A stretch of 64,000 nt of DNA from Catellatospora paridis. Its GTDB lineage: Bacteria > Actinomycetota > Actinomycetes > Mycobacteriales > Micromonosporaceae. Below, one piece after another: positions 1 through 64,000 of this stretch. Each line of letters opens with the position of its first letter. Within the stretch, counting starts at the first letter, position 1. The position numbers and the translations under genes are program-made. The notes beneath the pieces were generated by a model. The model was given only the letters and a program-made list of their open reading frames with translations. It was not told where the DNA came from and did not search any database. The stretch spans positions 310,001 through 374,000 of the forward strand of contig NZ_WBZD01000016.1 in assembly GCF_009720365.1 (NCBI RefSeq), in the 5' to 3' direction.

Positions 1-140
1 GGACGGAGCAGACGCAGGCGGCGGACCGCTCGGGTTACCGCTGGCTCTACCGCGCCCACGTGCAGCAGGCCGACCTGGGGGCCGACTTCGACTTCCTCAC
101 CGGCTGCCGCGGCTCCGAGGTCCCGCGCGACTCGCACTAG
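1..140 (+). CDS. C-terminal end of an unidentified protein (partial)
   Basis: An open frame enters from the left edge and ends at TAG 138-140, giving the last 45 residues. It is hydrophilic with an aromatic patch (GYRWLYRAH) and a QQADLGADFDFLTGC segment. There is no membrane segment or recognisable motif, so no function is assigned. The frame is believed real because codon third positions are strongly G/C. It is followed by a terminator-like hairpin and faces the subtilase gene tail to tail. Confidence 0.5.
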   Translation, partial: TEQTQAADRSGYRWLYRAHVQQADLGADFDFLTGCRGSEVPRDSH

Positions 141-227
141 GGCCGGGCCCAGGTCACTGCCCGGGGCACGCGGGTGCCGCGGTCCGAGCGCGGCGGCGCG
201 GCCGCTTCCCCGCACGCGACAAGCACG

Positions 228-279
228 AAAGGAAGGGCACCTTCTACATCGCGGAGCGATAAGAAGGTGCCCTTCCTTT
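228..279. terminator. Hairpin between convergent genes built from GGAAGGGCACCTTC
   Basis: Positions 228-245 and 262-279 are perfect 18-bp inverted arms separated by a 16-nt loop; flanking AGCA/TGCT can add four more pairs. The stem lies between the end of the left-edge gene and the end of the subtilase gene, so it can stop transcription from both sides. The core 14-mer GGAAGGGCACCTTC recurs at 7882 and 7913, so this is also a dispersed repeat. There is only a short T-run after the stem on the + side. Confidence 0.7.
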
Positions 280-282
280 CTG

Positions 283-3200
283 CTAGTGGAGGGGGATGCG
301 GTGGATGCCGCCGCGGAGGGTGCCGGCGAACAGCCAGCGGCCGTCGGGGCTCACCGCGAGGGTGGTGACGTCCAGGTTCTGCAGGCCGGACGAGATGTTG
401 TGCCAGGTCCGGCCGCCGTCGACGCTACGCAGCACGCCGCGCCCGCCCTTGGCCAACCCGTACGCGGACCAGGTGGTGGTGGCCGCGTAGAGGGTGTCGC
501 CCTTGGCGGCGAAGTCGGACACCATCAGATCCAGGGAACCGGTGTCGGCGGTGCGGAAGGTCCGGCCGCCGTCGGTGCTGGTCCGGATGCTCGGACCGCC
601 GACCACCAGCCGCTTGCCGTCCACCCGCAGCGCGGTGACCTGGCCGTCGGCGACCTTGGTCAGGGTGACGCCGCCGTCGTCGGAGCGGTAGAGGCCGCTG
701 TTCATGCCCAGCCACAGCCGCTTCGCGTCCGCCGGGTCCCCGGCCAGCGCGTTGACCCGCTCGTCCAGGTACAGGTTCTTCCAGGTCCGGCCGCCGTCGA
801 GGGTGACGGTGAGGCCCTGGCCGGACAGCCGCTCGAAGCCGGCGTACACCCGGTTCGGATCGGCGGGGTGGATCAGCAGCGAGGTCGGCTTCTCGGTGCC
901 GGTGTAGACCTCGGTCCAGGTCCGGCCGCCGTCGTCGCTGCGGCCGAACATGAACTGGTCGCCCCAGGCGGCCCGGCGGATCTTCCAGACCACCTTGGCG
1001 TCGGCCGGGGAGACGGCGAGGAACTCCGCGCCCGCGCCGATCCAGCCCTCGCCCTCGGCCGCGCCCCAGTCCGGGCCGGTCGCGGGCGACGCCGTGCGGT
1101 AGAGGCCGTTCTCGGTGCCCGCCAGCAGGTCGCCGCCGGCCACCGCGAGGTCGTGCACGGTGGTGCCCTGCACGCCCAGGCGGTGGTAACCGTCCGGCCC
1201 GGTCGCGTAGAGCCCGGCTGAGGTGGCCGTGGTCGCCGTTCCGTCGGCCCAGCGGTCGTAGTCGGTGACCAGTGCGTCGTGCGCCGGCAGCGCCACCGAC
1301 TCCCAGGTGCGGCCGTGGTCGCGGCCGACCAGGCCCTCGCCGGACAGGGTGGCGACGTACAGGTCGCCGCCCGAGGTCCGCATCGTGTGCAGGCCGAACT
1401 CGCGGCGCAACAGCGTGGACCAGTTCTTGCCGCCGTCGTGTGAGCCGACCACGCCGTCGCCCCACACCACTGCCGCGACCACGCCGTCGTCGGCACTCAG
1501 CGAGGCGACGAACTTCGAGGCGCTGTCGTACACCCGCACGGCCGGAGCGGGCGTGCCGGAGACGACGCCGGACAGCTTCCACACGCCGTCGAAGTCGGCG
1601 AGGTAGAGGTCGTCGCCGCCGATCGCCGCGTGCTGGATCTCGCCGGGCAGCCCGGACTGCTGCGGCGTCCAGCTGTCGCCGCCGTCCACGCTGGTCCACA
1701 GCGCGCCGCCGATGACCGCCACCAGCACGCGGGTCTGCGCGTCGGCGACCAGCACGTCGACCCAGCCGGCCGGGGTGGGCAGCGTCTGCCAGGTGCGGCC
1801 CCGGTCGGTGGTGCGCAGGATCTTCCCGCCGGTCTGCGGATCGTTGACGGCGTACCACCAGCGCGACGCGTTCTTCGTGTCGAGCACGGGTGTGCCGACG
1901 CCCGCGTTCCCGGCGACGGGGAGCCGGTTGAGCTGGCTCCAGCTCTTGCCATGGTCGGTGGTGAGCCAGGGGCCCGCCTTGTAGTCGGTGCTCATGACAC
2001 CGACCGCGCCGTCGGCCGGGGTGAGGGCGAGCTGCCCGCCGGTGCCGTACGGGCCGACCGGCTCCCACTTGTTGCGCCGCACGTCCTCGGGCAGCACCTC
2101 GAAGCCGCTCGACCCGATCAGGCGCTGCCCGGAGGCGGCCGTGCCGCGCACGCTCACCCGGTACGCGCCCGCGTCCTCGCCGGTGAGGTCCGCGGTGTAC
2201 ACGTTGTCGTACCGGTGGGTCGCCGTCACGGTGTACGACCGGCCGCGCGGCTGGTCGACGGTGACGACGGGCGCGGCGGCCAGCCCGGTCGGCGCGCCGA
2301 TCCACACGGTGCTGTGGCCGTCGCTGGGGTCGGGCGTCGCGGCCACGATCAACGGCCGCACCACCAGCAGGTACGGCACCCGGGCGACCCGGCCCGCGCC
2401 GCCGTCGGCGGTGATCACGCCGGCGAGCTCGGTGTCCCCGGCGGGCCGCGCGGCCCGCAGCGTGACGGTCACCTGCGCGGTCCGTCCGGCCGGGACGGTC
2501 ACCCGGTCCGGCTTGACGGTGACGGTCTTGTCGCCGGTGCGCAGGCGCACGGTCATCGCGCTCGGGCCGGAGTTGCGCAGGGTGACGGTCCGGCTGCCGC
2601 CGACGGTCGAGCCGCCCAGGTCGGCGAGGCCGAACGAGACGGACGCGGGGTCGGCGGTGAGCGTGGCGCGCGCGGCCGCGGCCACGTCGAGCCGGCCCGC
2701 GCCGTACGCGGTCGGCGTGCCGCCCACCGGCTTGGCCGTGCCCGTCAGCGTGGCCAGCACCTGCGCGGGCTCCTGGCCCGGGTGCAGCTGGCGCAGCAGT
2801 GCCGCCGCGCCGGCCACGTGCGGGGCGGCCATCGAGGTGCCGGACATCAGGTACTGCCCCGGCCCGAACAGCGCGGTCGGCACCGTCGAGCGGATGCCGA
2901 CACCCGGCGCGACCAGGTCGGGCTTGAGGCCGAAGCGCAGCGACGGGCCGCGCGAGGAGAAGGCGGCGATCCGGTCGGTGACGTCCTCGCCCTTCAGCGT
3001 CACCTCGATCGGCCCCGCGGCCAGCCGCGCGGTCAGCTCCTCGTGCTGCGTGCCGTCCATGCCGAGCACGACCAGCTTGTCCATCCGGTACAGGTCGCCG
3101 GAGGCCTGCGTACCCACCAGGTCCTTGGCCAGGCCCTTCGCCAGGCCCTTCACCGAGGTGGACGGCGCGACCGGCACGGAGCCGTCGGCGGCGGCCACCA

Positions 3201-4491
3201 CCGGACCGGAGTCGGCCTGGCCCGAGATCACCGCGAGCGCGCCGCGGCGCTCCAGCTCCTTGGCCAGGTCCAGCTCCCACTGCGACAGGTAGTCGAGCAC
3301 CGGTGCGGCGAAGCCGGTGATGCGCACGACCTTGCCGCGCAGGTCACCGGCCGCGTCCAGCTCCTCGGTGCTGCCGTAGCCCGCGTCGACCAGCCGCCCG
3401 GTGACGGGCTTGGCGGCCGGGTTGGCCGACAGGACACCACGGTACGTCTGCAGCCGCACCCCGCCGACGTACGCGGTGGGCAGCACCATGTTGCTGGTGG
3501 ACGCGCCCACCGCGATGACGCCGTCCGCGACGGCCGGGGTGCCGACCGTGTCGCGGCCCGGCCCGCTGTTGCCCGCTGCGGCGACCACCACGACCCCGGC
3601 CCGCGTGGCCGCGGTCGCGGCCATGCCGAGCGGGTCGAGGCCGTCGCCGTAGCCGCCGAGACTCATGTTGATCACGTCGGCCCGGTGCGGGTTGGCCGGG
3701 TCGGCGGCCGCTTCGATGCTCGCGACGATGTCGGAGGTGTAGCCCTCACCCCACTCGTTCATCGCCTTGTACGCCAGCAGGTTCGCCTCCGGCGCGACAC
3801 CGGTGACGCCGCCCGTGGTGGCCGCCTTGCCCGCGATGATGCCCGCGACGTGGGTGCCGTGGCCGTTGTCGTCCATCGGGTCGGCGTCGCCGTTGACGAA
3901 GTCGTACCCGCCGACGACCTTGAACCCCTCGCCCAGGCCGCCGCCGAGGTCGGGGTGGCGGTAGTCGACGCCGCTGTCGATGACGGCGACGGTCACGCCC
4001 TTGCCCTTGGCGGGGGTGCCCGTGTTGTCCTTGCGCTGCCAGACCTCGGTCGCGCCGATCAGCGGCACGCTCACGTCGGTGTACGCGCGCACCGGCGCGT
4101 CCGGCACGACGGCGAGCACCCCGGGCAGCGCGGACAGCCGCGCCACCTCGTCCGCCGGGACGGTGGCGGTGACCGCGTTGACCAGCAGGCCCAGCGGGCG
4201 TTCGCGGGTCAGCCGCAGGCCCTTGCCGCGGGCCCCGTCGAGGAAGGCGCGCTGGCGGTCCTGCACCGCCTTGCGTGCGCCGGTGACCTGTGCCGCGCCG
4301 GCGGCGTCACGCAGCGCGCCGGCCGGGGCCGAGGCCACCGCCGCGTCCCCGGCGAGCAGCACGATCACCCGCCGCTGCGGGGCCGGGGTGGCGGCGTCGG
4401 CTGGGGACCATGCCGAGAGCGTCCCGGCGACGACCACGGCCGACAGCCCGGCCGCGAGTCTGGTCGCCAGTGAGTGAGGGGGGAGTTTCAT
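283..4491 (-). CDS. Secreted S8 subtilisin-like protease fused to a BNR/sortilin-like beta-propeller
   Basis: 1402 residues. A signal peptide (about 1-33, ending ADAA) is followed by an inhibitor I9-like propeptide. The S8 domain has Asp172 (VIDSGVDYRHPD), His211 (DDNGHGTHVAG), the oxyanion Asn308 (AAGNSGP) and Ser553 (MSGTSMAAPHVAG). A roughly 150-residue PA-like insert (about 350-500) sits before the Ser block, as in lactocepin-type subtilases. After a CARDB/fibronectin-like stretch the C-terminal half, from about residue 830, carries repeated Asp-box/BNR signatures of the form S/T-x-D-x-G-x-T/S-W (DHGKSW, TDRGRTW, VDGGDSW, DDGGRTW, LDGGRTW, VDGGRTWHN), typical of sialidase/VPS10 propellers. 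It is probably an extracellular protease whose propeller binds glycan or protein. The family assignment is secure; the substrate is unknown. No clear Shine-Dalgarno precedes the ATG. Its likely regulator is divergently transcribed. Confidence 0.93.
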   Translation of the reverse strand: MKLPPHSLATRLAAGLSAVVVAGTLSAWSPADAATPAPQRRVIVLLAGDAAVASAPAGALRDAAGAAQVTGARKAVQDRQRAFLDGARGKGLRLTRERPLGLLVNAVTATVPADEVARLSALPGVLAVVPDAPVRAYTDVSVPLIGATEVWQRKDNTGTPAKGKGVTVAVIDSGVDYRHPDLGGGLGEGFKVVGGYDFVNGDADPMDDNGHGTHVAGIIAGKAATTGGVTGVAPEANLLAYKAMNEWGEGYTSDIVASIEAAADPANPHRADVINMSLGGYGDGLDPLGMAATAATRAGVVVVAAAGNSGPGRDTVGTPAVADGVIAVGASTSNMVLPTAYVGGVRLQTYRGVLSANPAAKPVTGRLVDAGYGSTEELDAAGDLRGKVVRITGFAAPVLDYLSQWELDLAKELERRGALAVISGQADSGPVVAAADGSVPVAPSTSVKGLAKGLAKDLVGTQASGDLYRMDKLVVLGMDGTQHEELTARLAAGPIEVTLKGEDVTDRIAAFSSRGPSLRFGLKPDLVAPGVGIRSTVPTALFGPGQYLMSGTSMAAPHVAGAAALLRQLHPGQEPAQVLATLTGTAKPVGGTPTAYGAGRLDVAAAARATLTADPASVSFGLADLGGSTVGGSRTVTLRNSGPSAMTVRLRTGDKTVTVKPDRVTVPAGRTAQVTVTLRAARPAGDTELAGVITADGGAGRVARVPYLLVVRPLIVAATPDPSDGHSTVWIGAPTGLAAAPVVTVDQPRGRSYTVTATHRYDNVYTADLTGEDAGAYRVSVRGTAASGQRLIGSSGFEVLPEDVRRNKWEPVGPYGTGGQLALTPADGAVGVMSTDYKAGPWLTTDHGKSWSQLNRLPVAGNAGVGTPVLDTKNASRWWYAVNDPQTGGKILRTTDRGRTWQTLPTPAGWVDVLVADAQTRVLVAVIGGALWTSVDGGDSWTPQQSGLPGEIQHAAIGGDDLYLADFDGVWKLSGVVSGTPAPAVRVYDSASKFVASLSADDGVVAAVVWGDGVVGSHDGGKNWSTLLRREFGLHTMRTSGGDLYVATLSGEGLVGRDHGRTWESVALPAHDALVTDYDRWADGTATTATSAGLYATGPDGYHRLGVQGTTVHDLAVAGGDLLAGTENGLYRTASPATGPDWGAAEGEGWIGAGAEFLAVSPADAKVVWKIRRAAWGDQFMFGRSDDGGRTWTEVYTGTEKPTSLLIHPADPNRVYAGFERLSGQGLTVTLDGGRTWKNLYLDERVNALAGDPADAKRLWLGMNSGLYRSDDGGVTLTKVADGQVTALRVDGKRLVVGGPSIRTSTDGGRTFRTADTGSLDLMVSDFAAKGDTLYAATTTWSAYGLAKGGRGVLRSVDGGRTWHNISSGLQNLDVTTLAVSPDGRWLFAGTLRGGIHRIPLH

Positions 4492-4582
4492 AGCTAAGCG
4501 GTCTACTGGTCCTCAGCCGATCGGCGCAATGATCTCAGCTGGCCCGTTGCTGCCGGTGGCACCCTTGGGCCAAGATCTGGCC

Positions 4583-5530
4583 ATGCCCTCCGACCTCACC
4601 CCCGCCGGTGTCGACCCCTTCGACGAGGCCGTCTACCGCGCCATCCTCGTCCGCCGCACCGCCGCCCCGGCCGAGCTCGCCGAGGAGCTCGACTGCTCGG
4701 CCGAGCGGGTGGCCCGCGCCCTGGACCGGCTGCGCGATCACGGGCTGGTCGGGCGGCTGGCCGGCGCCCGCCGCCGGTATGCCGCGATCGAGCCGCAGGC
4801 GGGGGTGTCCGCGTTGGTCCGCGCCCGCTCCGCGGAGCTGGACCGGGTGCAGGCCGCCGCCGCACAGCTGTCGATGCTGTTCGCCGCGGCGCACTCCGGC
4901 ACCGGCGAGGAGATCGAGATCGTGACCGGCAGCGAGGCGCTGGGCCGGTGGTTCGTGCAGATCCAGCAGGAGGCCCGCGAGGAGGTCATCACGCTGGACC
5001 GGCCGCCGTACGCGCTGACCACGTCGAACCCGATCGAGCAGACCGGCATCGCCCGCGGCGTGCGGTACCGGGCGGTGTACGCGCCCGAGGCCCTGGAGTG
5101 GCCCGGCGTCTTCGACGACATCCGCGAGCTGATCAGCCACGGCGAGCAGGCGCGGGTGCTGCCCGGACTGCGCATCAAGCTGGCCATCGCGGACCGGCGC
5201 ATCGCGCTGATGCCGCTGTCGCTGGACCTGTCCGAGGTGCGGGCCGCCGTGATCCGGCCGTCCACGCTGCTCGACGGCCTGATCGACTACTGGGAGCTGT
5301 GCTGGCGGACGGCCGTGCCGCTGCTCGCCCCGGCCGAGGACCCGGTGTCCGAGGAGGACCGGGCACTGCTGATCCTGCTGGTCAGCGGCCTGAAGGACGA
5401 GGCCGTCGCGCGGCAGCTGGACTGGTCGGTGCGCACCATGCGGCGGCGCATGAGCCGCCTGTACGAGCTGCTGGGCGCGGCGAACCGCTTCCAGGCGGGC
5501 GCGATCGCGGCCCGCCGCGGCTGGATCTGA
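4583..5530 (+). CDS. TrmB-like/LuxR-type HTH transcriptional regulator
   Basis: 315 residues from the ATG at 4583 (MPSDLTPAGVDPFDEAVYRAIL). An upstream in-frame ATG at 4529 would overlap the divergent promoter and is less likely. The N-terminus (about 10-70) is a TrmB-like winged helix. The middle resembles the sensor part found in actinobacterial regulators of this layout. The last 60 residues (EEDRALLILLVSGLKDEAVARQLDWS, then VRTMRRRMSRLYELLGAANRFQAGAIA) form a LuxR/GerE-type helix-turn-helix. Such two-HTH regulators are often found divergent from secreted subtilases in actinomycetes; here only about 90 bp separate them, so it probably controls the protease. Ligand unknown. Confidence 0.85.
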   Translation: MPSDLTPAGVDPFDEAVYRAILVRRTAAPAELAEELDCSAERVARALDRLRDHGLVGRLAGARRRYAAIEPQAGVSALVRARSAELDRVQAAAAQLSMLFAAAHSGTGEEIEIVTGSEALGRWFVQIQQEAREEVITLDRPPYALTTSNPIEQTGIARGVRYRAVYAPEALEWPGVFDDIRELISHGEQARVLPGLRIKLAIADRRIALMPLSLDLSEVRAAVIRPSTLLDGLIDYWELCWRTAVPLLAPAEDPVSEEDRALLILLVSGLKDEAVARQLDWSVRTMRRRMSRLYELLGAANRFQAGAIAARRGWI

Positions 5531-5550
5531 CCGTCGCTGCGGGGAAACGA

Positions 5551-5591
5551 AGCCGCGGGCCGGGTCCAGGAGCTGGACCCGGCCCGCGGCT
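5551..5591. terminator. Perfect 18-bp stem, bidirectional terminator
   Basis: Arms 5551-5568 and 5574-5591 are perfectly complementary with a 5-nt loop (GGAGC). The hairpin fills most of the 68-bp gap between two convergent genes (regulator and epimerase) and would be the stop for both. There is no T-tract, as is usual for very G+C-rich actinomycete terminators. Confidence 0.75.
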
Positions 5592-5598
5592 CACGGGT

Positions 5599-6492
5599 TC
5601 ACGGGCGCGGGTTGTCGCGCACGGAGTCGGCGATGTAGCGGTCCAACGCCACCTTCGGCTCCCAGCCCAGGTCACGCACCTTCGAGTTGTCGGCACGGCC
5701 GTGGGTGCGCTCGCCGCGCTTGGCCGGGATCAGCACGTACTCGGTGCCGAACATCTTCGCGACCTCGATCAGCTCCCACTCCCGGCCGTTGCCGAGCAGG
5801 TAGCCGTCGCCCTTGCCGCCCTCGGCGGAGACCAGGATGCCGGAGATGATGTCGGAGATGTGGGTGAAGTCGCGGGTCTGGGTGCCCGGGGAGACCACGG
5901 TCAGCGGCTCGCCGGCCAGGTACTGCCGCTCGAAGATGCCGAGCACGGTCGCGTAGGTGCCGGCGCTGATCTGGCCCGGGCCGTACGCGTTGTAGAAGTA
6001 CGTGATCACGTAGTCGAGGCCGTACCACTCGCCGTAGTTCTTGATCAGCTCGACGTTCTTGGCCTTGGTCCAGGCGTACGGGTTGAGGTGCTCGTCCTTG
6101 CCCTCGTTGCCGAACTTCGAGCTGGACGCCGAGTAGACCAGGCGCGCGCCGTGCTGGGCGGCGAAGCGGATGACCTCCTTGGTGCCGTGCGTGTTGTACT
6201 CCCAGGTGCGGTCGAACTCGTCGAACGACTGCACGATCCGGGCGTACTCCCCCAGGTGGAACACCATCTTCGGCGACTCGTAGCCGTGCTCGGCCCAGAT
6301 CTTGAAGATGTCGACCGTCGACCCGTCGAGGTACTTCACCCGCTCATCGACGATCTCGTTGTCGTGCCGGCCGGTGAAGTAGTTGTCGACGGACACGATC
6401 CGCGCGGTCGGGTGGGTGTCCAGCAGCGCCCGGATGAGGTGTGTCCCCACGAAGCCGGCACCACCGGTGACCAGCAGCGTCTCGTTCGACAT
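5599..6492 (-). CDS. NAD-dependent epimerase/dehydratase (extended SDR)
   Basis: 297 residues from the ATG at 6492, preceded by GGGAGCGAAG. An N-terminal Rossmann motif TGGAGFVG (9-16) binds NAD. The catalytic Tyr-x-x-x-Lys is Y139/K143 (PYAWTKAK), with Ser residues at 121-125 (SASSSKFGNEG). The length and the pattern YFYNAYGPGQ...RDFTHISDI match nucleotide-sugar epimerases and dehydratases (UDP-glucose 4-epimerase or dTDP-glucose 4,6-dehydratase superfamily). Its exact sugar cannot be read from the sequence. It stands alone, divergent from the MFS gene with a 220-bp shared upstream region. The longer frame upstream of Met1 lacks a ribosome-binding site and has promoter-like composition. Confidence 0.85.
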   Translation of the reverse strand: MSNETLLVTGGAGFVGTHLIRALLDTHPTARIVSVDNYFTGRHDNEIVDERVKYLDGSTVDIFKIWAEHGYESPKMVFHLGEYARIVQSFDEFDRTWEYNTHGTKEVIRFAAQHGARLVYSASSSKFGNEGKDEHLNPYAWTKAKNVELIKNYGEWYGLDYVITYFYNAYGPGQISAGTYATVLGIFERQYLAGEPLTVVSPGTQTRDFTHISDIISGILVSAEGGKGDGYLLGNGREWELIEVAKMFGTEYVLIPAKRGERTHGRADNSKVRDLGWEPKVALDRYIADSVRDNPRP

Positions 6493-6712
6493 GAATCTTC
6501 GCTCCCGCAGTTCTCGACCGGCACTAGTCAGCTCCCGGCCGGCCGCGAGCGGGTCTGCCGCTCGAACCCAGGGCCTGGCCAGGGCACTGCGCAGCATACA
6601 GCCTCGTGTGCTGGGACGACCGGGCTGCGGGCGGCGCAGCGGGCGCATACATTCATGATGTTCGCGTCGACAGCGGGTCTCCCCGGCCCGCGCCCCCTCG
6701 GAGACGGACCCC

Positions 6713-7930
6713 ATGACCTCGCCACTGCACGACCGCGCCCGGCTGCACCGGGCCCGGCTGGCCGTCTGCCTGCTCTTCGGACTCTACGGCGTGATCCTGG
6801 GCACCTGGACCGCCCGCATCCCGGCGATCAAACAGGGCCTGGCGCTCACCGACGGCGCGCTCAGCCTCGGCCTGCTGGCCTTCGCCGCGGGGGCGATCAT
6901 CGGTATGCAGGCCGCGGGACGGCTGGTCGACCGGTACGGCGCCGGCCGGCTGCTGCTGCCCGTCGTGCTCGCCGACGGCCTGCTGCTGGCCTCCCCCGCG
7001 TTCGCGCCGAACCTGACGGTGCTGGCCGGCTGCCTGCTCGCCTTCGGCACCGCGCACGGGCTGCTCAACATCACCATGAACACGGCCGCCGTCGAGGTGC
7101 AGCGGGCCTGGCAGGCGCCGATCATGTCGTCGTTCCACGCCGTGTACAGCATCGGCGGCTTCCTCGGGGCGGCGGTGGGCGGGCTGTGCGCGTACGCCGG
7201 GCTCAGCGCGACAGCCACCTTCCTGGCCGTGGCCGCGGTCGTGGCGGTGACCGCCCCGGTGGCGGCACGCTGGCGGCTCGCCCCCTCGGCCGTCCCGACG
7301 GCGGCGACCGGGCCGGGCGGGGGCGGGCTGCCGGGCGTGACGTTCCTCGGTGTGCTGGTCTTCTGCTGCCTGGTGGGCGAGGGCGCGGCGGCCGACTGGA
7401 GCAGTGTCTACCTGCGCGACAGCCTGGGCAGCACGCCGGGCTTCGCGGCCGCGGCGTACGCCGCCTTCTCGATCATGATGATGGCCGGGCGGCTCGTCGG
7501 CGACCGGCTCACCGCCGCGCTGGGACCGGTGCGGCTGGTGCGCTACAGCGGGGTGCTCGCCGCGCTGGGCCTCGGGGCGGCGCTGCTGATCGGGCACCCG
7601 GTCGCCGGGGTGGCCGGGTTCGGCCTGCTCGGCGCGGGACTGGCCTGCATCGCGCCGCAGGTGTTCTCCACGGCCGGCAGCCAGGACCCGGCGCGGGCGG
7701 GACAGGCCATCGCCCGGGTCGCCAGCCTCGGCTTCCTCGGCTTCGTCGTCGGCCCCCTGGTCATCGGCGCGCTGGCCGAGGTGGTCGACCTGCCCGCGGC
7801 ACTGGCGGTCCCCGCCGTCCTGGCCCTGTTCGTCGCAGCCGCCGCCACCGCCCTGCGCCCCCACCCAGCAGACCGGGCAAAGGAAGGGCACCTTCCCGTC
7901 GCTATGCGTGGAGGAAGGGCACCTTCTTAA
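6713..7930 (+). CDS. Major facilitator superfamily transporter
   Basis: 405 residues with 12 predicted membrane segments in two halves. The first pair carries the MFS motif-A-like loop GRLVDRYGAGRLL. The N-terminal LFGLYGVILGTWTARIPAIKQ resembles the YbjJ-like/fucose permease-like branch of MFS. Substrate unknown. The start ATG has GGAG ten bases upstream. The last residues (about 390-405, ending MRGGRAPS) are encoded inside the duplicated GGAAGGGCACCTTC element. The element therefore supplies the C-terminal tail and the stop codon, which suggests a late insertion that changed the end of the protein. Confidence 0.88.
   Translation: MTSPLHDRARLHRARLAVCLLFGLYGVILGTWTARIPAIKQGLALTDGALSLGLLAFAAGAIIGMQAAGRLVDRYGAGRLLLPVVLADGLLLASPAFAPNLTVLAGCLLAFGTAHGLLNITMNTAAVEVQRAWQAPIMSSFHAVYSIGGFLGAAVGGLCAYAGLSATATFLAVAAVVAVTAPVAARWRLAPSAVPTAATGPGGGGLPGVTFLGVLVFCCLVGEGAAADWSSVYLRDSLGSTPGFAAAAYAAFSIMMMAGRLVGDRLTAALGPVRLVRYSGVLAALGLGAALLIGHPVAGVAGFGLLGAGLACIAPQVFSTAGSQDPARAGQAIARVASLGFLGFVVGPLVIGALAEVVDLPAALAVPAVLALFVAAAATALRPHPADRAKEGHLPVAMRGGRAPS
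7879..7930 (+). repeat. Two direct copies of the GGAAGGGCACCTTC element
   Basis: The 14-mer occurs at 7882-7895 and 7913-7926 in the same orientation, 31 bp apart. Each copy can fold on itself (GAAGG-GCA-CCTTC). The same 14-mer forms both arms of the hairpin at 228-279. Here it overlaps the end of the MFS gene and supplies its stop codon. I recall closely similar elements as common in Micromonosporaceae intergenic DNA, but this has not been checked. Confidence 0.7.
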
Positions 7931-7955
7931 CGCTCCGGCCCCGCTGCCTGCGGGT

Positions 7956-9140
7956 TCACTTGCGCAGGGTGGAGGACTTGACGGTGGGGTTGCGGGCGCC
8001 GAGGAAGAAGATGCCGGGGAAGCCCCTGGTCTCGAAGCCGTCGCTGGGGTTGCGCTGCAGGGTGGAGCTCTCGATCGTCATGGTGCCGGTGCGGTCGTTG
8101 CTCACGAAGAAGACCGCGCCGCCGCCCTCCTCGGCGTGGTTGTCCGTGACGATCGAACCCGCGATGCGCACCGTGAACAGGTTGCCGTCGGTGTAGATCG
8201 CGCCGCCGCTGCCGCCGCCGGGCTTGCCTGCGCGGGCCGGGTTCGCGCCGCTGCCGATGGCGCTGTTGTGGGTGAGTACGCTGTTGAGCACCACCCAGGA
8301 GACGCCGATGCTGCTCAGCGCGCCGCCATTGGAGCACCGGCCGCCGAGCCCCTTGCCGCCGCCGAAGGTGCTGTTGACGATGTAGACCGGCAGGTTCTTG
8401 GACTGGCTGAGCACCCGGATCGCCGCCCCGCCCAGATCCGGGCCGGTGTCGTCGCAGCGATTGCGGATGAAGCGCGAGTTGACCACCTTGAGCCGCCCAC
8501 CGCGTACGAAGATCGCGCCGCCCCCGCCGCCCTCTGCGGTCTCGCCGGTCGAGTTGCCGTCGGCGAAGGTCAGGTTCTGCACCGTGAGCTGGGGGTGGTC
8601 CTGGTCCTGGCAGTGCGAGGTGGTCCAGCCCTGCGCCTGGTCACACGTGTTCATGTAGAGGATGCGCCGCTTGCCGCCGCCGCTGAGGGTGATCTTCCCG
8701 CCGCCGTCGAGCACGATCTTCGGCCCGTTCGCGTTCTTCACCTTCGCGGTGGCCGCCATGGTGATGGTCAGCGGATCCGGCCCGCAGTCGAACGTGATGA
8801 CCCCGCCCGCCGCGACGGCGGCGACCACGGCCTTGGACGTGCAGCTCGCGGGCGTGCCGTTGCCGATCACCCGGGTCGGCCGCGACGTGTCGACGGCCTT
8901 CGCCTCGGCCGGCACGACCGCCTGGCCCTTCGGGTTGCCCACCACCACCGCAGCCGTCGGCGCGGGCGACGAGGGCGCCGCGGGCGCCGCGCTCGGGGCC
9001 GCCGACGACGGCGCGGCACTCGCCCCGGCCGCCACCCAGCTGCCCTGCGGCGCCTCCGGGACGGCCTCCGACCCGCACCCCGCCGGCAGCACCGCCATCA
9101 CGGCACCGGCAACGACCGCAACCCAGGAACGCCTACGCAC
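7956..9140 (-). CDS. Lipoprotein with right-handed parallel beta-helix
   Basis: 394 residues from a GTG at 9140. The N-terminus MRRRSWVAVVAGAVMAVLPA precedes a lipobox cysteine at residue 22 (LPAGC), so it is probably lipid-anchored on the outer face of the membrane. An Ala/Ser/Pro-rich linker follows (about 30-75). The rest shows the short repeating strands, Asn and Gly turns, and phrases such as VVNSRFIRNRC, VNSTFGGG, NSVLTHNSA and IESSTLQRNPSDG, typical of polymorphic-outer-membrane-repeat or pectate-lyase-like beta-helices. Internal cysteines (CDQAQGWTTSHCQDQ) may form disulphides. No catalytic residues could be assigned; it may bind polysaccharide or be a lyase. It faces the MFS gene tail to tail with only 25 bp between. 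Confidence 0.75.
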   Translation of the reverse strand: MRRRSWVAVVAGAVMAVLPAGCGSEAVPEAPQGSWVAAGASAAPSSAAPSAAPAAPSSPAPTAAVVVGNPKGQAVVPAEAKAVDTSRPTRVIGNGTPASCTSKAVVAAVAAGGVITFDCGPDPLTITMAATAKVKNANGPKIVLDGGGKITLSGGGKRRILYMNTCDQAQGWTTSHCQDQDHPQLTVQNLTFADGNSTGETAEGGGGGAIFVRGGRLKVVNSRFIRNRCDDTGPDLGGAAIRVLSQSKNLPVYIVNSTFGGGKGLGGRCSNGGALSSIGVSWVVLNSVLTHNSAIGSGANPARAGKPGGGSGGAIYTDGNLFTVRIAGSIVTDNHAEEGGGAVFFVSNDRTGTMTIESSTLQRNPSDGFETRGFPGIFFLGARNPTVKSSTLRK

Positions 9141-9337
9141 CGCAGGAGCCTAAGCCCTAGCCCCACTTTCCGCCTCTCGGCACTGGCCGCAGCGTCGGGA
9201 GGGGGAATGGTACGCGGCCGTGCGGTCCCCTGCGCGGGCTTGGCCGAGTTCGCCCGGGCCTGCCCGTCGCGGGCAGAAGATGGACGTCTTGGGGCCGGCT
9301 CTCCCAGCCGGGCCCGCGGCCCCGATTGGAGGACGTC

Positions 9338-9799
9338 ATGCGACGCCTCTCACGCGCAGCCTGCATCCTCTCCACCACGGTCCTCGCCGCGCTCGGCTTC
9401 AGCGCGGTGCCTGCCGCGGCCGAACCCACGCCGCAGGTCTGCACCAAGACCGCCAAGACCGTCGAAGACGGCCTCAGCCAGTTCGCGACCGAGCTTTCCA
9501 AGGTCACTGCGGCCGCCGACTCCGGCAACATGGCCGCCGCGAACCAGTCCGTGAAGGCCGCCGGCGGCGAGCTGGTCGACCTCGCCGCGAACCTGCGCAC
9601 CGATGCGGCCTCCGCGGACGCCGCAGACGTCAAGACCACCCTGGGCCAGCTCGCCGACGAGTTCGAGTCCCAGGGCAAGAGCCTGACCGACATGAGCTCG
9701 CTGCAGAAGCTCGACGTCACCAAGATCGACGCCCTTTCCGACAAGATGATCGCCATCTGCGGCGCCGCCTCCTCCGGCACCCCGGCCACACCGCGCTGA
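9338..9799 (+). CDS. Small secreted helical protein of unknown function
   Basis: 153 residues from the ATG at 9338, which sits six bases after GGAGG; the in-frame TTG at 9326 is upstream of this site and rejected. A signal peptide runs to about residue 31 (LGFSAVPAAAE). The mature part is Ala-rich and mostly helical, with heptad-like spacing (VEDGLSQFATELSKVTAAAD) and two cysteines (VCTKTAK and IAICGAA) that could bridge the ends. It resembles no family I recognise. It is likely exported and soluble, and is followed directly by a hairpin terminator. Confidence 0.65.
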   Translation: MRRLSRAACILSTTVLAALGFSAVPAAAEPTPQVCTKTAKTVEDGLSQFATELSKVTAAADSGNMAAANQSVKAAGGELVDLAANLRTDAASADAADVKTTLGQLADEFESQGKSLTDMSSLQKLDVTKIDALSDKMIAICGAASSGTPATPR

Positions 9800-9811
9800 C
9801 CAGCCTGTCCC

Positions 9812-9859
9812 GATCCAGATGAGTCGTGGTCACGCCGGTGGCCGCGACTCTTCTGGATC
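9812..9859. terminator. Imperfect 18-bp hairpin at convergent gene ends
   Basis: Left arm 9812-9829 pairs with 9842-9859 with two non-Watson-Crick positions. It starts 12 bp after the stop of the small secreted protein. It contains the GGCCGCGACTCT box that is also in the hairpin at 49779-49840, so the two may belong to one repeat family. No T-tract is present. Confidence 0.6.
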
Positions 9860-9919
9860 CGTGGCGTCTGCGCGAGAGTGCACAGCGGCGAGCCGAGGTT
9901 GCCGGGTGAGAAGGGGCGG

Positions 9920-11173
9920 TCAGCCGCGGGGGAACTGTTCTGCCAGGCCGTCAGGCGTGACGAGGGGTGTCGTGAGCAGGTCGCGGACCATGCGGTCGCG
10001 GCGGGTGAGCGCGTCGCGCTGGGCCGCGGTGAGCGGGATCCACGGCGGCGGCGGCGCGGGCAGGCTCGGCGGCAGCAGCCGCCCGGCGACGTAGGTGGCC
10101 TCGTTGCGCAGCCGCAGCGGCGCACTCCGGATCTGCCCGTGCACGTCGGCGAGCGGGAACCCGCCCCGTTCCATGGCGAACACGGCCAGGTCGGCCGGTG
10201 CGCCGACGCGCAGCGTGCCGGTGCCCGCGGGCAGCCCGAGGGCGTGCGCGGGCGCGCTGGTCGCCGCGGCGACGACCGCGGCGAGCGGCAGGCCGACGGC
10301 GAGCAGCTTGGCCATCGTCGTCGGCAGGTCGAAGGCGGGGCCGTGCAGCGAGCGCGCGTGCAGGTCGGTGGAGACGATGTGCGGCGGCATCCCGGCCGCG
10401 AGCTGCGCCTCCAGCACGTCGTACGCGAAGCCGCCCGAGCCGTGGCCGAGGTCGAACAGCACCCCGGCGTCGTACGCGCGGCGCAGCGCCGGATCGAGGC
10501 CGCCCCGGCCCAGGGCGATGCCGCTGGCACAGTGCGTGACGATGTCACCGGGTCCGAGCAGCGGCAGCAGTTCGGCGATGGTGGGCGGAGCGAGCCCCAC
10601 GTGCACCATGAGCGGCAGCTCGCAGGCCCGGGCGACGGCGACCGCGCGGCGCAGCGGCTCCAGCCCGTTGGCCCCGACGGTGTTGGCGTCGATGCGGGCC
10701 TTGATCCCGTACACCACGTCCCGGTTCGCGGTGACGGCGGCGATCGCGAGGTCGACGTCGCACGCGGCGAGGTCGCGGGACTCGCCGGTGAGCCCGGTCA
10801 GGCCGACGGCGGAGATGTTGAGCAGCACCGGCACCCGCACCCGGTAGCCGCGCACCGCGCGGCGCAGGGCGTCGAGCCCGTACGCCCCCGCGGAGCCCGC
10901 GTCGACCCAGGTGGTGACGCCGGAGCACCAGGCGACCGGGTCGGGGTCGATGCCCCAGTACGTCGCCCCGGGGAAGACGTGCGTGTGCAGGTCGACCAGG
11001 CCGGGCGTGACCAGGCGGCTGCTCGCGTCGACGAGCTCGCGGGCGCCCTCGCGGGCCAGGTCCGTGCCGACCGCGGCGATCCGCCCGCCGGTCACCGCCA
11101 CATCGGCCACGCCGTCGCGGCCGCCGTCCGGATCGATCACATGACCACCGGTCAGCAGCAGGTCGTAAACCAT
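9920..11173 (-). CDS. Amidohydrolase/deacetylase family metallohydrolase
   Basis: 417 residues, full length for the family. The N-terminal urease/dihydroorotase-like beta domain leads into the metal site H63-x-H65 (DLHTHVFPG). Further ligands are visible: K158 (GIKARID, position of a carboxylated bridging lysine), H191 (MVHVG), H214 (IVTHC) and D270 (STDLH). This is the complete set for a binuclear amidohydrolase. The closest named group is the EF_0837/AHA_3915-type amidohydrolase/deacetylases, whose substrates are acylated amino acids or sugars. No signal peptide, so cytosolic. It is a single gene, with the HAD/sulfatase pair 146 bp upstream on the same strand. Confidence 0.88.
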   Translation of the reverse strand: MVYDLLLTGGHVIDPDGGRDGVADVAVTGGRIAAVGTDLAREGARELVDASSRLVTPGLVDLHTHVFPGATYWGIDPDPVAWCSGVTTWVDAGSAGAYGLDALRRAVRGYRVRVPVLLNISAVGLTGLTGESRDLAACDVDLAIAAVTANRDVVYGIKARIDANTVGANGLEPLRRAVAVARACELPLMVHVGLAPPTIAELLPLLGPGDIVTHCASGIALGRGGLDPALRRAYDAGVLFDLGHGSGGFAYDVLEAQLAAGMPPHIVSTDLHARSLHGPAFDLPTTMAKLLAVGLPLAAVVAAATSAPAHALGLPAGTGTLRVGAPADLAVFAMERGGFPLADVHGQIRSAPLRLRNEATYVAGRLLPPSLPAPPPPWIPLTAAQRDALTRRDRMVRDLLTTPLVTPDGLAEQFPRG

Positions 11174-11319
11174 GCCAGGGCTCCTCGCGGTCGGCGCTCC
11201 CGGACGACCCTAGCCGCCACCGGCGACCCGCCGCACCGTACCCGCGGCACCGTCACCCGCGACCCGCGCGGCAGGGCCCACCCGTGCGGCCCCGACCGGC
11301 GGGGACACACCCGGGACGC

Positions 11320-12225
11320 TCACGCCGGGAAGATCACTGACCAGTCGTCCCGCATGGAGACCACGGTCCAGCCCAGACGGCCCGCGGTGGCGGTGATCGG
11401 CTCGGTGTCCTTGAAGGTCACCGCGGCCGAGGCGTACGCGTACTCCCGCTCCGCGTCGTCGTGGTCGATCAGCACGGCCAGGCTGGGCATGCCCGCGGCG
11501 CGCGCGTACTCCAGCATCTCCCGGTCGCCCGCGGAGTTGCCGGCCGCGAAGATCGGGCGGCGGCCCAGCTGGGTCTGGATGTGCTCGACCTTCGCCGAGC
11601 CCTCGTTGACCTCGCCCTGCGCCTGCGCGGTGCGCACCAGCGCCGGACCGCCGCCGTGCTGCTCCTCGTAGTGGTATTCGACCAGCGTGCCGACCACGTC
11701 GTCGGGGCGCACGCCGTAGAGGTCGCGGCTGACCGCGCGCACGAACTCGGTGCCGCCGCCGGTGACGATGAAGACGTCGAAGCCGTGCCCGCGCAGCGCC
11801 TCCAGCAGCTCCAGCATCGGCTGGTAGACCATCTTCGGATACGGGGCGCCTCGGCCCGGGTGCTTCTCGGCCGCCATGAAGTCGCGCACCCGTTCGGCGA
11901 ACTCGTCCGGCGTCCAGCCCGCGCACAGCTCCAGCAGGGCCAGCGCGATCCGCTGCAGGCCCAGTTCGCCGAGTGCGGCCCGGTCGCCGTCCAGCAGGGC
12001 CCGGTATTCGGCCCGGTCGGCGAGGGCGGCATCGTGCTCGACGGCGGCGTGCAGGGTGCGCACGAGGAAGTCGTACTGGATGTAGTTCGGCTTCTCGCAC
12101 CACAGCGTGCCGTCGTTGTCGAGCACGGCCACCCGCTGGTCGGGAGGCAGCGCCAGCGACTCGTCGAGGAACGACGTGATCGCTTCGCGCGCGGGGCCGG
12201 GCCGCCAGGAGGGCAGGAATGCCAT
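11320..12225 (-). CDS. HAD-superfamily phosphatase (phosphoserine phosphatase-like)
   Basis: 301 residues. HAD motif I is VLDNDGTLW with nucleophile Asp36 and acid/base Asp38; motif II is FIVTGGGTEF; motif III/IV is AAGNSAGDREML. A helical cap (about 60-140) resembles the SerB group. The ATG at 12223-12225 overlaps the sulfatase stop (TGATG), so the two are translationally coupled and made together. A role in removing phosphate next to desulfation is inference; the substrate is not readable. An upstream in-frame extension would lie inside the sulfatase gene and is rejected. Confidence 0.85.
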   Translation of the reverse strand: MAFLPSWRPGPAREAITSFLDESLALPPDQRVAVLDNDGTLWCEKPNYIQYDFLVRTLHAAVEHDAALADRAEYRALLDGDRAALGELGLQRIALALLELCAGWTPDEFAERVRDFMAAEKHPGRGAPYPKMVYQPMLELLEALRGHGFDVFIVTGGGTEFVRAVSRDLYGVRPDDVVGTLVEYHYEEQHGGGPALVRTAQAQGEVNEGSAKVEHIQTQLGRRPIFAAGNSAGDREMLEYARAAGMPSLAVLIDHDDAEREYAYASAAVTFKDTEPITATAGRLGWTVVSMRDDWSVIFPA

Positions 12226-14129
12226 CAGTGACTCCCTATCCCTTCCCGCAGCTTCTCCATGACCTGGTCGACCGTGAAGCTGGCCGCGTGCTGGCGCGGC
12301 GGGAACTTTCCGAACGTGGCCATGAAGGCGCCGACCAGTTTCTGCGCGGCCAGGATCATGTACACGCGGTCCAGGAACCAGGAGTAGTAGGTGTTGGACG
12401 TGACGTCGGCTCGCTCGAACGGGTCGGTGCGCAGGTTGTAGAGCTTGGGCACGCGCAGCACCGTGAACGGTTCGGACCACACGCGGAACGTGCCCGGAGC
12501 CCGCTGCTCCAGGAAGACCACCTTCCAGTTGTCGTAGCGCAGCGCGGTCAGGTCACCGTCGTCGGAGAAGTAGAAGAAGCCCTCGCGCGGGCCGTGCGGC
12601 TCCTCACCGGTGAGGTACGGCAGCAGGTTGAACCCGTCCAGCTGCACCTGGAAGTGTTTGCCCGCCGCCTCGTGCCCCGCCTCGAGCTTGTCCACGATGT
12701 CCGGGTCGCCAGCCGCGGCCAGCAGCGTCGGCAGCAGGTCCAGGTGGCTGACGAGCTCGTTGGAGATCCGCCCCGGCCGGATGCGTCCGGGCCAGCGCAG
12801 CATGGCCGGCACCCGGTAGGCGCCCTCCCAGTTCGAGTTCTTCTCGCTGCGGAACGGAGTCGTCGCCGCGTCCGGCCACGAGTTCATGTGCGGGCCGTTG
12901 TCGGTGCTGTACATGACGATCGTGTCGTCGGCGATGCCGAGTGCGTCGAGCAGGCCCAGCAGCTCGCCGACCAGCCGGTCGTGGTCGATCATCACGTCGT
13001 GGTAGTCGGACTGCCACGGGCCCGCCTGGCCCTTGATCTCGGGCCGCGGGTGCGTCTTGAAGTGCATGTGCGTGGTGTTGAACCAGACGAAGAACGGCGT
13101 GTCCGCGGCGGCCTGCCGACCGATGAAGTCGGCCGCGTGCTCGAACGCCTCGTCGTCGATGATCTCCATCCGCTTGCGGGTCAGCGGTCCGGTGTCCTCG
13201 ATCTTCTGGCCGCCGCCGGGCAGCGCCCAGCAGTGCAGCACGCCGCGCGGCCCGAAGTTGGCCTTGAAGTCCGGGAAGCGCCGCGGGTCGGGGTAGTCCT
13301 CGTGCTCGGGCTCCTCCTCGGCGTTGAGATGGTAGAGGTTGCCGAAGAACTCGTCGAAGCCGTGCATGGTGGGCAGGAACCGGTCCTTGTCCCCGAAGTG
13401 GTTCTTGCCGAACTGGCCGGTCGCATACCCGTGCGGTTTCAGCAGTTCGGCGATCGTCGGGTCCTCGGCCTGCAGGCCGAGGTCGGCGCCCGGCATGCCG
13501 ACCTTGGACAGTCCGGTGCGGAACACCGACTGCCCGGTCAGGAACGCGGCCCGGCCCGCGGTGCAGCTCTGCTCGCCGTAGTAGTCGGTGAAGCGCACCC
13601 CCTCGGCGGCGATCCGGTCGATGTTCGGCGTGCGGTAGCCCATCAGCCCGTCGCTGTAGCAGCTCAGGTTGGTGATGCCGATGTCGTCACCCCAGATGAC
13701 CAGGATGTTGGGCTTGCGGCCCGCGCCCGCCCCGCCCGCCGCCGACCGCGGCGAGGACTTGCGCGCCGGCCCTCGGTCGGCCGAGTTGCGTGCGCTCGCG
13801 CGGGAGGGCGGGGCCTTCTTCGCCGGTACGGGAACCGCCGCCTTCTTACGCGGCCCCGCCTTGCGTGCGGTCGGCCCACCCAGCCCCCCGCCCGCAACCA
13901 CAGCCGCCGACCTGAGCAGCTGCTCCGCGGGGGCGGCCTTCGCGGTGGCCTTCTTCCCGGTGGCCTTGGTGGCAGCGGCCTTCGACGTGGTGGCCTTCGG
14001 CGCGACGGTCTTCGTCACGGTCGCCTTGCTCGGGGCGGCCTTGCGGGCCGCCGTCTGCGCTGCGGCCGCCTGCTTCGCCGACGCCTTCTTCGCGGTGGCC
14101 TTCTTCGCCGTGGACTGCGTACGGGGCAT
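12225..14129 (-). CDS. Type I sulfatase with a 138-residue Lys/Ala-rich histone-H1-like N-terminal tail
   Basis: 634 residues from the ATG at 14129, preceded by GGGAGG. The catalytic domain starts at about residue 139 with RKPNILVIWGDDIG, which supplies the metal-binding Asp148/Asp149. The sulfatase signature is C189-T-A-G-R193 (SCTAGRAAFLTGQ); Cys189 is the residue converted to formylglycine. Later motifs (GKNHFGDKD, VWFNTTHMHFK, MYSTDNGPHMNSWPD, SEKNSNWEGAYRVP) complete the arylsulfatase fold. Residues 1-138 lack a signal peptide and consist of repeated AKKA/TKA/ARK units, like the tails of actinobacterial HU proteins. This is not part of the sulfatase family. The next gene downstream (HAD) overlaps it, and a formylglycine-generating enzyme lies 1.8 kb away. 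Confidence 0.92.
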   Translation of the reverse strand: MPRTQSTAKKATAKKASAKQAAAAQTAARKAAPSKATVTKTVAPKATTSKAAATKATGKKATAKAAPAEQLLRSAAVVAGGGLGGPTARKAGPRKKAAVPVPAKKAPPSRASARNSADRGPARKSSPRSAAGGAGAGRKPNILVIWGDDIGITNLSCYSDGLMGYRTPNIDRIAAEGVRFTDYYGEQSCTAGRAAFLTGQSVFRTGLSKVGMPGADLGLQAEDPTIAELLKPHGYATGQFGKNHFGDKDRFLPTMHGFDEFFGNLYHLNAEEEPEHEDYPDPRRFPDFKANFGPRGVLHCWALPGGGQKIEDTGPLTRKRMEIIDDEAFEHAADFIGRQAAADTPFFVWFNTTHMHFKTHPRPEIKGQAGPWQSDYHDVMIDHDRLVGELLGLLDALGIADDTIVMYSTDNGPHMNSWPDAATTPFRSEKNSNWEGAYRVPAMLRWPGRIRPGRISNELVSHLDLLPTLLAAAGDPDIVDKLEAGHEAAGKHFQVQLDGFNLLPYLTGEEPHGPREGFFYFSDDGDLTALRYDNWKVVFLEQRAPGTFRVWSEPFTVLRVPKLYNLRTDPFERADVTSNTYYSWFLDRVYMILAAQKLVGAFMATFGKFPPRQHAASFTVDQVMEKLREGIGSH

Positions 14130-14239
14130 GTCGCCTCCCAGGACCCGGATACCGCGCTCCAGTATTCCGGAGATACGAGCCTTATTTCCGTTATTGCCGG
14201 AATGCGTTGATACCGTCGTAACCGGACGATGGAGGTCGC

Positions 14240-14947
14240 GTGGGCGTGCTGACGGCTGCGGGATGGGGCGCCCTGGCGGCGTTCTCCCTGGTCGTGGGCG
14301 CGTGGCTGGCATTGCGGACGCGCCCGGTCCCCGCGACACGGGTCGGCATGGTTATGGGCTTCGGCTCCGGCGCGCTGCTCGCGGCGATCGCGTACGAGCT
14401 GGTGCCCACCGGCTTCCACCAGGACGTGCTGCTGTTCTCCGCGTTCGGCCTGGGCGGGGTGGTCTTCTTCGTCACGGACGCGGTCGTGGCCGGGCGGCGC
14501 ACCATGGGCGCGGGCTCCGCGGAACGGTCCCTGGTGATCGGCGCGCTGCTGGACGGCGTGCCGGAGTCGCTGGTGCTGGGCATCGGGGTGGCCATGAGCG
14601 GCGAGGTGGCGGTGGCCTTCCTGGTCGCGGTGTTCGTGTCCAACCTGCCCGAGGCCATCGGCGCGACGGCGACCATGCGCACCCACGGGCACACCAGAGC
14701 CCAGGTGTACGGCGTGTGGTGGAGCATCGTGGCGGTGTCGGCGCTGGCCGCGGCCGCCGGCTACGTGTTGTACCAGGTGGTGCCGCGCGCCGACGGCGGT
14801 TACGTGGAGGCCTTCGCCGCGGGCGCGGTGCTGACCATGCTGGCCGACTCGATGATCCCGGAGGCCTACCGGCAGGGCGGCAAGGCCACCGGCCTGCTGG
14901 CCGTGCTCGGCTTCGCGGTGGCCGGCGCGCTCTCCGCGCTGGAGTAG
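14240..14947 (+). CDS. ZIP-family-like metal transporter
   Basis: 235 residues from a GTG four bases after GGAGG. About seven hydrophobic segments. The family's polar membrane motif is present as GALLDGVPESLVLGIG, followed by VSNLPEAIGATA, equivalent to the HNxPEG-type metal site but with Asp and Asn in place of His. A short His-containing loop (MRTHGHTRAQ) is present. It probably moves a divalent cation across the membrane, and Ca2+ for the neighbouring sulfatase is a possible link but only inference. It is divergent from the sulfatase across a 110-bp A/T-richer gap that contains an ATTCCGG...CCGGAAT inverted repeat (14164-14203), a possible operator. Confidence 0.72.
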   Translation: MGVLTAAGWGALAAFSLVVGAWLALRTRPVPATRVGMVMGFGSGALLAAIAYELVPTGFHQDVLLFSAFGLGGVVFFVTDAVVAGRRTMGAGSAERSLVIGALLDGVPESLVLGIGVAMSGEVAVAFLVAVFVSNLPEAIGATATMRTHGHTRAQVYGVWWSIVAVSALAAAAGYVLYQVVPRADGGYVEAFAAGAVLTMLADSMIPEAYRQGGKATGLLAVLGFAVAGALSALE

Positions 14948-15110
14948 CCGATATCAAGGACATATTGCGGAAAAACCGCATTTCAGTATGAGCCGGTGCA
15001 TAGTCTGCAACCGGATGGCTCTCACTTCCGGCGGGATCCATGAGCAGGCGCGACGATCGAAATCGGCCGCGGTCCGCACATGCCGCCGACGAGCGCAGCG
15101 AGGAGAAGGC

Positions 15111-15887
15111 ATGAGCACCGCATCGCCCAGCCCCAGCACCGGTAAGCCCGGCGCGGCCGCCACGGCCGGCGCCCACGCGGCGAAGGAGGCCGAGGGCGTG
15201 GCGACCGGCACCGCACGGGCGGCCACCGGGTCCACGCCCGGCCCGATCCCACCGGGCACGACGTCGACCGGCGACGTGTTCCGCAGCGCCGGAACGCCGC
15301 TGCCCGCGTCCCGGGTGCCGTGGTGGCTGTTCCTCATCACCGGCGTCTGCTGGATCATCGTCAGCTGGTTCGTGCTGGCCCTCAACCAGTCGCCGGTGCG
15401 CAGCATCGCCACGGTCGCCACGCTGGCCGGCATCGTCGTGCTGGTGGCCGGCATCTTCGAGCTGTTCCAGGCGTTCACCGCACCCGGCTGGCGCTGGCTG
15501 CACGCCATCCTCGGCGTGCTGTTCCTGATCACCGGCTTCATCTGCTGGATCAACCCCGGCGGCACGGTGTTCTGGCTGGCCGCGTTCATCGGCTGGTACC
15601 TGCTGTTCAAGGGCGCCGCCGACATCGTGCTCGCCTTCCTCACCAAGAAGGAGCACGACGGCTGGTGGCTGGGCCTGGTCGTCGGCATCATCGAGATGCT
15701 GCTGGGCTTCTGGGCCGCGGGTCGCTTCACCCGCTCGTTCTTCCTGCTCATCGTGTTCGTCGGCGCGATCTGCCTGGCCCGCGGCATCACCGACTTCATC
15801 ATGGCGTTCCGGATGCGCGACCTGAAGCACCAGGCGGAGAAGGGGCTCGTCGGACCGGGCGGCACCGGCACGGCGGTCACCGCGTGA
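15111..15887 (+). CDS. DUF308/HdeD-like membrane protein
   Basis: 258 residues from the ATG at 15111 (GAGGAGAAGGC upstream). The first 60 residues are a Ser/Thr/Ala/Pro-rich cytosolic tail. Then come six membrane segments arranged as repeated pairs, each with the DUF308 pattern (LGVLFLITGFICWINPGGT, GIIEMLLGFWAAGR). HdeD relatives are linked to acid or envelope stress in enterobacteria, but the actinobacterial members have no proven function. Its stop overlaps the GTG of the formylglycine-generating enzyme (GTGA), so the two are coupled. Confidence 0.8.
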   Translation: MSTASPSPSTGKPGAAATAGAHAAKEAEGVATGTARAATGSTPGPIPPGTTSTGDVFRSAGTPLPASRVPWWLFLITGVCWIIVSWFVLALNQSPVRSIATVATLAGIVVLVAGIFELFQAFTAPGWRWLHAILGVLFLITGFICWINPGGTVFWLAAFIGWYLLFKGAADIVLAFLTKKEHDGWWLGLVVGIIEMLLGFWAAGRFTRSFFLLIVFVGAICLARGITDFIMAFRMRDLKHQAEKGLVGPGGTGTAVTA

Positions 15888-16867
15888 GTGGACCGGTCAC
15901 CCTGACCCGGCCCGGCCGGGACGGCGAGGCACCAGGCGCGCCGCCCCGGCCGGGCATGGTGTGGCTGCCCGGCGGCACGTTCCGGATGGGCTCCGACGCG
16001 CACTACCCCGAGGAGGCCCCCGCGCACCCGGCGCGGGTCGGCGGCTTCTGGATCGATCGGCAGCAGGTCACCAACCGGCAGTTCGCCGAGTTCGTCCGGC
16101 GGACCGGCCACGTCACCGTCGCCGAGACCGCCCCGGACCCGGCCGACTATCCCGGGGCCGACCCGTCGCTGCTGGTCCCCGCGTCGGTCGTGTTCATCCG
16201 ACCGCCCCGCCGGGTGGACCTGCGCGACGTGCGGAACTGGTGGCAGCTGCTGCCCGGCGCGGACTGGCGTCGCCCGTACGGGCCCGGCTCGGACCTGCGC
16301 GGCCTCGACGACCATCCGGTCGTGCACGTGGCCTGGGCCGATGTCGCCGCTTACGCGGCCTGGGCGGGCGGCGACCTGCCGACCGAGGCCGAATGGGAGT
16401 ACGCCGCGTCCGGCGGCGCGACCGAGCCGGCCGAGTACGCCTGGGGCGACGAGCTGACCCCGGCCGGGCGGCACCTGGCCAACGTGTGGCAGGGCGAGTT
16501 CCCGGTCCTCAACCTGGCCGCTGACGGCTACGAGTCGACCGCGCCCGTCGGCTCGTTCCCGCCGAACGCGTTCGGGCTGCACGACATGATCGGCAACGTG
16601 TGGGAGTGGACGTCCGACTGGTACGGCCCGCACGACACCGCCGGTCAGCACGGCTGCTGTGCCCCTGCGAACCCGCGCGGCGGCGTGGAGCAGGCCAGCT
16701 ACGACCCGGCCACGCCCGCCGTACGCATCCCCCGCCGGGTGATGAAGGGCGGCTCCTTCCTCTGCGCGCCGAACTACTGCCGCCGCTACCGCCCCGCCGC
16801 CCGGATGCCCCAGGCCGTCGACACCTCGACCTGCCACCTCGGCTTCCGCCTGGTGATCCGGCCCTGA
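15884..16867 (+). CDS. Formylglycine-generating enzyme (sulfatase maturase, SUMF1/FGE type)
   Basis: 327 residues from the GTG that overlaps the previous stop. The fold is recognisable from PGMVWLPGGTFRMGSDAHYPEE at the start, HVAWADVAAYAAWAGGDLPTEAEWEYAA in the middle and the GNVWEWTSDWYG motif. The C-terminal active site GGSFLCAPNYCRRYRPAAR contains both copper/redox cysteines, Cys294 and Cys299, at the spacing of the human pair Cys336/Cys341. This separates true FGE from the many FGE-like proteins that lack them. It converts the sulfatase Cys in C-x-A/P-x-R to formylglycine, and the sulfatase at 12225-14129 carries exactly that motif. It is the clearest functional pairing in the window. 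Confidence 0.93.
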   Translation: MSGPVTLTRPGRDGEAPGAPPRPGMVWLPGGTFRMGSDAHYPEEAPAHPARVGGFWIDRQQVTNRQFAEFVRRTGHVTVAETAPDPADYPGADPSLLVPASVVFIRPPRRVDLRDVRNWWQLLPGADWRRPYGPGSDLRGLDDHPVVHVAWADVAAYAAWAGGDLPTEAEWEYAASGGATEPAEYAWGDELTPAGRHLANVWQGEFPVLNLAADGYESTAPVGSFPPNAFGLHDMIGNVWEWTSDWYGPHDTAGQHGCCAPANPRGGVEQASYDPATPAVRIPRRVMKGGSFLCAPNYCRRYRPAARMPQAVDTSTCHLGFRLVIRP

Positions 16868-16888
16868 CCCGACCCGGGCGTCCTCGAT

Positions 16889-16957
16889 CGTCCGACTTGC
16901 CCGGCGCATGCGGGTATGCGTGCGCAAGATACGCACATCTGCCGGGCAAGTCGGACG
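16889..16957. repeat. Hairpin with CGGACTTGCCCGGC arms, copy A
   Basis: Arms 16889-16905 (CGTCCGACTTGCCCGGC) and 16941-16957 are perfect 17-bp inverted repeats with a 35-nt loop. The loop contains CAAGATACGCACA at 16925-16937. A second element at 38654-38714 has the same arms and the complement of the same loop box, so this is a dispersed structured repeat. It occupies the gap between the FGE gene and the mannosyltransferase gene, both on the + strand, and could act as the FGE terminator. Confidence 0.75.
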
Positions 16958-17015
16958 ACCTCGGGTGACGGTCGCCGCCGGGTGGGGACCCGGGCTGCGG
17001 GCGGGCAGGTGTTCC

Positions 17016-17031
17016 GGGGAGGATTCTCCCC
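17016..17031 (+). promoter_or_regulatory. Small hairpin that buries the Shine-Dalgarno of the PIG-V-like gene
   Basis: GGGGAG (17016-17021), a GATT loop and CTCCCC (17026-17031) form a perfect 6-bp stem directly before the ATG at 17032. The only Shine-Dalgarno candidate, GGGGAGG, is in the left arm and would be inaccessible when the stem forms. Translation may be low or conditional. Confidence 0.5.
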
Positions 17032-18285
17032 ATGTCCTCAGCGCCCTTCGCCGTCCTCGCCCCCGAGGTCCCGGCGACCGCTCCCGAGGATCCGCGGTCG
17101 CCGTCGCGGTGGCGCCGCAGGGCCCTGGCGCTGCTCCCGCCGGTGCTGGCCTACCTGGTCAGTCACCTGGTCTACACGGTCGCCGCGGCGCTGGTGGCCG
17201 AGCCGTTCCTGCCGGTGTCCGGCCGCGTGCGCGCCGACTCGGGGCTCTACGCGCTGGTCGCCTCGCGCGGTTACGAGCTGTTCCTGTGCGACGCCGACCC
17301 CGCCCTCGGCCCGATGTTCGCGCCCGGCGCATGGTGCGGCAACGCGGGCTGGTTCCCGCTCTACCCCGGCCTCATCCGGGTGCTCACCTGGCCCACCGGG
17401 CTCGGCGAGTACGAAGCCGGCCTGATCGTCACCGAGGTCTGCCTGCTGCTGTCGTTCGTGCTGCTGTGGCGGTTGCTGCGCGACACGCCCCGGCCGGTCG
17501 CCGCCGCCGTGCTGACGCTGGCGACGCTGCTGCCCGCGGGCGTCTACCTGCACGCCGTGTTCCCGATGGCGCTGGCCGGAGCCCTGCTGCTCGCCTGCGT
17601 GACCGCGGTCGCGTCCCGCCGGTGGGTGCTCGCGGGACTGGCCGGAGCGCTGGTCGCCGCGGCCTACCCGATGGGAGTCGCGGTCGCCGCGATCGGCTTC
17701 GGCGCGGTGCTGACCCTGCTCGGCCGCCGTGAGCTGCGGCCGTGGGCGGCGGGGCGGGCCGCGCTCGCCGTGTGCGGGCTGCCGCTGGCCGGGCTGGGCG
17801 CGGTCTTCGGCCTGCACCAGCTGACCGTCGGGCACTGGAACGCGTACCTGATGATCCAGGAGCACTACGGCAACGGCCTGCACAACCCGCTGGAGTCGCT
17901 GGCCGAGCTTGCCACCGAACCGGCCGTGATCCCGATCTCCGAGCCCCGGCAGGACCTGCTCTGGGTGCTGCATGTGTTCACCGACGCCGAGCTGTGGTGG
18001 GCGCTGGCGCTGGCGCTGCTGGCCGTGGCCGCCGCGGTGATCGCCTCGGCTCGCGGGCGGCTGCGGCCGTTCGACGCCGGGCTCGCGATCTACGCGGTCG
18101 CGCTGTTCGTCGGGCCGCTGATCGCCGGGCCGGGCGTGTCCCAGTACCGCTCGCACACCCTGCTGCTGCCCGCGCTGCTCGTGCTGCGGCACCTGCCCGC
18201 GAAGCTGCTGTGGCCGTACGCCGTCGTCGCGGGTGTGATCGCGGTGCCGATGGGCATGCTCTTCTCGACCTGGCTGCTGTTCTGA
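17032..18285 (+). CDS. PIG-V-like integral membrane mannosyltransferase (GT-C)
   Basis: 417 residues, about ten membrane segments. The first extracytoplasmic loop has the DSGLYALVASRGYE motif, matching the acidic Asp motif (F/W-D-x-x-x-Y) of PIG-V/GPI-mannosyltransferase-2-like actinobacterial proteins. The next loop carries three cysteines (LCDADP, WCGNAGWFPLYPG). Such enzymes use polyprenyl-phosphate mannose on the outer face of the membrane. The acceptor is unknown. It starts right after a hairpin that covers its ribosome-binding site and is followed by the phosphofructokinase gene about 100 bp downstream. Confidence 0.8.
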   Translation: MSSAPFAVLAPEVPATAPEDPRSPSRWRRRALALLPPVLAYLVSHLVYTVAAALVAEPFLPVSGRVRADSGLYALVASRGYELFLCDADPALGPMFAPGAWCGNAGWFPLYPGLIRVLTWPTGLGEYEAGLIVTEVCLLLSFVLLWRLLRDTPRPVAAAVLTLATLLPAGVYLHAVFPMALAGALLLACVTAVASRRWVLAGLAGALVAAAYPMGVAVAAIGFGAVLTLLGRRELRPWAAGRAALAVCGLPLAGLGAVFGLHQLTVGHWNAYLMIQEHYGNGLHNPLESLAELATEPAVIPISEPRQDLLWVLHVFTDAELWWALALALLAVAAAVIASARGRLRPFDAGLAIYAVALFVGPLIAGPGVSQYRSHTLLLPALLVLRHLPAKLLWPYAVVAGVIAVPMGMLFSTWLLF

Positions 18286-18390
18286 GCGATGATCCATCTG
18301 CCGGACCCGGCGGCGCAGCCGCGGCCCGGTGAAACATTGTCCCGATAGGCTGCTCGCCCCGCCGCGACCAGCGACATGTGGAGGACGGCC

Positions 18391-19719
18391 ATGGCTCCGG
18401 AGTCCGTTGACCTGACGGTGCGCACGCTCGGCGACTGCCGCATCGCATCGCCGCTGGCACCGCTGCTGGCCGAGACCGAGAGCACCGAGCACTACGTCGA
18501 CGAGAACGACCGGGTGCTGTTCGACGACACCGTGAACATGGTCGCCGCGCGCAAGGCCAAGCTGGACGCGCTGCCCGGCTTCGAGCCCGGCGGCCCCCGC
18601 CGCAAGATCTTCTTCCAGCCGTCGAAGACCCGCGTCGGCATCGTCACCTGCGGCGGCCTGTGCCCCGGCCTCAACGACGTCATCCGCGGCCTGGTGCTGG
18701 AGCTGACCTCGCACTACGGCGTCACCAAGATCTACGGGTTCCGCAACGGCTACCAGGGCTTCATCGCCAAGTACGGCCATCCGCCGATCGACCTCGACGC
18801 CGAGGCGGTCAGCGGCGTCAACGAGTACGGCGGCACCATCCTGGGCACCTCCCGGGGCAGCCAGGACCCGTACGAGATCGTCGACTGCCTGGAGTCGATG
18901 AGCATCAACGTGCTGTTCGTGATCGGCGGCGACGGCTCCATGCGCGGCGCGCTGACCATCGCCGACGTGGTCAAGGAGCGCGGCCTGAAGATCGCCGTGA
19001 TCGGTGTGCCGAAGACCATCGACAACGACATCCCGTACATCGACCAGAGCTTCGGCTTCCAGACCGCCTTCTCCAAGGCGACCGAGTCGCTGCGCAGCGC
19101 CCACGTCGAAGCCCGCGCGGTGCCCAACGGGGTCGGCCTGGTCCAGGTCATGGGCCGCCACTCCGGCTTCATCGCCTGCTACGCGGCGCTGGCCAACAAC
19201 GACGCCGACTACGTGCTCATCCCCGAGGTGCCGTTCCAGCTCGACGGCGCCGACGGCTTCCTGGCCCACCTGCGGCGGCGGGTCCGCGAGCGCGGCCACG
19301 CGGTGGTGGTCGCCGCCGAGGGCGCGGGCCAGGAGTACCTGGAGTCCGGCGAGCCCGGCCAGGTCGACCAGTCCGGCAACCGCAAACTCAAGGACATCGG
19401 CCTCTACCTGCGCAGACGTATCGCCGACGACTTCGCCGAGCACGGCATGGAGACCAGCCTCAAGTACATCGACCCGAGCTACGCCATCCGCAGCGTGCCC
19501 GCCAACCCGTACGACAGCGTCTACTGCATCCGGCTGGCCCACGCCGCCGTGCACGCGGCCATGGCCGGGCGCACCGCGATGGTGGTCGGCCGCTGGCGCG
19601 GCCGCTTCGTGCACGTCCCGATAGCCCTCGCCATCAGCAAGCGCAACCAGGTGGACCCCGCCGGCGACCTCTGGATGTCCGTCCTGGAGACGACCGGCCA
19701 ACCCCGCCGCTTCGCCTGA
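18391..19719 (+). CDS. ATP-dependent 6-phosphofructokinase (plant/spirochaete-type long PFK)
   Basis: 442 residues from the ATG at 18391, six bases after GGAGG; an ATG at 18376 contains the ribosome-binding site and is rejected. The PFK core starts after an about 85-residue N-terminal extension: GIVTCGGLCPGLND, then GGDGSMRGA, then PKTIDNDIPYIDQSFGFQTA, then MGRHSGFIA. GGDG rather than GGDD at the nucleotide site predicts ATP, not pyrophosphate, as phosphoryl donor. It phosphorylates fructose 6-phosphate and belongs to the long group related to plant PFKs. Its neighbours make and break alpha-glucan, so it may commit the released hexose phosphate to glycolysis. Confidence 0.9.
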   Translation: MAPESVDLTVRTLGDCRIASPLAPLLAETESTEHYVDENDRVLFDDTVNMVAARKAKLDALPGFEPGGPRRKIFFQPSKTRVGIVTCGGLCPGLNDVIRGLVLELTSHYGVTKIYGFRNGYQGFIAKYGHPPIDLDAEAVSGVNEYGGTILGTSRGSQDPYEIVDCLESMSINVLFVIGGDGSMRGALTIADVVKERGLKIAVIGVPKTIDNDIPYIDQSFGFQTAFSKATESLRSAHVEARAVPNGVGLVQVMGRHSGFIACYAALANNDADYVLIPEVPFQLDGADGFLAHLRRRVRERGHAVVVAAEGAGQEYLESGEPGQVDQSGNRKLKDIGLYLRRRIADDFAEHGMETSLKYIDPSYAIRSVPANPYDSVYCIRLAHAAVHAAMAGRTAMVVGRWRGRFVHVPIALAISKRNQVDPAGDLWMSVLETTGQPRRFA

Positions 19720-19737
19720 CCCCGCCCCGCCCCGCGG

Positions 19738-22371
19738 TCAGTGGTGGCGGTTGCGGGTGAGGATGAGGTCGAGGACCAGGGCGGTCCAGCCGCACTGGTG
19801 GGTGGCGCCCAGGCCCAGGCCGTTGTCGCCGTGGAAGAACTCCGGGAAGGTCAGGTGCTGGGTCCAGTCGGGGTGGTCGCCTAGCAGGGGGTGGACCGGC
19901 AGGTAGGGCCGGTTGCCGTGCTTGTCGGGCAGGAACAGGCTGATGAGGCGGTCGGAGAGGTCGTCGGCGATCTGGTCGAGGGTCAGCTTCTGCCCGGACC
20001 GGGTCGGATACTCCACCAGCAGGTCGTCGTGGAAGAACCGGGCGTAGTGCCGGATCCCCTCGATGAGCAGGTAGTTCGTCGGGAACCAGATCGGCCCGCG
20101 CCAGTTGGAGTTGCCGCCGAACAGCCCGTTGTTCGACTCCGCCGGCTCGTACCCCACCGTGTAGTCGTGCCCGCCGAGCCGGATCGTGTACGGCTTGTCC
20201 AGGTGCGCGCGCGACAGCGTGCGCAGCCCGTAGTCGGACAGGAACTCCTCGGTGTCCAGCATCCGGCTCAGGATGCGGCGCAGCTGCTCCGGCCCCACCA
20301 CCGCGAGCAGGCGCTGCTGCTGCCCGCCGTCGGAGATCCGGCGCGCCCCGACGACCTCGGTGAACTCCGGCCGGTTGGTCAGGAACCAGCGCAGCCGGGC
20401 GGCGATCTCCGGCAGCCGCACCAGCGTCACCGAGCTGAGCGTCGTCGTCGCGCACAGCGGCAGCAGGCCGACCACCGAGCGCACCTTCAGCGGCACCTCC
20501 CGCCCGTCGGTGCGCCGCAGCAGGTCGTAGAAGAAGCCGTCCTCGTCGTCCCAGAGCCCCTGGTGCGAGGCGGCGTTGGCGATGTACGCGAAGTGTTCGA
20601 GGAACTTGGTCGCTATGTCGGTCCACACCCGGTCGTGGGTGGCCAGCACCAGCGAGATCTCCAGCAGGTTGAGGGCGTACATCGCCATCCAGGCGGTGCC
20701 GTCGGACTGCTCCAGCACGCCGGGCACGGGCAGCGACGCCGACCGGTCGAACGGTCCGACGTTGTCCAGGCCGAGGAAGCCGCCCTCGAACAGGTTGTTG
20801 CCGCCGGTGTCCTTGCGGTTGACCCACCAGGTGAAGTTGAGCAGCAGCTTGTGCATGACGCGGGCCAGGAAGGCGTAGTCGCGCCCGCCGTCGATCTCGA
20901 ACACCCGCAGCGCCGCCCAGGCGTGCACGGGCGGGTTGACGTCGCCGAACGCCCACTCGTACGCCGGGAGCTGCCCGTTGGGGTGCAGGTACCAGTCGCG
21001 CAGCAGGAGCAGGATCTGCTCCTTGGCGAAGTGCGGGTCGACGCGGGCCAGCGCGACGCAGTGGAAGGCCAGGTCCCAGGCGGCGTACCAGGGATACTCC
21101 CAGGGGTCCGGCATGGAGATGACGTCGAAGCTGGTCATGTGCCGCCAGGCGCTGTTGCGCCCGAACCGGCGGCCCTCCGGCGGCGCGGGCGAGGCCGGGT
21201 CGCCGTCGAGCCAGCGGGCCACGTCGTAGTGGTAGAACTGCTTGCCCCACATCAGCCCGGCGACCGCCTCGCGCACCACCTGCGCCTGCGCGGGCGGCGT
21301 GCCCGGCGGGATCAGCCAGCCGAAGTACTGGTCGGCCTCGGCCTTACGCGCGGCCATGACCTGGTCGTACTCCACGCCCAGCGAGGGTGCCGGGCGCTCC
21401 TTGCCGCCCGGCGCGGCGATCTGCGTCAGCCGAAGCCGGATCTGCGCCGTCTGGCCCGGCTGCACGGTCAGCACGTAGTGCAGCGCGGCCTTGGTGCCGG
21501 TGCGCTCCGGGTTGACCGTGGGCAGCCCGTGCACCACGTGGTCGGCGATACCGTCTTTCGGGTAGTCGGGCGTCTCCTCGTATCCCCACAGCCGCGCCGC
21601 GTTGGTCTCGTTGTCGCAGGCCAGCGGCACGGGCGTGCCGTCGCCCTGCAGCATCAGGCGGCCCAGGATGCGATGCTGGGCCCGCAGCCCGCTGCCGTCC
21701 GCCACGATCTCCGGTTTGTCGTCGCGCCCCGGCAGGCCCCATGACCAGGTGTTACGGAACCACAGCGTGGGCAGCACGTGCAGGGTCGCGGGGTCCGCGC
21801 CGCGGTTGGTGACCGAGACGAGCACGCACATGTCCGTCGGCGAGGCCTTGGCGTAGTCGACGGTGACGACCCAGTACCGGTCGTCGGCGAAGACGCCGGT
21901 GTCGGCCAGCTCGTACTCCGGTTCGGAGCGGTCCAGCTGCCGGTTGACCGCGACCAGCTCCGAGTACGGGAACTCGCGCTGCGGGTAGTGGTAGCGCCAC
22001 GACATCCACGAGTGCGTCGGCGTGGAGTCGGTGTACCACCAGTACTCCTTGGCGTCCTCGCCGTGGTTGCCCTCGTTGCCGGTCAGGCCGAAGATGCGCT
22101 CCTTGAGGATCGGGTCGGCCCCGTTCCACAGGCCCAGGCCGAAGCAGAAGGTCTGCCGCTCGTCGCAGATGCCGGCCAGCCCGTCCTCGTTCCAGCGGAA
22201 CGCGCGGGAGCGGGCGTGGTCGTGCGGGAAGTACTCCCAGGCCGTGCCGTGCTCGCTGTAGTCCTCGCGCACGGTGCCCCAGGCCCGCTCGGACAGGTAC
22301 GGCCCCCACATCCGCCAGGGCTCCGCCCCGGCATCCGCGTCGGCAAGTCTCCTGCGTTCCGCATCCGTCAC
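19738..22371 (-). CDS. Glycoside hydrolase family 63-type glucosidase
   Basis: 877 residues from a GTG with GGGGAA upstream. The N-terminal half is a beta-sandwich (GLWNGADPILKERIFGLTGNEGNHGED, ELADTGVFADDRYWVVTVDYAKA). The C-terminal half is an (alpha/alpha)6 barrel with the family blocks WEYPWYAAWDLAFH (candidate general acid Asp) and NSNWRGPIWFPTNYLL. There is no signal peptide, so it is a cytosolic enzyme cutting terminal alpha-glucosyl residues. The mycobacterial glucosylglycerate hydrolase is a shorter relative (about 450 residues), so a different substrate, perhaps an oligoglucan, is likely. It is divergent from the GH133 gene across 125 bp and convergent with the PFK gene at only 18 bp. 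Confidence 0.88.
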   Translation of the reverse strand: MTDAERRRLADADAGAEPWRMWGPYLSERAWGTVREDYSEHGTAWEYFPHDHARSRAFRWNEDGLAGICDERQTFCFGLGLWNGADPILKERIFGLTGNEGNHGEDAKEYWWYTDSTPTHSWMSWRYHYPQREFPYSELVAVNRQLDRSEPEYELADTGVFADDRYWVVTVDYAKASPTDMCVLVSVTNRGADPATLHVLPTLWFRNTWSWGLPGRDDKPEIVADGSGLRAQHRILGRLMLQGDGTPVPLACDNETNAARLWGYEETPDYPKDGIADHVVHGLPTVNPERTGTKAALHYVLTVQPGQTAQIRLRLTQIAAPGGKERPAPSLGVEYDQVMAARKAEADQYFGWLIPPGTPPAQAQVVREAVAGLMWGKQFYHYDVARWLDGDPASPAPPEGRRFGRNSAWRHMTSFDVISMPDPWEYPWYAAWDLAFHCVALARVDPHFAKEQILLLLRDWYLHPNGQLPAYEWAFGDVNPPVHAWAALRVFEIDGGRDYAFLARVMHKLLLNFTWWVNRKDTGGNNLFEGGFLGLDNVGPFDRSASLPVPGVLEQSDGTAWMAMYALNLLEISLVLATHDRVWTDIATKFLEHFAYIANAASHQGLWDDEDGFFYDLLRRTDGREVPLKVRSVVGLLPLCATTTLSSVTLVRLPEIAARLRWFLTNRPEFTEVVGARRISDGGQQQRLLAVVGPEQLRRILSRMLDTEEFLSDYGLRTLSRAHLDKPYTIRLGGHDYTVGYEPAESNNGLFGGNSNWRGPIWFPTNYLLIEGIRHYARFFHDDLLVEYPTRSGQKLTLDQIADDLSDRLISLFLPDKHGNRPYLPVHPLLGDHPDWTQHLTFPEFFHGDNGLGLGATHQCGWTALVLDLILTRNRHH

Positions 22372-22496
22372 GCGTGTTCCCCGCTCTGCTCGCCCACCCC
22401 GTGATTGTCTCCTGCCTCTGTTACACGTCTGCGTATCTTTGGCGGAGTCGCGCGATCACCATCCCGATTGCCCCGGTTTTTTGACAGAGTTGCTGC

Positions 22497-24461
22497 ATGC
22501 GATTCGGGACGCAGGTATGCGGCGAGCCGGGCCTCGGCGCGGCGCGGGAGTGGCTGGTGGCCGACGGGCGCGGCGGCTACGCGATGGGCACGGTGAGCGG
22601 GCTGCGCACCCGCCGTTACCACGCACTGCTGGTGGTCGCGGGTGACACTCCGGCGGCACGGCACGTGGGCCTGGCCGCCCTGGATCCGGTGGTGCGCCTG
22701 CCCGGCGGCCGGATCGTGCGACTGGGCGTCCACGAGTGGGCCGACGGCACGATCGCCCCGCAGGGACACCTCCTGCTGGAGGAGTTCACCCTGGTCGACG
22801 GGCTGCCCCGGTGGCGCTGGCGGATCGGCGCGACGGTGCTGGAGCGCACCCTCGGGATGCGCCACGGCTCCCCGTGCGTGGCGGTCGTGGACCGGCTCGT
22901 CGGCGGTGGGCCGGTGGAGCTGTCCCTGGAGGCGCTGTGCACGTGGCGTGACCAGCACGGCGAGCGTCGCGCGGGTGACCTGCCGGTGCACGAGGTCGCC
23001 GGGGGCGCGGTCGTCGCCGGCGCGTACCGGCTGCGCGGCCGCCTGGCCACCGGCGGCGGCCCCGCGTCGACGCCCGCCGGACCGCCCGACACCCGGCCGT
23101 GGGCCGACCGGGCCGCCGACGCCGGCTGGGCCCCGGACGGGACCTGGCTGCACAACGTGCACCACCGGATGGAGGCCGCCCGCGGCTACGTGCCGAACGA
23201 GGATCTGCTGCTGGCGGGCCGGTTCACCGCGACGCTGGCCGAGCCCGGCGACGCCCTGGAGGTGACCGCCTGGGCCGGTGACCTGAGCGTCGAGCCGCCG
23301 CCGGCCGCGACGATCGTGGACGCGGAGCGCGCGCGCCGCCGGGCGCTGACCGCCGGTGCGGCCGACGCCGACGCCGCGCAGCTGACCCTGGCCGCGGACG
23401 CGTTCGTGGTGACCACCGCCGCCGGGCCGGACGTGGTGGCGGGTTACCCGTGGTTCGGTGCCTGGTCACGCGACACGATGACCTCCTACGAGGGCCTCTT
23501 CCTGGCCACCGGGCGCGCGGAGCAGGGGCGGGAGCTGCTGCGGGCGTACGCGGCGACGCTCTCGGAGGGCATGCTCGCCAACACGGCCGACGGCGGCGCG
23601 GTCGGTTACAACACCGCCGACGCGACGTTGTGGTTCCTGCACGCGATCGACCGGCACGTGCGCGCGAGCGACGACGACGACCTCGCCGCGGAGCTGGTGC
23701 CCGCGCTGGACGAGGTGCTGGCGGCGCACTTGCGCGGCACCCGCTACGGGATCAAGGTGGACGAGAGCGACGGGCTGCTCGTGCAGGGCGCCGACGGCGA
23801 GGCGCTGACCTGGATGGACGCCCGCGTCGACGGGATGGGGGTGACCCCTCGCGCGGGCAAGGCCGTCGACATCAACGCGCTGTGGTGCAACGGGCTGGCG
23901 GCGCTGGCCGCGCTGCGCGAGCGGGCCGGGCGGCACAGCGACGACGTGCGGCGGCGGCACGTCGTGACGGAGGCCGCGTTCCGGCGACGCTTCCCCGCGC
24001 CGGACGGCCACCTCTACGACGTGCTCGATCCGGACGACGCCGCGCTGCGGCCGAACCAGCTGCTGGCCTACTCGCTGCCGTACGCCCCGATGGAGCCGGA
24101 CCCGGCGGTGCTGCACCGGATCACCGACGCGCTGCTCACCCCGCTCGGGCCGCGCAGCCTCGACCCGGCCGACCCGGCCTACCGGCCGGTGCACGGCGGC
24201 ACGCTGCGCGACCGGGATCTGGCCTACCACCAGGGCACGGTCTGGCCGTGGCTGATCGGGCCGCTGGGTGACGCGCTGCGCCGGGCCGGGCTGCCGACCC
24301 GCGAGGTGCTGACCGGGCTGCTGGCGCACCTGGGTGACCACGGTCTCGGCTCGGTCAGCGAGACCGCCGACGGCGACGCGCCGCACCGGGCCACGGGCTG
24401 CCCGTTCCAGGCGTGGAGCGTGGCCGAGACGATGAGAATTCACGTCACGTCTACTGACTAG
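22497..24461 (+). CDS. Amylo-alpha-1,6-glucosidase (GH133, archaeal/bacterial debranching type)
   Basis: 654 residues. The start matches the family beginning FGxxVCG...REWLVADGRGGYAMGTVSGLRTRRYHALLV, although no good Shine-Dalgarno precedes the ATG. The N-terminal beta domain is followed by an (alpha/alpha)6 catalytic barrel with GYPWFGAWSRDTM, TADATLWFLHAID, LTWMDARVDG and YHQGTVWPWLIGPL, the landmarks of GDE C-terminal domains. It hydrolyses alpha-1,6 branch-point glucose in glycogen-like glucans. No signal peptide. It is followed on the same strand by a GT4 glycosyltransferase and GlgB, so synthesis and debranching genes sit together. Confidence 0.9.
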   Translation: MRFGTQVCGEPGLGAAREWLVADGRGGYAMGTVSGLRTRRYHALLVVAGDTPAARHVGLAALDPVVRLPGGRIVRLGVHEWADGTIAPQGHLLLEEFTLVDGLPRWRWRIGATVLERTLGMRHGSPCVAVVDRLVGGGPVELSLEALCTWRDQHGERRAGDLPVHEVAGGAVVAGAYRLRGRLATGGGPASTPAGPPDTRPWADRAADAGWAPDGTWLHNVHHRMEAARGYVPNEDLLLAGRFTATLAEPGDALEVTAWAGDLSVEPPPAATIVDAERARRRALTAGAADADAAQLTLAADAFVVTTAAGPDVVAGYPWFGAWSRDTMTSYEGLFLATGRAEQGRELLRAYAATLSEGMLANTADGGAVGYNTADATLWFLHAIDRHVRASDDDDLAAELVPALDEVLAAHLRGTRYGIKVDESDGLLVQGADGEALTWMDARVDGMGVTPRAGKAVDINALWCNGLAALAALRERAGRHSDDVRRRHVVTEAAFRRRFPAPDGHLYDVLDPDDAALRPNQLLAYSLPYAPMEPDPAVLHRITDALLTPLGPRSLDPADPAYRPVHGGTLRDRDLAYHQGTVWPWLIGPLGDALRRAGLPTREVLTGLLAHLGDHGLGSVSETADGDAPHRATGCPFQAWSVAETMRIHVTSTD

Positions 24462-24603
24462 TAGCAGAGCGTAACAGACACGAAACACAAGGTCCCCAGC
24501 TCGAAATTGGTATCAGTCAGACTTTGTACAACCCCAACGGCGTACGCGGCATCGAGTGTCCGGTGCCTGATTCCGTATGCCCGGGAGTCTGCGAGGGGGC
24601 CGC

Positions 24604-25944
24604 ATGACCATGAACCTTCCCGTTCCATCGGGTCTGCCGACGGCATCGAAGCCGCTGCGGATCATGATGCTTTCCTGGGAGTACCCGCCGGTTGTGGTCG
24701 GCGGTCTCGGTCGGCACGTGCATGCGCTGGCCAATTCGCTGGTGATGGCCGGGCACCACGTCACCGTGGTCACCCGGCACGCGCCCGGCGCGCCGCTGGA
24801 GGAGTACGCTCCCCCGCCGATGCCCGGGCTGCAGGGGGTGCGCATCGTCCGCGCGCCCGAGGACCCGCCGCTGTTCCCGCTCGCCACCCCGACGCTGCTG
24901 GCGTGGACGATGGCGTTCAACCACACCCTCACCCGGGCCGCGCTGCGGGCCGCCGAGGCCGACGACTACGACGTGATCCACGGCCACGACTGGCTGGTCA
25001 CGCACACCGCGGTGACGCTGGCCGAGCACCTGGGCCGCCCGCTGGTCGCCACCATCCACGCCACCGAGGCCGGTCGGCACCAGGGCTGGCTGCCGGAGGA
25101 CCTGAACAAGAGCATCCACTCCGTCGAGTGGTGGCTCGGCCACCGCGCCTGCCGGGTGCTGGTCTGCTCGGAGTACATGCGCTGGGAGGTCACCCGGTTG
25201 CTCAACCTGCCCATCGGCAAGGTCGACGTCATCCCCAACGGGGTCGACGGCCGGGTCTGGAAGGCGCCCGTGCAGGCGGTCCGCGAGGCCCGCTCGCGCT
25301 TCGCCGGGGACGGCCCGCTGGTCGGCTTCGCCGGGCGGCTGGTGTACGAGAAGGGTGTGCAGCACCTGGTCGACGCCGTGCCGCAGCTGGCTGACGAGCA
25401 CCCGGGCCTGCGGGTGGTCATCGCCGGTGACGGCCCCTACCGCGAGCAGCTGGTCGAGGCGACGCACCAGTTGAAGATCGAGAAACAGGTCAGCTTCATC
25501 GGCTTCCTGTCCGAGCGCGAGCTGCCCGCCGTGCTCGCGGCGACCGACGCCACCGTGGTGCCCTCGCTGTACGAGCCGTTCGGCATGGTCGCGCTGGAGG
25601 CCGCCGCGGCCGGCGCGCCGCTGGCCGTCGCGGACACCGGCGGCCTGGCCGAGATCGTCGAGCCCGGCGTGACCGGCATGACCTTCCCGCACAGCAACCC
25701 CGAGGCCCTCGCGGGCGCCGTGGGCACGCTGCTCGCCGAGCCGGTCAAGGCCAAGCAGATCGCCAAGCGCGCGCTGACCATGGTGTCCAAGCGGTACGGC
25801 TGGCAGACCATCGCGGCCAGCACCGTGCAGACCTATCGCAGCGCCATCGCCCAGGAGCCCGCCTTCCAGGTCGAGCGCCTGGCCGAGCAGACCGGCGGTG
25901 AACGCCCTCAGATCATCGTCCCTGACGGAAACCTGCTCCGATGA
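24604..25944 (+). CDS. GT4 glycosyltransferase, glycogen synthase/GlgM-like
   Basis: 446 residues from the ATG at 24604 (GAGGGGG five bases upstream). The GT-B fold shows the N-terminal loop MMLSWEYPPVVVGGLGRHVHAL, the middle HGHDWLVTHTA, and the C-terminal donor-site E-x7-E as EPFGMVALE. Immediate linkage to glgB suggests it builds alpha-1,4-glucan or its maltose-1-phosphate precursor from a nucleotide sugar, as mycobacterial GT4 GlgA/GlgM (Rv1212c) does. It is longer than those by about 55 residues, mostly at the C-terminus. Donor specificity is not readable. The stop overlaps a mini-ORF start (ATGA). The 142-bp gap upstream is A/T-richer and is a likely promoter. Confidence 0.83.
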   Translation: MTMNLPVPSGLPTASKPLRIMMLSWEYPPVVVGGLGRHVHALANSLVMAGHHVTVVTRHAPGAPLEEYAPPPMPGLQGVRIVRAPEDPPLFPLATPTLLAWTMAFNHTLTRAALRAAEADDYDVIHGHDWLVTHTAVTLAEHLGRPLVATIHATEAGRHQGWLPEDLNKSIHSVEWWLGHRACRVLVCSEYMRWEVTRLLNLPIGKVDVIPNGVDGRVWKAPVQAVREARSRFAGDGPLVGFAGRLVYEKGVQHLVDAVPQLADEHPGLRVVIAGDGPYREQLVEATHQLKIEKQVSFIGFLSERELPAVLAATDATVVPSLYEPFGMVALEAAAAGAPLAVADTGGLAEIVEPGVTGMTFPHSNPEALAGAVGTLLAEPVKAKQIAKRALTMVSKRYGWQTIAASTVQTYRSAIAQEPAFQVERLAEQTGGERPQIIVPDGNLLR

Positions 25945-26011
25945 GCGAGCGGAGCGAGCGAATCATGGGCGCCGTTTGGCTCATCGCGCCGCCTCCGGCG
26001 TCGCGATGAGC
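25941..26011 (+). repeat. MSERSERI-type mini-ORF with a terminal hairpin
   Basis: A 22-codon frame (25941-26009) starts in the stop of the GT4 gene (ATGA) with ATGAGCGAGCGGAGCGAGCG, encoding MSERSERIMG. Its last part is an inverted repeat, GCTCATCGCG (25979-25988) with CGCGATGAGC (26002-26011), loop 13 nt. I recall this Ser-Glu-Arg opening as a recurrent sequence at gene borders in Micromonospora-like genomes, so it is more likely a structured repeat than a protein gene. It lies in the 202-bp space before glgB and could tune glgB expression. Confidence 0.55.
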
Positions 26012-26146
26012 GCGCGCCCAGCGGGCCCGGCCGACGGCCAGGCCCGCCCCACCCCGACCGCAAGCGAACCGATGAGCAGCGAGGACGGTGCGGATACGGC
26101 TTCGGCTCGTTGGTCAACGGGGCATCCGGAACGGCGAGGAGAAGCC

Positions 26147-27988
26147 ATGAACCTGATCGGCGATCTTGATCTTTACCTCATCGGCGAGGGCAGGCACGAG
26201 CGGCTCTGGAAGGTGCTCGGGGCCAACCCGGAGCCCGACGGCCAGGGCTGGCGCTTCGCCGTGTGGGCGCCGAACGCCCGCGAGGTGCAGGTCATCGGTG
26301 ACTTCTCGGGCTGGTGGCCGGACGACGGCATCCCGATGAGCCCGCAGGGCGGCAGCGGGGTCTGGGCGGCGACGGTGCCGCACGCCGCGGCCGGCCAGCG
26401 CTACCGCTACCGGGTCCACGGCGCCGACGGCCGCTGGACCTACCGCGCCGACCCGCTGGCCGTCGCGGCGCAGTGCCCCCCGGAGAACGCCTCGGTGCTC
26501 TTCTCCACCGACTACACCTGGAACGACGAGTCCTGGATGGCCGGGCGCGGCAAGCGCGCCGACCACCACGCCCGGCCGATGTCCACCTACGAGGTGCACC
26601 TGGGCTCGTGGCGGCCGGGGCTGTCCTACAAGGAGCTGGCCGACGAACTCGTCGCCTACGTGACCGACCTGGGCTTCACGCACGTGGAGTTCCTGCCGGT
26701 GATGGAGCACCCGTACGGCGGCTCGTGGGGATACCAGATCACCGGGTTCTTCGCGCCCACGGCCCGCTTCGGCGACCCGGACCAGTTCCGCCACCTCGTC
26801 GACCGGCTGCACCAGGCCGGCATCGGGGTGCTGCTGGACTGGGTGCCCGCCCACTTCCCCCGGGACGAGTGGGCGCTGGCCCGCTTCGACGGCACGCCGC
26901 TCTACGAGCACGAGGATCCGCAGCGCGGCGAGCACCCCGACTGGGGCACGCTGGTGTTCAACTACGGCCGGCGCGAGGTGCGCAACTTCCTGATCGCCAA
27001 CGCCCGCTACTGGTGCGAGGAGTTCCACGTCGACGGCCTGCGCGTGGACGCGGTCGCGTCGATGCTCTACCTCGACTACTCCCGCGAGGCCGGGCAGTGG
27101 ACGCCCAACGTCCACGGCGGCAACACGTACCTGGAGGCGGTGGACTTCCTCCAGGAGCTCAACACCTCCGTGTACGCCGACCACCCCGGCGTGCTCACCA
27201 TCGCGGAGGAGTCGACGGCCTGGCCGGGCGTCTCCCGCCCGGTGGAGTTCGGCGGCCTGGGCTTCGGCATGAAGTGGAACATGGGCTGGATGCACGACAC
27301 GCTGGAGTACCTGAAGAAGGACCCGTCGCACCGCAGCTACCACCACGCGCAGCTGACCTGGCCCAGCGTGTACGCGTTCGACGAGCAGTGGGTGCTGCCG
27401 CTCAGCCACGACGAGGTGGTGCACGGCAAGCGCTCGCTGCTGGGCAAGCTGCCCGGCGACCGCTGGCAGCGACTGGCGGGCCTGCGCGGGCTGCTCGGCT
27501 ACATGTACGCCTTCCCCGGCAAGAAGCTGCTGTTCATGGGCGCGGAACTGGCCCAGGAATCGGAGTGGAGCGAGCAGTTCGGGCTCGACTGGGCGCACGC
27601 CGACTACCACGGGGACGTGCGCGGGCTGGTGCGCGACCTGAACCGGATCTACCGGGACAGCGCCGCGCTGTGGGCCCGCGACACCGAGCCGGGCGGGTTC
27701 AGCTGGATCGACCCGCACGACTCGGGCAGCAACACCGTCTCCTTCGTACGCCACGGCAAGACGTCGAAGAAGCTGCTGGCCTGCGTGGCCAACTTCTCCG
27801 GCATCCCGCTGCACGCCCACCCGATCAAGCTGCCGCGCACGGGCTCGTGGCTGGAGGTGCTCAACACCGACGCGGAGGTGTACGGCGGCTCCGGGGTCGG
27901 CAACATGGGCCGGATCCGCACCGACGCCGAGGGCAACACGGTCGTCCAGGTCGGACCTTACGGAGCGGTCTGGTTCGCACCGGCGTGA
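26147..27988 (+). CDS. glgB: 1,4-alpha-glucan branching enzyme (GH13)
   Basis: 613 residues from the ATG at 26147 (GGCGAGGAGAAGCC upstream); the longer frame upstream crosses the mini-ORF repeat and is rejected. One N-terminal CBM48 (about 30-105) precedes the GH13 barrel. The catalytic set is complete: nucleophile Asp301 (DGLRVDAVASMLY), acid Glu354 (TIAEEST), and His421/Asp422 (LSHDEVVHGKR). It transfers alpha-1,4 chains to alpha-1,6 positions of glycogen. The first N-terminal beta module of long GlgB proteins is absent, which is normal for the 610-640-residue group. It is the last gene of the glucan block and ends at a strong intrinsic terminator. Confidence 0.95.
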   Translation: MNLIGDLDLYLIGEGRHERLWKVLGANPEPDGQGWRFAVWAPNAREVQVIGDFSGWWPDDGIPMSPQGGSGVWAATVPHAAAGQRYRYRVHGADGRWTYRADPLAVAAQCPPENASVLFSTDYTWNDESWMAGRGKRADHHARPMSTYEVHLGSWRPGLSYKELADELVAYVTDLGFTHVEFLPVMEHPYGGSWGYQITGFFAPTARFGDPDQFRHLVDRLHQAGIGVLLDWVPAHFPRDEWALARFDGTPLYEHEDPQRGEHPDWGTLVFNYGRREVRNFLIANARYWCEEFHVDGLRVDAVASMLYLDYSREAGQWTPNVHGGNTYLEAVDFLQELNTSVYADHPGVLTIAEESTAWPGVSRPVEFGGLGFGMKWNMGWMHDTLEYLKKDPSHRSYHHAQLTWPSVYAFDEQWVLPLSHDEVVHGKRSLLGKLPGDRWQRLAGLRGLLGYMYAFPGKKLLFMGAELAQESEWSEQFGLDWAHADYHGDVRGLVRDLNRIYRDSAALWARDTEPGGFSWIDPHDSGSNTVSFVRHGKTSKKLLACVANFSGIPLHAHPIKLPRTGSWLEVLNTDAEVYGGSGVGNMGRIRTDAEGNTVVQVGPYGAVWFAPA

Positions 27989-28005
27989 CGATGACCTTCA
28001 ACATG

Positions 28006-28043
28006 TGACCGGCACCGGTATCGGTGCCGGTCATCGTGTTTTT
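28006..28043 (+). terminator. Rho-independent terminator after glgB
   Basis: TGACCGGCACCG (28006-28017), a GTAT loop and the exact complement (28022-28033) form a perfect 12-bp stem. T5 follows at 28039-28043. It is the only hairpin in the window with a classical T-run and is correctly placed 18 bp after the glgB stop. Confidence 0.9.
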
Positions 28044-28158
28044 CGTGTCCTACCTGGTGAACTGAGGCCACCCGAAAGGTGTGCCGGGGCCGTGAGATCA
28101 GTAGTATTTCCACGTTTCCCTCGCGTGGTCCCGCCCCCGGTGCGCTTATGAGGTCGTT

Positions 28159-30402
28159 ATGCCCCGACGCTTCTTCTCCCAGCAGAGCTGGTCGATCAGG
28201 TCGCGGGTGATGCTGCTCCTGCTGGCGCCGCTGGTGCCGCTGCTCGGCATGTGGCTGTTCAGCACCACGGTGACGGTCGGCCCGGCGGCGAACCTGCTCG
28301 ACGTCAAGTCCGGCGTGGACATGTTCGGCAAGCCCGCCTACGACCTCGTCACCGAGCTGCAGGCGGAGCGGGCGCTGTCCATGCGCTTCGTCAGCGGCGG
28401 CGCGGGCGCGGCCACCGAACTGGGCGTGCAGCGCGCCGAGACCGACGCGGCGCTGGCCGAGTTCCGCAGGCTCGCCGGCGGCGACGACGCCGAGGCGGCG
28501 GCGAGCGCGCTCACCCGCCAGCACCTGGCCACCGTCGGCAAGGCCCTGGAGGAGCTGCCGCTGGGCCGCGCCGTGGTGGACACCCGGCAGTACGACCGGG
28601 TGCAGATCATGCGGCTGTACAGCGGGATCATCGACAAGACGTTCGGCCTGTACGGGTCGGTCTCCGGCCTCGACGACCACGAGCTGAACCGCCAGGCGGG
28701 CACGGTCATCGCGCTCACCGAGGCGCGTGAACTCTACGCCCGCGAGAACGCGCTGGTCAGCGCGACCATCGCGAGCGGCGGCATGTCGCCGGCCGAGCGG
28801 GCCGAGGTGGTGGCGCTGATCGGCCTGCAGCGCCGGGCACACGGCACCGCGACCCGCTACCTGCACCCCGACGACGCGAACCGCTACACGGCCATCCTGG
28901 ACAGCGCGGCCTACCTGCGGATGCGGGCCGTCGAGGACCGGCTCGCCGACCTGGGCCGCCCGGCCCCCGCGATCGACGCGACGCAGTGGTCCGCCGACTT
29001 CGCCACCGTCGACGAACGGCTCTACGACCTGGAGTCCGCCGCGGCCGCCCGCACCATCGACGCGACCATGCCCGCGGCCACCGCGATCCTGCTCCGGCTG
29101 GGCCTGGCCGGCGGCGCGGGGCTGGTCGTGATCGTGGTGCTGGCGCTGGTCTCGGTCCGGGTGGCGCGCTCGATCATCCGCCGCATCCAGGCGCTGCGCA
29201 CGCAGGCCCTGCACGTCGCCGAGCACAGCCTGCCCGACGTGGTGGCGCGGCTGCGCGCGGGCGTCGAGGTGGACGTGGACGCCGAGGTGCCGCCGCCGGG
29301 CCCGATCGAGGACGAGCTCAACGAGCTGGAGAACGCCTTCGCCCTGGTGCAGCGGACCGCCGTGGCCTCGGCCGTGCAGGAGGCGACCCTGCGCAACGGG
29401 CTCAACCAGGTCTTCCTCAACATCGGGCGGCGCAGCCAGGTGCTGCTGCACCGCCAGCTGGCGCTGCTGGACGCTATGGAGCGCCGGGTCACCGACCCGC
29501 AGGACCTCGAGGACCTGTACCGGGTCGACCACCTCGGCGCGCGGATGCGCCGCCACGCCGAGGACCTGGTGATCCTGGCCGGGGCCAAGCCGGGCCGGGG
29601 CTGGCGGCATCCGGTGCCGCTGCACGACGTGATGCGCTCGGCGGTGTCCGAGGTCGAGGAGTTCACCCGGATCACCGTGGTGCCGCCGCAGGAGCTGGCG
29701 CTGCGCGGCCGCGCCGTCAGCGACGTCATCCACCTGCTGGCCGAGCTGCTGGAGAACGCCACCGCCTACTCGCCCCGCGACACCCACGTCACGGTGGCCG
29801 GGCAGCTGCTGCCCAACGGCTACGCGGTGGAGATCGAGGACCGCGGCGTCGGCATGCCGGCGTCCGTCGTCGAGGAGGCCAACGGGCGGCTCGCCGACCC
29901 GCCGGACTTCGACCCGGCGCACAGCTCCCGGCTGGGCCTGTTCGTGGTGGCCCGGCTCGCCGCCCGGCACGGCATCCGGGTCACCCTGCGCCAGTCCCCG
30001 TACGGCGGGCTCACCGCGGTGGTGCTGCTGCCGCGCGAGCTCGTCGTCGACGCCAACGCCCCCGTCCCGCCGGCGACCCCGGTGCCGTCCGCCCCGGCCG
30101 TCCCGTTCGCCGGGCCGGCCACGATCGCCGAGAGCGCCTCGCCCGCCGAGGGCGAGCTGCCGGTACGCGACCCGCAGACCCACCTCGCCGCACCGCTGCG
30201 CGAGGAGCCGGTCATCGAGCTCGACCCCGTGCCCGGCGACGCCGAGCCACCGGTCCGGCCCGCCGACCGCACGCGCAACATCCTGACGTCCCTGCTCGCA
30301 GGTGCGCACCGGGGCCGGGTCGCGGCCACGGTCCGGACCGGACCCACCCCTCCCGCTGACACCCCCGCAGCGGCCGAACCGCCTGAGGAGTCGACATCAT
30401 GA
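28159..30402 (+). CDS. cvnA: Conservon sensor kinase-like ATPase CvnA
   Basis: 747 residues. A first membrane segment (about 18-40) is followed by an extracytoplasmic NIT (nitrate/nitrite-sensing-like) domain with LVTELQAERALSMRFVSGG. A second membrane segment lies at about 312-335, then a HAMP-like linker and a HATPase_c domain with N-box LAELLENATAYSPRDTHV and G-boxes EDRGVGMP and SRLGLFVVARLAARHGI. There is no canonical phospho-acceptor HisKA block, typical of CvnA proteins. A 120-residue Pro/Ala-rich tail ends the protein. GAGGT lies four bases before the ATG. The ATGA overlap with cvnB shows tight coupling. Conservons act as membrane complexes that resemble eukaryotic G-protein switches and affect development in streptomycetes. 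Confidence 0.9.
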   Translation: MPRRFFSQQSWSIRSRVMLLLLAPLVPLLGMWLFSTTVTVGPAANLLDVKSGVDMFGKPAYDLVTELQAERALSMRFVSGGAGAATELGVQRAETDAALAEFRRLAGGDDAEAAASALTRQHLATVGKALEELPLGRAVVDTRQYDRVQIMRLYSGIIDKTFGLYGSVSGLDDHELNRQAGTVIALTEARELYARENALVSATIASGGMSPAERAEVVALIGLQRRAHGTATRYLHPDDANRYTAILDSAAYLRMRAVEDRLADLGRPAPAIDATQWSADFATVDERLYDLESAAAARTIDATMPAATAILLRLGLAGGAGLVVIVVLALVSVRVARSIIRRIQALRTQALHVAEHSLPDVVARLRAGVEVDVDAEVPPPGPIEDELNELENAFALVQRTAVASAVQEATLRNGLNQVFLNIGRRSQVLLHRQLALLDAMERRVTDPQDLEDLYRVDHLGARMRRHAEDLVILAGAKPGRGWRHPVPLHDVMRSAVSEVEEFTRITVVPPQELALRGRAVSDVIHLLAELLENATAYSPRDTHVTVAGQLLPNGYAVEIEDRGVGMPASVVEEANGRLADPPDFDPAHSSRLGLFVVARLAARHGIRVTLRQSPYGGLTAVVLLPRELVVDANAPVPPATPVPSAPAVPFAGPATIAESASPAEGELPVRDPQTHLAAPLREEPVIELDPVPGDAEPPVRPADRTRNILTSLLAGAHRGRVAATVRTGPTPPADTPAAAEPPEESTS

Positions 30403-30803
30403 GCAATCCCGCGGGCCTGGACTGGCTGCTCGACGACTTCGTGGACCGCATACCCGCGGCGCTGCGGGCCGTCGTGTTCTCAGTGGACGGGCTGCTGCTC
30501 GGCGCGTCGCGCGACCTGTCCCAGGCCGACGCCGACCACATGGCCGCGATCGCGGCCGGCTTCGCCAGCCTGTCGCGCAGTGCCGGACGGCACTTCAAGG
30601 CCGGGCCGGTGCGGCAGGCCGTGATCGAGATGGAGGAGGCCGTCCTGCTGGTCACCGACGCCGGCGAGGGCAGTTGCTTCGCGGTGCTCAGCAACGCCGA
30701 CTCGGACATCGGCATGGTCGCGTACGAGATGCAGATGGTCATCGAGCGCATCGGCCACAGCCTCGGCACCCAGCCGCGGCCGACCTCCACCCATGCGCGC
30801 TGA
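30399..30803 (+). CDS. cvnB: Roadblock/LC7 domain protein CvnB
   Basis: 134 residues, a single roadblock/LC7 fold (VDRIPAALRAVVFSVDGLLLGASRDLSQADADHMAAI, then LVTDAGEGSCFAVLSNADSDIGMVAYEM). This family binds small GTPases and regulates their nucleotide state. It starts inside the cvnA stop (ATGA) and overlaps cvnC by 11 bp. Length and order match the second conservon gene. Confidence 0.92.
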   Translation: MSNPAGLDWLLDDFVDRIPAALRAVVFSVDGLLLGASRDLSQADADHMAAIAAGFASLSRSAGRHFKAGPVRQAVIEMEEAVLLVTDAGEGSCFAVLSNADSDIGMVAYEMQMVIERIGHSLGTQPRPTSTHAR

Positions 30804-31182
30804 CGACGACGATGCGCACGAGTGGCTCGATGCCGAGGCCGGGCCGCTGGTGCGGTCGTACGCGGTCACCGGCGGGCGGGCGCGCCCCGGCGCGGGCACG
30901 TTCGACCTGCTCAGCTATGTCGTGGCGACACCGGTGGGGCAGCGCCGCCACGCCGTCCACCTGCAACCCGAGCACCGGGCGCTACTGGCCCACGCTCGCG
31001 AACCCATCTCGGTCGCCGAGCTGTCCTCCCGTGCCGGGTTTGCCCTCGGCGTGGTCCGGGTACTCCTCGCAGACCTGCTCGACGAGGGCGCCGTCAAGCG
31101 GTTGGCGCCCGCCGTGGCCCCCGGCCACATTCCGGACGACCACATCCTCCAGGCGGTGATCCTTGGCCTCCGTCATGCGTGA
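30793..31182 (+). CDS. cvnC: DUF742 protein CvnC
   Basis: 129 residues. Typical DUF742 features: an acidic start, GPLVRSYAVTGGRARP, LHPEH-like HLQPEHRALL, then EPISVAELSSRAGFALGVVRVLLADLLDEG, which looks like a winged-helix segment, and a C-terminal ILQAVILGLRHA. Third conservon gene, overlapping both neighbours. Molecular function is not established; the fold suggests an adaptor or DNA-binding part of the Cvn complex. Confidence 0.9.
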   Translation: MRADDDDAHEWLDAEAGPLVRSYAVTGGRARPGAGTFDLLSYVVATPVGQRRHAVHLQPEHRALLAHAREPISVAELSSRAGFALGVVRVLLADLLDEGAVKRLAPAVAPGHIPDDHILQAVILGLRHA

Positions 31183-31774
31183 CGAGCGTGCCCGGTCCGT
31201 ACCCACGGCGATCAAAATACTGGTCGCCGGGGGGTTCGGCGCAGGCAAGACGACAATGGTGGGCACGGTGAGCGAGATCCTGCCCCTGCACACCGAAGAG
31301 GTGCTCACCTCGGCCGGCACCGACTCCGACGACCTGTCCGGAGTGGAGGCCAAGCGCACCACCACGGTCACCATGGACTTCGGCCGGATCACCATCGGCG
31401 ACAGCGCGGTGCTCTACCTGTTCGGCACGCCGGGCCAGGACCGGTTCTGGTTCCTCTGGGACGAGCTGGCGATCGGCGCGCTCGGCGCGGTGGTGCTGGC
31501 CGACACCCGGCGGCTGGCGGACAGCTTCCCGTCCATCGACTACTTCGAGCGCCGGGGCATCCCGTTCGTCGTCGCGGTGAACTGCTTCCACGGCCACCAG
31601 CCCTTCGGCGTCGACGCCGTGCGCGGGGCGCTGTCGCTGGACCCGGACGTGCCCGTGGTGATGTGCGACGTGCGCGACCGCCGATCCGGCCGCGAGGTGC
31701 TGGTCACCCTGATCGAACACGTACGGGCGATCACGCTCGGGCCCGCGCACACCGCCGTGGCCGGCACGGGCTGA
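31163..31774 (+). CDS. cvnD: Conservon small GTPase CvnD
   Basis: 203 residues from a TTG at 31163; an ATG at 31175 (MRDERARS) is the alternative and still overlaps cvnC. G1 P-loop is GGFGAGKTT (24-32), G3 is the FGTPGQDRF block (D-x-x-G type replaced by TPGQ as in MglA/Cvn-type GTPases), and the G4 region is AVNCFHG. It binds and hydrolyses GTP and is presumably regulated by CvnB. Fourth and last gene of the operon; no further overlap follows. Confidence 0.9.
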   Translation: MASVMRDERARSVPTAIKILVAGGFGAGKTTMVGTVSEILPLHTEEVLTSAGTDSDDLSGVEAKRTTTVTMDFGRITIGDSAVLYLFGTPGQDRFWFLWDELAIGALGAVVLADTRRLADSFPSIDYFERRGIPFVVAVNCFHGHQPFGVDAVRGALSLDPDVPVVMCDVRDRRSGREVLVTLIEHVRAITLGPAHTAVAGTG

Positions 31775-31851
31775 CCGAAGGCGTGATGCCGACTTTTCGG
31801 AGGACGTCTAAGCCATAGGCGTGACACGGGTGTCGCCGGTACGCTGCGCCG

Positions 31852-34242
31852 GTGCCGACCCCTGAGCGCCTCGCCAACCGGAGCCTGCCGGCCCTCCTGC
31901 GCGACGCCGCCGCGCTCACGCTGAAGCAGTGGCGCGGCCTGCTGACGGTGGCCGCCGCCGCACTCGTGCCCGCGCTGCTGGCCCGTGAGGTCATCGGCAT
32001 GTTCGCGCTCAACGGCAGCGCCACGATCGTGGACGGGTCGTTCACCCCGGCGCCCGCGGCGGCCGCCGGCGGGGCGGGACTGGTCGCGCTCGCTCTCGGC
32101 TGGGTGGTGGCGCTGGTCGCGGGCATCGCGGTGGCGGCGGGCGGCCTGCGCGGCATCCCGGTCGATCCCCGGGCCGCGCTGCTGCTGTCCCTGCGACGGC
32201 TGCCCGCGCTGGTGCCGGCCCTGCTGCTGCTCGCTGTCGCCGCGGTCGGGCTGCAGGTCGTGACCATGCTCGCGGTCGCCTTCTTCGACATCGCGCTGCC
32301 GCAGGACGTGGCCACCGCGGCGGTCTTCGGCCTCTTCGTGCTGACCCTGATCGTGCTGGCCAGCAGGCTGCTGACGGTGCCCGCGATCGTGCTGGGCGAC
32401 GGGGCGGTCTCCTGGCTGTCGCACGCGCACGCGCTCGCCGCGGGCCGTTTGCTGACGGCCGGCGGTGCGCTGGCGATCGGTGTGGTGGTGACCCCGGCGC
32501 TGGTCGGCATGGGCGCCGCCGCGCTGACTCAGGCGCAGCCCGCGCTCGCCCTGGTGGTCGCCGCCGTCGCCGCGATCGTCGTGCCGGCCGTGCAGGCCGC
32601 CGTGCTCGCCACCGTCTACCTGCAACGCCGCCCGGCGGGCGCCCGTGGCGCGGAGGCCGACCTCGACCGGGTCGACCGGACGCTGTCGGCCCTGTCCCCT
32701 GCGGTGACGCCCGTTCCCGCGCCGGCGGACCCGACCACCGACGAGCAACCGGCGTCCGCCACCGTCGCGTCAGGTCTCACCACGGCCGAACGGGCCACCG
32801 GTCCCCGGCACGGCGCGGTGGCGCGGACGGGGCCCTTCGCCGCGCTCGCCCGGCCGTTCGCCAGGACCGCCTGGCCCCTCGCGAGGTTCGGCCGGCCCGT
32901 CGCGGGGCTCGCCTGGCGCGTCGCGAGATTCGTCCGGCCCGTCGCGCGGTTCGCCCGGCCCGTCGTCAGGTTCACCGGGCCCGTCGCCAGGCTCACCCGG
33001 CCCTGGACCGGCCGCGTCGCGCTCGCCGCGGCCCTGGCCTCGCTGTCGCTGCCGGCCCTGCTCGGGCTGGGTTTGGCGGCCGCCGACCCGTGGGACGGCC
33101 CGCACGCGAGCCGGCACGGCGTCTCGTGGAGCGGCGAGGTGCTGGCCATGGCTTGGCCGTCCGGACACCATCCGGTCGTGGTCACCGACTACGGCCCGCA
33201 CTGGTGCCTCGACGACGAGTGCCGCGACGTCCGCTCCCGCAGCTCCGAGCCGCTGATGCTGGGTGCGCCGATGCCCGCCACCGCGATCACCGCCACCGGC
33301 GACGTGGTCTCGGCAGGCATCCGCGGCCGGGAGAACCGGGCGGTGAAGACCAACGGCGACGACGCCGTGCAGATGCAGCGCTGCACCGCACCGTGGGCCT
33401 CGGCCGACTCCCGGCCCAAGCCGGGCACCTGCGAGGACGGCATCACCCATTGGCACAGCGGCGGCAAGGAGGGCCAGTCGCACCTGGCCGTCGCCGCCGG
33501 GCCGGACGGCTCGGTCGTGGTGGCCACCGCTCGCCCGCTGCTGGTGAAGGCCGACGGCCGGCCGCGGGTGCAGCTGGCGGTCACCCGCTGCAACACGGTG
33601 CACTGCAACCGGCGGTCGCTGGACGTGCTCGGCACGGTCGAGGTCGAGCTGAGCGCCTGGCTGCCCGAAGGCACGGTCACCGCCCCCGGGTACGCCCCGC
33701 TGCTCCAGCTCACCCTCGACACCGCGGACCGGCCGACGGTGCTGCTCCGCGATCCGGCCGGGCGCCGGGCTTGGCTCGCCACGTGCCCGACGGCCGCGTG
33801 CGACGCTCCCCGCGTCACCGAGATCGGCGCGCCGGAACGCGCCACCGACCAGGCCGTGCTGCTGCCCGGCGGCGCTATGCCGCGGCTGGTCGCGGGCGGT
33901 GACGCGATCACCTTCCACGCGCCGGTGGCGGTCGCCGCGAACGGCCCCGGCCTGTACGTGCTGGGCACGGAGTCCGATCTGGCCGCCCCGGTGCCGCTGG
34001 CCCCGGCCGAGTACGGCAGCGGCAGGCTGGTGCTCTGGCACTGCCCGCCCGGCTCGGTGGACCGGGCCCGCCGGGCGGCGCTGCCGCTGCTGGCCGGCGA
34101 GCTGTTCCAGGCCGCGCTGGTGACCAGCGGCGACGGCCGGGTGCTGGTGACCTACTCCGACAGCGGCCGCCGGTACGCCGTGCTGGTGACCGGACCGCCC
34201 AACCCGGGCAAAGGCCCCTATTGCGCGGGGTTCGGCGGCTAG
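31852..34242 (+). CDS. Membrane protein with eight tandem heptapeptide repeats, unknown function
   Basis: 796 residues from a GTG. Residues 1-257 form about six membrane segments resembling a glycerophosphoryl-diester-type or DUF7847-like membrane domain. After a Thr/Ala/Pro linker come eight exact 7-residue repeats (332-387) of consensus [FL]-x-R-P-V-A-R, strongly basic, then one more membrane segment (388-410). The remaining 385 residues are probably extracytoplasmic and beta-rich, with paired cysteines (WCLDDECRD, CNTVHCN, CPTAACD, HCPPG). Phrases such as VVTDYGPHWCLDDECRDVRS recur loosely, suggesting a propeller. No homologous function recognised. It follows the conservon by 77 bp. Confidence 0.75.
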   Translation: MPTPERLANRSLPALLRDAAALTLKQWRGLLTVAAAALVPALLAREVIGMFALNGSATIVDGSFTPAPAAAAGGAGLVALALGWVVALVAGIAVAAGGLRGIPVDPRAALLLSLRRLPALVPALLLLAVAAVGLQVVTMLAVAFFDIALPQDVATAAVFGLFVLTLIVLASRLLTVPAIVLGDGAVSWLSHAHALAAGRLLTAGGALAIGVVVTPALVGMGAAALTQAQPALALVVAAVAAIVVPAVQAAVLATVYLQRRPAGARGAEADLDRVDRTLSALSPAVTPVPAPADPTTDEQPASATVASGLTTAERATGPRHGAVARTGPFAALARPFARTAWPLARFGRPVAGLAWRVARFVRPVARFARPVVRFTGPVARLTRPWTGRVALAAALASLSLPALLGLGLAAADPWDGPHASRHGVSWSGEVLAMAWPSGHHPVVVTDYGPHWCLDDECRDVRSRSSEPLMLGAPMPATAITATGDVVSAGIRGRENRAVKTNGDDAVQMQRCTAPWASADSRPKPGTCEDGITHWHSGGKEGQSHLAVAAGPDGSVVVATARPLLVKADGRPRVQLAVTRCNTVHCNRRSLDVLGTVEVELSAWLPEGTVTAPGYAPLLQLTLDTADRPTVLLRDPAGRRAWLATCPTAACDAPRVTEIGAPERATDQAVLLPGGAMPRLVAGGDAITFHAPVAVAANGPGLYVLGTESDLAAPVPLAPAEYGSGRLVLWHCPPGSVDRARRAALPLLAGELFQAALVTSGDGRVLVTYSDSGRRYAVLVTGPPNPGKGPYCAGFGG
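32845..33012 (+). repeat. Eight in-frame 21-bp coding repeats
   Basis: 168 bp divide exactly into eight 21-bp units, each coding a heptapeptide of the type [FL]-x-R-P-V-A-R. The units differ by several bases, so they are old or under drift, yet length is kept in frame throughout. The pattern lies between two membrane parts of the protein at 31852-34242. Such arrays readily gain or lose units. Confidence 0.85.
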
Positions 34243-34251
34243 GTTCGGCTC

Positions 34252-35451
34252 ATGGGGGCCGGACACAGTCACGAGCCTGGCGAGTCGCTGCCACCTGCCC
34301 CGGCGGACCTGCGGCGAATCGTCACCTCGATCATCGTGCCGCTGGTCGCGGCCACCCTGATCGGGCTGATCGTGCTGTGGCCGCGCGGGCCGTCCCCGCA
34401 GCAGGCCTCCGACACCATGCAGCGGCTGCACGGCGAGATCGTGTCGGCGACACCCGCCTGCCCGCGCGAGGTACCGGCCCAGCCGGGCGGCGACTGCGGC
34501 ACCGCGCAGGTGCGCATCGGCGACAAGGTGGTCGACGCGGTGGTGCCGACCGGGCCGAGCGCGCCGGTCGTCGGCGTCGGCGACGACGTGGTGCTGATCG
34601 GTTCGGTCGACGCCGAGGGCGGCCAGCGGTATGCGGTGGTCGACCATGACCGGTGGGGCTGGCTGCTGGCGCTGGTCGCGCTGTTCGCCGCCGCGGTGAT
34701 CGCGTTCGCCCGCTGGCGCGGCGTGGCGAGCCTGGTCGGTCTCGTCGTGAGCTTCGGGGTGCTGCTGGCCTTCATCCTGCCCGCGATCGTGCGCGGGGAG
34801 CCGCCGCTGGCGGTGGCGATCGTCGGGTCCGCCGCGATCATGTTCGCGGTGATCTACCTGACGCACGGGGTCAGCGTGGGCACCTCCATGGCGCTGCTCG
34901 GCACGCTGGCCGCGCTGGTGCTGACCGGCCTGCTCGGCCTGCTCACCACGAACCTGCTGCACCTGACCGGCTCCGGCAGCGACGAGGCCGCGATCCTCGC
35001 CAACGTGCTGGCCGGGGTGGACCTGCGCGGCCTGCTGCTGGCCGGCATCATCATCGGCACGCTGGGCGTGCTCGACGACGTCGCCATCACCCAGCTGGCC
35101 ATCGTCGGGGAGCTGTCGCTGGCCGATCCCACGCTGAGCGCGCGGCAGCTCTACCGGTCGGCGATCAAGGTGGGCCGGTCCCACGTCGCCTCGGTGGTCA
35201 ACACCATCATCCTGGCGTACGCGGGCGCCTCGCTCCCGCTGATGCTCCTGCTCGTCACGGCCGGCACCCGCACCCGTGACGTGCTGTCCACGCAGGTGAT
35301 GGCCGCCGAGATCGTACGCGGCGTGGTGGGCACCATCGGCCTCATCGCCGCGGTTCCGATCACGACCGCGCTGGCCGCCTGGGCGATCGCCCGCTCGCAC
35401 CGCCAGGCCGCCCACTCGCACGCGCAGCCGGTCGAGCCTGACGCGTCGTGA
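34252..35451 (+). CDS. YibE/F-family membrane protein
   Basis: 399 residues. One N-terminal membrane segment (about 22-43), an extracytoplasmic domain with two cysteines (ACPREV, GDCGTA), then seven to eight membrane segments. The core has the family blocks AVIYLTHGVSVGTSMALLG, GILDDVAITQ-like LGVLDDVAITQLAIVGEL and KVGRSHVASVVNTIILAYAG. YibE/F proteins are widespread in Gram-positives; transport of a small solute has been suggested but not shown. The His-rich ends (MGAGHSHEPG and RSHRQAAHSHAQP) may bind metal. It begins 9 bp after the repeat protein and is probably co-transcribed. Confidence 0.88.
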   Translation: MGAGHSHEPGESLPPAPADLRRIVTSIIVPLVAATLIGLIVLWPRGPSPQQASDTMQRLHGEIVSATPACPREVPAQPGGDCGTAQVRIGDKVVDAVVPTGPSAPVVGVGDDVVLIGSVDAEGGQRYAVVDHDRWGWLLALVALFAAAVIAFARWRGVASLVGLVVSFGVLLAFILPAIVRGEPPLAVAIVGSAAIMFAVIYLTHGVSVGTSMALLGTLAALVLTGLLGLLTTNLLHLTGSGSDEAAILANVLAGVDLRGLLLAGIIIGTLGVLDDVAITQLAIVGELSLADPTLSARQLYRSAIKVGRSHVASVVNTIILAYAGASLPLMLLLVTAGTRTRDVLSTQVMAAEIVRGVVGTIGLIAAVPITTALAAWAIARSHRQAAHSHAQPVEPDAS

Positions 35452-35536
35452 GCTGTTTCCGGCGTTCGCCCTGATCAGGGGCGCATTCGGCGATAACGTG
35501 AAGGGGCTTCGTCCGTTTCGCACGAAGGTGGGTGCT

Positions 35537-35950
35537 ATGTCGACCGTGGCGAAAGCGACCGAGCGCATCGGCTCGGGCTGGCTGTCCTTCGCCGGCCTGC
35601 TCATTCTGCTACTGGGGGTGTTCAACGTGGTGGAGGGCATCTTTGCGATCGCCAACGACCGGTATGCCGCGTACGCCACGTCGACCCAGGGCGAGCTGTA
35701 CCTGTTCAACCTGCACACCTGGGGCTGGCTGCACGTCCTGCTGGGCGCGGTGCTGATCGCCGTCGGCGCGGGCATCTGGTCCGGCAAGGAGTGGGCCCGC
35801 GGCGCGGGCATCGGCCTGGCCGGCGCGACCGCCCTGCTCCAGATGCTCTACCTGCCGGTTTACCCGTTCTGGTCGCTGATCAACATCGCGCTCTGCATCC
35901 TGGTCATCTACGCCCTGGTGGTGCCCCCGCGCGGCAGCACCGCCGACTGA
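35537..35950 (+). CDS. Small four-helix membrane protein (DUF7144-like)
   Basis: 137 residues from the ATG at 35537 (AGGTGG upstream); thirteen upstream in-frame codons lack a site and are excluded. Four membrane segments. Conserved look: WLSFAGLLILLLGVFNVVEGIFAI, NLHTWGWLHVLLGAVLIAVGAGI, YPFWSLINIALCILVIYALV. Common in actinobacteria, often near stress genes; function unknown. A perfect 18-bp hairpin lies 30 bp downstream. Confidence 0.8.
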   Translation: MSTVAKATERIGSGWLSFAGLLILLLGVFNVVEGIFAIANDRYAAYATSTQGELYLFNLHTWGWLHVLLGAVLIAVGAGIWSGKEWARGAGIGLAGATALLQMLYLPVYPFWSLINIALCILVIYALVVPPRGSTAD

Positions 35951-35980
35951 CCCGCTTCGCCGCGGCGGAGTCACCCCGAT

Positions 35981-36041
35981 GATCGCTGTCCGGTGTCAGA
36001 ATCTGGGGTCCGACCGCAGATCATGACACCGGACAGCGATC
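35981..36041. terminator. Perfect 18-bp hairpin between convergent genes
   Basis: Arms GATCGCTGTCCGGTGTCA (35981-35998) and 36024-36041 are exact complements. The 25-nt loop has an inner ATCTG/CAGAT pairing, so the structure is a long broken stem. It fills the gap between the small membrane protein and the S15-like hydrolase, ending 5 bp before the latter's stop. It probably terminates both transcripts. Confidence 0.75.
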
Positions 36042-36046
36042 TCCCC

Positions 36047-37612
36047 TCAGCGCACCGGCACATCCACCCAGGACTGGCCCGAGAACAGCACCGAGCCCAG
36101 CCAGCCGTTCTCGTCCAGGTAGAGGCCGTCATGGCCGTCGACCACCAGCGCGAGCCGGTGCCCGGCGGGCAGGTCCCAGCTCGTCGCGGGCAGCGCGATG
36201 TCGACCGTGCGGGCGGTGTTCGCGGTGGCGTTCAGCCACGACACGGGCGCGTGGGTGATCAGCTTGCCGGTGCCGGCCCAGTCGACGTCGTAGAGGTACG
36301 CCACGATGGTGCCGCTGCGCTCGGTCGGGGTGAACCGGGCGTGCACGGTCGCGCTGCCGCGGATGCGCACCGTGCTGGTCGCCTCGTCGCCGATCCACAC
36401 CGCGCCGTTGTCCCGGTCCACCGCGGGCAGCCAGGCCGTCGGCGGGATGCCGGTCAGCGCCTGCAGCCCGTTGGACAGCAGCACGATGCCGCCCGCGGCG
36501 ACCGTGTCGTCGTTGAACCAGGTCCGCCGCGACCAGCCGGTGGTCGCCGTGCCGCCGAGCTTGCCGGTGCCGGTCAGCCAGTTGACCTCGCCGAGGCCGT
36601 AGCGACTGGTCGAGGTGGCGGTCGCGGCCCAGTTCGGGTACGACTCCACCGCCCCGCCGGTCAGCGAGCGCAGCACCACCGGCGGCTCGGCGTCGATGCC
36701 GTTGGCGATGCCCGACAGAAACCGGTCGAACCAGCGCCGCACCGAGGTCCACACGTGGTTGTCCAGCCCGATCAGGCCGGTCAGCTCCGGGATGGCGTGG
36801 TCGCCGGGCGCGAACTCCAGCCGCTTCGGCCCGGCCAGCGCGCCGTAGAAGTCGACCAGCTGGTTCGGCGGGAAGATGGTGTCGCCGTACCCGTTGGCCA
36901 GCAGCACCGCCGGGCGGTTGGCGTTGATGCCGGACAGGTAGGTGCCCGCCGAGCGGAGCCGGGCGAACTCCTTGACCCCCGCGATGTTCCGGTTGGCGTA
37001 GAAGTCGCCGATGATCGCGTCGAACTCGTCGCTGGTGTCGCCGAGCAGCGCCGCCGAGCCGACCAGTAGGGCCGAGGACTGCAGCCGCCGGGTGTCCCCG
37101 CCGTACAGCGAGGCGACCAGGTCGCTCCAGCCCGACAGGGCGGCCACGGCCCGGATCCGGGCGTCGTGGCCGGACGCGATCAGGCTGATGCCGGCCCCGT
37201 AGGAGACGCCGGCCATGCCGATGCGGGACGGGTCGGCGGTGGTGTTCGCGACGAGCCAGTCGAGGACGCGGGAGACGTCGGCGATGTCCTTCGGGCCGGC
37301 GGTGTCGATCTCGCCACCGGAGGCCCACCAGCCGCGTGGGGTGTACGACAGCACGGTGTAGCCGCCCTGGGCCAGGGCGGCGGCCTGGGCGATGTACTCC
37401 AGGTCGTTGAGGGACCAGCTGGCCGGGAAGACGACGGCCGGGTGCCGGCCGGGGCTCGTCGGCTCGATGACGTTGGCCTTGAGCACCGTCCCGTCGAGGG
37501 CGGTGACGTCGATGAAGCGGAAGCCGGTGGTCGGGGCGGCGGCCTGGGCGGGGGCGGGCCAGGTGACGAGCGCCAGCACGACCACCGTCAGGAGGGATAG
37601 GGATCTCCTCAC
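36047..37612 (-). CDS. Secreted S15/CocE-like alpha/beta hydrolase
   Basis: 521 residues from the GTG at 37612, which has GAGG six bases upstream; a GTG four codons earlier has none. Signal peptide to about residue 26 (PAPAQAA). The alpha/beta-hydrolase part has nucleophile Ser in GVSYGAG, acid Asp in NGYGDTIFPPNQ and His in PGDHAIPE. A C-terminal jelly-roll domain (VDWAGTGKLITHAPVSWLN, LVVDGHDGLY) is the X-Pro dipeptidyl-peptidase/cocaine-esterase module. It could act as an exported Xaa-Pro peptidase or esterase. A GTTACC-GAGA-GGTAAC palindrome lies about 38 bp upstream. Confidence 0.87.
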   Translation of the reverse strand: MRRSLSLLTVVVLALVTWPAPAQAAAPTTGFRFIDVTALDGTVLKANVIEPTSPGRHPAVVFPASWSLNDLEYIAQAAALAQGGYTVLSYTPRGWWASGGEIDTAGPKDIADVSRVLDWLVANTTADPSRIGMAGVSYGAGISLIASGHDARIRAVAALSGWSDLVASLYGGDTRRLQSSALLVGSAALLGDTSDEFDAIIGDFYANRNIAGVKEFARLRSAGTYLSGINANRPAVLLANGYGDTIFPPNQLVDFYGALAGPKRLEFAPGDHAIPELTGLIGLDNHVWTSVRRWFDRFLSGIANGIDAEPPVVLRSLTGGAVESYPNWAATATSTSRYGLGEVNWLTGTGKLGGTATTGWSRRTWFNDDTVAAGGIVLLSNGLQALTGIPPTAWLPAVDRDNGAVWIGDEATSTVRIRGSATVHARFTPTERSGTIVAYLYDVDWAGTGKLITHAPVSWLNATANTARTVDIALPATSWDLPAGHRLALVVDGHDGLYLDENGWLGSVLFSGQSWVDVPVR

Positions 37613-37649
37613 GGCGGACCTCACGGGGTGTCGGCCTTGCTTCGAAAAA

Positions 37650-37665
37650 GTTACCGAGAGGTAAC
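37650..37665. promoter_or_regulatory. Perfect palindrome GTTACCGAGAGGTAAC upstream of the S15-like hydrolase
   Basis: Six-base arms around a 4-nt spacer, 38 bp before the chosen start, in the A/T-richest part of this gap. Position and symmetry fit a dimeric repressor or activator site. No regulator gene is adjacent, so the factor is unknown. Confidence 0.45.
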
Positions 37666-37710
37666 CACGCCGTGAGCTAGATCACAATACCCGTGGGTAG
37701 CTTTTCATGG

Positions 37711-37767
37711 ACGTTGGCCTATCTGGATGAGTTCGATCGCCGAAAACTCATCCAGATAGGCCAACGT
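37711..37767. repeat. Perfect 23-bp hairpin, copy 1 of a paired element
   Basis: Arms 37711-37733 and 37745-37767 are exact complements with an 11-nt loop. The right arm is identical over 23 bp to 40999-41021 of a second hairpin 3.2 kb away. It lies downstream of the FabG-like gene (minus strand) and upstream of the S15-like hydrolase. It could terminate the reductase transcript; no T-run. Confidence 0.85.
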
Positions 37768-37809
37768 TTATGTCAAACGGGGTGCGGCGCGCGGGGTCGC
37801 CGGGGCCGG

Positions 37810-38568
37810 TCAGCCGCGGGGGCCGCCCGCGACGTAGATGACCTGGCCGGTGACGAAGCCGGCACCCTCGCTGACCAGGTACGAGATCGCGTGCGCGACG
37901 TCGGCGGGAGTGCCGACCCGGCGCACCGGGGTCTCCGCCGCCCGCGCGGCCTGGAACGCCTCGAAGTCGACGCCGACGCGCGCCGCGGTGGCGGCGGTCA
38001 TCTCGGTGACGATGAAGCCCGGCGCGACCGCGTTGGCGGTGATGCCGAACGGGCCCAGCTCGATGGCCAGGGTCTTGGTGAAGCCCTGCAGGCCGGCCTT
38101 GGCGGCGGCGTAGTTCGCCTGGCCGCGGTTGCCCAGCGCCGAGGTGCTCGACAGGGACACGATCCGGCCGTACTTCTGCTCGACCATGTGCTTCTGCACG
38201 GCCCGGCTGCACAGGAACGCGCCGCGCAGGTGCACCGACATGACGGTGTCCCAGTCGCTGTCGCTCATCTTGAACAGCAGGTTGTCGCGCAGCACGCCGG
38301 CGTTGTTGACCAGCGCCGACGGTGCGCCGAGGGTGGCCGCGACGTGCGCCACGGCGGCGTCCACGGCGGCGGAATCGGAGACGTCCGCGCCGACCGCGAT
38401 GGCCCGGCCGCCGGCCTTGGTGATCGCGGTGACGGTGTCGGCGCAGTTGTCCTCGGTGAGGTCGACGGCGGCGACGGCGAACCCGTCGGCGGCGAGCCGC
38501 TGGGCGGTGGCCGCACCGATGCCCCGGGCCGCGCCGGTGACGATCGCTACTCTCTGGCTGTCAGTCAT
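37810..38568 (-). CDS. FabG-like short-chain dehydrogenase/reductase
   Basis: 252 residues from the second Met (MTDSQRVAIVTGAARGIG). NADP(H)-binding TGAARGIG at 11-18, NNAG at 88-91, catalytic Ser140/141, Tyr153 and Lys157 (ANYAAAKAG) and C-terminal VTGQVIYVAGG. It has the size and motifs of 3-oxoacyl-[ACP] reductases, but single FabG-like genes away from fatty acid clusters often reduce other ketones. It stands alone, divergent from the arginine unit across 327 bp. Confidence 0.88.
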   Translation of the reverse strand: MTDSQRVAIVTGAARGIGAATAQRLAADGFAVAAVDLTEDNCADTVTAITKAGGRAIAVGADVSDSAAVDAAVAHVAATLGAPSALVNNAGVLRDNLLFKMSDSDWDTVMSVHLRGAFLCSRAVQKHMVEQKYGRIVSLSSTSALGNRGQANYAAAKAGLQGFTKTLAIELGPFGITANAVAPGFIVTEMTAATAARVGVDFEAFQAARAAETPVRRVGTPADVAHAISYLVSEGAGFVTGQVIYVAGGPRG

Positions 38569-38895
38569 GCGCCGCACTTTAACGACAGTTCAGCGCCCCG
38601 CAGAACACGCCCCGCGCAGCCGCGCGTGCGGCGGGCGCGCCGCGCAAGGTCATCGGACTTGCCAGGCACCTGTGCGTATCTTGAGCCGCTTTCGCCCACC
38701 TGCCGGGCAAGTCGGGCGATCATGGCGGCGCGCTACGGTCGGAGGGCGGGCGGGGCGGCCACGGGTCGCGGAAAGCGCCTGCCGGGGTTGACGCAACGGA
38801 TCGTTGGTCGACAGGGTGAACTACGCAAGAAACCAAGGTCATAAGCATGAGCGAATGATGGTTATGCTGCGATCTTCCCCTCTAGCGTTAGGGCC
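38569..38895. other. 327-bp divergent intergenic region
   Basis: Shared upstream region of the FabG-like gene and the arginine unit. It holds the CGGACTTGCC hairpin repeat (38654-38714) and, nearer the arginine unit, an A/T-richer stretch (38821-38880) with TATGCT at 38863-38868 as a possible -10 box. No convincing coding frame: third-position G/C bias breaks down across it. Confidence 0.6.
38654..38714. repeat. Hairpin with CGGACTTGCC arms, copy B
   Basis: Arms CGGACTTGCCAGGCA (38654-38668) and 38700-38714 pair with two mismatches. The loop carries TGTGCGTATCTTG (38671-38683), the exact complement of CAAGATACGCACA at 16925-16937 in copy A. Here the element sits in a divergent promoter region, so it cannot be a simple terminator. 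Confidence 0.7.
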
Positions 38896-39705
38896 ATGCA
38901 GAAGCGCTTTCTGATGTGCCGGCCCACCCACTTCGCCGTCACCTACAAGATCAACCCCTGGATGGACCCCGCCGCGCCGTACGACACCACTCTGGCCATC
39001 AGCCAGTGGGAGAGCCTCAAGGCCACGTACGAGAACCTGGGACATCAGATCGAGCTCATCGACCCCATCGCGGGCCTGCCCGACATGGTCTTCGCCGCCA
39101 ACGGCGGCACGGTGATCGACGGCAAGATGTTCACGGCGCAGTTCCGGCACGCCGAGCGCGCCGACGAGGGCCCGGCCTACCGCGACTGGGCCGAGCGCGC
39201 CGGCTACGAGGTGCACGACGCCAAGCACGTCAACGAGGGCGAGGGCGACATCCTGCTCGCGGGCGACTACGTGCTCGCGGGCACCGGTTTCCGCACCGCG
39301 CACGCGTCGCACGCCGAGGTGCAAGAGATCTTCGGCCGCCCCGTGATCACACTCCAGCTCGTGGACCCGCGCTTCTACCACCTCGACACCGCGCTCGCGG
39401 TGCTGACGACCGGCGCCGACGGCAAGCCGGCCAACATCGCGTACCTGCCCGAGGCGTTCTCGCCCGGCAGCCAGAATGTGCTGCGTCAGCTGTTCCCGAA
39501 CGCCGTCATCGCTAACATCGAGGATGCGGAGGTGCTGGGACTCAACGCGGTCAGCGACGGCGAGAACGTCGTGGTGCCGGTCCAGGCCACCCACCTCGCG
39601 GAGGAGTTGCGCAAGGCCGGCTACGAGCCGATCGGAGTCGACGTCTCCGAGCTGCGACTGGCCGGTGGTGGACCCAAGTGCTGCACCCTGGAGCTACGGT
39701 CATGA
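38896..39705 (+). CDS. Guanidino-group hydrolase: probable arginine dihydrolase (ArgZ/DDAH-like)
   Basis: 269 residues, a complete single pentein fold. Catalytic residues: His162 (RFYHLDTA), nearby Asp164 and nucleophile Cys262 (GGGPKCCTLE). Two asparagines, Asn20 (YKINPWMD) and Asn69 (DMVFAANGG), are 49 residues apart, the same spacing as Asn22 and Asn71 that I recall as the substrate-handling residues of cyanobacterial arginine dihydrolase ArgZ. That enzyme turns arginine into ornithine, CO2 and two NH3. The alternative is dimethylarginine dimethylaminohydrolase. The next gene, overlapping by ATGA, is ornithine aminotransferase, which favours ornithine as product. Confidence 0.85.
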   Translation: MQKRFLMCRPTHFAVTYKINPWMDPAAPYDTTLAISQWESLKATYENLGHQIELIDPIAGLPDMVFAANGGTVIDGKMFTAQFRHAERADEGPAYRDWAERAGYEVHDAKHVNEGEGDILLAGDYVLAGTGFRTAHASHAEVQEIFGRPVITLQLVDPRFYHLDTALAVLTTGADGKPANIAYLPEAFSPGSQNVLRQLFPNAVIANIEDAEVLGLNAVSDGENVVVPVQATHLAEELRKAGYEPIGVDVSELRLAGGGPKCCTLELRS

Positions 39706-40922
39706 ACTCGATCGTCGACAGCCGTACGCCGTCTGCGGTAGACGAGGCGGAGCGGTACACGGCGCACAACTACCATCCGCTGCCGGTCGTCATCACCGAG
39801 GCCGAGGGCTGCTGGGTGACCGACGTGGACGGACGGCGCTACCTGGACTTCCTGTCCGGATACTCGGCGCTGAACTTCGGCCACCGGCACCCGGCGCTGA
39901 TCGCCGCCGCGCACGCCCAGCTGGACCGGCTCACGCTGACCAGCCGCGCGTTCATCCACGACCAGTTCGCCGAGTTCTGCCACCGGCTGTCCGAGCTGAC
40001 CGGCCAGGACCTGGTGCTGCCGATGAACACCGGGGCGGAGGCCGTGGAGACCGCGGTCAAGGTGGCCCGCAAGTGGGGCTACCAGGTCAAGGGCGTGCCG
40101 GACGGTCAGGCGAAGATCATCGTGGCGGCGGACAACTTCCACGGCCGCACCACCACGATCATCAGCTTCTCCACCGACGAGGACGCGCGGGCCGACTTCG
40201 GGCCGTACACCCCGGGCTTCGAGATCGTCGCGTACGGCGACCTGGAGGCGCTGGCCGAGGCGATCGACGACTACACCGTCGCGGTGCTGCTGGAGCCGAT
40301 CCAGGGCGAGGCCGGCGTGCTGGTCCCGCCGGACGGCTACCTGTCGGGCGTACGTGCCCTGTGCAGCAGCCGCAACGTGCTGTTCCTGGCCGACGAGATC
40401 CAGAGCGGGCTGGCCCGCACCGGGCGCACGTTCGCCGTGGACCACGAGGACGTCAAGCCCGACATGCACATCATGGGCAAGGCGCTGGGCGGCGGCATCG
40501 TGCCCGTCTCCGCGGTCGCCGCCAGCCGCGAGGTGCTCGGCGTGCTCAAGCCCGGCCAGCACGGCTCGACGTTCGGCGGCAACCCGCTGTCCTGCGCGGT
40601 CGGCATCGAGGTCATCAAGCTGCTGGAGACCGGCGAGTACCAGCGCCGCTCGGCCGAACTCGGCGCGATGCTGCACGAGCAGCTGCGCGCGCTGATGGGC
40701 CGGGGCGTCACCGCGGTGCGCGGCCGCGGCCTGTGGGCCGGCGTCGACATCGACCCGGGCGTGATGACCGGACGCCAGGCCTCCGAGAAGCTGATGGCCC
40801 GCGGCATGCTCGCCAAGGACACCCACGGCACCACGATCCGCCTGGCCCCGCCCCTGGTCATCGAGGAAGACGAGATCACCTGGGCGGTCCGCCAACTCGC
40901 CGAGGTCATCGGCGCCGCCTGA
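39702..40922 (+). CDS. rocD: Ornithine aminotransferase
   Basis: 406 residues from the ATG overlapping the previous stop (ATGA). Class III PLP aminotransferase with GAEAVETAVKVARKWGY, the cofactor Asp in LFLADEIQSGLARTG and the Schiff-base Lys in HIMGKALGGG. The sequence around ALNFGHRHP, FHGRTTTIISFSTD and STFGGNPLSCAV is characteristic of ornithine-oxo-acid transaminases. It converts ornithine and 2-oxoglutarate to glutamate semialdehyde and glutamate. With the preceding enzyme it forms a two-step arginine-to-glutamate-semialdehyde route. Confidence 0.93.
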   Translation: MNSIVDSRTPSAVDEAERYTAHNYHPLPVVITEAEGCWVTDVDGRRYLDFLSGYSALNFGHRHPALIAAAHAQLDRLTLTSRAFIHDQFAEFCHRLSELTGQDLVLPMNTGAEAVETAVKVARKWGYQVKGVPDGQAKIIVAADNFHGRTTTIISFSTDEDARADFGPYTPGFEIVAYGDLEALAEAIDDYTVAVLLEPIQGEAGVLVPPDGYLSGVRALCSSRNVLFLADEIQSGLARTGRTFAVDHEDVKPDMHIMGKALGGGIVPVSAVAASREVLGVLKPGQHGSTFGGNPLSCAVGIEVIKLLETGEYQRRSAELGAMLHEQLRALMGRGVTAVRGRGLWAGVDIDPGVMTGRQASEKLMARGMLAKDTHGTTIRLAPPLVIEEDEITWAVRQLAEVIGAA

Positions 40923-40962
40923 CCGCCCGACCGTTCCACCGGCCCCACCCGCTTCACGCATA

Positions 40963-41023
40963 GACGTTGGCCTATCTAGATGACTGTTCGTTGATCGAAC
41001 TCATCCAGATAGGCCAACGTCTG
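40963..41023. repeat. 22-bp hairpin, copy 2 of a paired element
   Basis: Arms 40963-40984 and 41002-41023 pair with one mismatch; loop 17 nt. The right arm matches copy 1 (37745-37767) exactly over 23 bp, while the left arm has diverged near the loop. It lies between the convergent ends of rocD and the FHA protein gene, where it can serve as a bidirectional terminator. Confidence 0.85.
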
Positions 41024-41061
41024 TTGAAGAGCGGTCGCCGCGCCGTCGCGGACTCCCCCGG

Positions 41062-42114
41062 TCAGTAGCCGGGACGGAAGGTCATGGTGGGGGCGTCGGA
41101 CATGACGGAGGCGGAGTCGAGGGGGCGGCTGCTGGCCAGCGCGCCGATGCGGCCGATCTCGACGCCCGGGAACAACTCGACGATGTCGGACACCCCGAGC
41201 TGGCGCGTCGCACCCCGACTGAGCTGCAGCTCCCCGTCGGCGGCACCGCCCAGGCGGACCAGGGTGCCGTTCATGCTCAGGTCCGTGACCGAGACCCCCT
41301 GCGGGCTCAGTGCGACCGACACATGCGCCCGGCTGACCTTGGCCCGCGCGTCCTCGCTCAGCCACGGGCCGAGCTGGATGCCGACCTGGCCCTGGCCGCC
41401 GTCGGGGGCGCGGCCGACGACCACGGGCCCGGCGGCGGTCACCACGAACCGGGTCCGGATCACGCCGTCGACGCGTACCGCCAGCACCTGTTGCGGCGGG
41501 CGCGGCCCGGAGTCGCCCAGCGGGGCGTCGTGCCGGGGGCAGATCGGCTGGCCGTTGCGCAGCCGCGGCACGGGCTGGCCGCTGCCGCGGCGGGCCGGGC
41601 CGAAGTTGGCGCAGTCCGGGTCGGGGCAGTGCCACCAGCGCGCGGTGAGCTGGCGACCGACCGGCGACGGGCCGGTCGGCACCGGTCCGCGCGGCTGCAG
41701 CACGACCCCGCCCGCGCCGGGCAGCGGCGACCACACCGCGGGCAGCACCCGCGAGACGATCGGCAGGCCGGTCAGTTCGGAGACCTCCACGACCCGCGCG
41801 GCCGCGCCGACCACGACCTCGACGACACCGTCGTCGCCCCAGCGGCGCATGACCATCCGCTCGTTGGAGGTCAGGTCCTGGTTGGAGAGCAGGGACTTGT
41901 CGACGATGCAGTACGCCGAGACGTGCTCCTCGCCGACCTGGCGGGCGAGCCCGTCGACCACCATGCCGAGCCGGACCAGGTTGGCGGGGCGACCGCCGTC
42001 CAGGTCGGCGCAATAGATCAATTCAGCCACGTCGAGCACCCCTGCGGCCAGAGCCGGGTCGGTGCCCAGCCGCCGCTCGATCGCATCCAGCACATGACTG
42101 ACCTCGAACCTCAT
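41062..42114 (-). CDS. FHA-domain protein with zinc-ribbon
   Basis: 350 residues from the ATG at 42114. The first 130 residues are a conserved but unnamed domain (VSHVLDAIERRLGTDPALAAGVLDVAELI). A zinc-ribbon-like C-x4-C...C-x2-H cluster (WHCPDPDCANFG...ICPRHD) follows at about 170-205. The C-terminal part is an FHA domain with VVVGRAPD, SRAHVSV and VTDLSMNGT, the residues that bind phosphothreonine. It probably couples Ser/Thr kinase signalling to an unknown partner. Last gene of a minus-strand run that starts at 49062. Confidence 0.85.
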   Translation of the reverse strand: MRFEVSHVLDAIERRLGTDPALAAGVLDVAELIYCADLDGGRPANLVRLGMVVDGLARQVGEEHVSAYCIVDKSLLSNQDLTSNERMVMRRWGDDGVVEVVVGAAARVVEVSELTGLPIVSRVLPAVWSPLPGAGGVVLQPRGPVPTGPSPVGRQLTARWWHCPDPDCANFGPARRGSGQPVPRLRNGQPICPRHDAPLGDSGPRPPQQVLAVRVDGVIRTRFVVTAAGPVVVGRAPDGGQGQVGIQLGPWLSEDARAKVSRAHVSVALSPQGVSVTDLSMNGTLVRLGGAADGELQLSRGATRQLGVSDIVELFPGVEIGRIGALASSRPLDSASVMSDAPTMTFRPGY

Positions 42115-42183
42115 AGTCAGAGACCCTAGGTTCGGTGCGCGACCTGCCGCAACCCGCAAACGTCCAGCGTCACAGCCCGCCGT

Positions 42184-42720
42184 CTATGCGCCGAAGCCCC
42201 GCGGGCGGCGTGGCGGCTCGCTCCCACCGGTGGTCGCGGGCGGCTCGCCGGGATCAGCAGGGCCGCCGGCACCCGCGGGCGGCGTGACCGGGGCGGTCGG
42301 AGCGGCGGTCGGACCGGTCCACGGAGCGGTCGCGTCACCGGCCGGCGCGTCGTGCGCGTGGGCGGCGTCGAGCACCCTGGTCTTCTCCTCGGCGAACTCC
42401 GCGTCGGTCAGCTTGCCCCGGTCGTGCAGGTCGGACAGCAGTTTGAGCTGTTGCGCCGAGTCGTTCGGCGAGTACTTCTCCACGAACTCGCGGCTGGCCC
42501 GATCCATCGCCCGGCGCTCCTGGGCGGTGGCCCCGGGCTGCCGGAAGATCAGGTAGATCAGCGTGCCGAGGAACGGCAGCAGGACGACGACCACGATCCA
42601 CAGCGCCTTGAGCCAGCCGGAGAGATCGTCGCGGCGGAAGATGTCCACGATCGCGAAGCCCCAGATGAGCAGCAGCGGAATGAAGATCAGCAACAGCCAG
42701 AAGACGTCCCAGAAGTCCAT
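42184..42720 (-). CDS. Membrane protein with phospholipase-D-nuclease N-terminal-type helices and SHOCT domain
   Basis: 178 residues from the ATG at 42720. Two membrane helices (MDFWDVFWLLLIFIPLLLIWG and LWIVVVVLLPFLGTLIYLIF) resemble the PLDc_N module. A SHOCT motif follows (LKLLSDLHDRGKLTDAEFAEEK), then a Pro/Ala/Gly-rich tail. SHOCT is a short oligomerisation module. A second SHOCT protein lies in the same run (48186-48620), suggesting that the gene set encodes a membrane assembly. Function unknown. Confidence 0.82.
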   Translation of the reverse strand: MDFWDVFWLLLIFIPLLLIWGFAIVDIFRRDDLSGWLKALWIVVVVLLPFLGTLIYLIFRQPGATAQERRAMDRASREFVEKYSPNDSAQQLKLLSDLHDRGKLTDAEFAEEKTRVLDAAHAHDAPAGDATAPWTGPTAAPTAPVTPPAGAGGPADPGEPPATTGGSEPPRRPRGFGA

Positions 42721-42782
42721 CTTCCCCCCTAATGTGGCACTCTCCCCCATTCTTGCGGGCAGAACGCCTCAGCGGGAGGGAG

Positions 42783-45700
42783 TTACCGCATCCGGCCGAT
42801 GGCACCCCGCAGCCTGGCCAGGTCCCGGCGGCTCCGCTCGTACGTGATGGCCAGCGCCAGCAGCACCGCCCCGCCGACCGCGATCGGCACCCACGTCGGC
42901 AGCAGCTGCGACACCAGCACCAACAGCAGCTCGTGCAGTGCGAGCACCAGCAGCACGCCACCGCCGAGCACCACCGGCGCCTGCAGCCGCCGCACCGAGC
43001 CGAACACGGTGACCGCGAGCGCGCCCAGCCCCAGCAGCAGCCGCCGCAGCGGGGTGCCAGACTCCTCGGTGAGCGCACCCGCCAAGCTGGGCAGCAGCGC
43101 CGCGACCAGCGCCGGGCCGGCGTACAGCCAGCTGGACAGGTCCGGCCGGGCACGTGCCGCATACCAGCCGACGGCCAGCGCGAGCAGGGCCACCGGCAGG
43201 GTGTACGCCTCCAGCAGGCCGACGCCGTTCGCGCCGAGGATCGCGCACCAGGCGATCGACTCCAACAGCGCGGCCGCGGCGGCCCGCGGGACCCGTTGTG
43301 GGCGCGGCGCGGCGAGCACGGTGAGTCCGACCGCGACCCCCCACAGCGCCAGCACCAGGGCGATCGACCGGACGTGTCCGTGGCACAGCGACAGCGCGAC
43401 CAGCACCGCGGCGTGGGCCGCCGCCTCCGCCGCGGCCCGCTGCTCCCGGGCGAACGGCGCGTACGCCAGCCCCAGCACGAGCGCCGCGACCCCGAGCACC
43501 AGGTACGCGGTGACCTCGAAACTCAGCTCGGCCGCCTCGCCGATCGCGACCGCCAGCAGCACCTTGGCAGCCGCCCCGGCCAGCCAACCGGCGGTGCGCG
43601 CCGACCGGGTCCGCCCGCCCACCGCGATCGCGGCCAGCGTCACGGACACCAGCGCCAGTCCGGTGATCGTCGACCACTTCTCGGCCAGCGCTCCGGCCAG
43701 CCCGGCCACCGTCAGCAGCGTCCCGAACAGCCCGCCCGCCAGCGTGAGCGCACCGTAGGGCCGCAGCGCGACCAGCACCAGCAGACCCGCGCCGAGCACC
43801 AGCTGCACCGCACTGACCGTCGGCCACGGCGCCTGCGCGGCGGCCAGCGCCGCGAGTCCGGCGACCCCCGCCACGACCCCGCCGGACACCGCCATCAGCC
43901 GCCCGCCGCCCCGCCGGAACCACCCCGCGACGGCAGGGGCGAGCAGCATCAGCGCGACGGCGTACGCCCAGGGCAGCCGGTCGCTCGGGTAGGCGCTCAG
44001 GCCGGTGCCGACGGGATCGCCCGCCCAGATCCGGTCCAGCCAGCTCAGCGGCGCGATGAAGATCAGGTGCAGCGCCTCGGCGCACATCAGCAGGGTCAGC
44101 GCCAGCACGAGCTGCGCCGGGATATCCGCCCGCGCCCATCGTGACTGCATCGCGACCAGGGCCAGGGCCAGCGTGCACAGCGCCGCGTACACCGCCGCGG
44201 AATCCTGCGCGGGCAGGCCGCCCGGCAGCGCCCACAACGCCCCCACCAGGCCGCCGAGCACGGCGTAGTCGCGCAGCCGGGCGGGTGACAGGTACACCCA
44301 GAGCGGCGTCAGCACCGCGGCGACCAGCAGCGCGCGGCGCGACCACGGGTCGTCGACGCCGGCCGCGGCCACCACGCTGTGCACCATGGGCGGCAGCAGC
44401 GCCAGCGCCACCGCGCCGCTCACCCCGCCCAGCACCCGCACCCCGTGCAGCGCGCTCGCGGTGCTCACCGTGCCGGACCCGGCGGCGGTCCGCGTCCCCC
44501 CGTCCGGCACCAGCGCACTGCGCCAACCGATCACGGCCGCGGCCAGGCCGAGCACCACCACGCCGCCCAGCGCCCAGGCCGACAGCACCTGGCTCCCCGC
44601 GCCGGCCAGCAGCGCGTGCCCGGCGAGCAGCCCGGCCACCGCGCCCCAGAGCACGATGTGGCGGCGCAGCAGCAGTGCCACGGCGAGCGCGACGGCGGCT
44701 GCGACCAGATCGCAGGCGAGCGCCGCCCACGGCGTCAGCGCCGGGTGGCCCGGCACCGTCAGCGGGAGCAGCAGCACGGCCCCGGCGGCGACGTACGCCC
44801 GCACCGCCGCCGGCACCGGCGGACCGGCGAGCAGCCAGGCCGCGACGGCCACCACGGCCAGGCTCACCGGCAGCAGCCAGCCGTACGAGCCGTCGAAGCG
44901 CGCCGGTTCGGCGGCCCACCACGGCGTCGCGTCCAGCACCGACTGCCAGCCCTCGCCCAGCGCCCAGCCCGCGGCGCACAGCGCGGGCACGCTCAGCGCC
45001 AGCGCCGCGCCGCCGGCCATCCCGGCGCGGACCGCGGGCCACCGGGCCGACAGCGGCCCGCCCAGCACCACCACCAGCATCGTCACCAGCGCCGCGGCGC
45101 CCGCCATCACCAGAAGCCAGTAGTGCGGCCACTGCACGAGCCCTGGTCGCGCCAGCGCCGCGGCGAGCGCCACGGTCACCACACCACCGGCCGTGGGCCG
45201 GGCGAACCCGGCGGAAGTGCCCTTACCGGCCTGCCAGAGCCCGGCCGCCAGCACCCCGGCCGCGGCGAGCAGCGCCAGCGAGCCGGTGACCGCGGTGTCG
45301 GGATCGGCCCCGAGCAGCCACGCGATCAGCGACAGCAGGCCGCCGACCCCCAGCATTCCCAGGTATGCCAGCACCGCCAGCACCCGGAGCCCGGCCCGAC
45401 CCGGCAGCTCCCCCGCAGGCTGCGCCGAAGCTCTGGCCGGGAGGTCCGCCGGGGAAGGAAGGTCCGCAGCGCCCGACGGCAGGGCTGAGCCGGCCGGGAC
45501 GGGTTCCTGCGTGGACTGCCTCGGCACGGACGCCGCGACGGCCGACGGCTCGTCCGGCGACGGCTCATCCCCGGGCACCGCCCCGGCGACCGGATCCCGC
45601 TGTGCGTCGTCCGCGGCGACTGGCCTGGCCGTGTCCGGTGCCGACGCGCCGGCGGTCGGCTCGACGGCTGCCGCCCCAGCGGTGGTGCGCCGGCTCAGCA

Positions 45701-46574
45701 CCTGGTAGAGCAGCAGGTCGCCGAGAGCCACCGCGGTGAAGATGACCGACCAGCCCGCCACGTCGGCGGACGACTCGAGGAAGAACAGGGGAAGTGCGGG
45801 CTGTGCCGCCAGTAGCGCGCCGAACCGGGTCGCGCTGGTCCCGACGACCCGCGCGTAGCCGTAGCCGAGCAGGGCGGTGAACGTGGCCACCGCGCCCGCG
45901 TAGAAGCCCTGGTCCCAGTGATCGGCGACGCCGCCGAGGTTGACGTACCAGACGGCGTACCCGTCGAGCACGACCAGCAGCAGGCCGAGCGCGGCGAAGG
46001 TCTCCGCGGTCGCGGTCAGCGCGCGGCGGCGCACCAGCGGCGGCACGGCCAGCACGCCGATGGTGAGCACGCCGAGGATCAGCGCCCGGCCGACCACGTC
46101 GAACGTCGCCCAGGCCACGGCGGTGAACACGATCGCGGCGATGCCGAGCAGCAGCCCGCCCAGGATGAACAGCAGGTTCTGCACGGTGCGCGGCGAGGAC
46201 TCCGGCTGCCGGCCGACGGGCGGCAGGGTGCCTGCCGTCGGCGGGACGGTGCCGGCGGGCTGCGGCAGGCTGCTGGTGGTCGGCGGCAGCGTGAGCAGGG
46301 TGGACTGGTGCGCCGAGCGTTCCCGGGCCACCGCCACGCGGACCCGCGACGCGTACACCTCACGGTCCTGGCGCAGTCGCGTCAGCTGCCCCGCCAGCGA
46401 CTCGTACGCGCTGCGCGCCTGCTCCACCTGCGGCGCGAGCGCGGTGATCTGCGCGTCGTAGGCCAGCACCGCAGCCGCGTCGGGGTCCGGTGCGCGGCCG
46501 CAACCGGGGCAGGGACCGCCCAGCGTGGCGGTGGCTCTGCACAGCGGGCAGGGGTACGACGCGTGCTCGGTCAT
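42783..46574 (-). CDS. Giant polytopic membrane protein, SCO7613-like
   Basis: 1263 residues from the ATG at 46574. An N-terminal zinc ribbon C-x2-C...C-x2-C (YPCPLCRATATLGGPCPGCG) and a coiled-coil-like stretch (about 40-85) precede more than 30 membrane helices, almost without soluble loops except an acidic Ala/Pro insert at about 290-390. It matches the SCO7613 C-terminal-domain protein family, widespread in actinobacteria and uncharacterised. The cytosolic ribbon may recruit a partner to an intramembrane scaffold. No transporter signature or catalytic motif seen. Upstream frame extension lacks a start site. Confidence 0.8.
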   Translation of the reverse strand: MTEHASYPCPLCRATATLGGPCPGCGRAPDPDAAAVLAYDAQITALAPQVEQARSAYESLAGQLTRLRQDREVYASRVRVAVARERSAHQSTLLTLPPTTSSLPQPAGTVPPTAGTLPPVGRQPESSPRTVQNLLFILGGLLLGIAAIVFTAVAWATFDVVGRALILGVLTIGVLAVPPLVRRRALTATAETFAALGLLLVVLDGYAVWYVNLGGVADHWDQGFYAGAVATFTALLGYGYARVVGTSATRFGALLAAQPALPLFFLESSADVAGWSVIFTAVALGDLLLYQVLSRRTTAGAAAVEPTAGASAPDTARPVAADDAQRDPVAGAVPGDEPSPDEPSAVAASVPRQSTQEPVPAGSALPSGAADLPSPADLPARASAQPAGELPGRAGLRVLAVLAYLGMLGVGGLLSLIAWLLGADPDTAVTGSLALLAAAGVLAAGLWQAGKGTSAGFARPTAGGVVTVALAAALARPGLVQWPHYWLLVMAGAAALVTMLVVVLGGPLSARWPAVRAGMAGGAALALSVPALCAAGWALGEGWQSVLDATPWWAAEPARFDGSYGWLLPVSLAVVAVAAWLLAGPPVPAAVRAYVAAGAVLLLPLTVPGHPALTPWAALACDLVAAAVALAVALLLRRHIVLWGAVAGLLAGHALLAGAGSQVLSAWALGGVVVLGLAAAVIGWRSALVPDGGTRTAAGSGTVSTASALHGVRVLGGVSGAVALALLPPMVHSVVAAAGVDDPWSRRALLVAAVLTPLWVYLSPARLRDYAVLGGLVGALWALPGGLPAQDSAAVYAALCTLALALVAMQSRWARADIPAQLVLALTLLMCAEALHLIFIAPLSWLDRIWAGDPVGTGLSAYPSDRLPWAYAVALMLLAPAVAGWFRRGGGRLMAVSGGVVAGVAGLAALAAAQAPWPTVSAVQLVLGAGLLVLVALRPYGALTLAGGLFGTLLTVAGLAGALAEKWSTITGLALVSVTLAAIAVGGRTRSARTAGWLAGAAAKVLLAVAIGEAAELSFEVTAYLVLGVAALVLGLAYAPFAREQRAAAEAAAHAAVLVALSLCHGHVRSIALVLALWGVAVGLTVLAAPRPQRVPRAAAAALLESIAWCAILGANGVGLLEAYTLPVALLALAVGWYAARARPDLSSWLYAGPALVAALLPSLAGALTEESGTPLRRLLLGLGALAVTVFGSVRRLQAPVVLGGGVLLVLALHELLLVLVSQLLPTWVPIAVGGAVLLALAITYERSRRDLARLRGAIGRMR

Positions 46575-46602
46575 GCGGGTCAGCATGCCGTAATCGCGCC
46601 AG

Positions 46603-48186
46603 TTACGGATCGACCGCTCGGTCGGTGGGGTCGGTCGGCGATCCGTCCGAAGGCGAGGGCGGCCCGGCCGGGCCTCGTCTGCGCGGCTTTCCCGGCTTGT
46701 CCGCGGCGGTGTCCGGCTCCTCGGCGTCTGCCCGGGCGGCCTGCGCCGTCGGCAGCGGTTCCGACAGCTCCCACGGGGTCGGCTCGTCCGTGAGATCCTG
46801 CTCGGCGGCCTCGTCACCGGACGAGCCGACCGTCGCCCCGGCCGCAGCGGCGGCCGCCGTGGGGGCCTCGGCGCCGAGCGGCGGGCCCGCGGGCAGCGGT
46901 TCGGCGGCCATGGCGGGCATCCGCCGAGCGAGCGTCAGCACCAGCGTGGCGAGCGCGGCCAGCACGAACGCCCACACCGCCGTCGCCACCGACGGCCGGG
47001 CCAGCAGCCACCAGCCGGCCAGCACACCGAGCACGATCGCGAACCAGCGGAAGTGACGGCGTACGAACCCGCCCGTCCGCACCGCCCACGACTCGCGCGC
47101 CAGCGGCCGCACGGCCCGGTCGAGCACGGCGTTCACGCCGCGGCGCAGCAGCACCGCGGGCCGCGACGGGCCCGCCAGCAGCGCCCACAGCACCGCGAGC
47201 AGCGCCGCCACCAGCACCGTGACCAGGGCGGTGACCAGGAACCGGAGCACCGTGTCGTAGACGTCCAGCGTCACCGCCCGGTTCAGGCCGCGCTCGGTGG
47301 CCCGCTGCGCCGCCCGGTCGCGGACCATCTGGTTGGCGATCAGCCCGACGACCAGCATCAGCGCGCTGAGCGTCAGGCCGAGGATCAGTCCGCGCCGCCG
47401 GTTCGGGGCGGTCCACACGGCGAGCCCCAGCAGCAGCAGTGCCAGCGGCGGCAGCCAGGTCGCGCTGACGTCGAGCAGGCGCACGTAGCGCTGGATCTCC
47501 GGCAGCTGGTCCACCTGGGCGACGGTGTACGGGATGGACATGTCGGGGATCCGGGCCGCGAGGCCGAAGCCGCGGTCGACCAGCTCCTGCCGCGCGGCGG
47601 CCAGCACCGGGCCCAGATCCACCACGATGTCGGTGCCGGAACTGTGCAGCATGGGCGTGCCCTGGCCGGTGAGCAGCCCTTCGATGTTCTGGTGGGCGGT
47701 GCGGTTGACCTGGTTCCACACCGCGGGGAAGCGTGGCGAGGTGACCAGCTCGTGCACCACCTTGTGGATCTGGCTCTGCAGCCAGGAGGTCACGGCGGGC
47801 AGCACCAGGTCGATCACCGCCTGTACGCGCGGCAGGTTGACCGCACTGGCCAGGTCGCCCGCGAGCTTCTCCAGGGGCAGCCGCGCCATGATCTCGTGGG
47901 TGACGCGGTCGGTGATCGCCGCCTGCACCTGTGGATCGCTGGCGAGCGGGGCGACGGTCTCGACGTAGTTGTCGGTGTCGAGCAGTTCGGCGCGGGCGAA
48001 ACGCGCCGTCACCGAGGCCAGCACCAGCACCGCCGCGAGCAGGGCGAGCAGGAACGCGCCGATCCAGCGCAGCGTGCGGGCCGGTCCCCCGCCGGTCTGC
48101 CGCGGGGCAGGCTCGTGCACCTCGTGCGTGGCACCGGCGAGCCGCCTCTCCCACGCCGACAGGGAAGAATCCTCGGGCTCGGTCAT
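46603..48186 (-). CDS. Membrane protein with long extracytoplasmic helical domain
   Basis: 527 residues. One membrane segment near the N-terminus (about 40-62), an extracytoplasmic region of about 170 residues (LLDTDNYVETVAPLASDPQVQAAITDRV...), then five or six membrane segments (about 240-430) and a Pro/Ala/Asp-rich cytosolic tail. The DTDNYVETVAPLA...PQVQ pattern recurs in actinobacterial membrane proteins of unknown function. Its ATG overlaps the stop of the SHOCT gene (TGATG), and it ends 28 bp before the giant membrane protein, so all are one unit. Confidence 0.82.
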   Translation of the reverse strand: MTEPEDSSLSAWERRLAGATHEVHEPAPRQTGGGPARTLRWIGAFLLALLAAVLVLASVTARFARAELLDTDNYVETVAPLASDPQVQAAITDRVTHEIMARLPLEKLAGDLASAVNLPRVQAVIDLVLPAVTSWLQSQIHKVVHELVTSPRFPAVWNQVNRTAHQNIEGLLTGQGTPMLHSSGTDIVVDLGPVLAAARQELVDRGFGLAARIPDMSIPYTVAQVDQLPEIQRYVRLLDVSATWLPPLALLLLGLAVWTAPNRRRGLILGLTLSALMLVVGLIANQMVRDRAAQRATERGLNRAVTLDVYDTVLRFLVTALVTVLVAALLAVLWALLAGPSRPAVLLRRGVNAVLDRAVRPLARESWAVRTGGFVRRHFRWFAIVLGVLAGWWLLARPSVATAVWAFVLAALATLVLTLARRMPAMAAEPLPAGPPLGAEAPTAAAAAAGATVGSSGDEAAEQDLTDEPTPWELSEPLPTAQAARADAEEPDTAADKPGKPRRRGPAGPPSPSDGSPTDPTDRAVDP

Positions 48187-48620
48187 CAGGTGCCCAGCAG
48201 CTTCGCCTTGGCCGCGCTGAACTCCGCGTCCGTCAGCACGCCCGAGGCCTTGAGGTCGGCCAGCTGCTTGAGCTGCGACATCAGGTCCACGGCCGCGGAG
48301 GTCGGAGCCACTGCGCCCGACACCGGCGCTGCGGCCGGTGAAGCCATGGGCTGCTGCCGCCTGCCGTCTGGCGGTGCCGGGGAAACCGCGGGCTGCGGCT
48401 GCTCCGCGTCGAGCTGGGCCGGTGGCTGCGCGAGCTGCTGCTGGTCGTGCACGGCTTGCTGGGCGGCCTGTTCCCGGGCCACCTCCGCCTTCCTGCGCTC
48501 GGACCAGCGGTGCACCGTGCCGGCCGCGGCCGTGGCCGTGCCCGCCACCACCGCGGTGCGCGCCACCGAGCCGAGCAGGCCCGGCCCGCGCCGCCCCGCC
48601 ACCGGACGTCGTAGCAGCAT
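48186..48620 (-). CDS. Small SHOCT-domain protein
   Basis: 144 residues from the ATG at 48620. A basic N-terminus with one weak membrane segment (VARTAVVAGTATAAAGT), a Gln/Pro/Ala-rich middle and a C-terminal SHOCT motif (LKQLADLKASGVLTDAEFSAAK). It begins one base after the stop of the DUF6325-like gene and its own stop overlaps the next start. Confidence 0.82.
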   Translation of the reverse strand: MLLRRPVAGRRGPGLLGSVARTAVVAGTATAAAGTVHRWSERRKAEVAREQAAQQAVHDQQQLAQPPAQLDAEQPQPAVSPAPPDGRRQQPMASPAAAPVSGAVAPTSAAVDLMSQLKQLADLKASGVLTDAEFSAAKAKLLGT

Positions 48621-48621
48621 G

Positions 48622-49062
48622 TCAGCCTCCCACCGGCGCGGTGTGCACCGCCGCCTCGATCGCATCGGCCACCGGGGCGGGGATGCGTTCCGCGAGCACG
48701 ATCTCGCCGCCCGCCTCCGCGACCACGGCGCGGACGTTGGCCAGCCACAGGTGTTCGAACAGCAGCACGAGCGCCTGCGCGCCGGGCGTGATCGCCTCGG
48801 CCAGGTCGTGCACGTCCTGTTCGGAGATGAGCCCGTCGACGGCCTGGATCGCGGGGTCGATCGCCTCGAAGTCCTCGTCACCCTGGTATTCGCGCAGCTC
48901 GTGCGAGGTGACCGTGCCGTCGGCGGCCTTGTCCACCACCACCGTGTCGATGATGCGGACGATCTCCTGATCGGTCAGGCGATGCAGCTCGGGCGCGAGG
49001 TGACGCCCGGGGATGCGGCCGGCGAACTCGACGACCACGAACTCGAGCGGACCCCTCTTCAT
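48622..49062 (-). CDS. DUF6325-like cytosolic protein
   Basis: 146 residues from the ATG at 49062 (AAAGGGGCAGCG upstream); five upstream codons are excluded. Alpha/beta, starting GPLEFVVVEFAGRIPG, with DQEIVRIIDTVVVDKAADGTV and HLWLANVRAVVAEAGGEIV. This family often precedes SHOCT genes in actinobacteria; it resembles DUF1269-type proteins. Function unknown. First gene of the minus-strand run 49062-41062. Confidence 0.82.
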   Translation of the reverse strand: MKRGPLEFVVVEFAGRIPGRHLAPELHRLTDQEIVRIIDTVVVDKAADGTVTSHELREYQGDEDFEAIDPAIQAVDGLISEQDVHDLAEAITPGAQALVLLFEHLWLANVRAVVAEAGGEIVLAERIPAPVADAIEAAVHTAPVGG

Positions 49063-49129
49063 CGCTGCCCCTTTCATCTCAGCCTGAGGCTACTCATCCG
49101 AAAAGGGAGAAATCATAGATATTGCGAGT

Positions 49130-49135
49130 TATCTT
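49130..49135 (+). promoter_or_regulatory. Possible -10 box for a leaderless transcript
   Basis: TATCTT ends seven bases before the ATG of the HdeD-like gene, so transcription would start at or next to the start codon. No Shine-Dalgarno is present between. Leaderless mRNAs are common in actinobacteria. No clear -35 box at 17-18 bp. Confidence 0.4.
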
Positions 49136-49141
49136 CGCACC

Positions 49142-49744
49142 ATGATTGATCCGTACGGAGACGCGGCACTCGAGGCCGGCGCGTTGCGTTCGTTCAAGCG
49201 CATGTCGATCATCGGTGGGTTGATCTCCATCGCCGCGGGTCTCGCGCTCACCTTCTGGCCCGAGAAGACGCTCGTGCTGATCGCGGCGCTGATCGGCGTA
49301 TGGCTCGTCATCGTCGGGATCTTCCGGATCGTCGAGGGCCTGACCGCCAAAGGCGTCAGCGGCGGCCACCGGGCCCTGATCGCCGTGATGGGCCTGCTCT
49401 ACGTCGTCGTCGGCATCATCTGCCTACGACACCTGGTCGACTCGATCAAGGTGCTCGCCGTGGTGCTGGGCCTGGTCTGGATCGTCGGCGGGGTGGCCGA
49501 GGTGGTCACCGGCTTCGCGCGCACCCACGGCACCTGGCCGAAGATCGGCACCGTGCTGATGGGCCTGCTCAGCATCGCCGCCGGCCTGATCCTGTTCTTC
49601 TGGCCCGGCATCACACTCACCGTGCTGGTCTGGATCACCGGCTTCTGGCTCATCGCGCTCGGCATCATCCAACTGGTCCTCGGCTTCACCTCCGGCCGCG
49701 CCGCCAAACGCGCCGCCTCCGGCTCCGTCTCCGGCGTCGCCTGA
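49142..49744 (+). CDS. HdeD/DUF308 family membrane protein
   Basis: 200 residues, six membrane segments in three repeated hairpins (MSIIGGLISIAAGLALTFWPEKT; LLYVVVGIICL; LLSIAAGLILFFWPGIT), each with the DUF308 FWP turn. Second member of this family in the window (see 15111-15887). Probably an envelope stress protein; unproven in actinobacteria. A/T-rich 79-bp gap upstream, likely leaderless. Confidence 0.87.
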   Translation: MIDPYGDAALEAGALRSFKRMSIIGGLISIAAGLALTFWPEKTLVLIAALIGVWLVIVGIFRIVEGLTAKGVSGGHRALIAVMGLLYVVVGIICLRHLVDSIKVLAVVLGLVWIVGGVAEVVTGFARTHGTWPKIGTVLMGLLSIAAGLILFFWPGITLTVLVWITGFWLIALGIIQLVLGFTSGRAAKRAASGSVSGVA

Positions 49745-49778
49745 CCACCCATCCCGGCCCGCCCGGCCCATCACCCGG

Positions 49779-49840
49779 CGCAACTCTTGAAGAGTCGCGG
49801 GCTCAGAGCCGTCCCCAGGCCGCGACTCTCAAGAGTTGCG
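49779..49840. terminator. 21-bp hairpin with one bulge between convergent genes
   Basis: 49779-49800 pairs with 49820-49840 over 21 bp with a single unpaired A; loop 19 nt. The left arm itself contains the palindrome AACTCTTGAAGAGT. It shares GGCCGCGACTCT with the hairpin at 9812-9859. It lies 35 bp after the HdeD-like gene and 26 bp before the end of the phospholipase gene. Confidence 0.75.
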
Positions 49841-49865
49841 ACAAGGGGGCCGCGGGGCGCGGGGG

Positions 49866-50681
49866 TCAGTGGCCGACGGCGGAGAGGTAGTCGCGGGAGG
49901 CGGCGTAGGCGGCGCTGACGCGGCGGCCCACGGCCGCGACGTCCCGGTACGCCCAGGGGCTCTCGTCGGCGCCGGCCCCACCGGGGAGCACGTGCACGCG
50001 TACGCCGTCGGGGATCGCGGCCAGTTCGCGGGTGAAGCGGACCCGGCGGGCGATCTCCATGGCGACGTTGGTCGCCTCCCACGGCCGCTGCGGCGGCTGC
50101 AACGGCCGCTCCAGCCGGCCGACCTGGAGCATGAAGACCTCGTCCGCGCCCATCTCGACGGCGTGGTTGATCGGGTATGCCACCAGGTTGCCGTCGAGGT
50201 AGTGCTCGCCGCCGATCTCCACCGGGGGCAGCACGCCGGGCAGGGCCGCCGCGGCCAGCACCGCGTCCACGACCCGGCCGGTGCTGAACCAGTGCGCCTC
50301 GGCGCGCTCGATGTTCGCCGCGCACAGGTGCAGCGGCACGCGCATGTCGTCGAAGGTGACCCCGGCCCGCATCGAACGCTCCAGCACCCGCTGCAGCGGG
50401 GCGGGCGAGTGCAGGTGGGCGCGGGTGGCCAGGCGGCGCAGTTGGCGCGGCACCGAGTCGCCGTACACCTCGCTGATCTCGGGGGTGGCCCACAGCCGGA
50501 CCAGCTTGTCGGTGACCTCGGGTTCCGGGTCGGCGGCGACCAGCGCGGCGTTGATCGCGCCGATGGACAGGCCGACCACCAGGTCCGGCCGGATGCCCGC
50601 GCGGAACAGCGCGCGCAGCATGCCGACCTCGACGGCACCCAGCACGCCGCCGCCGCCGAGCACGAACGCGGTAGTCCCCAC
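49866..50681 (-). CDS. Patatin-like phospholipase (RssA-like)
   Basis: 271 residues from a GTG at 50681 (VGTTAFVLGGGGVLG). Oxyanion loop GGGGVLGAVEVG, nucleophile elbow G-L-S-I-G and the dyad Asp in YLDGNLV, where the usual DG-A/G is DGN. Single patatin domain, no signal peptide. It would act as a cytosolic or membrane-associated lipid acyl hydrolase. Upstream in-frame codons lie in a low-bias stretch and are excluded. Confidence 0.86.
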   Translation of the reverse strand: MGTTAFVLGGGGVLGAVEVGMLRALFRAGIRPDLVVGLSIGAINAALVAADPEPEVTDKLVRLWATPEISEVYGDSVPRQLRRLATRAHLHSPAPLQRVLERSMRAGVTFDDMRVPLHLCAANIERAEAHWFSTGRVVDAVLAAAALPGVLPPVEIGGEHYLDGNLVAYPINHAVEMGADEVFMLQVGRLERPLQPPQRPWEATNVAMEIARRVRFTRELAAIPDGVRVHVLPGGAGADESPWAYRDVAAVGRRVSAAYAASRDYLSAVGH

Positions 50682-50814
50682 GCCGCCATCATGCCGGATG
50701 CCGGCCCCATCCGAGCTGTCAGACCTGCTCAGACGATGACCGGCATCACATTTCACGGCTGAGGGGCCGGCCCGGCGCGCCGGTTGGAAGGGGCGGCGCG
50801 CCGGGCCGGACCGG

Positions 50815-53427
50815 TTACAGGGCCAGCCAGAGCGCGCCGACGTTCGGCGGCTCCCAGCCGGTGATGGAGGTGTGCGCCTGGCGGCACTGGTAGGACCGGC
50901 CGCCGTAGGTCACCCGCGCGCCGGTCGCGTACGCGGTGTTCGGCGCCCACGCCGGGTAGGCCCCGGGCGACGTCGACGGGCTGGCCGACGGGGACGGGCT
51001 GGCGCTGGGCGACACGCTCGGCGAGGGCCGCGGCGACGACGACGGCGACACGCTGGGCGACGGCGGGGCCGACGGCGAGGCGCTGCCGCCGGTGCACGGG
51101 CCGAGGTCCACCCAGACCGACGCGGTGCCGGGCGTCTCGTTCTGCGTCCACCACTGGGCGCGGTAGGCGCGGCCGTTGTGCGACACCCGGTTGCCGCCGG
51201 TGTAGATCTGCGTCGGGCTCCACACCGGGTCGGTGCAGGTGCCGGGCGGGGTGCTCGGCGAGGCCGACGCCGATGCGCTCGGCGAGACCGGGGTGCTCGG
51301 CGAGACCGTCGGGGCCACCCCGCCCCGGCTGCGGTTGACCGCCAGGTTGTAGGTCTGCCCGCCGAAGGTGAGCGTGTAGTTGGACGGGCTGGCGATCGGC
51401 AGCACGTAGTTGAGCGTCAGCTCGATCGACGCGCCCGGGGCCACCGTCTGCCAGCTCGGCAGGGTCAGCTTGACGTGGTGGAAGTCGCCCTTGAGGCCGC
51501 CGACGTTGTTGCCGGTGTGTCCCGGGGTGACCGCCATCGTCCAGCCGGACTGCTGGCTCATGTTGCCCGGGGCGGAGGCGCCGTAGTCGAAGTCCAGCAC
51601 CGCCCCGCCGGGGATGGTGGTGGTCGTGTTGTTGACCAGCTTCAGCTTCGGGTTGATCGGGTAGTTCGAGTCGCCCAGGGCGAACCCGCCGAGCTGCACG
51701 TCCACGTTGATGGTCTGCGCGGGCAGCGCCGTGTTGGACCGGCTCGCGCCGTACGCCGAGGCGGTGGCGAACTTCGCGGCGATGGTGTTGGTGAGCGTGT
51801 TGCCCATCCGGTACTCACCGGCCGCCGCGTCGAACGCGTAGTCGCCGGCCAGCTCCCAGATCATGATGCCGCCGATGCCCTTGTTCACCACGTAGTCGGC
51901 CTTGGCCCCGATGGACTGCTCGTCCTCGGTGGACAGGAAGACCTTCTTCTGCGCGTTCCACAGCCACGGCGCGACCAGGGTCGAGGAGTAGTTGCGGACG
52001 TAGGTGCCGGTCAGGGTGTCGGCCGGGTCTGTCGCGGGGGTGAGGCCGTACGCCGCACGGTAGGAGCCGGCGATGCCGTTCTCCAGGTTCTTGGCGTGCC
52101 ACATCGGGTTGGAGCCGGCCGGCTCCTCGTTGCCCGCGGTGTCCAGGTCGTGCCACAGGTTGTCGATGCCGATCGCGCCGTTGCCGCAGGGGCTCTGCGT
52201 GCCGATCGGGCAGTTCGCGGTCTTCGCGGCGGTGCCCCACAGGCCGTTGGTGCCGCCGGTGACGTTCTGGTGGCCGCGCGTGTAGTACGGCACCCCGACG
52301 TTGATCCGGCCGCTCTGCACCGCGCCGCGGTAGTAGTGGTAGGCCCAGTCGGTGTTCAGCGAGCCGATGCCCGCGTAGGCGTTGTACACGCCGCCCGCGG
52401 TCAGCTCGTTGTCCTGGCCGTCGTCATAGAGGGCCGCGTTCGGGCCGACGTACTGGTTCCAGGCGCCGTGCAGGTCGTACGACATGATGTTGATGTAGTC
52501 GAGGTACTGCGTGGCCTGGTAGGACTCCATGCCGCGCAGCAGCCAGCCGGAGGCCGGGGCCGCGACGGTGACCATGTAGTACTTGCCGTCGGACGCGGCG
52601 GCCGTGTCCAGCTTCTCCCGGAGCGCCTTCATCAGCACCTGGTAGGAGGCGTTCAGGCCGGCCCGGCGCGCGTTGGACTGCGCGAAGTCGAACGGGTGGC
52701 CGGCGTCCTTGTTGGACGTCGGGTACTCGTAGTCGATGTCCACGCCGTCGAAGCCGTACGTGCGCAGGAACGTCACCACGGAGTCGGCGAAGGCGTTGAT
52801 GCCGCCCGTGTTGACCGAGCCGTCGGCGTTGGTGGTCATCCGGTAGAAGCCGCCGGAGTCGATCCGCGCGCCGCTGCCGTCGAAGTACGCCCCGGTCTCG
52901 GCCCAGCCGCCGACGCTGACCAGCGTCTTGACGTCCGGGTACTGCTTCTTGAACTTGTTGAGCAGGTTGAAGTGGCCGGTGTACGGGAACGCCGGGTCCA
53001 TCTCCGCGCCGGCCACGCCCGGCCAGGTCATGTTGGTGGAGGCGTTGTTCGCCTCGGCCGGGTTGCCGATCGAGATCTTGTTGGCACCGTCCACGTGCGC
53101 GAACGCGTAGTTGATGTGGGTGATCTTCTGCCACGGGATCTGGTTGGCCAGGTATGCCGGGGCGCCGTTCTTGCCGGTCCGCCAGTTGGTGAAGTAGCCG
53201 ATGATGCGGCGCGGGTGGCCGGCCCCCATCGTCTCGCGGCCGTTGGTGTCGTAGACGTCGCAGTACGGCACGGTCACGCCGGGCGTCTGATACAGACCGT
53301 CCGGGCGGCAGGCGTTGTGATCGACGGCGGCGCCACCGGCGGTGCCCGCGACCGCGACGGCCACAGCCGTCCCGACCAGGGCCGTCGCGGTGGCGACGAA
53401 CAGGTTGAGGAGCGGTTTGCGTTGCAT
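50815..53427 (-). CDS. Secreted GH18 chitinase with two CBM5/12 chitin-binding modules
   Basis: 870 residues from the ATG at 53427, six bases after AGGAGG; a GTG two codons earlier abuts the site. Signal peptide to about residue 33. The GH18 barrel carries SVGGW and D227-x-x-D-x-D-x-E234 (FDGVDIDYEYP), with Glu234 as proton donor and a Y-x-x motif MSYDLHG. A beta-sandwich (about 560-700) is followed by CBM5/12 one (PVWSPTQIYTGGNRVSHNGR), a Ser/Pro/Ala linker and CBM5/12 two (PAWAPNTAYATGARVTYGGR). It degrades chitin outside the cell. A TTAG-N9-CTAA palindrome is upstream. Confidence 0.95.
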   Translation of the reverse strand: MQRKPLLNLFVATATALVGTAVAVAVAGTAGGAAVDHNACRPDGLYQTPGVTVPYCDVYDTNGRETMGAGHPRRIIGYFTNWRTGKNGAPAYLANQIPWQKITHINYAFAHVDGANKISIGNPAEANNASTNMTWPGVAGAEMDPAFPYTGHFNLLNKFKKQYPDVKTLVSVGGWAETGAYFDGSGARIDSGGFYRMTTNADGSVNTGGINAFADSVVTFLRTYGFDGVDIDYEYPTSNKDAGHPFDFAQSNARRAGLNASYQVLMKALREKLDTAAASDGKYYMVTVAAPASGWLLRGMESYQATQYLDYINIMSYDLHGAWNQYVGPNAALYDDGQDNELTAGGVYNAYAGIGSLNTDWAYHYYRGAVQSGRINVGVPYYTRGHQNVTGGTNGLWGTAAKTANCPIGTQSPCGNGAIGIDNLWHDLDTAGNEEPAGSNPMWHAKNLENGIAGSYRAAYGLTPATDPADTLTGTYVRNYSSTLVAPWLWNAQKKVFLSTEDEQSIGAKADYVVNKGIGGIMIWELAGDYAFDAAAGEYRMGNTLTNTIAAKFATASAYGASRSNTALPAQTINVDVQLGGFALGDSNYPINPKLKLVNNTTTTIPGGAVLDFDYGASAPGNMSQQSGWTMAVTPGHTGNNVGGLKGDFHHVKLTLPSWQTVAPGASIELTLNYVLPIASPSNYTLTFGGQTYNLAVNRSRGGVAPTVSPSTPVSPSASASASPSTPPGTCTDPVWSPTQIYTGGNRVSHNGRAYRAQWWTQNETPGTASVWVDLGPCTGGSASPSAPPSPSVSPSSSPRPSPSVSPSASPSPSASPSTSPGAYPAWAPNTAYATGARVTYGGRSYQCRQAHTSITGWEPPNVGALWLAL

Positions 53428-53468
53428 GATCACCCTCCTGGGGGCGAAAGGCAGCTCTGAAGAAACCG

Positions 53469-53485
53469 TTAGTTAAGTTTGCTAA
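53469..53485 (-). promoter_or_regulatory. Palindromic box TTAGTTAAGTTTGCTAA upstream of the chitinase
   Basis: 17 bp with TTAG and CTAA ends around AA-x-TT, 42 bp before the chitinase ATG in an A/T-rich island. I recall TTAGGAAAGTTTCCTAA-like boxes before polysaccharide-degrading genes in actinomycetes, so it may be a binding site of a carbohydrate-responsive regulator. Confidence 0.5.
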
Positions 53486-53556
53486 AAGTTAATCCGGTGA
53501 CCCCGGCCACACAAGAGGCGACTGCCGATCTTTAACCCGCGCTTAAGGTGGCGAGA

Positions 53557-55029
53557 TCAGGCGGGGCAGAGCGGGAGGGTGATGCGGAACGTGGCGCCGC
53601 CGCCGGGGGTGGGGCGGTGGCAGACCTCGCCGCCGTGGGCGGCGATCAGCGCGGCCACGATGGACAGTCCCAGGCCGGAGCCCGCCGCGGGTGAGCGCTG
53701 GTGGTCGCGGGCGCGCGCCGGGTCGGCCCGGTAGAAGCGCTCGAAGACCCGCTCGGCGTGGGCCGGCGACAGGCCGGGGCCGCTGTCGATCACCTGCAGC
53801 ACGGCCCGGTCGCCCTCGACGCCGACCCGCACCGTCACCGGCGTGCCCGCCGGGGTGTGGGTGAGGGCGTTGCCGAGCAGGTTGGTGACGACCTGGCGCA
53901 GCCGGTCCTCGTCGCCGAGCACCACGGGCGGGTCGCCGTCGAGCAGGTCCAGCCGCAGTGGCCGGTCCAGCTCGCGCAGCTGCGCGGACTCGATGGCGTC
54001 GGCGGCGATGGGCACCAGGTCCACGGGCTCGCTGCGCAGCGGGCGCTGCTCGTCGAGCCGGGCCAGCATCAGCAGGTCCTCGACGAGCAGACCCATCCGG
54101 GTGGCCTCGGTCTCGATCCGGGCCAGCAGCGCGGAGACCTCGGCCGGGTCGGTGACCACGCCCTGGCGGTGCAGCTCGGCCAGGCCGCGGATGCCGGCCA
54201 GCGGGGTGCGCAGCTCGTGCGAGGCGTCGGCGACGAAGCGCCGCAGCCGCGCCTCGGACTCGGTGCGTTCGGCGAACGAGCCCTCGATCTGCGCCAGCAT
54301 CGTGTTGAGGGTGCGCGACAGCCGCCCCATCTCGGTGCGCGGGCCGACCTGCTCGGGCACGCGGCGGGACAGGTCACCGCCCGCGATGATCTCCTCGGCG
54401 GTCTGCTCGACCTCGGTGAGCGGGCGCAGCCCCATCCGGATCACCCAGACGCCGAGCGCGGTGGCCAGCCCGAGCACCGCCAGCGTCACCGCGATCTCGA
54501 TCGCGCCGAGCCGCGCCATCGTCTTGGCCACCCCGGTGAGGTCGTACGCGATGACGACGCTGCCCTGACCGTCGGCCCGCTCCCCCACCAGCACCTGGTA
54601 GCCCGGGTGCCGGTGGTAGGAGATCTCGTTGGGGACGAAGAACGGCTTGTCGGCCAGCCGCTGCACCGAGGCGAGGTCCAGCGACGGCAGGGCCGGCGAG
54701 CCGCGTCGCTCCTCGCCGGCGTCGCCGGGGAACCGCTTCTGGACCCGGCCGTCCCTGTCGCGGAACTCGAGGATGTACGCGTCGAAGAAGGTCTTGCCCT
54801 CGGTCTGGTCCTTGGAGAACTGCTCGACCTCGGCGGTGGTGAACTGGTCGGGGTCGCGCTTGGTCAGGTCGTGCATGGCGACGGCGAGCTGCTCGTCGAT
54901 CTGCTCGATCATGTACATCCGCAGCAGCGAGACGCTGGCCATGTCGGCGACGACGAAGCCGGCGCAGACCAGCGCGAGCACGCCGGCCAGCAGCCGGGCT
55001 CGCAGTGACCAGCGCTTCGGCCCGCGCAT
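53557..55029 (-). CDS. Sensor histidine kinase of the pair controlling the RND-type exporter
   Basis: 490 residues from the ATG at 55029. First membrane segment about 12-33, an extracytoplasmic sensor of about 130 residues (AEVEQFSKDQTEGKTFFDAYILEF...), second membrane segment about 170-190, HAMP, then HisKA with phospho-acceptor His271 (DASHELRTPLAG). The HATPase_c has N-box LLGNALTHTPAG and G-boxes DSGPGLS and GSGLGLSIVAALIAAHGG. It starts 8 bp after the response regulator stop. Its nearest relative in the window is the kinase at 61431-63038. Confidence 0.93.
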   Translation of the reverse strand: MRGPKRWSLRARLLAGVLALVCAGFVVADMASVSLLRMYMIEQIDEQLAVAMHDLTKRDPDQFTTAEVEQFSKDQTEGKTFFDAYILEFRDRDGRVQKRFPGDAGEERRGSPALPSLDLASVQRLADKPFFVPNEISYHRHPGYQVLVGERADGQGSVVIAYDLTGVAKTMARLGAIEIAVTLAVLGLATALGVWVIRMGLRPLTEVEQTAEEIIAGGDLSRRVPEQVGPRTEMGRLSRTLNTMLAQIEGSFAERTESEARLRRFVADASHELRTPLAGIRGLAELHRQGVVTDPAEVSALLARIETEATRMGLLVEDLLMLARLDEQRPLRSEPVDLVPIAADAIESAQLRELDRPLRLDLLDGDPPVVLGDEDRLRQVVTNLLGNALTHTPAGTPVTVRVGVEGDRAVLQVIDSGPGLSPAHAERVFERFYRADPARARDHQRSPAAGSGLGLSIVAALIAAHGGEVCHRPTPGGGATFRITLPLCPA

Positions 55030-55037
55030 CAGCCGCC

Positions 55038-55751
55038 TCACGATCTCGGCAGCCGCAGGGAGTAGCCGAAGCCGCGCAGCGTGTGGATCAGCGGCGGGTC
55101 GACCGTGTCGACCTTGCGGCGCAGCAGCGAGATGTAGGACTCGACGATCCGGGCGTCGCCGCCGAAGTCGTACCGCCAGACGTGGTCGAGGATCTGCGCC
55201 TTGCTGACCACCCGGTCGGCGTTGACCAGCAGGTAGTGCAGCAGCTTGAACTCGGTCGGGCTGAGCCGCACCAGCTTGCCGGCCCGGCGCACGTCGTGGG
55301 TCTCCTCGTCGAGTTCGAGGTCGGCGAAGCGCAGCGTGGTGTCGTCGGTGGGCGCGGCCGCGCCGGTGTAGGTGCGGCGCAGCACGGCCCGGATCCGGGC
55401 CACGACCTCCTCCAGGCTGAACGGCTTGGTGACGTAGTCGTCGCCGCCCACCGTCAAGCCGGTGATCTTGTCCTGTACGCCGTCGCGGGCGGTCAGGAAC
55501 AGCACGGGCACGTGCGCGCCGCCCGCCCGCAGCCGGCGGACCACCTCGAAGCCGTCGCAGTCGGGCAGCATCACGTCGAGCACCAGCAGTTCGGGCTTGA
55601 ACTCGGCGGCCACGGCCAGCGCCTGCGCGCCGGTGGCCGCGGTGCGCACTTCGAAGCCGACGAATCGCAGGCTGGCCGACAGCAGCGACACGATGGTCGG
55701 CTCGTCGTCCACCACGAGCAGGCGGCGCTGCTCGCCCTTCTCCGGTTTCAT
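55038..55751 (-). CDS. OmpR/PhoB-family response regulator
   Basis: 237 residues. Receiver with acidic pocket VVDDE, phospho-acceptor Asp59 (LLVLDVMLP) and Lys in YVTKPFS. C-terminal winged helix with LSPTEFKLLHYLLVNADRVVSKAQILDHVW and YISLLRRKVD. It is a close paralogue of the regulator at 63035-63721. First gene of its operon, divergent from the RND gene over 322 bp, so it probably controls both directions. Confidence 0.93.
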   Translation of the reverse strand: MKPEKGEQRRLLVVDDEPTIVSLLSASLRFVGFEVRTAATGAQALAVAAEFKPELLVLDVMLPDCDGFEVVRRLRAGGAHVPVLFLTARDGVQDKITGLTVGGDDYVTKPFSLEEVVARIRAVLRRTYTGAAAPTDDTTLRFADLELDEETHDVRRAGKLVRLSPTEFKLLHYLLVNADRVVSKAQILDHVWRYDFGGDARIVESYISLLRRKVDTVDPPLIHTLRGFGYSLRLPRS

Positions 55752-56073
55752 CGACCACTCCCACCAGTGCGCGCATCATCGGGCGTGGCCAGTGTGCCCG
55801 AGCCTGCCCGCATGCCCCCTGCAGAGAAGCCGAATAAATGCTGAAAGTCACCGAGCTCACGCCCGATATCGTCCGATTCGCCGGTCGGCGGCTTGTACGT
55901 TGGGGACCGTTCCCCCCGTCTCACCCGGCAACTCCCGAAGAACGACTGTGACGAACTCGTACCGGCTTTCGGCTGGCTTTCAGGTTCGGTTCACAGTTCC
56001 TGCGCGTTGACCTGGTTGACTGCGGCGGTCGCAATCCCCCATATCGCTCGACCGTGATGCACCTGGAGTCGTC
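55752..56073. other. 322-bp divergent control region of the two-component pair and RND gene
   Basis: No convincing coding frame. It contains the GCTTTC direct repeats (55965-55981), the half-sites GGTTC at 55983 and 55988, and a TTGAC at about 56007 that could be a -35 element for the RND gene. The RND gene has GGAG five bases before its ATG. Confidence 0.6.
55965..55981 (+). promoter_or_regulatory. GCTTTC direct repeat, candidate response-regulator box (RND gene)
   Basis: GCTTTC at 55965-55970 and 55976-55981, spaced 11 bp, one helical turn, as expected for tandem OmpR-family monomers. It lies about 95 bp before the RND start. A matching pair lies upstream of htrA (61405-61422). Confidence 0.45.
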
Positions 56074-59000
56074 ATGTCATTCCTGGCCAGGCTTAGCCTC
56101 GCCAACCGCGGACTAGTCGCGCTCATCAGCGTGGCGATCCTCGGTGCGGGTGCTTTCGTGCTGCCGCAGCTGCGCCAGCAGATGTTCCCCGACCTGCAGT
56201 TCCCGATGGTCTCCGTGATCGCCGCCTACCCCGGCGCCACGCCGGAGATCGTCGAGCAGCAGGTCGCCATCCCGATCGAGCAGGCGGTCGCCGGCGTCAG
56301 CGGGGTGACCAGCGTGACCTCGACGTCGCGCAACGGCTCCGCCTCCGTCAGCGTGGCCTTCGACTTCGGCGCGGACATCGACCAGGTCGAGGGCGACATC
56401 CAGCAGGCGCTGGCTCGCATCGACGCCCGCCTGCCGCAGAACGTGGACCCGGCGGTGTTCGCGGGCACCACCGACGACATCCCGGTCATCCAGCTCGCCG
56501 CCAGCGGCGCGGGCGGCGACGACCAGGAGCTGGCCCGCCGCGTGCGCGCCACCGTGCTGCCGGCCCTGAACAACATCGAGGGCGTACGCGAGACGACCCT
56601 GTCCGGCGACCGCACCCCGCAGGTCACCATCAACCTGGACCCGGTCAAGCTGGCCGCCAAGGGCCTCACCGCGCAGGCGGTGACCGGCGCGCTGACCGCC
56701 AACGGTGTCAGCATGCCCGGTGGCGTGATCACCGACGGCGGCCTGGTCTACTCGGTCGCGGTCGGCAGCCGCTTCACCACCGTCGAGCAGCTCGGCGACC
56801 TCTACCTCGGCTCGGCCGCCGCCGCGCGCCCGACCGCCGGCAAGCCCGCCGCTCCGGCCGCTCCCACGCAGCTCAAGGACGTCGCCACGGTCGTCTCGGC
56901 GCCCGCCGACGCGACCACGCTGACCCGCACCAACGGCAAGCCGAGCCTGGGCGTCGGCGTCACCGCCCTGCCCGGCGCGAACGCCGTGGAGATCTCGCAC
57001 CAGGTCAACGACAAGCTGCCCGAGCTCGCCGCTCAGCTCGGCGCGGGCGGCGCGCTGCAGGTCATCTTCGACCAGGCGCCCGAGGTCGAGCGCTCGGTCA
57101 GCAGCCTGACCACCGAGGGCGCGCTGGGCCTGGCCTTCGCCGTCCTCGTCATCCTGATCTTCCTGCTGTCGGTCCGCTCGACCCTGGTCACCGCCGTGTC
57201 GATCCCGGTCAGCGTGGTCATCGCGCTGATCGCGCTGTGGGCCGGCGACTACTCGCTCAACCTGCTCACCCTGGGCGGCCTGACCATCGCGATCGGCCGG
57301 GTGGTCGACGACTCGATCGTGGTGCTGGAGAACATCAAACGCCACCTGGAGTACGGCGAGCCCAAGAAGGAGGCCATCCTCACCGCGGTGAAGGAGGTCT
57401 CCGGCGCGGTGACCGCCTCGACGCTGACCACCGTCGCGGTGTTCCTGCCCGTCGCGCTGGTCGGCGGCATGGTCGGCCAGCTGTTCGGCCCGTTCGGCCT
57501 AACCGTGACCGCGGCGCTGCTGGCCTCGCTGCTGGTGTCGCTGACCATCGTCCCGGTCATGGCGTACTGGTTCCTCAAGTCCCCGCAGGGCACCGCCGAG
57601 GAGCTGGAGGCCATCCGGGTCAAGGCCGAGGCCAAGGAGCTGCGCAGCCCCCTGCAGCGGGCGTACGTGCCGATCCTGCGCTGGTCGCTGGGCCACCGGT
57701 TCGTCACCCTGCTGCTGGCCTTCGGCGTGATCGCCGGCACCGGCTTCCTCGCCACCCGGATCGAGACGAGCTTCATCGAGAGCTCCGGCAACTCGTTCTC
57801 GATCTCGCAGACCATGCCGATCGGCACCTCGCTGACCTCGACCGACGAGGCGGCCAAGCGGGTCGAGAAGATCCTCGACGAGACCGACGGCGTGAAGTCG
57901 TACCAGGTCACCGTCGGCGGTGGCGGCGGCATCTTCGGCGGTGGCGGCGGCGCCAACACCACCCAGGCCCGCTTCCAGGTGACCTCGGAGACCGACACCG
58001 ACCAGGCGAAGCTCACCGAGACGCTGCGCGACAAGATCGATGCGCTGGACGACAGCGCCGTCGGCGAGGTCGTGGTCGGTGCGGTGCAGGGCGGCTTCGG
58101 CGGCAACGGCCTGGAGGTCGCGGTCGAGGCGGCCGACGACGCCACGCTGCGCGCCGCGGCCGAGCAGATCCGCGCGGCCGTCGCCGAGCTGCCCAACGTC
58201 ACCGAGGTCGACAGCGACCTGGCCGCCAACACCCCGCAGGTCCAGGTCACCCTGGACCGGGCCGCGGCGGCACGGGCCGGGCTGAGCGACGCCGCACTCG
58301 GCCAGCTGGTCGGGCAGGCGTTCCGCGGCACCACGCTGACCCGCGTCGTGCTCAACGGCATCGAGCAGCCGGTGGTGCTGCGCAGCGGAGCGGCCCCGGC
58401 CGACATCGCCGCGCTGCGCGCCCTGCCGATCGGCCCCGGCGTCACCCTGGACGACGTCGCCGACGTCAACACGGTGGCCGGTCCGAGCCAGATCAACCGG
58501 GTGGACCAGGTCCGCACGGCCAAGGTGACCGGTACGCCGAGCGCCGAGGCGCTGGGCACGGTCAACGCCGAGCTGGACAAGAAGCTGAAGAGCCTCGACC
58601 TGCCCGACGGTGCGACGTACTCCATCGGCGGTGTCACCGAGGCTCAGCAGGACGCCTTCGGCGACCTGGGGCTGGCCATGCTGGTCGCCATCGCGCTGGT
58701 CTTCATCATCATGATCGCCACGTTCCGCGGGCTGGTGCAGCCGCTGATCCTGCTGATCTCGGTGCCGTTCGCGGCGACCGGCGCGCTGGGTCTGCTGGCC
58801 ATCACCGGGCAGCCGCTCGGCCTGGCCGCGATGATCGGTCTGCTGATGCTCGTCGGCATCGTGGTCACCAACGCGATCGTGCTGCTCGACCTGATCAACC
58901 AGTACCGGGCCGACGGCTACACCACGCGTGACGCCATCATCGAGGGCGGCCGCCGCCGCCTGCGCCCGATCCTGATGACGGCGGTGGCGACCATCTTCGC

Positions 59001-59289
59001 GCTGCTGCCGATGTCGCTGGGCCTGACCGAGTCGAGCGCCTTCATCTCGCAGCCGCTGGCCGTCGTCGTGATCGGCGGTCTGGTCAGCTCCACGCTGCTC
59101 ACGCTGGTCCTGGTGCCCGTCCTCTACTCCCTGGTGGAGGGCTTCAAGGCCCGGATCAAGCGCAAGCGCAACGCGGGCAAGCACGCCGCCCCGCGCCACG
59201 AGGGTCACGCCGAGCCGACCGCCGCGCCCGTCGCGCAGCAGCCGCGCACCGACCTGACCGACGAGGACCTGGCCGAAGCCGTTCGCTGA
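56074..59289 (+). CDS. RND-superfamily efflux permease (HAE1/AcrB-like)
   Basis: 1071 residues, twelve membrane helices in two halves with two large porter loops. Helix 4 has the proton-relay pair Asp412-Asp413 (IGRVVDDSIVVLENI). Motifs LRQQMFPDLQFPMVSVIAAYPGA, VTSTSRNGSASVSVAF and MLVGIVVTNAIVLLDL are those of AcrB/MdtB-like exporters rather than MmpL. The second porter loop has an unusual Gly-rich run (VGGGGGIFGGGGGANTT). No membrane-fusion protein or outer-membrane channel gene is adjacent, as expected for a single-membrane cell. Divergent two-component genes suggest induction by drug or envelope damage. Confidence 0.93.
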   Translation: MSFLARLSLANRGLVALISVAILGAGAFVLPQLRQQMFPDLQFPMVSVIAAYPGATPEIVEQQVAIPIEQAVAGVSGVTSVTSTSRNGSASVSVAFDFGADIDQVEGDIQQALARIDARLPQNVDPAVFAGTTDDIPVIQLAASGAGGDDQELARRVRATVLPALNNIEGVRETTLSGDRTPQVTINLDPVKLAAKGLTAQAVTGALTANGVSMPGGVITDGGLVYSVAVGSRFTTVEQLGDLYLGSAAAARPTAGKPAAPAAPTQLKDVATVVSAPADATTLTRTNGKPSLGVGVTALPGANAVEISHQVNDKLPELAAQLGAGGALQVIFDQAPEVERSVSSLTTEGALGLAFAVLVILIFLLSVRSTLVTAVSIPVSVVIALIALWAGDYSLNLLTLGGLTIAIGRVVDDSIVVLENIKRHLEYGEPKKEAILTAVKEVSGAVTASTLTTVAVFLPVALVGGMVGQLFGPFGLTVTAALLASLLVSLTIVPVMAYWFLKSPQGTAEELEAIRVKAEAKELRSPLQRAYVPILRWSLGHRFVTLLLAFGVIAGTGFLATRIETSFIESSGNSFSISQTMPIGTSLTSTDEAAKRVEKILDETDGVKSYQVTVGGGGGIFGGGGGANTTQARFQVTSETDTDQAKLTETLRDKIDALDDSAVGEVVVGAVQGGFGGNGLEVAVEAADDATLRAAAEQIRAAVAELPNVTEVDSDLAANTPQVQVTLDRAAAARAGLSDAALGQLVGQAFRGTTLTRVVLNGIEQPVVLRSGAAPADIAALRALPIGPGVTLDDVADVNTVAGPSQINRVDQVRTAKVTGTPSAEALGTVNAELDKKLKSLDLPDGATYSIGGVTEAQQDAFGDLGLAMLVAIALVFIIMIATFRGLVQPLILLISVPFAATGALGLLAITGQPLGLAAMIGLLMLVGIVVTNAIVLLDLINQYRADGYTTRDAIIEGGRRRLRPILMTAVATIFALLPMSLGLTESSAFISQPLAVVVIGGLVSSTLLTLVLVPVLYSLVEGFKARIKRKRNAGKHAAPRHEGHAEPTAAPVAQQPRTDLTDEDLAEAVR

Positions 59290-59305
59290 CGCCAGGGCAC
59301 ATACC

Positions 59306-59341
59306 CTGCCCGTCCCGGGGCCGCCTCCCCGGGACGGGCAG
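59306..59341 (+). terminator. Terminator 1 after the RND gene
   Basis: CTGCCCGTCCCGGGG (59306-59320) and its exact complement (59327-59341) form a 15-bp stem with a 6-nt loop, 16 bp after the RND stop. Very stable; no T-run. Confidence 0.8.
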
Positions 59342-59355
59342 CCATCACCGAGACG

Positions 59356-59387
59356 AAGGGCGGGCATCCTCCGGGATGCCCGCCCTT
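59356..59387 (+). terminator. Terminator 2 after the RND gene
   Basis: AAGGGCGGGCATCC (59356-59369), TCCG loop, exact complement (59374-59387). A 14-bp stem only 14 bp after terminator 1: a tandem terminator. Confidence 0.75.
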
Positions 59388-59462
59388 CCCCGTCCCCATC
59401 GACCCTGCCGACCCGCCCCGCCCCGGTCCCGTTGCCCGGCAACGGTTCGCGCAGCCTTCGTT

Positions 59463-59524
59463 GATCCGTTTTTGTGGACGCTGGATGCCGCTATAGGGGC
59501 AGTCATCGTCCACAGAAACAGATC
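59463..59524. repeat. Imperfect 18-bp hairpin
   Basis: GATCCGTTTTTGTGGACG (59463-59480) pairs with 59507-59524 at 16 of 18 positions; loop 26 nt. Unusually A/T-containing arms for this genome. Part of a chain of hairpins downstream of both convergent genes. Confidence 0.6.
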
Positions 59525-59603
59525 TTGCGCGGCACCCGCAGCGGACCACCGGCGATATACGGGAAATCGCTGCATCGCCGCCGGCACGCCACGACGCCGA
59601 ACA

Positions 59604-59652
59604 GATCCAGGTGATTTGTCGCCGCCCGCGGCGACCACAAACCTCCTGGATC
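59604..59652. repeat. Imperfect hairpin with GATCCAGG ends
   Basis: 59604-59625 pairs with 59628-59652 with a few mismatches and bulged bases around a very short loop. The outer GATCCAG/CTGGATC ends also occur in the hairpin at 9812-9859, a possible family link. Confidence 0.6.
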
Positions 59653-59761
59653 CGGCCGCACGCCGCTACACCGCGGCGCGGCCAAGGGGTCGGTGCGGGG
59701 CTTGTGGGGCGGAAGCGCTGGTGGCCGGTGGTGCGGGCCGGACTCCGGGCACAAAGGTGGC

Positions 59762-59812
59762 GGGGGGGGGGGGGGGGGCGCCCCCCCCCGGGCCCCCCCC
59801 CCCCCCCCCGGG
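59762..59812. repeat. Extreme G17/C9/C17 homopolymer block
   Basis: G17 (59762-59778), CG, C9 (59781-59789), G3, C17 (59793-59809), G3. Thirty-two bases before the htrA stop. It could fold as a hairpin or G-quadruplex, but run lengths like these are a usual sign of consensus or assembly error. Confidence 0.8.
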
Positions 59813-59844
59813 TGGGGAGGAGGCACAGATCCTGTGCGCTGCTA

Positions 59845-61323
59845 TTAGGACGCTTCGCCGAGCGTCACAGTTGCCGTCTTGGCCTCGCCGTTTCGGGTGA
59901 ACTCGACGGTCACCTGCTGCCCGACGGTGCCCGATTGGACGGCAGACACCAGGTCGTCGCTGTCGTTGATGATTTTCCCGTTGAACTTGCTGATGATGTC
60001 GCCCTTCTGCAGCCCCGCCTTGTTGGCCGGGCTGTTCTCGGTCACCGCGCTGACCGCGGCGCCGCCGTCGTTCGAGGCGGTCACCGACACACCGAGGTAC
60101 GGGTGGCTCACCGGCTTGCCGTTCATGATCTGCTCGGCGATGCCCTTGGCCTTGTTGCTCGGGATGGCGAACCCGACGCCGATGTTGCCGTCGCTGCTGC
60201 CGTTGGTGGCGATGGCGGTGTTGATGCCGATCACCTCACCCTTGGTGTTGACCAGCGCGCCGCCGGAGTTGCCGGGGTTGATCGGGGCGTCGGTCTGCAG
60301 CAGGCCGGACAGCGAGGTGGAGCGGCCCTCGCCGACCGAGATGGTGCGGTCGCGAGCGCTGATGATGCCGGCGGTCACCGAGCCGCGCAGGCCCAGCGGG
60401 CTGCCGATGGCCAGCACGGTGTCGCCGACCGCCACCTTGTCGCTGTCGCCGAAGGGGGCCAGCTTCAGGCCGTTGGTGTTCGCCTTCACCACGCCGAGGT
60501 CGGTCCGCGGGTCGGTGCCCACGACCTTGGCCGGCACCTTCTTGCCGCTGGACAGGGTCACCGTGACGTCCTGGTTCTCGGCGCCGGCGACCACGTGGTT
60601 GTTGGTGAGGATGTAGCCGTCCTCGGTGAGCACGATGCCCGAGCCCTCGCCCGAGCCGGTGCTGATGTTCACCACGCTGGGCTGCATCGCCGCGGCCACC
60701 CCGGACAGCGACGAGCGGTCCACCACGGGCGCGGCGGCGGTGCTGCCGGACGACACCGTGATCTTGCCGTCTTCGGCGTAGTTGGTCGCGATCACCGCTC
60801 CGGCCACGCCGGAGCCCAGCGCGAGCACGACCGCGGCGACCGAGCCCAGGGCCACCTTCGCGATGGTCCCGCCGACGCTCTTGCCCGGCGTGCCGGGCGG
60901 GGTCCACGCGGGCTGGCCCGCGGCCGGGTACGAGCCCGTGGGGTAACCGGCGGCCGGGTAGCCGGACGTCGGGTAACCCGCCGGGGTCCCCGGGTACGCG
61001 GAGCCGGGCTGCGCGGACTGCGGGTAGGCCGACGGCGGAGCCGACTGCGGGTAGACCGTGGCCGGGTAGGCCTGAGCCGGCGGCTGCGGGCCGGGCTGCG
61101 CGGCGACGGCCGGCTGCGGCCACGTCGCCGGGGCGGGCTCGACCGGCAGGCCGGGTGCCGGGGCCACCGCCTGGGGCGCGGTGACCGCGGTGTCGTCGGA
61201 TGCCGCGTGAGCAGGGGTGACCGGCACGGTACCGGCCGTCGCCTCCGGACGCGGGGGTACGGCGGCATTGTCGACCGGTTCGGTCGGCTGCGCTGCGGTC
61301 TGGGGCTTGTCGTACTCGCTCAT
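59845..61323 (-). CDS. HtrA/DegP-type membrane-anchored serine protease with PDZ domain (PepD-like)
   Basis: 492 residues. A 150-residue cytosolic Pro/Ala/Gln/Tyr-rich tail with GYP/SYP repeats, one membrane helix (about 153-178) and an extracytoplasmic S1C protease: His243 (TNNHVVAG), Asp275 (RTDLGVVK) and Ser353 (NPGNSGGAL). One PDZ domain (about 395-488; HPYLGVSV, GLQKGDIISKFNG). The architecture equals mycobacterial PepD/HtrA. It would cut misfolded exported proteins. It lies 107 bp after the kinase gene on the same strand, and direct repeats in that gap suggest its own promoter. Confidence 0.94.
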   Translation of the reverse strand: MSEYDKPQTAAQPTEPVDNAAVPPRPEATAGTVPVTPAHAASDDTAVTAPQAVAPAPGLPVEPAPATWPQPAVAAQPGPQPPAQAYPATVYPQSAPPSAYPQSAQPGSAYPGTPAGYPTSGYPAAGYPTGSYPAAGQPAWTPPGTPGKSVGGTIAKVALGSVAAVVLALGSGVAGAVIATNYAEDGKITVSSGSTAAAPVVDRSSLSGVAAAMQPSVVNISTGSGEGSGIVLTEDGYILTNNHVVAGAENQDVTVTLSSGKKVPAKVVGTDPRTDLGVVKANTNGLKLAPFGDSDKVAVGDTVLAIGSPLGLRGSVTAGIISARDRTISVGEGRSTSLSGLLQTDAPINPGNSGGALVNTKGEVIGINTAIATNGSSDGNIGVGFAIPSNKAKGIAEQIMNGKPVSHPYLGVSVTASNDGGAAVSAVTENSPANKAGLQKGDIISKFNGKIINDSDDLVSAVQSGTVGQQVTVEFTRNGEAKTATVTLGEAS

Positions 61324-61404
61324 GTCCTCAGTCTTCCTTGCTACGCTGCGTCTGTTCTGGGTTGGATCTGGAAAATGTCTGTGAGTCGCGGCCGGTCACG
61401 GGTC

Positions 61405-61422
61405 GAAAGCAGGGTTGAAAGC
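61405..61422 (-). promoter_or_regulatory. GCTTTC direct repeat upstream of htrA, candidate response-regulator box
   Basis: On the minus strand GCTTTCAACCCT is followed directly by GCTTTCGACCCG, a 12-bp direct repeat in the gap between the kinase gene and htrA, about 82 bp before the htrA start. It resembles the pair upstream of the RND gene. Confidence 0.45.
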
Positions 61423-61430
61423 GCGGTTCA

Positions 61431-63038
61431 TCAGGCGTCCACCTGCTGCGATGGGTTGTCGGACTGATCATCGGCATCGTCGTCGATCTCCACCAGCGGC
61501 ACCCGCACCCGGAACACGGCACCCTTGCCGGGTTCGCTGTCGACCTCGATCGTGCCCTGGTGCGCCTCCACCAGCGCGGCCACGATGGCCAGGCCAAGTC
61601 CGGTGCTGACGTGGCCGTTGGCGCGGCGGGTGCGCGCGGCGTCCGCCCGGTAGAACCGCTCGAACACGCGGTCCCGCTGGGCCGGGTCGAGGCCGGGGCC
61701 TTCGTCGGCCACCTCCAGCACAGCCTGCCCCGACTCGGAACGCAGCCGCAACTGCACGCGGGCGCCCGGTGGCGTGTGGGCCAGGGCGTTGCTCATGAGG
61801 TTGCCGATGACCTGACGGAGCCGGGCGTCGTCCCCGGCGACCACCAGGTGGCCGGCGTCGGGCGCGACGACGAGTTCGATCGGCCGGGCCGGGTCCATCA
61901 CCCGGGCGGCCTGCACCGCTTCGACGGCCAGCACGCGCAGTTCGACCGGGGCCGGGCGCAGCGGGCGTTCCTGGTCCATCCGGGCCAGCAGCAGCAGGTC
62001 GTCGACGAGCAGGCCCATCCGGCGGGACTCGTCCTCGATCCGCTTGACCAGGGAGGCGGTCTCCTCGGGCGCGCGGGCCGCGCCCTGCCGGTAGAGCTCG
62101 GCGAAACCGCGGATGGTGGTCAGCGGCGTACGCAGTTCGTGCGAGGCGTCGGCGACGAACCGCCGCATCTTCTCCTCGGAGCGGCGGGCGCGTCCCTCGG
62201 AGACCTGTGCCGCCACGGCCGCGTCGCGGGCGGTGGACTCGGCCGCGCGGGCCGACGTCTCCGATGCGGCACGGGCCGTGAAGGCGGTCTCGATCTGCGC
62301 CAGCATCGCGTTGAGCGCGCGGGCCAGCGAGCCGACCTCGGTGCGGGGCGTGGTGCACCCCTCCTCCGGGTCGGGCACGCGCTGGGTCAGGTCGCCGCCG
62401 GCGATGGCCTTCGCCGTCTTCTCGATCGCGGCCAGCGGCCGCAGGCTGCGCCGGACAAGCTCGGTGCCGATCATCGCGGCCAGGATGAGCACGGCCGCGC
62501 CGCCGTAGATGTTGATCCACAGCAGCCGGTGCACGGCCGCGTCGATGGTGGTGGTGCGTTCCGCGATGATGAGGACCCCGGTGGGGCCGCCGCGGAACCT
62601 CAGCTCGCCCACCATCACCCGCCAGTGCGGCGCGCCGTCGTGCGCCTTGACGGTGAAGTAGTCACCGGCCCGGCCGCGCAGTTCGCTCGGCGGCGGCAGC
62701 TGCGGCAGGTCCTGCGGGGTCACGTTCTGCGACTTCTCGTACGCCCAGGGTTCCCCGCCGGCGGGCAGCGGGGCGGCCTTCTCCCAGCCGATGATGAAGT
62801 CGCTGGGCAGGAAGACCTCGGTGCTGGTGCCGGGGCGGAAGGACGCCTTGGACATCTCCTCCTCCAGCAGCAGCCGGGCGCCCGCCAGGTCGCTGTCGAC
62901 GCGGTCGGTCAGGTAGCGCCGCATCGCGAGGTGGCTGGCCACACCGATCAGCACGATCGCCAGGACCAGCAGCAGCATCGTGTACGCCGTCAGCTTCACC
63001 CGCAACGGCTGGTCGCGCGTGAGCTTCGGCAGCTTCAC
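61431..63038 (-). CDS. Sensor histidine kinase, MprB-like
   Basis: 535 residues from a GTG overlapping the regulator stop (GTGA). Membrane segments about 16-38 and 188-210 flank an extracytoplasmic sensor of about 150 residues. HAMP is followed by an Ala/Arg-rich helical insert (about 262-290) and HisKA with His300 (DASHELRTPLTT). HATPase_c: N-box LMSNALAHTPPG, G-boxes DEGPGLD and STGLGLAIVAALVEAHQG. The acidic tail (EIDDDADDQSDN) is odd for the family. With the preceding regulator and following htrA it matches the order mprA-mprB-pepD. Confidence 0.93.
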   Translation of the reverse strand: MKLPKLTRDQPLRVKLTAYTMLLLVLAIVLIGVASHLAMRRYLTDRVDSDLAGARLLLEEEMSKASFRPGTSTEVFLPSDFIIGWEKAAPLPAGGEPWAYEKSQNVTPQDLPQLPPPSELRGRAGDYFTVKAHDGAPHWRVMVGELRFRGGPTGVLIIAERTTTIDAAVHRLLWINIYGGAAVLILAAMIGTELVRRSLRPLAAIEKTAKAIAGGDLTQRVPDPEEGCTTPRTEVGSLARALNAMLAQIETAFTARAASETSARAAESTARDAAVAAQVSEGRARRSEEKMRRFVADASHELRTPLTTIRGFAELYRQGAARAPEETASLVKRIEDESRRMGLLVDDLLLLARMDQERPLRPAPVELRVLAVEAVQAARVMDPARPIELVVAPDAGHLVVAGDDARLRQVIGNLMSNALAHTPPGARVQLRLRSESGQAVLEVADEGPGLDPAQRDRVFERFYRADAARTRRANGHVSTGLGLAIVAALVEAHQGTIEVDSEPGKGAVFRVRVPLVEIDDDADDQSDNPSQQVDA

Positions 63039-63721
63039 GACGTCGGCTTGCGCAGCACGTAGCCGACGCCGCGCAGGGTCTGGATGAGCCGGGGTGAGAC
63101 GTTGTCGACCTTGCGGCGCAGGTACGAGATGTAGGACTCGACGATGTTGTCGTCGCCGCGGAAGTCGTAGTTCCACACGTGGTCGAGGATCTGCGCCTTG
63201 GACAGCACCCGGTTGGGGTTGAGCATCAGGTAGCGCAGCAGCTTGAACTCGGTCGGCGACAGCTGCACCAGGGTGCCCGCCCGGCGCACCTCGTGCGTCT
63301 CCTCGTCCAGCTCCAGGTCGGCGAACGTGAGCCTGGGCGTGCCGGTCTCGCCGCTGGTGCGGCGCAGCACCGCGCGGATGCGGGCGGTCAGCTCCTCGAG
63401 GCTGAACGGCTTGGTGACGTAGTCGTCGCCGCCCAGTGTCAGCCCACGGATCTTGTCGTCGGTGGCGTCGCGCGCGGTCAGGAACACCACCGGCACCCGG
63501 CCGCGGTCCTGGCGAAGCTGCTTGATCACCTCGAAGCCGTCCAGGTCCGGCAGCATCACGTCGAGCACGACGAGGTCGGGCCGCACCTTGGCGGCGGCGT
63601 CGAGCGCGGTCGCGCCGTCGCCCACCGCCTTGACCTCGAAGCCCGCGAAACGCAGGCTGGCCGACAGCAGCTCCAGGATGTTCGGGTCATCCTCCACCAC
63701 GAGCAGATTCGCCTCAGGCAT
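63035..63721 (-). CDS. OmpR/PhoB-family response regulator, MprA-like
   Basis: 228 residues from the ATG at 63721 (GGAG three bases upstream; an ATG three codons earlier is possible). Receiver with EDD pocket, Asp54 (VVLDVMLPDLDG) and YVTKPFS; winged helix with LSPTEFKLLRYLMLNPNRVLSKAQILDHVW. Close paralogue of 55038-55751. It overlaps the kinase gene by four bases. The 165-bp gap upstream contains its promoter and nothing else recognised. Confidence 0.93.
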   Translation of the reverse strand: MPEANLLVVEDDPNILELLSASLRFAGFEVKAVGDGATALDAAAKVRPDLVVLDVMLPDLDGFEVIKQLRQDRGRVPVVFLTARDATDDKIRGLTLGGDDYVTKPFSLEELTARIRAVLRRTSGETGTPRLTFADLELDEETHEVRRAGTLVQLSPTEFKLLRYLMLNPNRVLSKAQILDHVWNYDFRGDDNIVESYISYLRRKVDNVSPRLIQTLRGVGYVLRKPTS

Positions 63722-63886
63722 GTTCTCCATCCTGCGCCGGATCGCTCGCGCGGCGCTGTGGATACCCTGAACGCTTCCTGTGAATTCGACGACAGAACCC
63801 GGCGAATCAGCTGAATCCGGAACTATCGCCCCGGATCGCGAGGCCGGACGCGGCGCTCGCACGCGAGCGGAACCGCGCCCATGCGC

Positions 63887-64000
63887 TCAGGCCGCGGGCA
63901 GATCGGCGTGCGAGAGCCGGGCGGCCAGCTCCCGCCGGGGCGCGTCGGCCGGACGCGGCGCGCCCAGCAGCACGGCCGCGGACATGCCGCGCGCCGCGAG
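63887..64000 (-). CDS. C-terminal end of an unidentified protein (partial)
   Basis: The frame runs off the right edge and stops at 63887-63889, giving the last 37 residues (ends ARLSHADLPAA). Codon bias supports a real gene. It contains MSAAVLLGAPRPADAP but no motif sufficient for naming. It would lie upstream of the MprA-like regulator on the same strand. Confidence 0.45.
   Translation of the reverse strand, partial: LAARGMSAAVLLGAPRPADAPRRELAARLSHADLPAA

Follow-up and report, generated by a model that had tools for sequence, protein, structure and literature searches.

A histone-H1-like, lysine- and alanine-rich tail on a predicted cytosolic sulfatase of Catellatospora as a possible polyanion tether

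We analyzed a stretch of 64,000 nucleotides from Catellatospora paridis (contig NZ_WBZD01000016.1, positions 310,001 to 374,000; referred to here as the window) and found that one of its genes encodes a sulfatase whose catalytic core follows a long, strongly basic N-terminal tail that is very probably translated and that recurs in a clade of close relatives. Our preferred reading, to which we give close to an even chance, is that the protein is a cytosolic sulfatase, activated by a formylglycine-generating enzyme (FGE), whose tail was lengthened in this clade and may act as a general polyanion tether. Only tentatively do we go further and propose that a histone-like tail would anchor the sulfatase to the nucleoid or to polyphosphate granules, confining desulfation within the cell, and that such a tether was gained repeatedly in one protein family; this fuller picture is possible rather than probable. 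The features of the window on which the analysis rests are collected in Table 1.

Table 1. Features in and around the tailed sulfatase gene, in window coordinates
Feature	Coordinates	Strand	Evidence or remark
Amidohydrolase (PRK09237 type), downstream of sulfatase	9920..11173	-	Same order in L001
HAD-family hydrolase	11320..12225	-	Pfam HAD; ATG overlaps sulfatase stop (TGATG, 12223-12227)
Sulfatase gene, tail and core	12225..14129	-	634 aa; ATG 14129-14127, stop 12227-12225
Sulfatase catalytic domain, residues 139-634 and stop	12225..13715	-	Pfam; AlphaFold mostly confident fold
CTAGR formylglycine site, residues 189-193	13551..13565	-	Sequence; invariant in 68 aligned sequences
Lys/Ala-rich N-terminal tail, residues 1-138	13716..14129	-	Charge ~+30; disordered in the AlphaFold prediction
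Degenerate 15-nt tandem array (5-residue unit) in tail	13938..14113	-	Tandem Repeats Finder; 11.7 copies, 67% matches
GGGAGG, Shine-Dalgarno-like, 4 nt before ATG	14134..14139	-	Sequence
Divergent membrane protein, weak ZIP match	14240..14947	+	Pfam Zip E 0.00044, below cut-off
HdeD-like DUF308 membrane protein	14988..15887	+	First ATG of frame; actual start possibly downstream
FGE	15884..16867	+	FGE-sulfatase E 1.5e-80; SFLCAPNYC, both cysteines

The original prediction was right about the boundaries of the gene and about its encoding a complete sulfatase domain with a C-T-A-G-R modification site. Pfam places the Sulfatase domain (PF00884) at residues 140 to 474 (E = 9.4e-50; 170.1 bits against a curated cut-off of 25) and Sulfatase_C at residues 514 to 588 (E = 2e-07). 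Type I sulfatases carry a formylglycine motif of the pattern C/S-X-P/A-X-R, to which CTAGR at residues 189 to 193 conforms. In addition to C189 and R193, the protein contains D148, D149, K242, H244, H356, D410, N411, and K430, which by comparison with other sulfatases presumably bind the metal and the sulfate, and all ten residues are invariant in an alignment of 68 sequences that we chose out of a set of 212. This conserved active site points to sulfate removal as the probable activity of the enzyme. AlphaFold models the core with confidence except for a few weaker stretches (mean pLDDT of the whole protein, 75.4), and the best solved relative of the core by sequence is 7aj0, an arylsulfatase entry that we take to be a fucoidan sulfatase. 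The core is acidic (charge −22), and the whole protein is close to neutral (+8).

The tail is of a very different composition: residues 1 to 139 comprise 42 A, 21 K, 11 R, 13 T, and 12 P, with a single D and a single E (charge, +30), and AlphaFold leaves residues 1 to 136 unfolded, with pLDDT values below 50. This region had been described as repeats of AKKA, TKA, and ARK. AKKA and ARK do recur, with three copies each (for AKKA, the shuffle mean is 0.27, and three copies are reached in 1 of 2,000 shuffles), whereas TKA occurs once, as does PAKKA, and a degenerate pentapeptide repeat describes the tail better. Pairs of K/R five residues apart number 16, compared with 7.0 in shuffled tails, and none of 1,000 shuffles reaches 16. 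The tail thus resembles a pentapeptide array that is old and has degenerated. In being rich in Lys and Ala, disordered, and poor in acidic residues, with short basic motifs (AKKA and PAKK) that recur, it resembles HU-type, histone-H1-like tails. No signal peptide was seen in it by eye, in line with the prediction; it has a single mildly hydrophobic stretch (around residues 70 to 84), which among the 12 long-tailed proteins described below is shared only with P0004. GC content in the tail is 0.91 at the third codon position (GC3), 0.66 at the first, and 0.73 at the second; the core has a similar GC3, 0.95. Across the 43 frames of a rough, GC3-based gene list for the window, the sulfatase tail holds the richest 60-aa stretch in Lys (14 K; the next has 7 K), and the five other frames with a comparably basic stretch of this length are all Arg rich, with 0 to 3 Lys. 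The same rough list contains a frame at 31852-34242 (+ strand) in which residues ~334 to 393 are Arg rich and carry repeated RPVARF-like units with no Lys.

Tails of this kind are found on other sulfatases, as a search for the architecture showed. With the core (residues 125 to 634) as the query, 8,000 proteins were scored and the best 120 taken; these include 11 other long-tailed proteins, the six with a named source all coming from Catellatospora, and with the window protein counted in, the tails span 106 to 145 aa, with charges of +23 to +32 and 0 to 3% acidic residues. A singleton or an assembly fluke is ruled out by these 11 proteins. The same best 120 of 8,000 contain 10 more proteins with short basic tails (22 to <100 aa, K+R at least 20%, acidic residues at most 5%), and the closest short-tailed or untailed relatives among them share about 75 to 78% core identity with the window protein; the identity to the C. 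vulcania protein over residues 125 to 634 is 92%. When we repeated the search with the tail in the query, 91 proteins were added, giving a set of 212 that is biased towards tails and from which no frequency can be read. We used FastTree to build a tree of 283 cores (204 proteins and 79 loci), leaving out P0010, P0012, P0122, P0129, P0130, P0142, P0143, and P0191 as chimeric, truncated, or duplicate and L001 as the same gene as P0011. Among the 204 proteins placed, the 12 with tails of at least 100 aa, window included, form one clade with a support of 100. The 25 short tails make up 13 further maximal groups, of which P0133 and P0151 are weak cases; this number may be one too many, since P0159 and P0160 have an identical N terminus but stand apart on the tree. 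At least 11 changes are required to explain which cores have a tail and which do not, a count that does not separate gain from loss. Shorter basic tails are therefore found repeatedly elsewhere in this family of sulfatases, and the statement that such a tail is not a sulfatase feature was too strong. Given these 13 other groups, on a tail-biased tree and under our own tail rule, a short basic N terminus seems to have been lengthened several times, most in Catellatospora. Spacing of K/R by five residues occurs 146 times against 79.5 across the 12 long tails (z = 9.1; the proteins are related) and 73 times against 49.3 in 16 of the 25 short tails (z = 4.7), a subset that we thinned ourselves by removing near-duplicates and the least AKKA-like tails. 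Among 80 loci from a genome collection (79 N termini inspected), a long tail occurs only in L001, from Catellatospora tritici; the remaining loci begin with a short stretch or, in many Gram-negatives, with an apparent signal peptide by eye, apart from L010, which fits neither pattern, and L073, which is cut by a contig end.

The genetic neighborhood is shared between the window and C. tritici, in both of which a membrane protein, the FGE, the DUF308 protein, the ZIP-like protein, the sulfatase, the HAD hydrolase, and the amidohydrolase follow in this order. The FGE begins at a GTG that overlaps the DUF308 stop (15884-15887), and this overlap, like that of the sulfatase and HAD genes, suggests translational coupling within each pair. 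Around the 80 loci (flanks of up to 6 kb, often truncated at contig ends), we found an HAD-like frame in 24, an FGE-like frame in 26, a DUF308 frame in 2, and a ZIP-like frame in 1. The window contains a second HdeD-like DUF308 gene at 49142-49744, and two long frames, at 42783-46817 and 46603-48186, have no Pfam match at 1e-5; one of them may be a wrong frame. In the metagenomic protein P0142 (722 aa), an FGE is joined to a sulfatase, which may be a frame error that merges neighbors.

The tether reading takes an FGE-activated cytosolic type I sulfatase as the starting enzyme. A cytosolic location is likely because the tail has no visible signal peptide and an FGE is encoded alongside. In the Catellatospora clade, a short basic N terminus would have been lengthened into a disordered polycation of 106 to 145 aa, built of degenerate 5-residue AKKAx units. 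This polycation could bind polyanions of the cell irrespective of sequence, with nucleoid DNA as the likeliest target and polyphosphate or RNA as alternatives, and would thereby hold the sulfatase in the nucleoid or on granules. For binding by the tail, we argue from analogy with HupB, HBHA, and AlgP. Passages in the cited reports describe the AKKA-bearing C-terminal domain of HbhA as necessary and sufficient for DNA binding (PMC10665949), heparin binding by the Lys/Ala/Pro tail of HBHA alone, even when grafted onto maltose-binding protein (PMC3293801), lysine repeats that keep TopA on DNA and are found also in HrdB, Ku, and HupS (PMC7398561), and AlgP, with its KPAA repeats, sitting on polyphosphate granules (PMC9239181). 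The acidic core and the near-neutral charge of the whole protein should weaken binding compared with the wholly basic HU proteins. We know of no sulfate ester in the nucleoid that could serve as a substrate.

With the type I sulfatases (PF00884), here an arylsulfatase-like clade with both cytosolic-looking and exported members, the window protein shares the Pfam domain, the CTAGR site, the metal and sulfate residues, and, for part of the loci, nearby FGE and HAD genes, but it has a long polycationic tail instead of a signal peptide or a start of ~10 aa. With HupB, HupS, and HBHA, it shares a Lys/Ala/Pro-rich stretch with AKKA/PAKK motifs, of the type that parts of the literature tie to DNA and heparin binding (PMC5676037, PMC10665949, PMC3293801), but its stretch is N terminal and sits on a metabolic enzyme. 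The original prediction of a likeness to actinobacterial HU tails holds for composition and AKKA-type motifs; sequence homology lay outside the reach of our length-limited search. That search, run with the tail alone and scoring 7,998 candidates, turned up just four relatives, all of them sulfatases from the long-tailed clade; the other 7 of the 11 long-tailed relatives escaped it, and its length rule left out proteins of HU and HBHA size. A histone-H1-like tail joined to another domain, as here, is described for TopA, Ku, HrdB, AlgP, and PhaF in passages of two reports (PMC7398561, PMC9239181), and bacterial histone-like lysine tails as they appear in the passages cited are carried by an adhesin or by proteins whose sites of action are DNA, polyphosphate, or granules (PMC7398561, PMC9239181, PMC10665949, PMC3293801). 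TopA, Ku, HrdB, AlgP, and PhaF act on DNA, polyphosphate, or polyhydroxyalkanoate (PHA) granules, whereas the window protein is a sulfatase. To our knowledge, no role of a sulfatase on any of these has been described. A sulfatase with a lysine-rich tail did not appear in the titles and abstract openings of those open-license PMC articles that ranked highest in our searches, which is not proof of absence, and the word “sulfatase” does not occur in the main text, as far as it was covered, of a survey of the Streptomyces coelicolor nucleoid (PMC3784963). A tail kept across a clade on a metabolic hydrolase would offer a clean tail-on/tail-off system for asking whether such a tail is enough to bring an enzyme to the nucleoid; one would also want to know which sulfate esters are processed there.

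The main rival to the tether reading is that the tail is a neutral by-product, in which GC-rich 15-nt repeats grew within a harmless disordered N terminus and took on no selected role. We consider this unlikely on balance, though it accounts for several observations, namely, the degenerate array in the tail DNA, the variation in tail length, the poor alignment of the N-terminal halves of the 12 long tails, and the basic N termini of just 10 to 25 aa (e.g., MVRAAGKRSGRRSGGK) in the six nearest proteins beyond the clade. Codon differences between the window and L001 tails are also compatible with it, as they number 50, 34, and 56 at positions 1, 2, and 3 over 102 loosely aligned codons, with no clear third-position excess. 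Against neutrality, the strong positive charge and the scarcity of acidic residues are kept in all 12 tails, 9 of the 12 (all but P0011, P0013, and P0014) share a well-conserved part next to the core (roughly AGPxKKA...AKKAPPxRA), and the 5-residue spacing persists in the protein even though the DNA units match at only 67%. The similar, shorter tails in 13 other groups argue in the same direction, in a sample partly drawn with the tail as bait.

A function other than binding to outside polyanions was considered as well. The tail might rest on its own acidic core or on a partner subunit and thus serve solubility, assembly, or gating, and indeed the charges nearly cancel in the 12 long-tailed proteins (core mean, −26.8; tail mean, +28.7; sum, +1.8 ± 2.9 [standard deviation]), their cores being set against a mean of −18.0 ± 10.2 for 165 untailed cores. 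Within the clade, however, tail and core charge show no clear covariation (Spearman coefficient, −0.35; P = 0.26), independent pairs across the tree give a median P of 0.625 with a trend in the opposite direction, and among proteins outside the clade, the more basic the extension, the less acidic the core tends to be (rho = 0.49). The tree hence lends no support to charge balancing as a general reason for tails, and we hold this explanation to be improbable for the window protein. We judge it quite improbable, too, that the tail captures a sulfated polyanionic substrate and steers it into the active site, as might be imagined from the relation of the core to 7aj0, with its presumed action on fucoidan. 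With no export signal seen, such a polymer would need to be intracellular, and the closest short-tailed and untailed relatives (~75 to 78% core identity among the best 120 of 8,000) presumably perform the same chemistry; we know of no sulfated polymers of Catellatospora. The steering idea does draw on the passage reporting that the HBHA tail by itself carries heparin binding (PMC3293801).

All readings of tail function presuppose that the tail is made, and here the prediction fared well: GGGAGG does precede the ATG, no Met follows the first one in the tail, and codons 78 to 150 are free of ATG, GTG, and TTG, for which reasons we regard the tail as very probably translated. Within the first 150 codons, such triplets occur only at positions 1, 38, and 77, and even the shortest product from these starts would keep about 60 tail residues. 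Allowing any M, V, or L as a start, the minimum translated tail is at least 39 aa in 9 of the 12 long-tailed proteins and 11 to 21 aa in the other 3. An untranslated tail, with the true start near residue 139, is thus highly improbable, and we reject it on the start-codon evidence. Homologs that start near this position had been named as grounds for doubt, and they are common: 123 of 211 sampled proteins (all of the 212 except P0012, which had no core match) begin at most 15 aa from the core, many loci do likewise, one of two public C. tritici records (P0010, versus P0011) starts from a GTG located 11 aa ahead of the core, and the C. bangladeshensis protein (P0012), considered here from its protein record, is annotated from inside the core. 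They do not refute the tail of the window gene, because this gene has no such start codon and its nearest relatives are tailed. In C. tritici (L001), the tail ATG is preceded by GGAGGTGATC, with GGAGGTGA as its Shine-Dalgarno-like site, whereas the GTG at codon 105, which lies 11 aa ahead of the core, lacks one.

Upstream of the tail, the frame stays open to a GTG at 14339, which falls within the divergent gene (14240 on); owing to this position and to the Shine-Dalgarno-like site, we favor the start at 14129. Two of the three antisense frames across the tail are also open, so that the openness of the tail frame alone proves little. A scan of 14100-14300 for promoters and terminators found none. 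The sequence CCGGAATACTGG occurs upstream of the sulfatase gene both in the window (14159-14170) and in C. tritici (L001, 5658-5669), 41 and 118 nt before the ATG, respectively, and may be a regulatory site.
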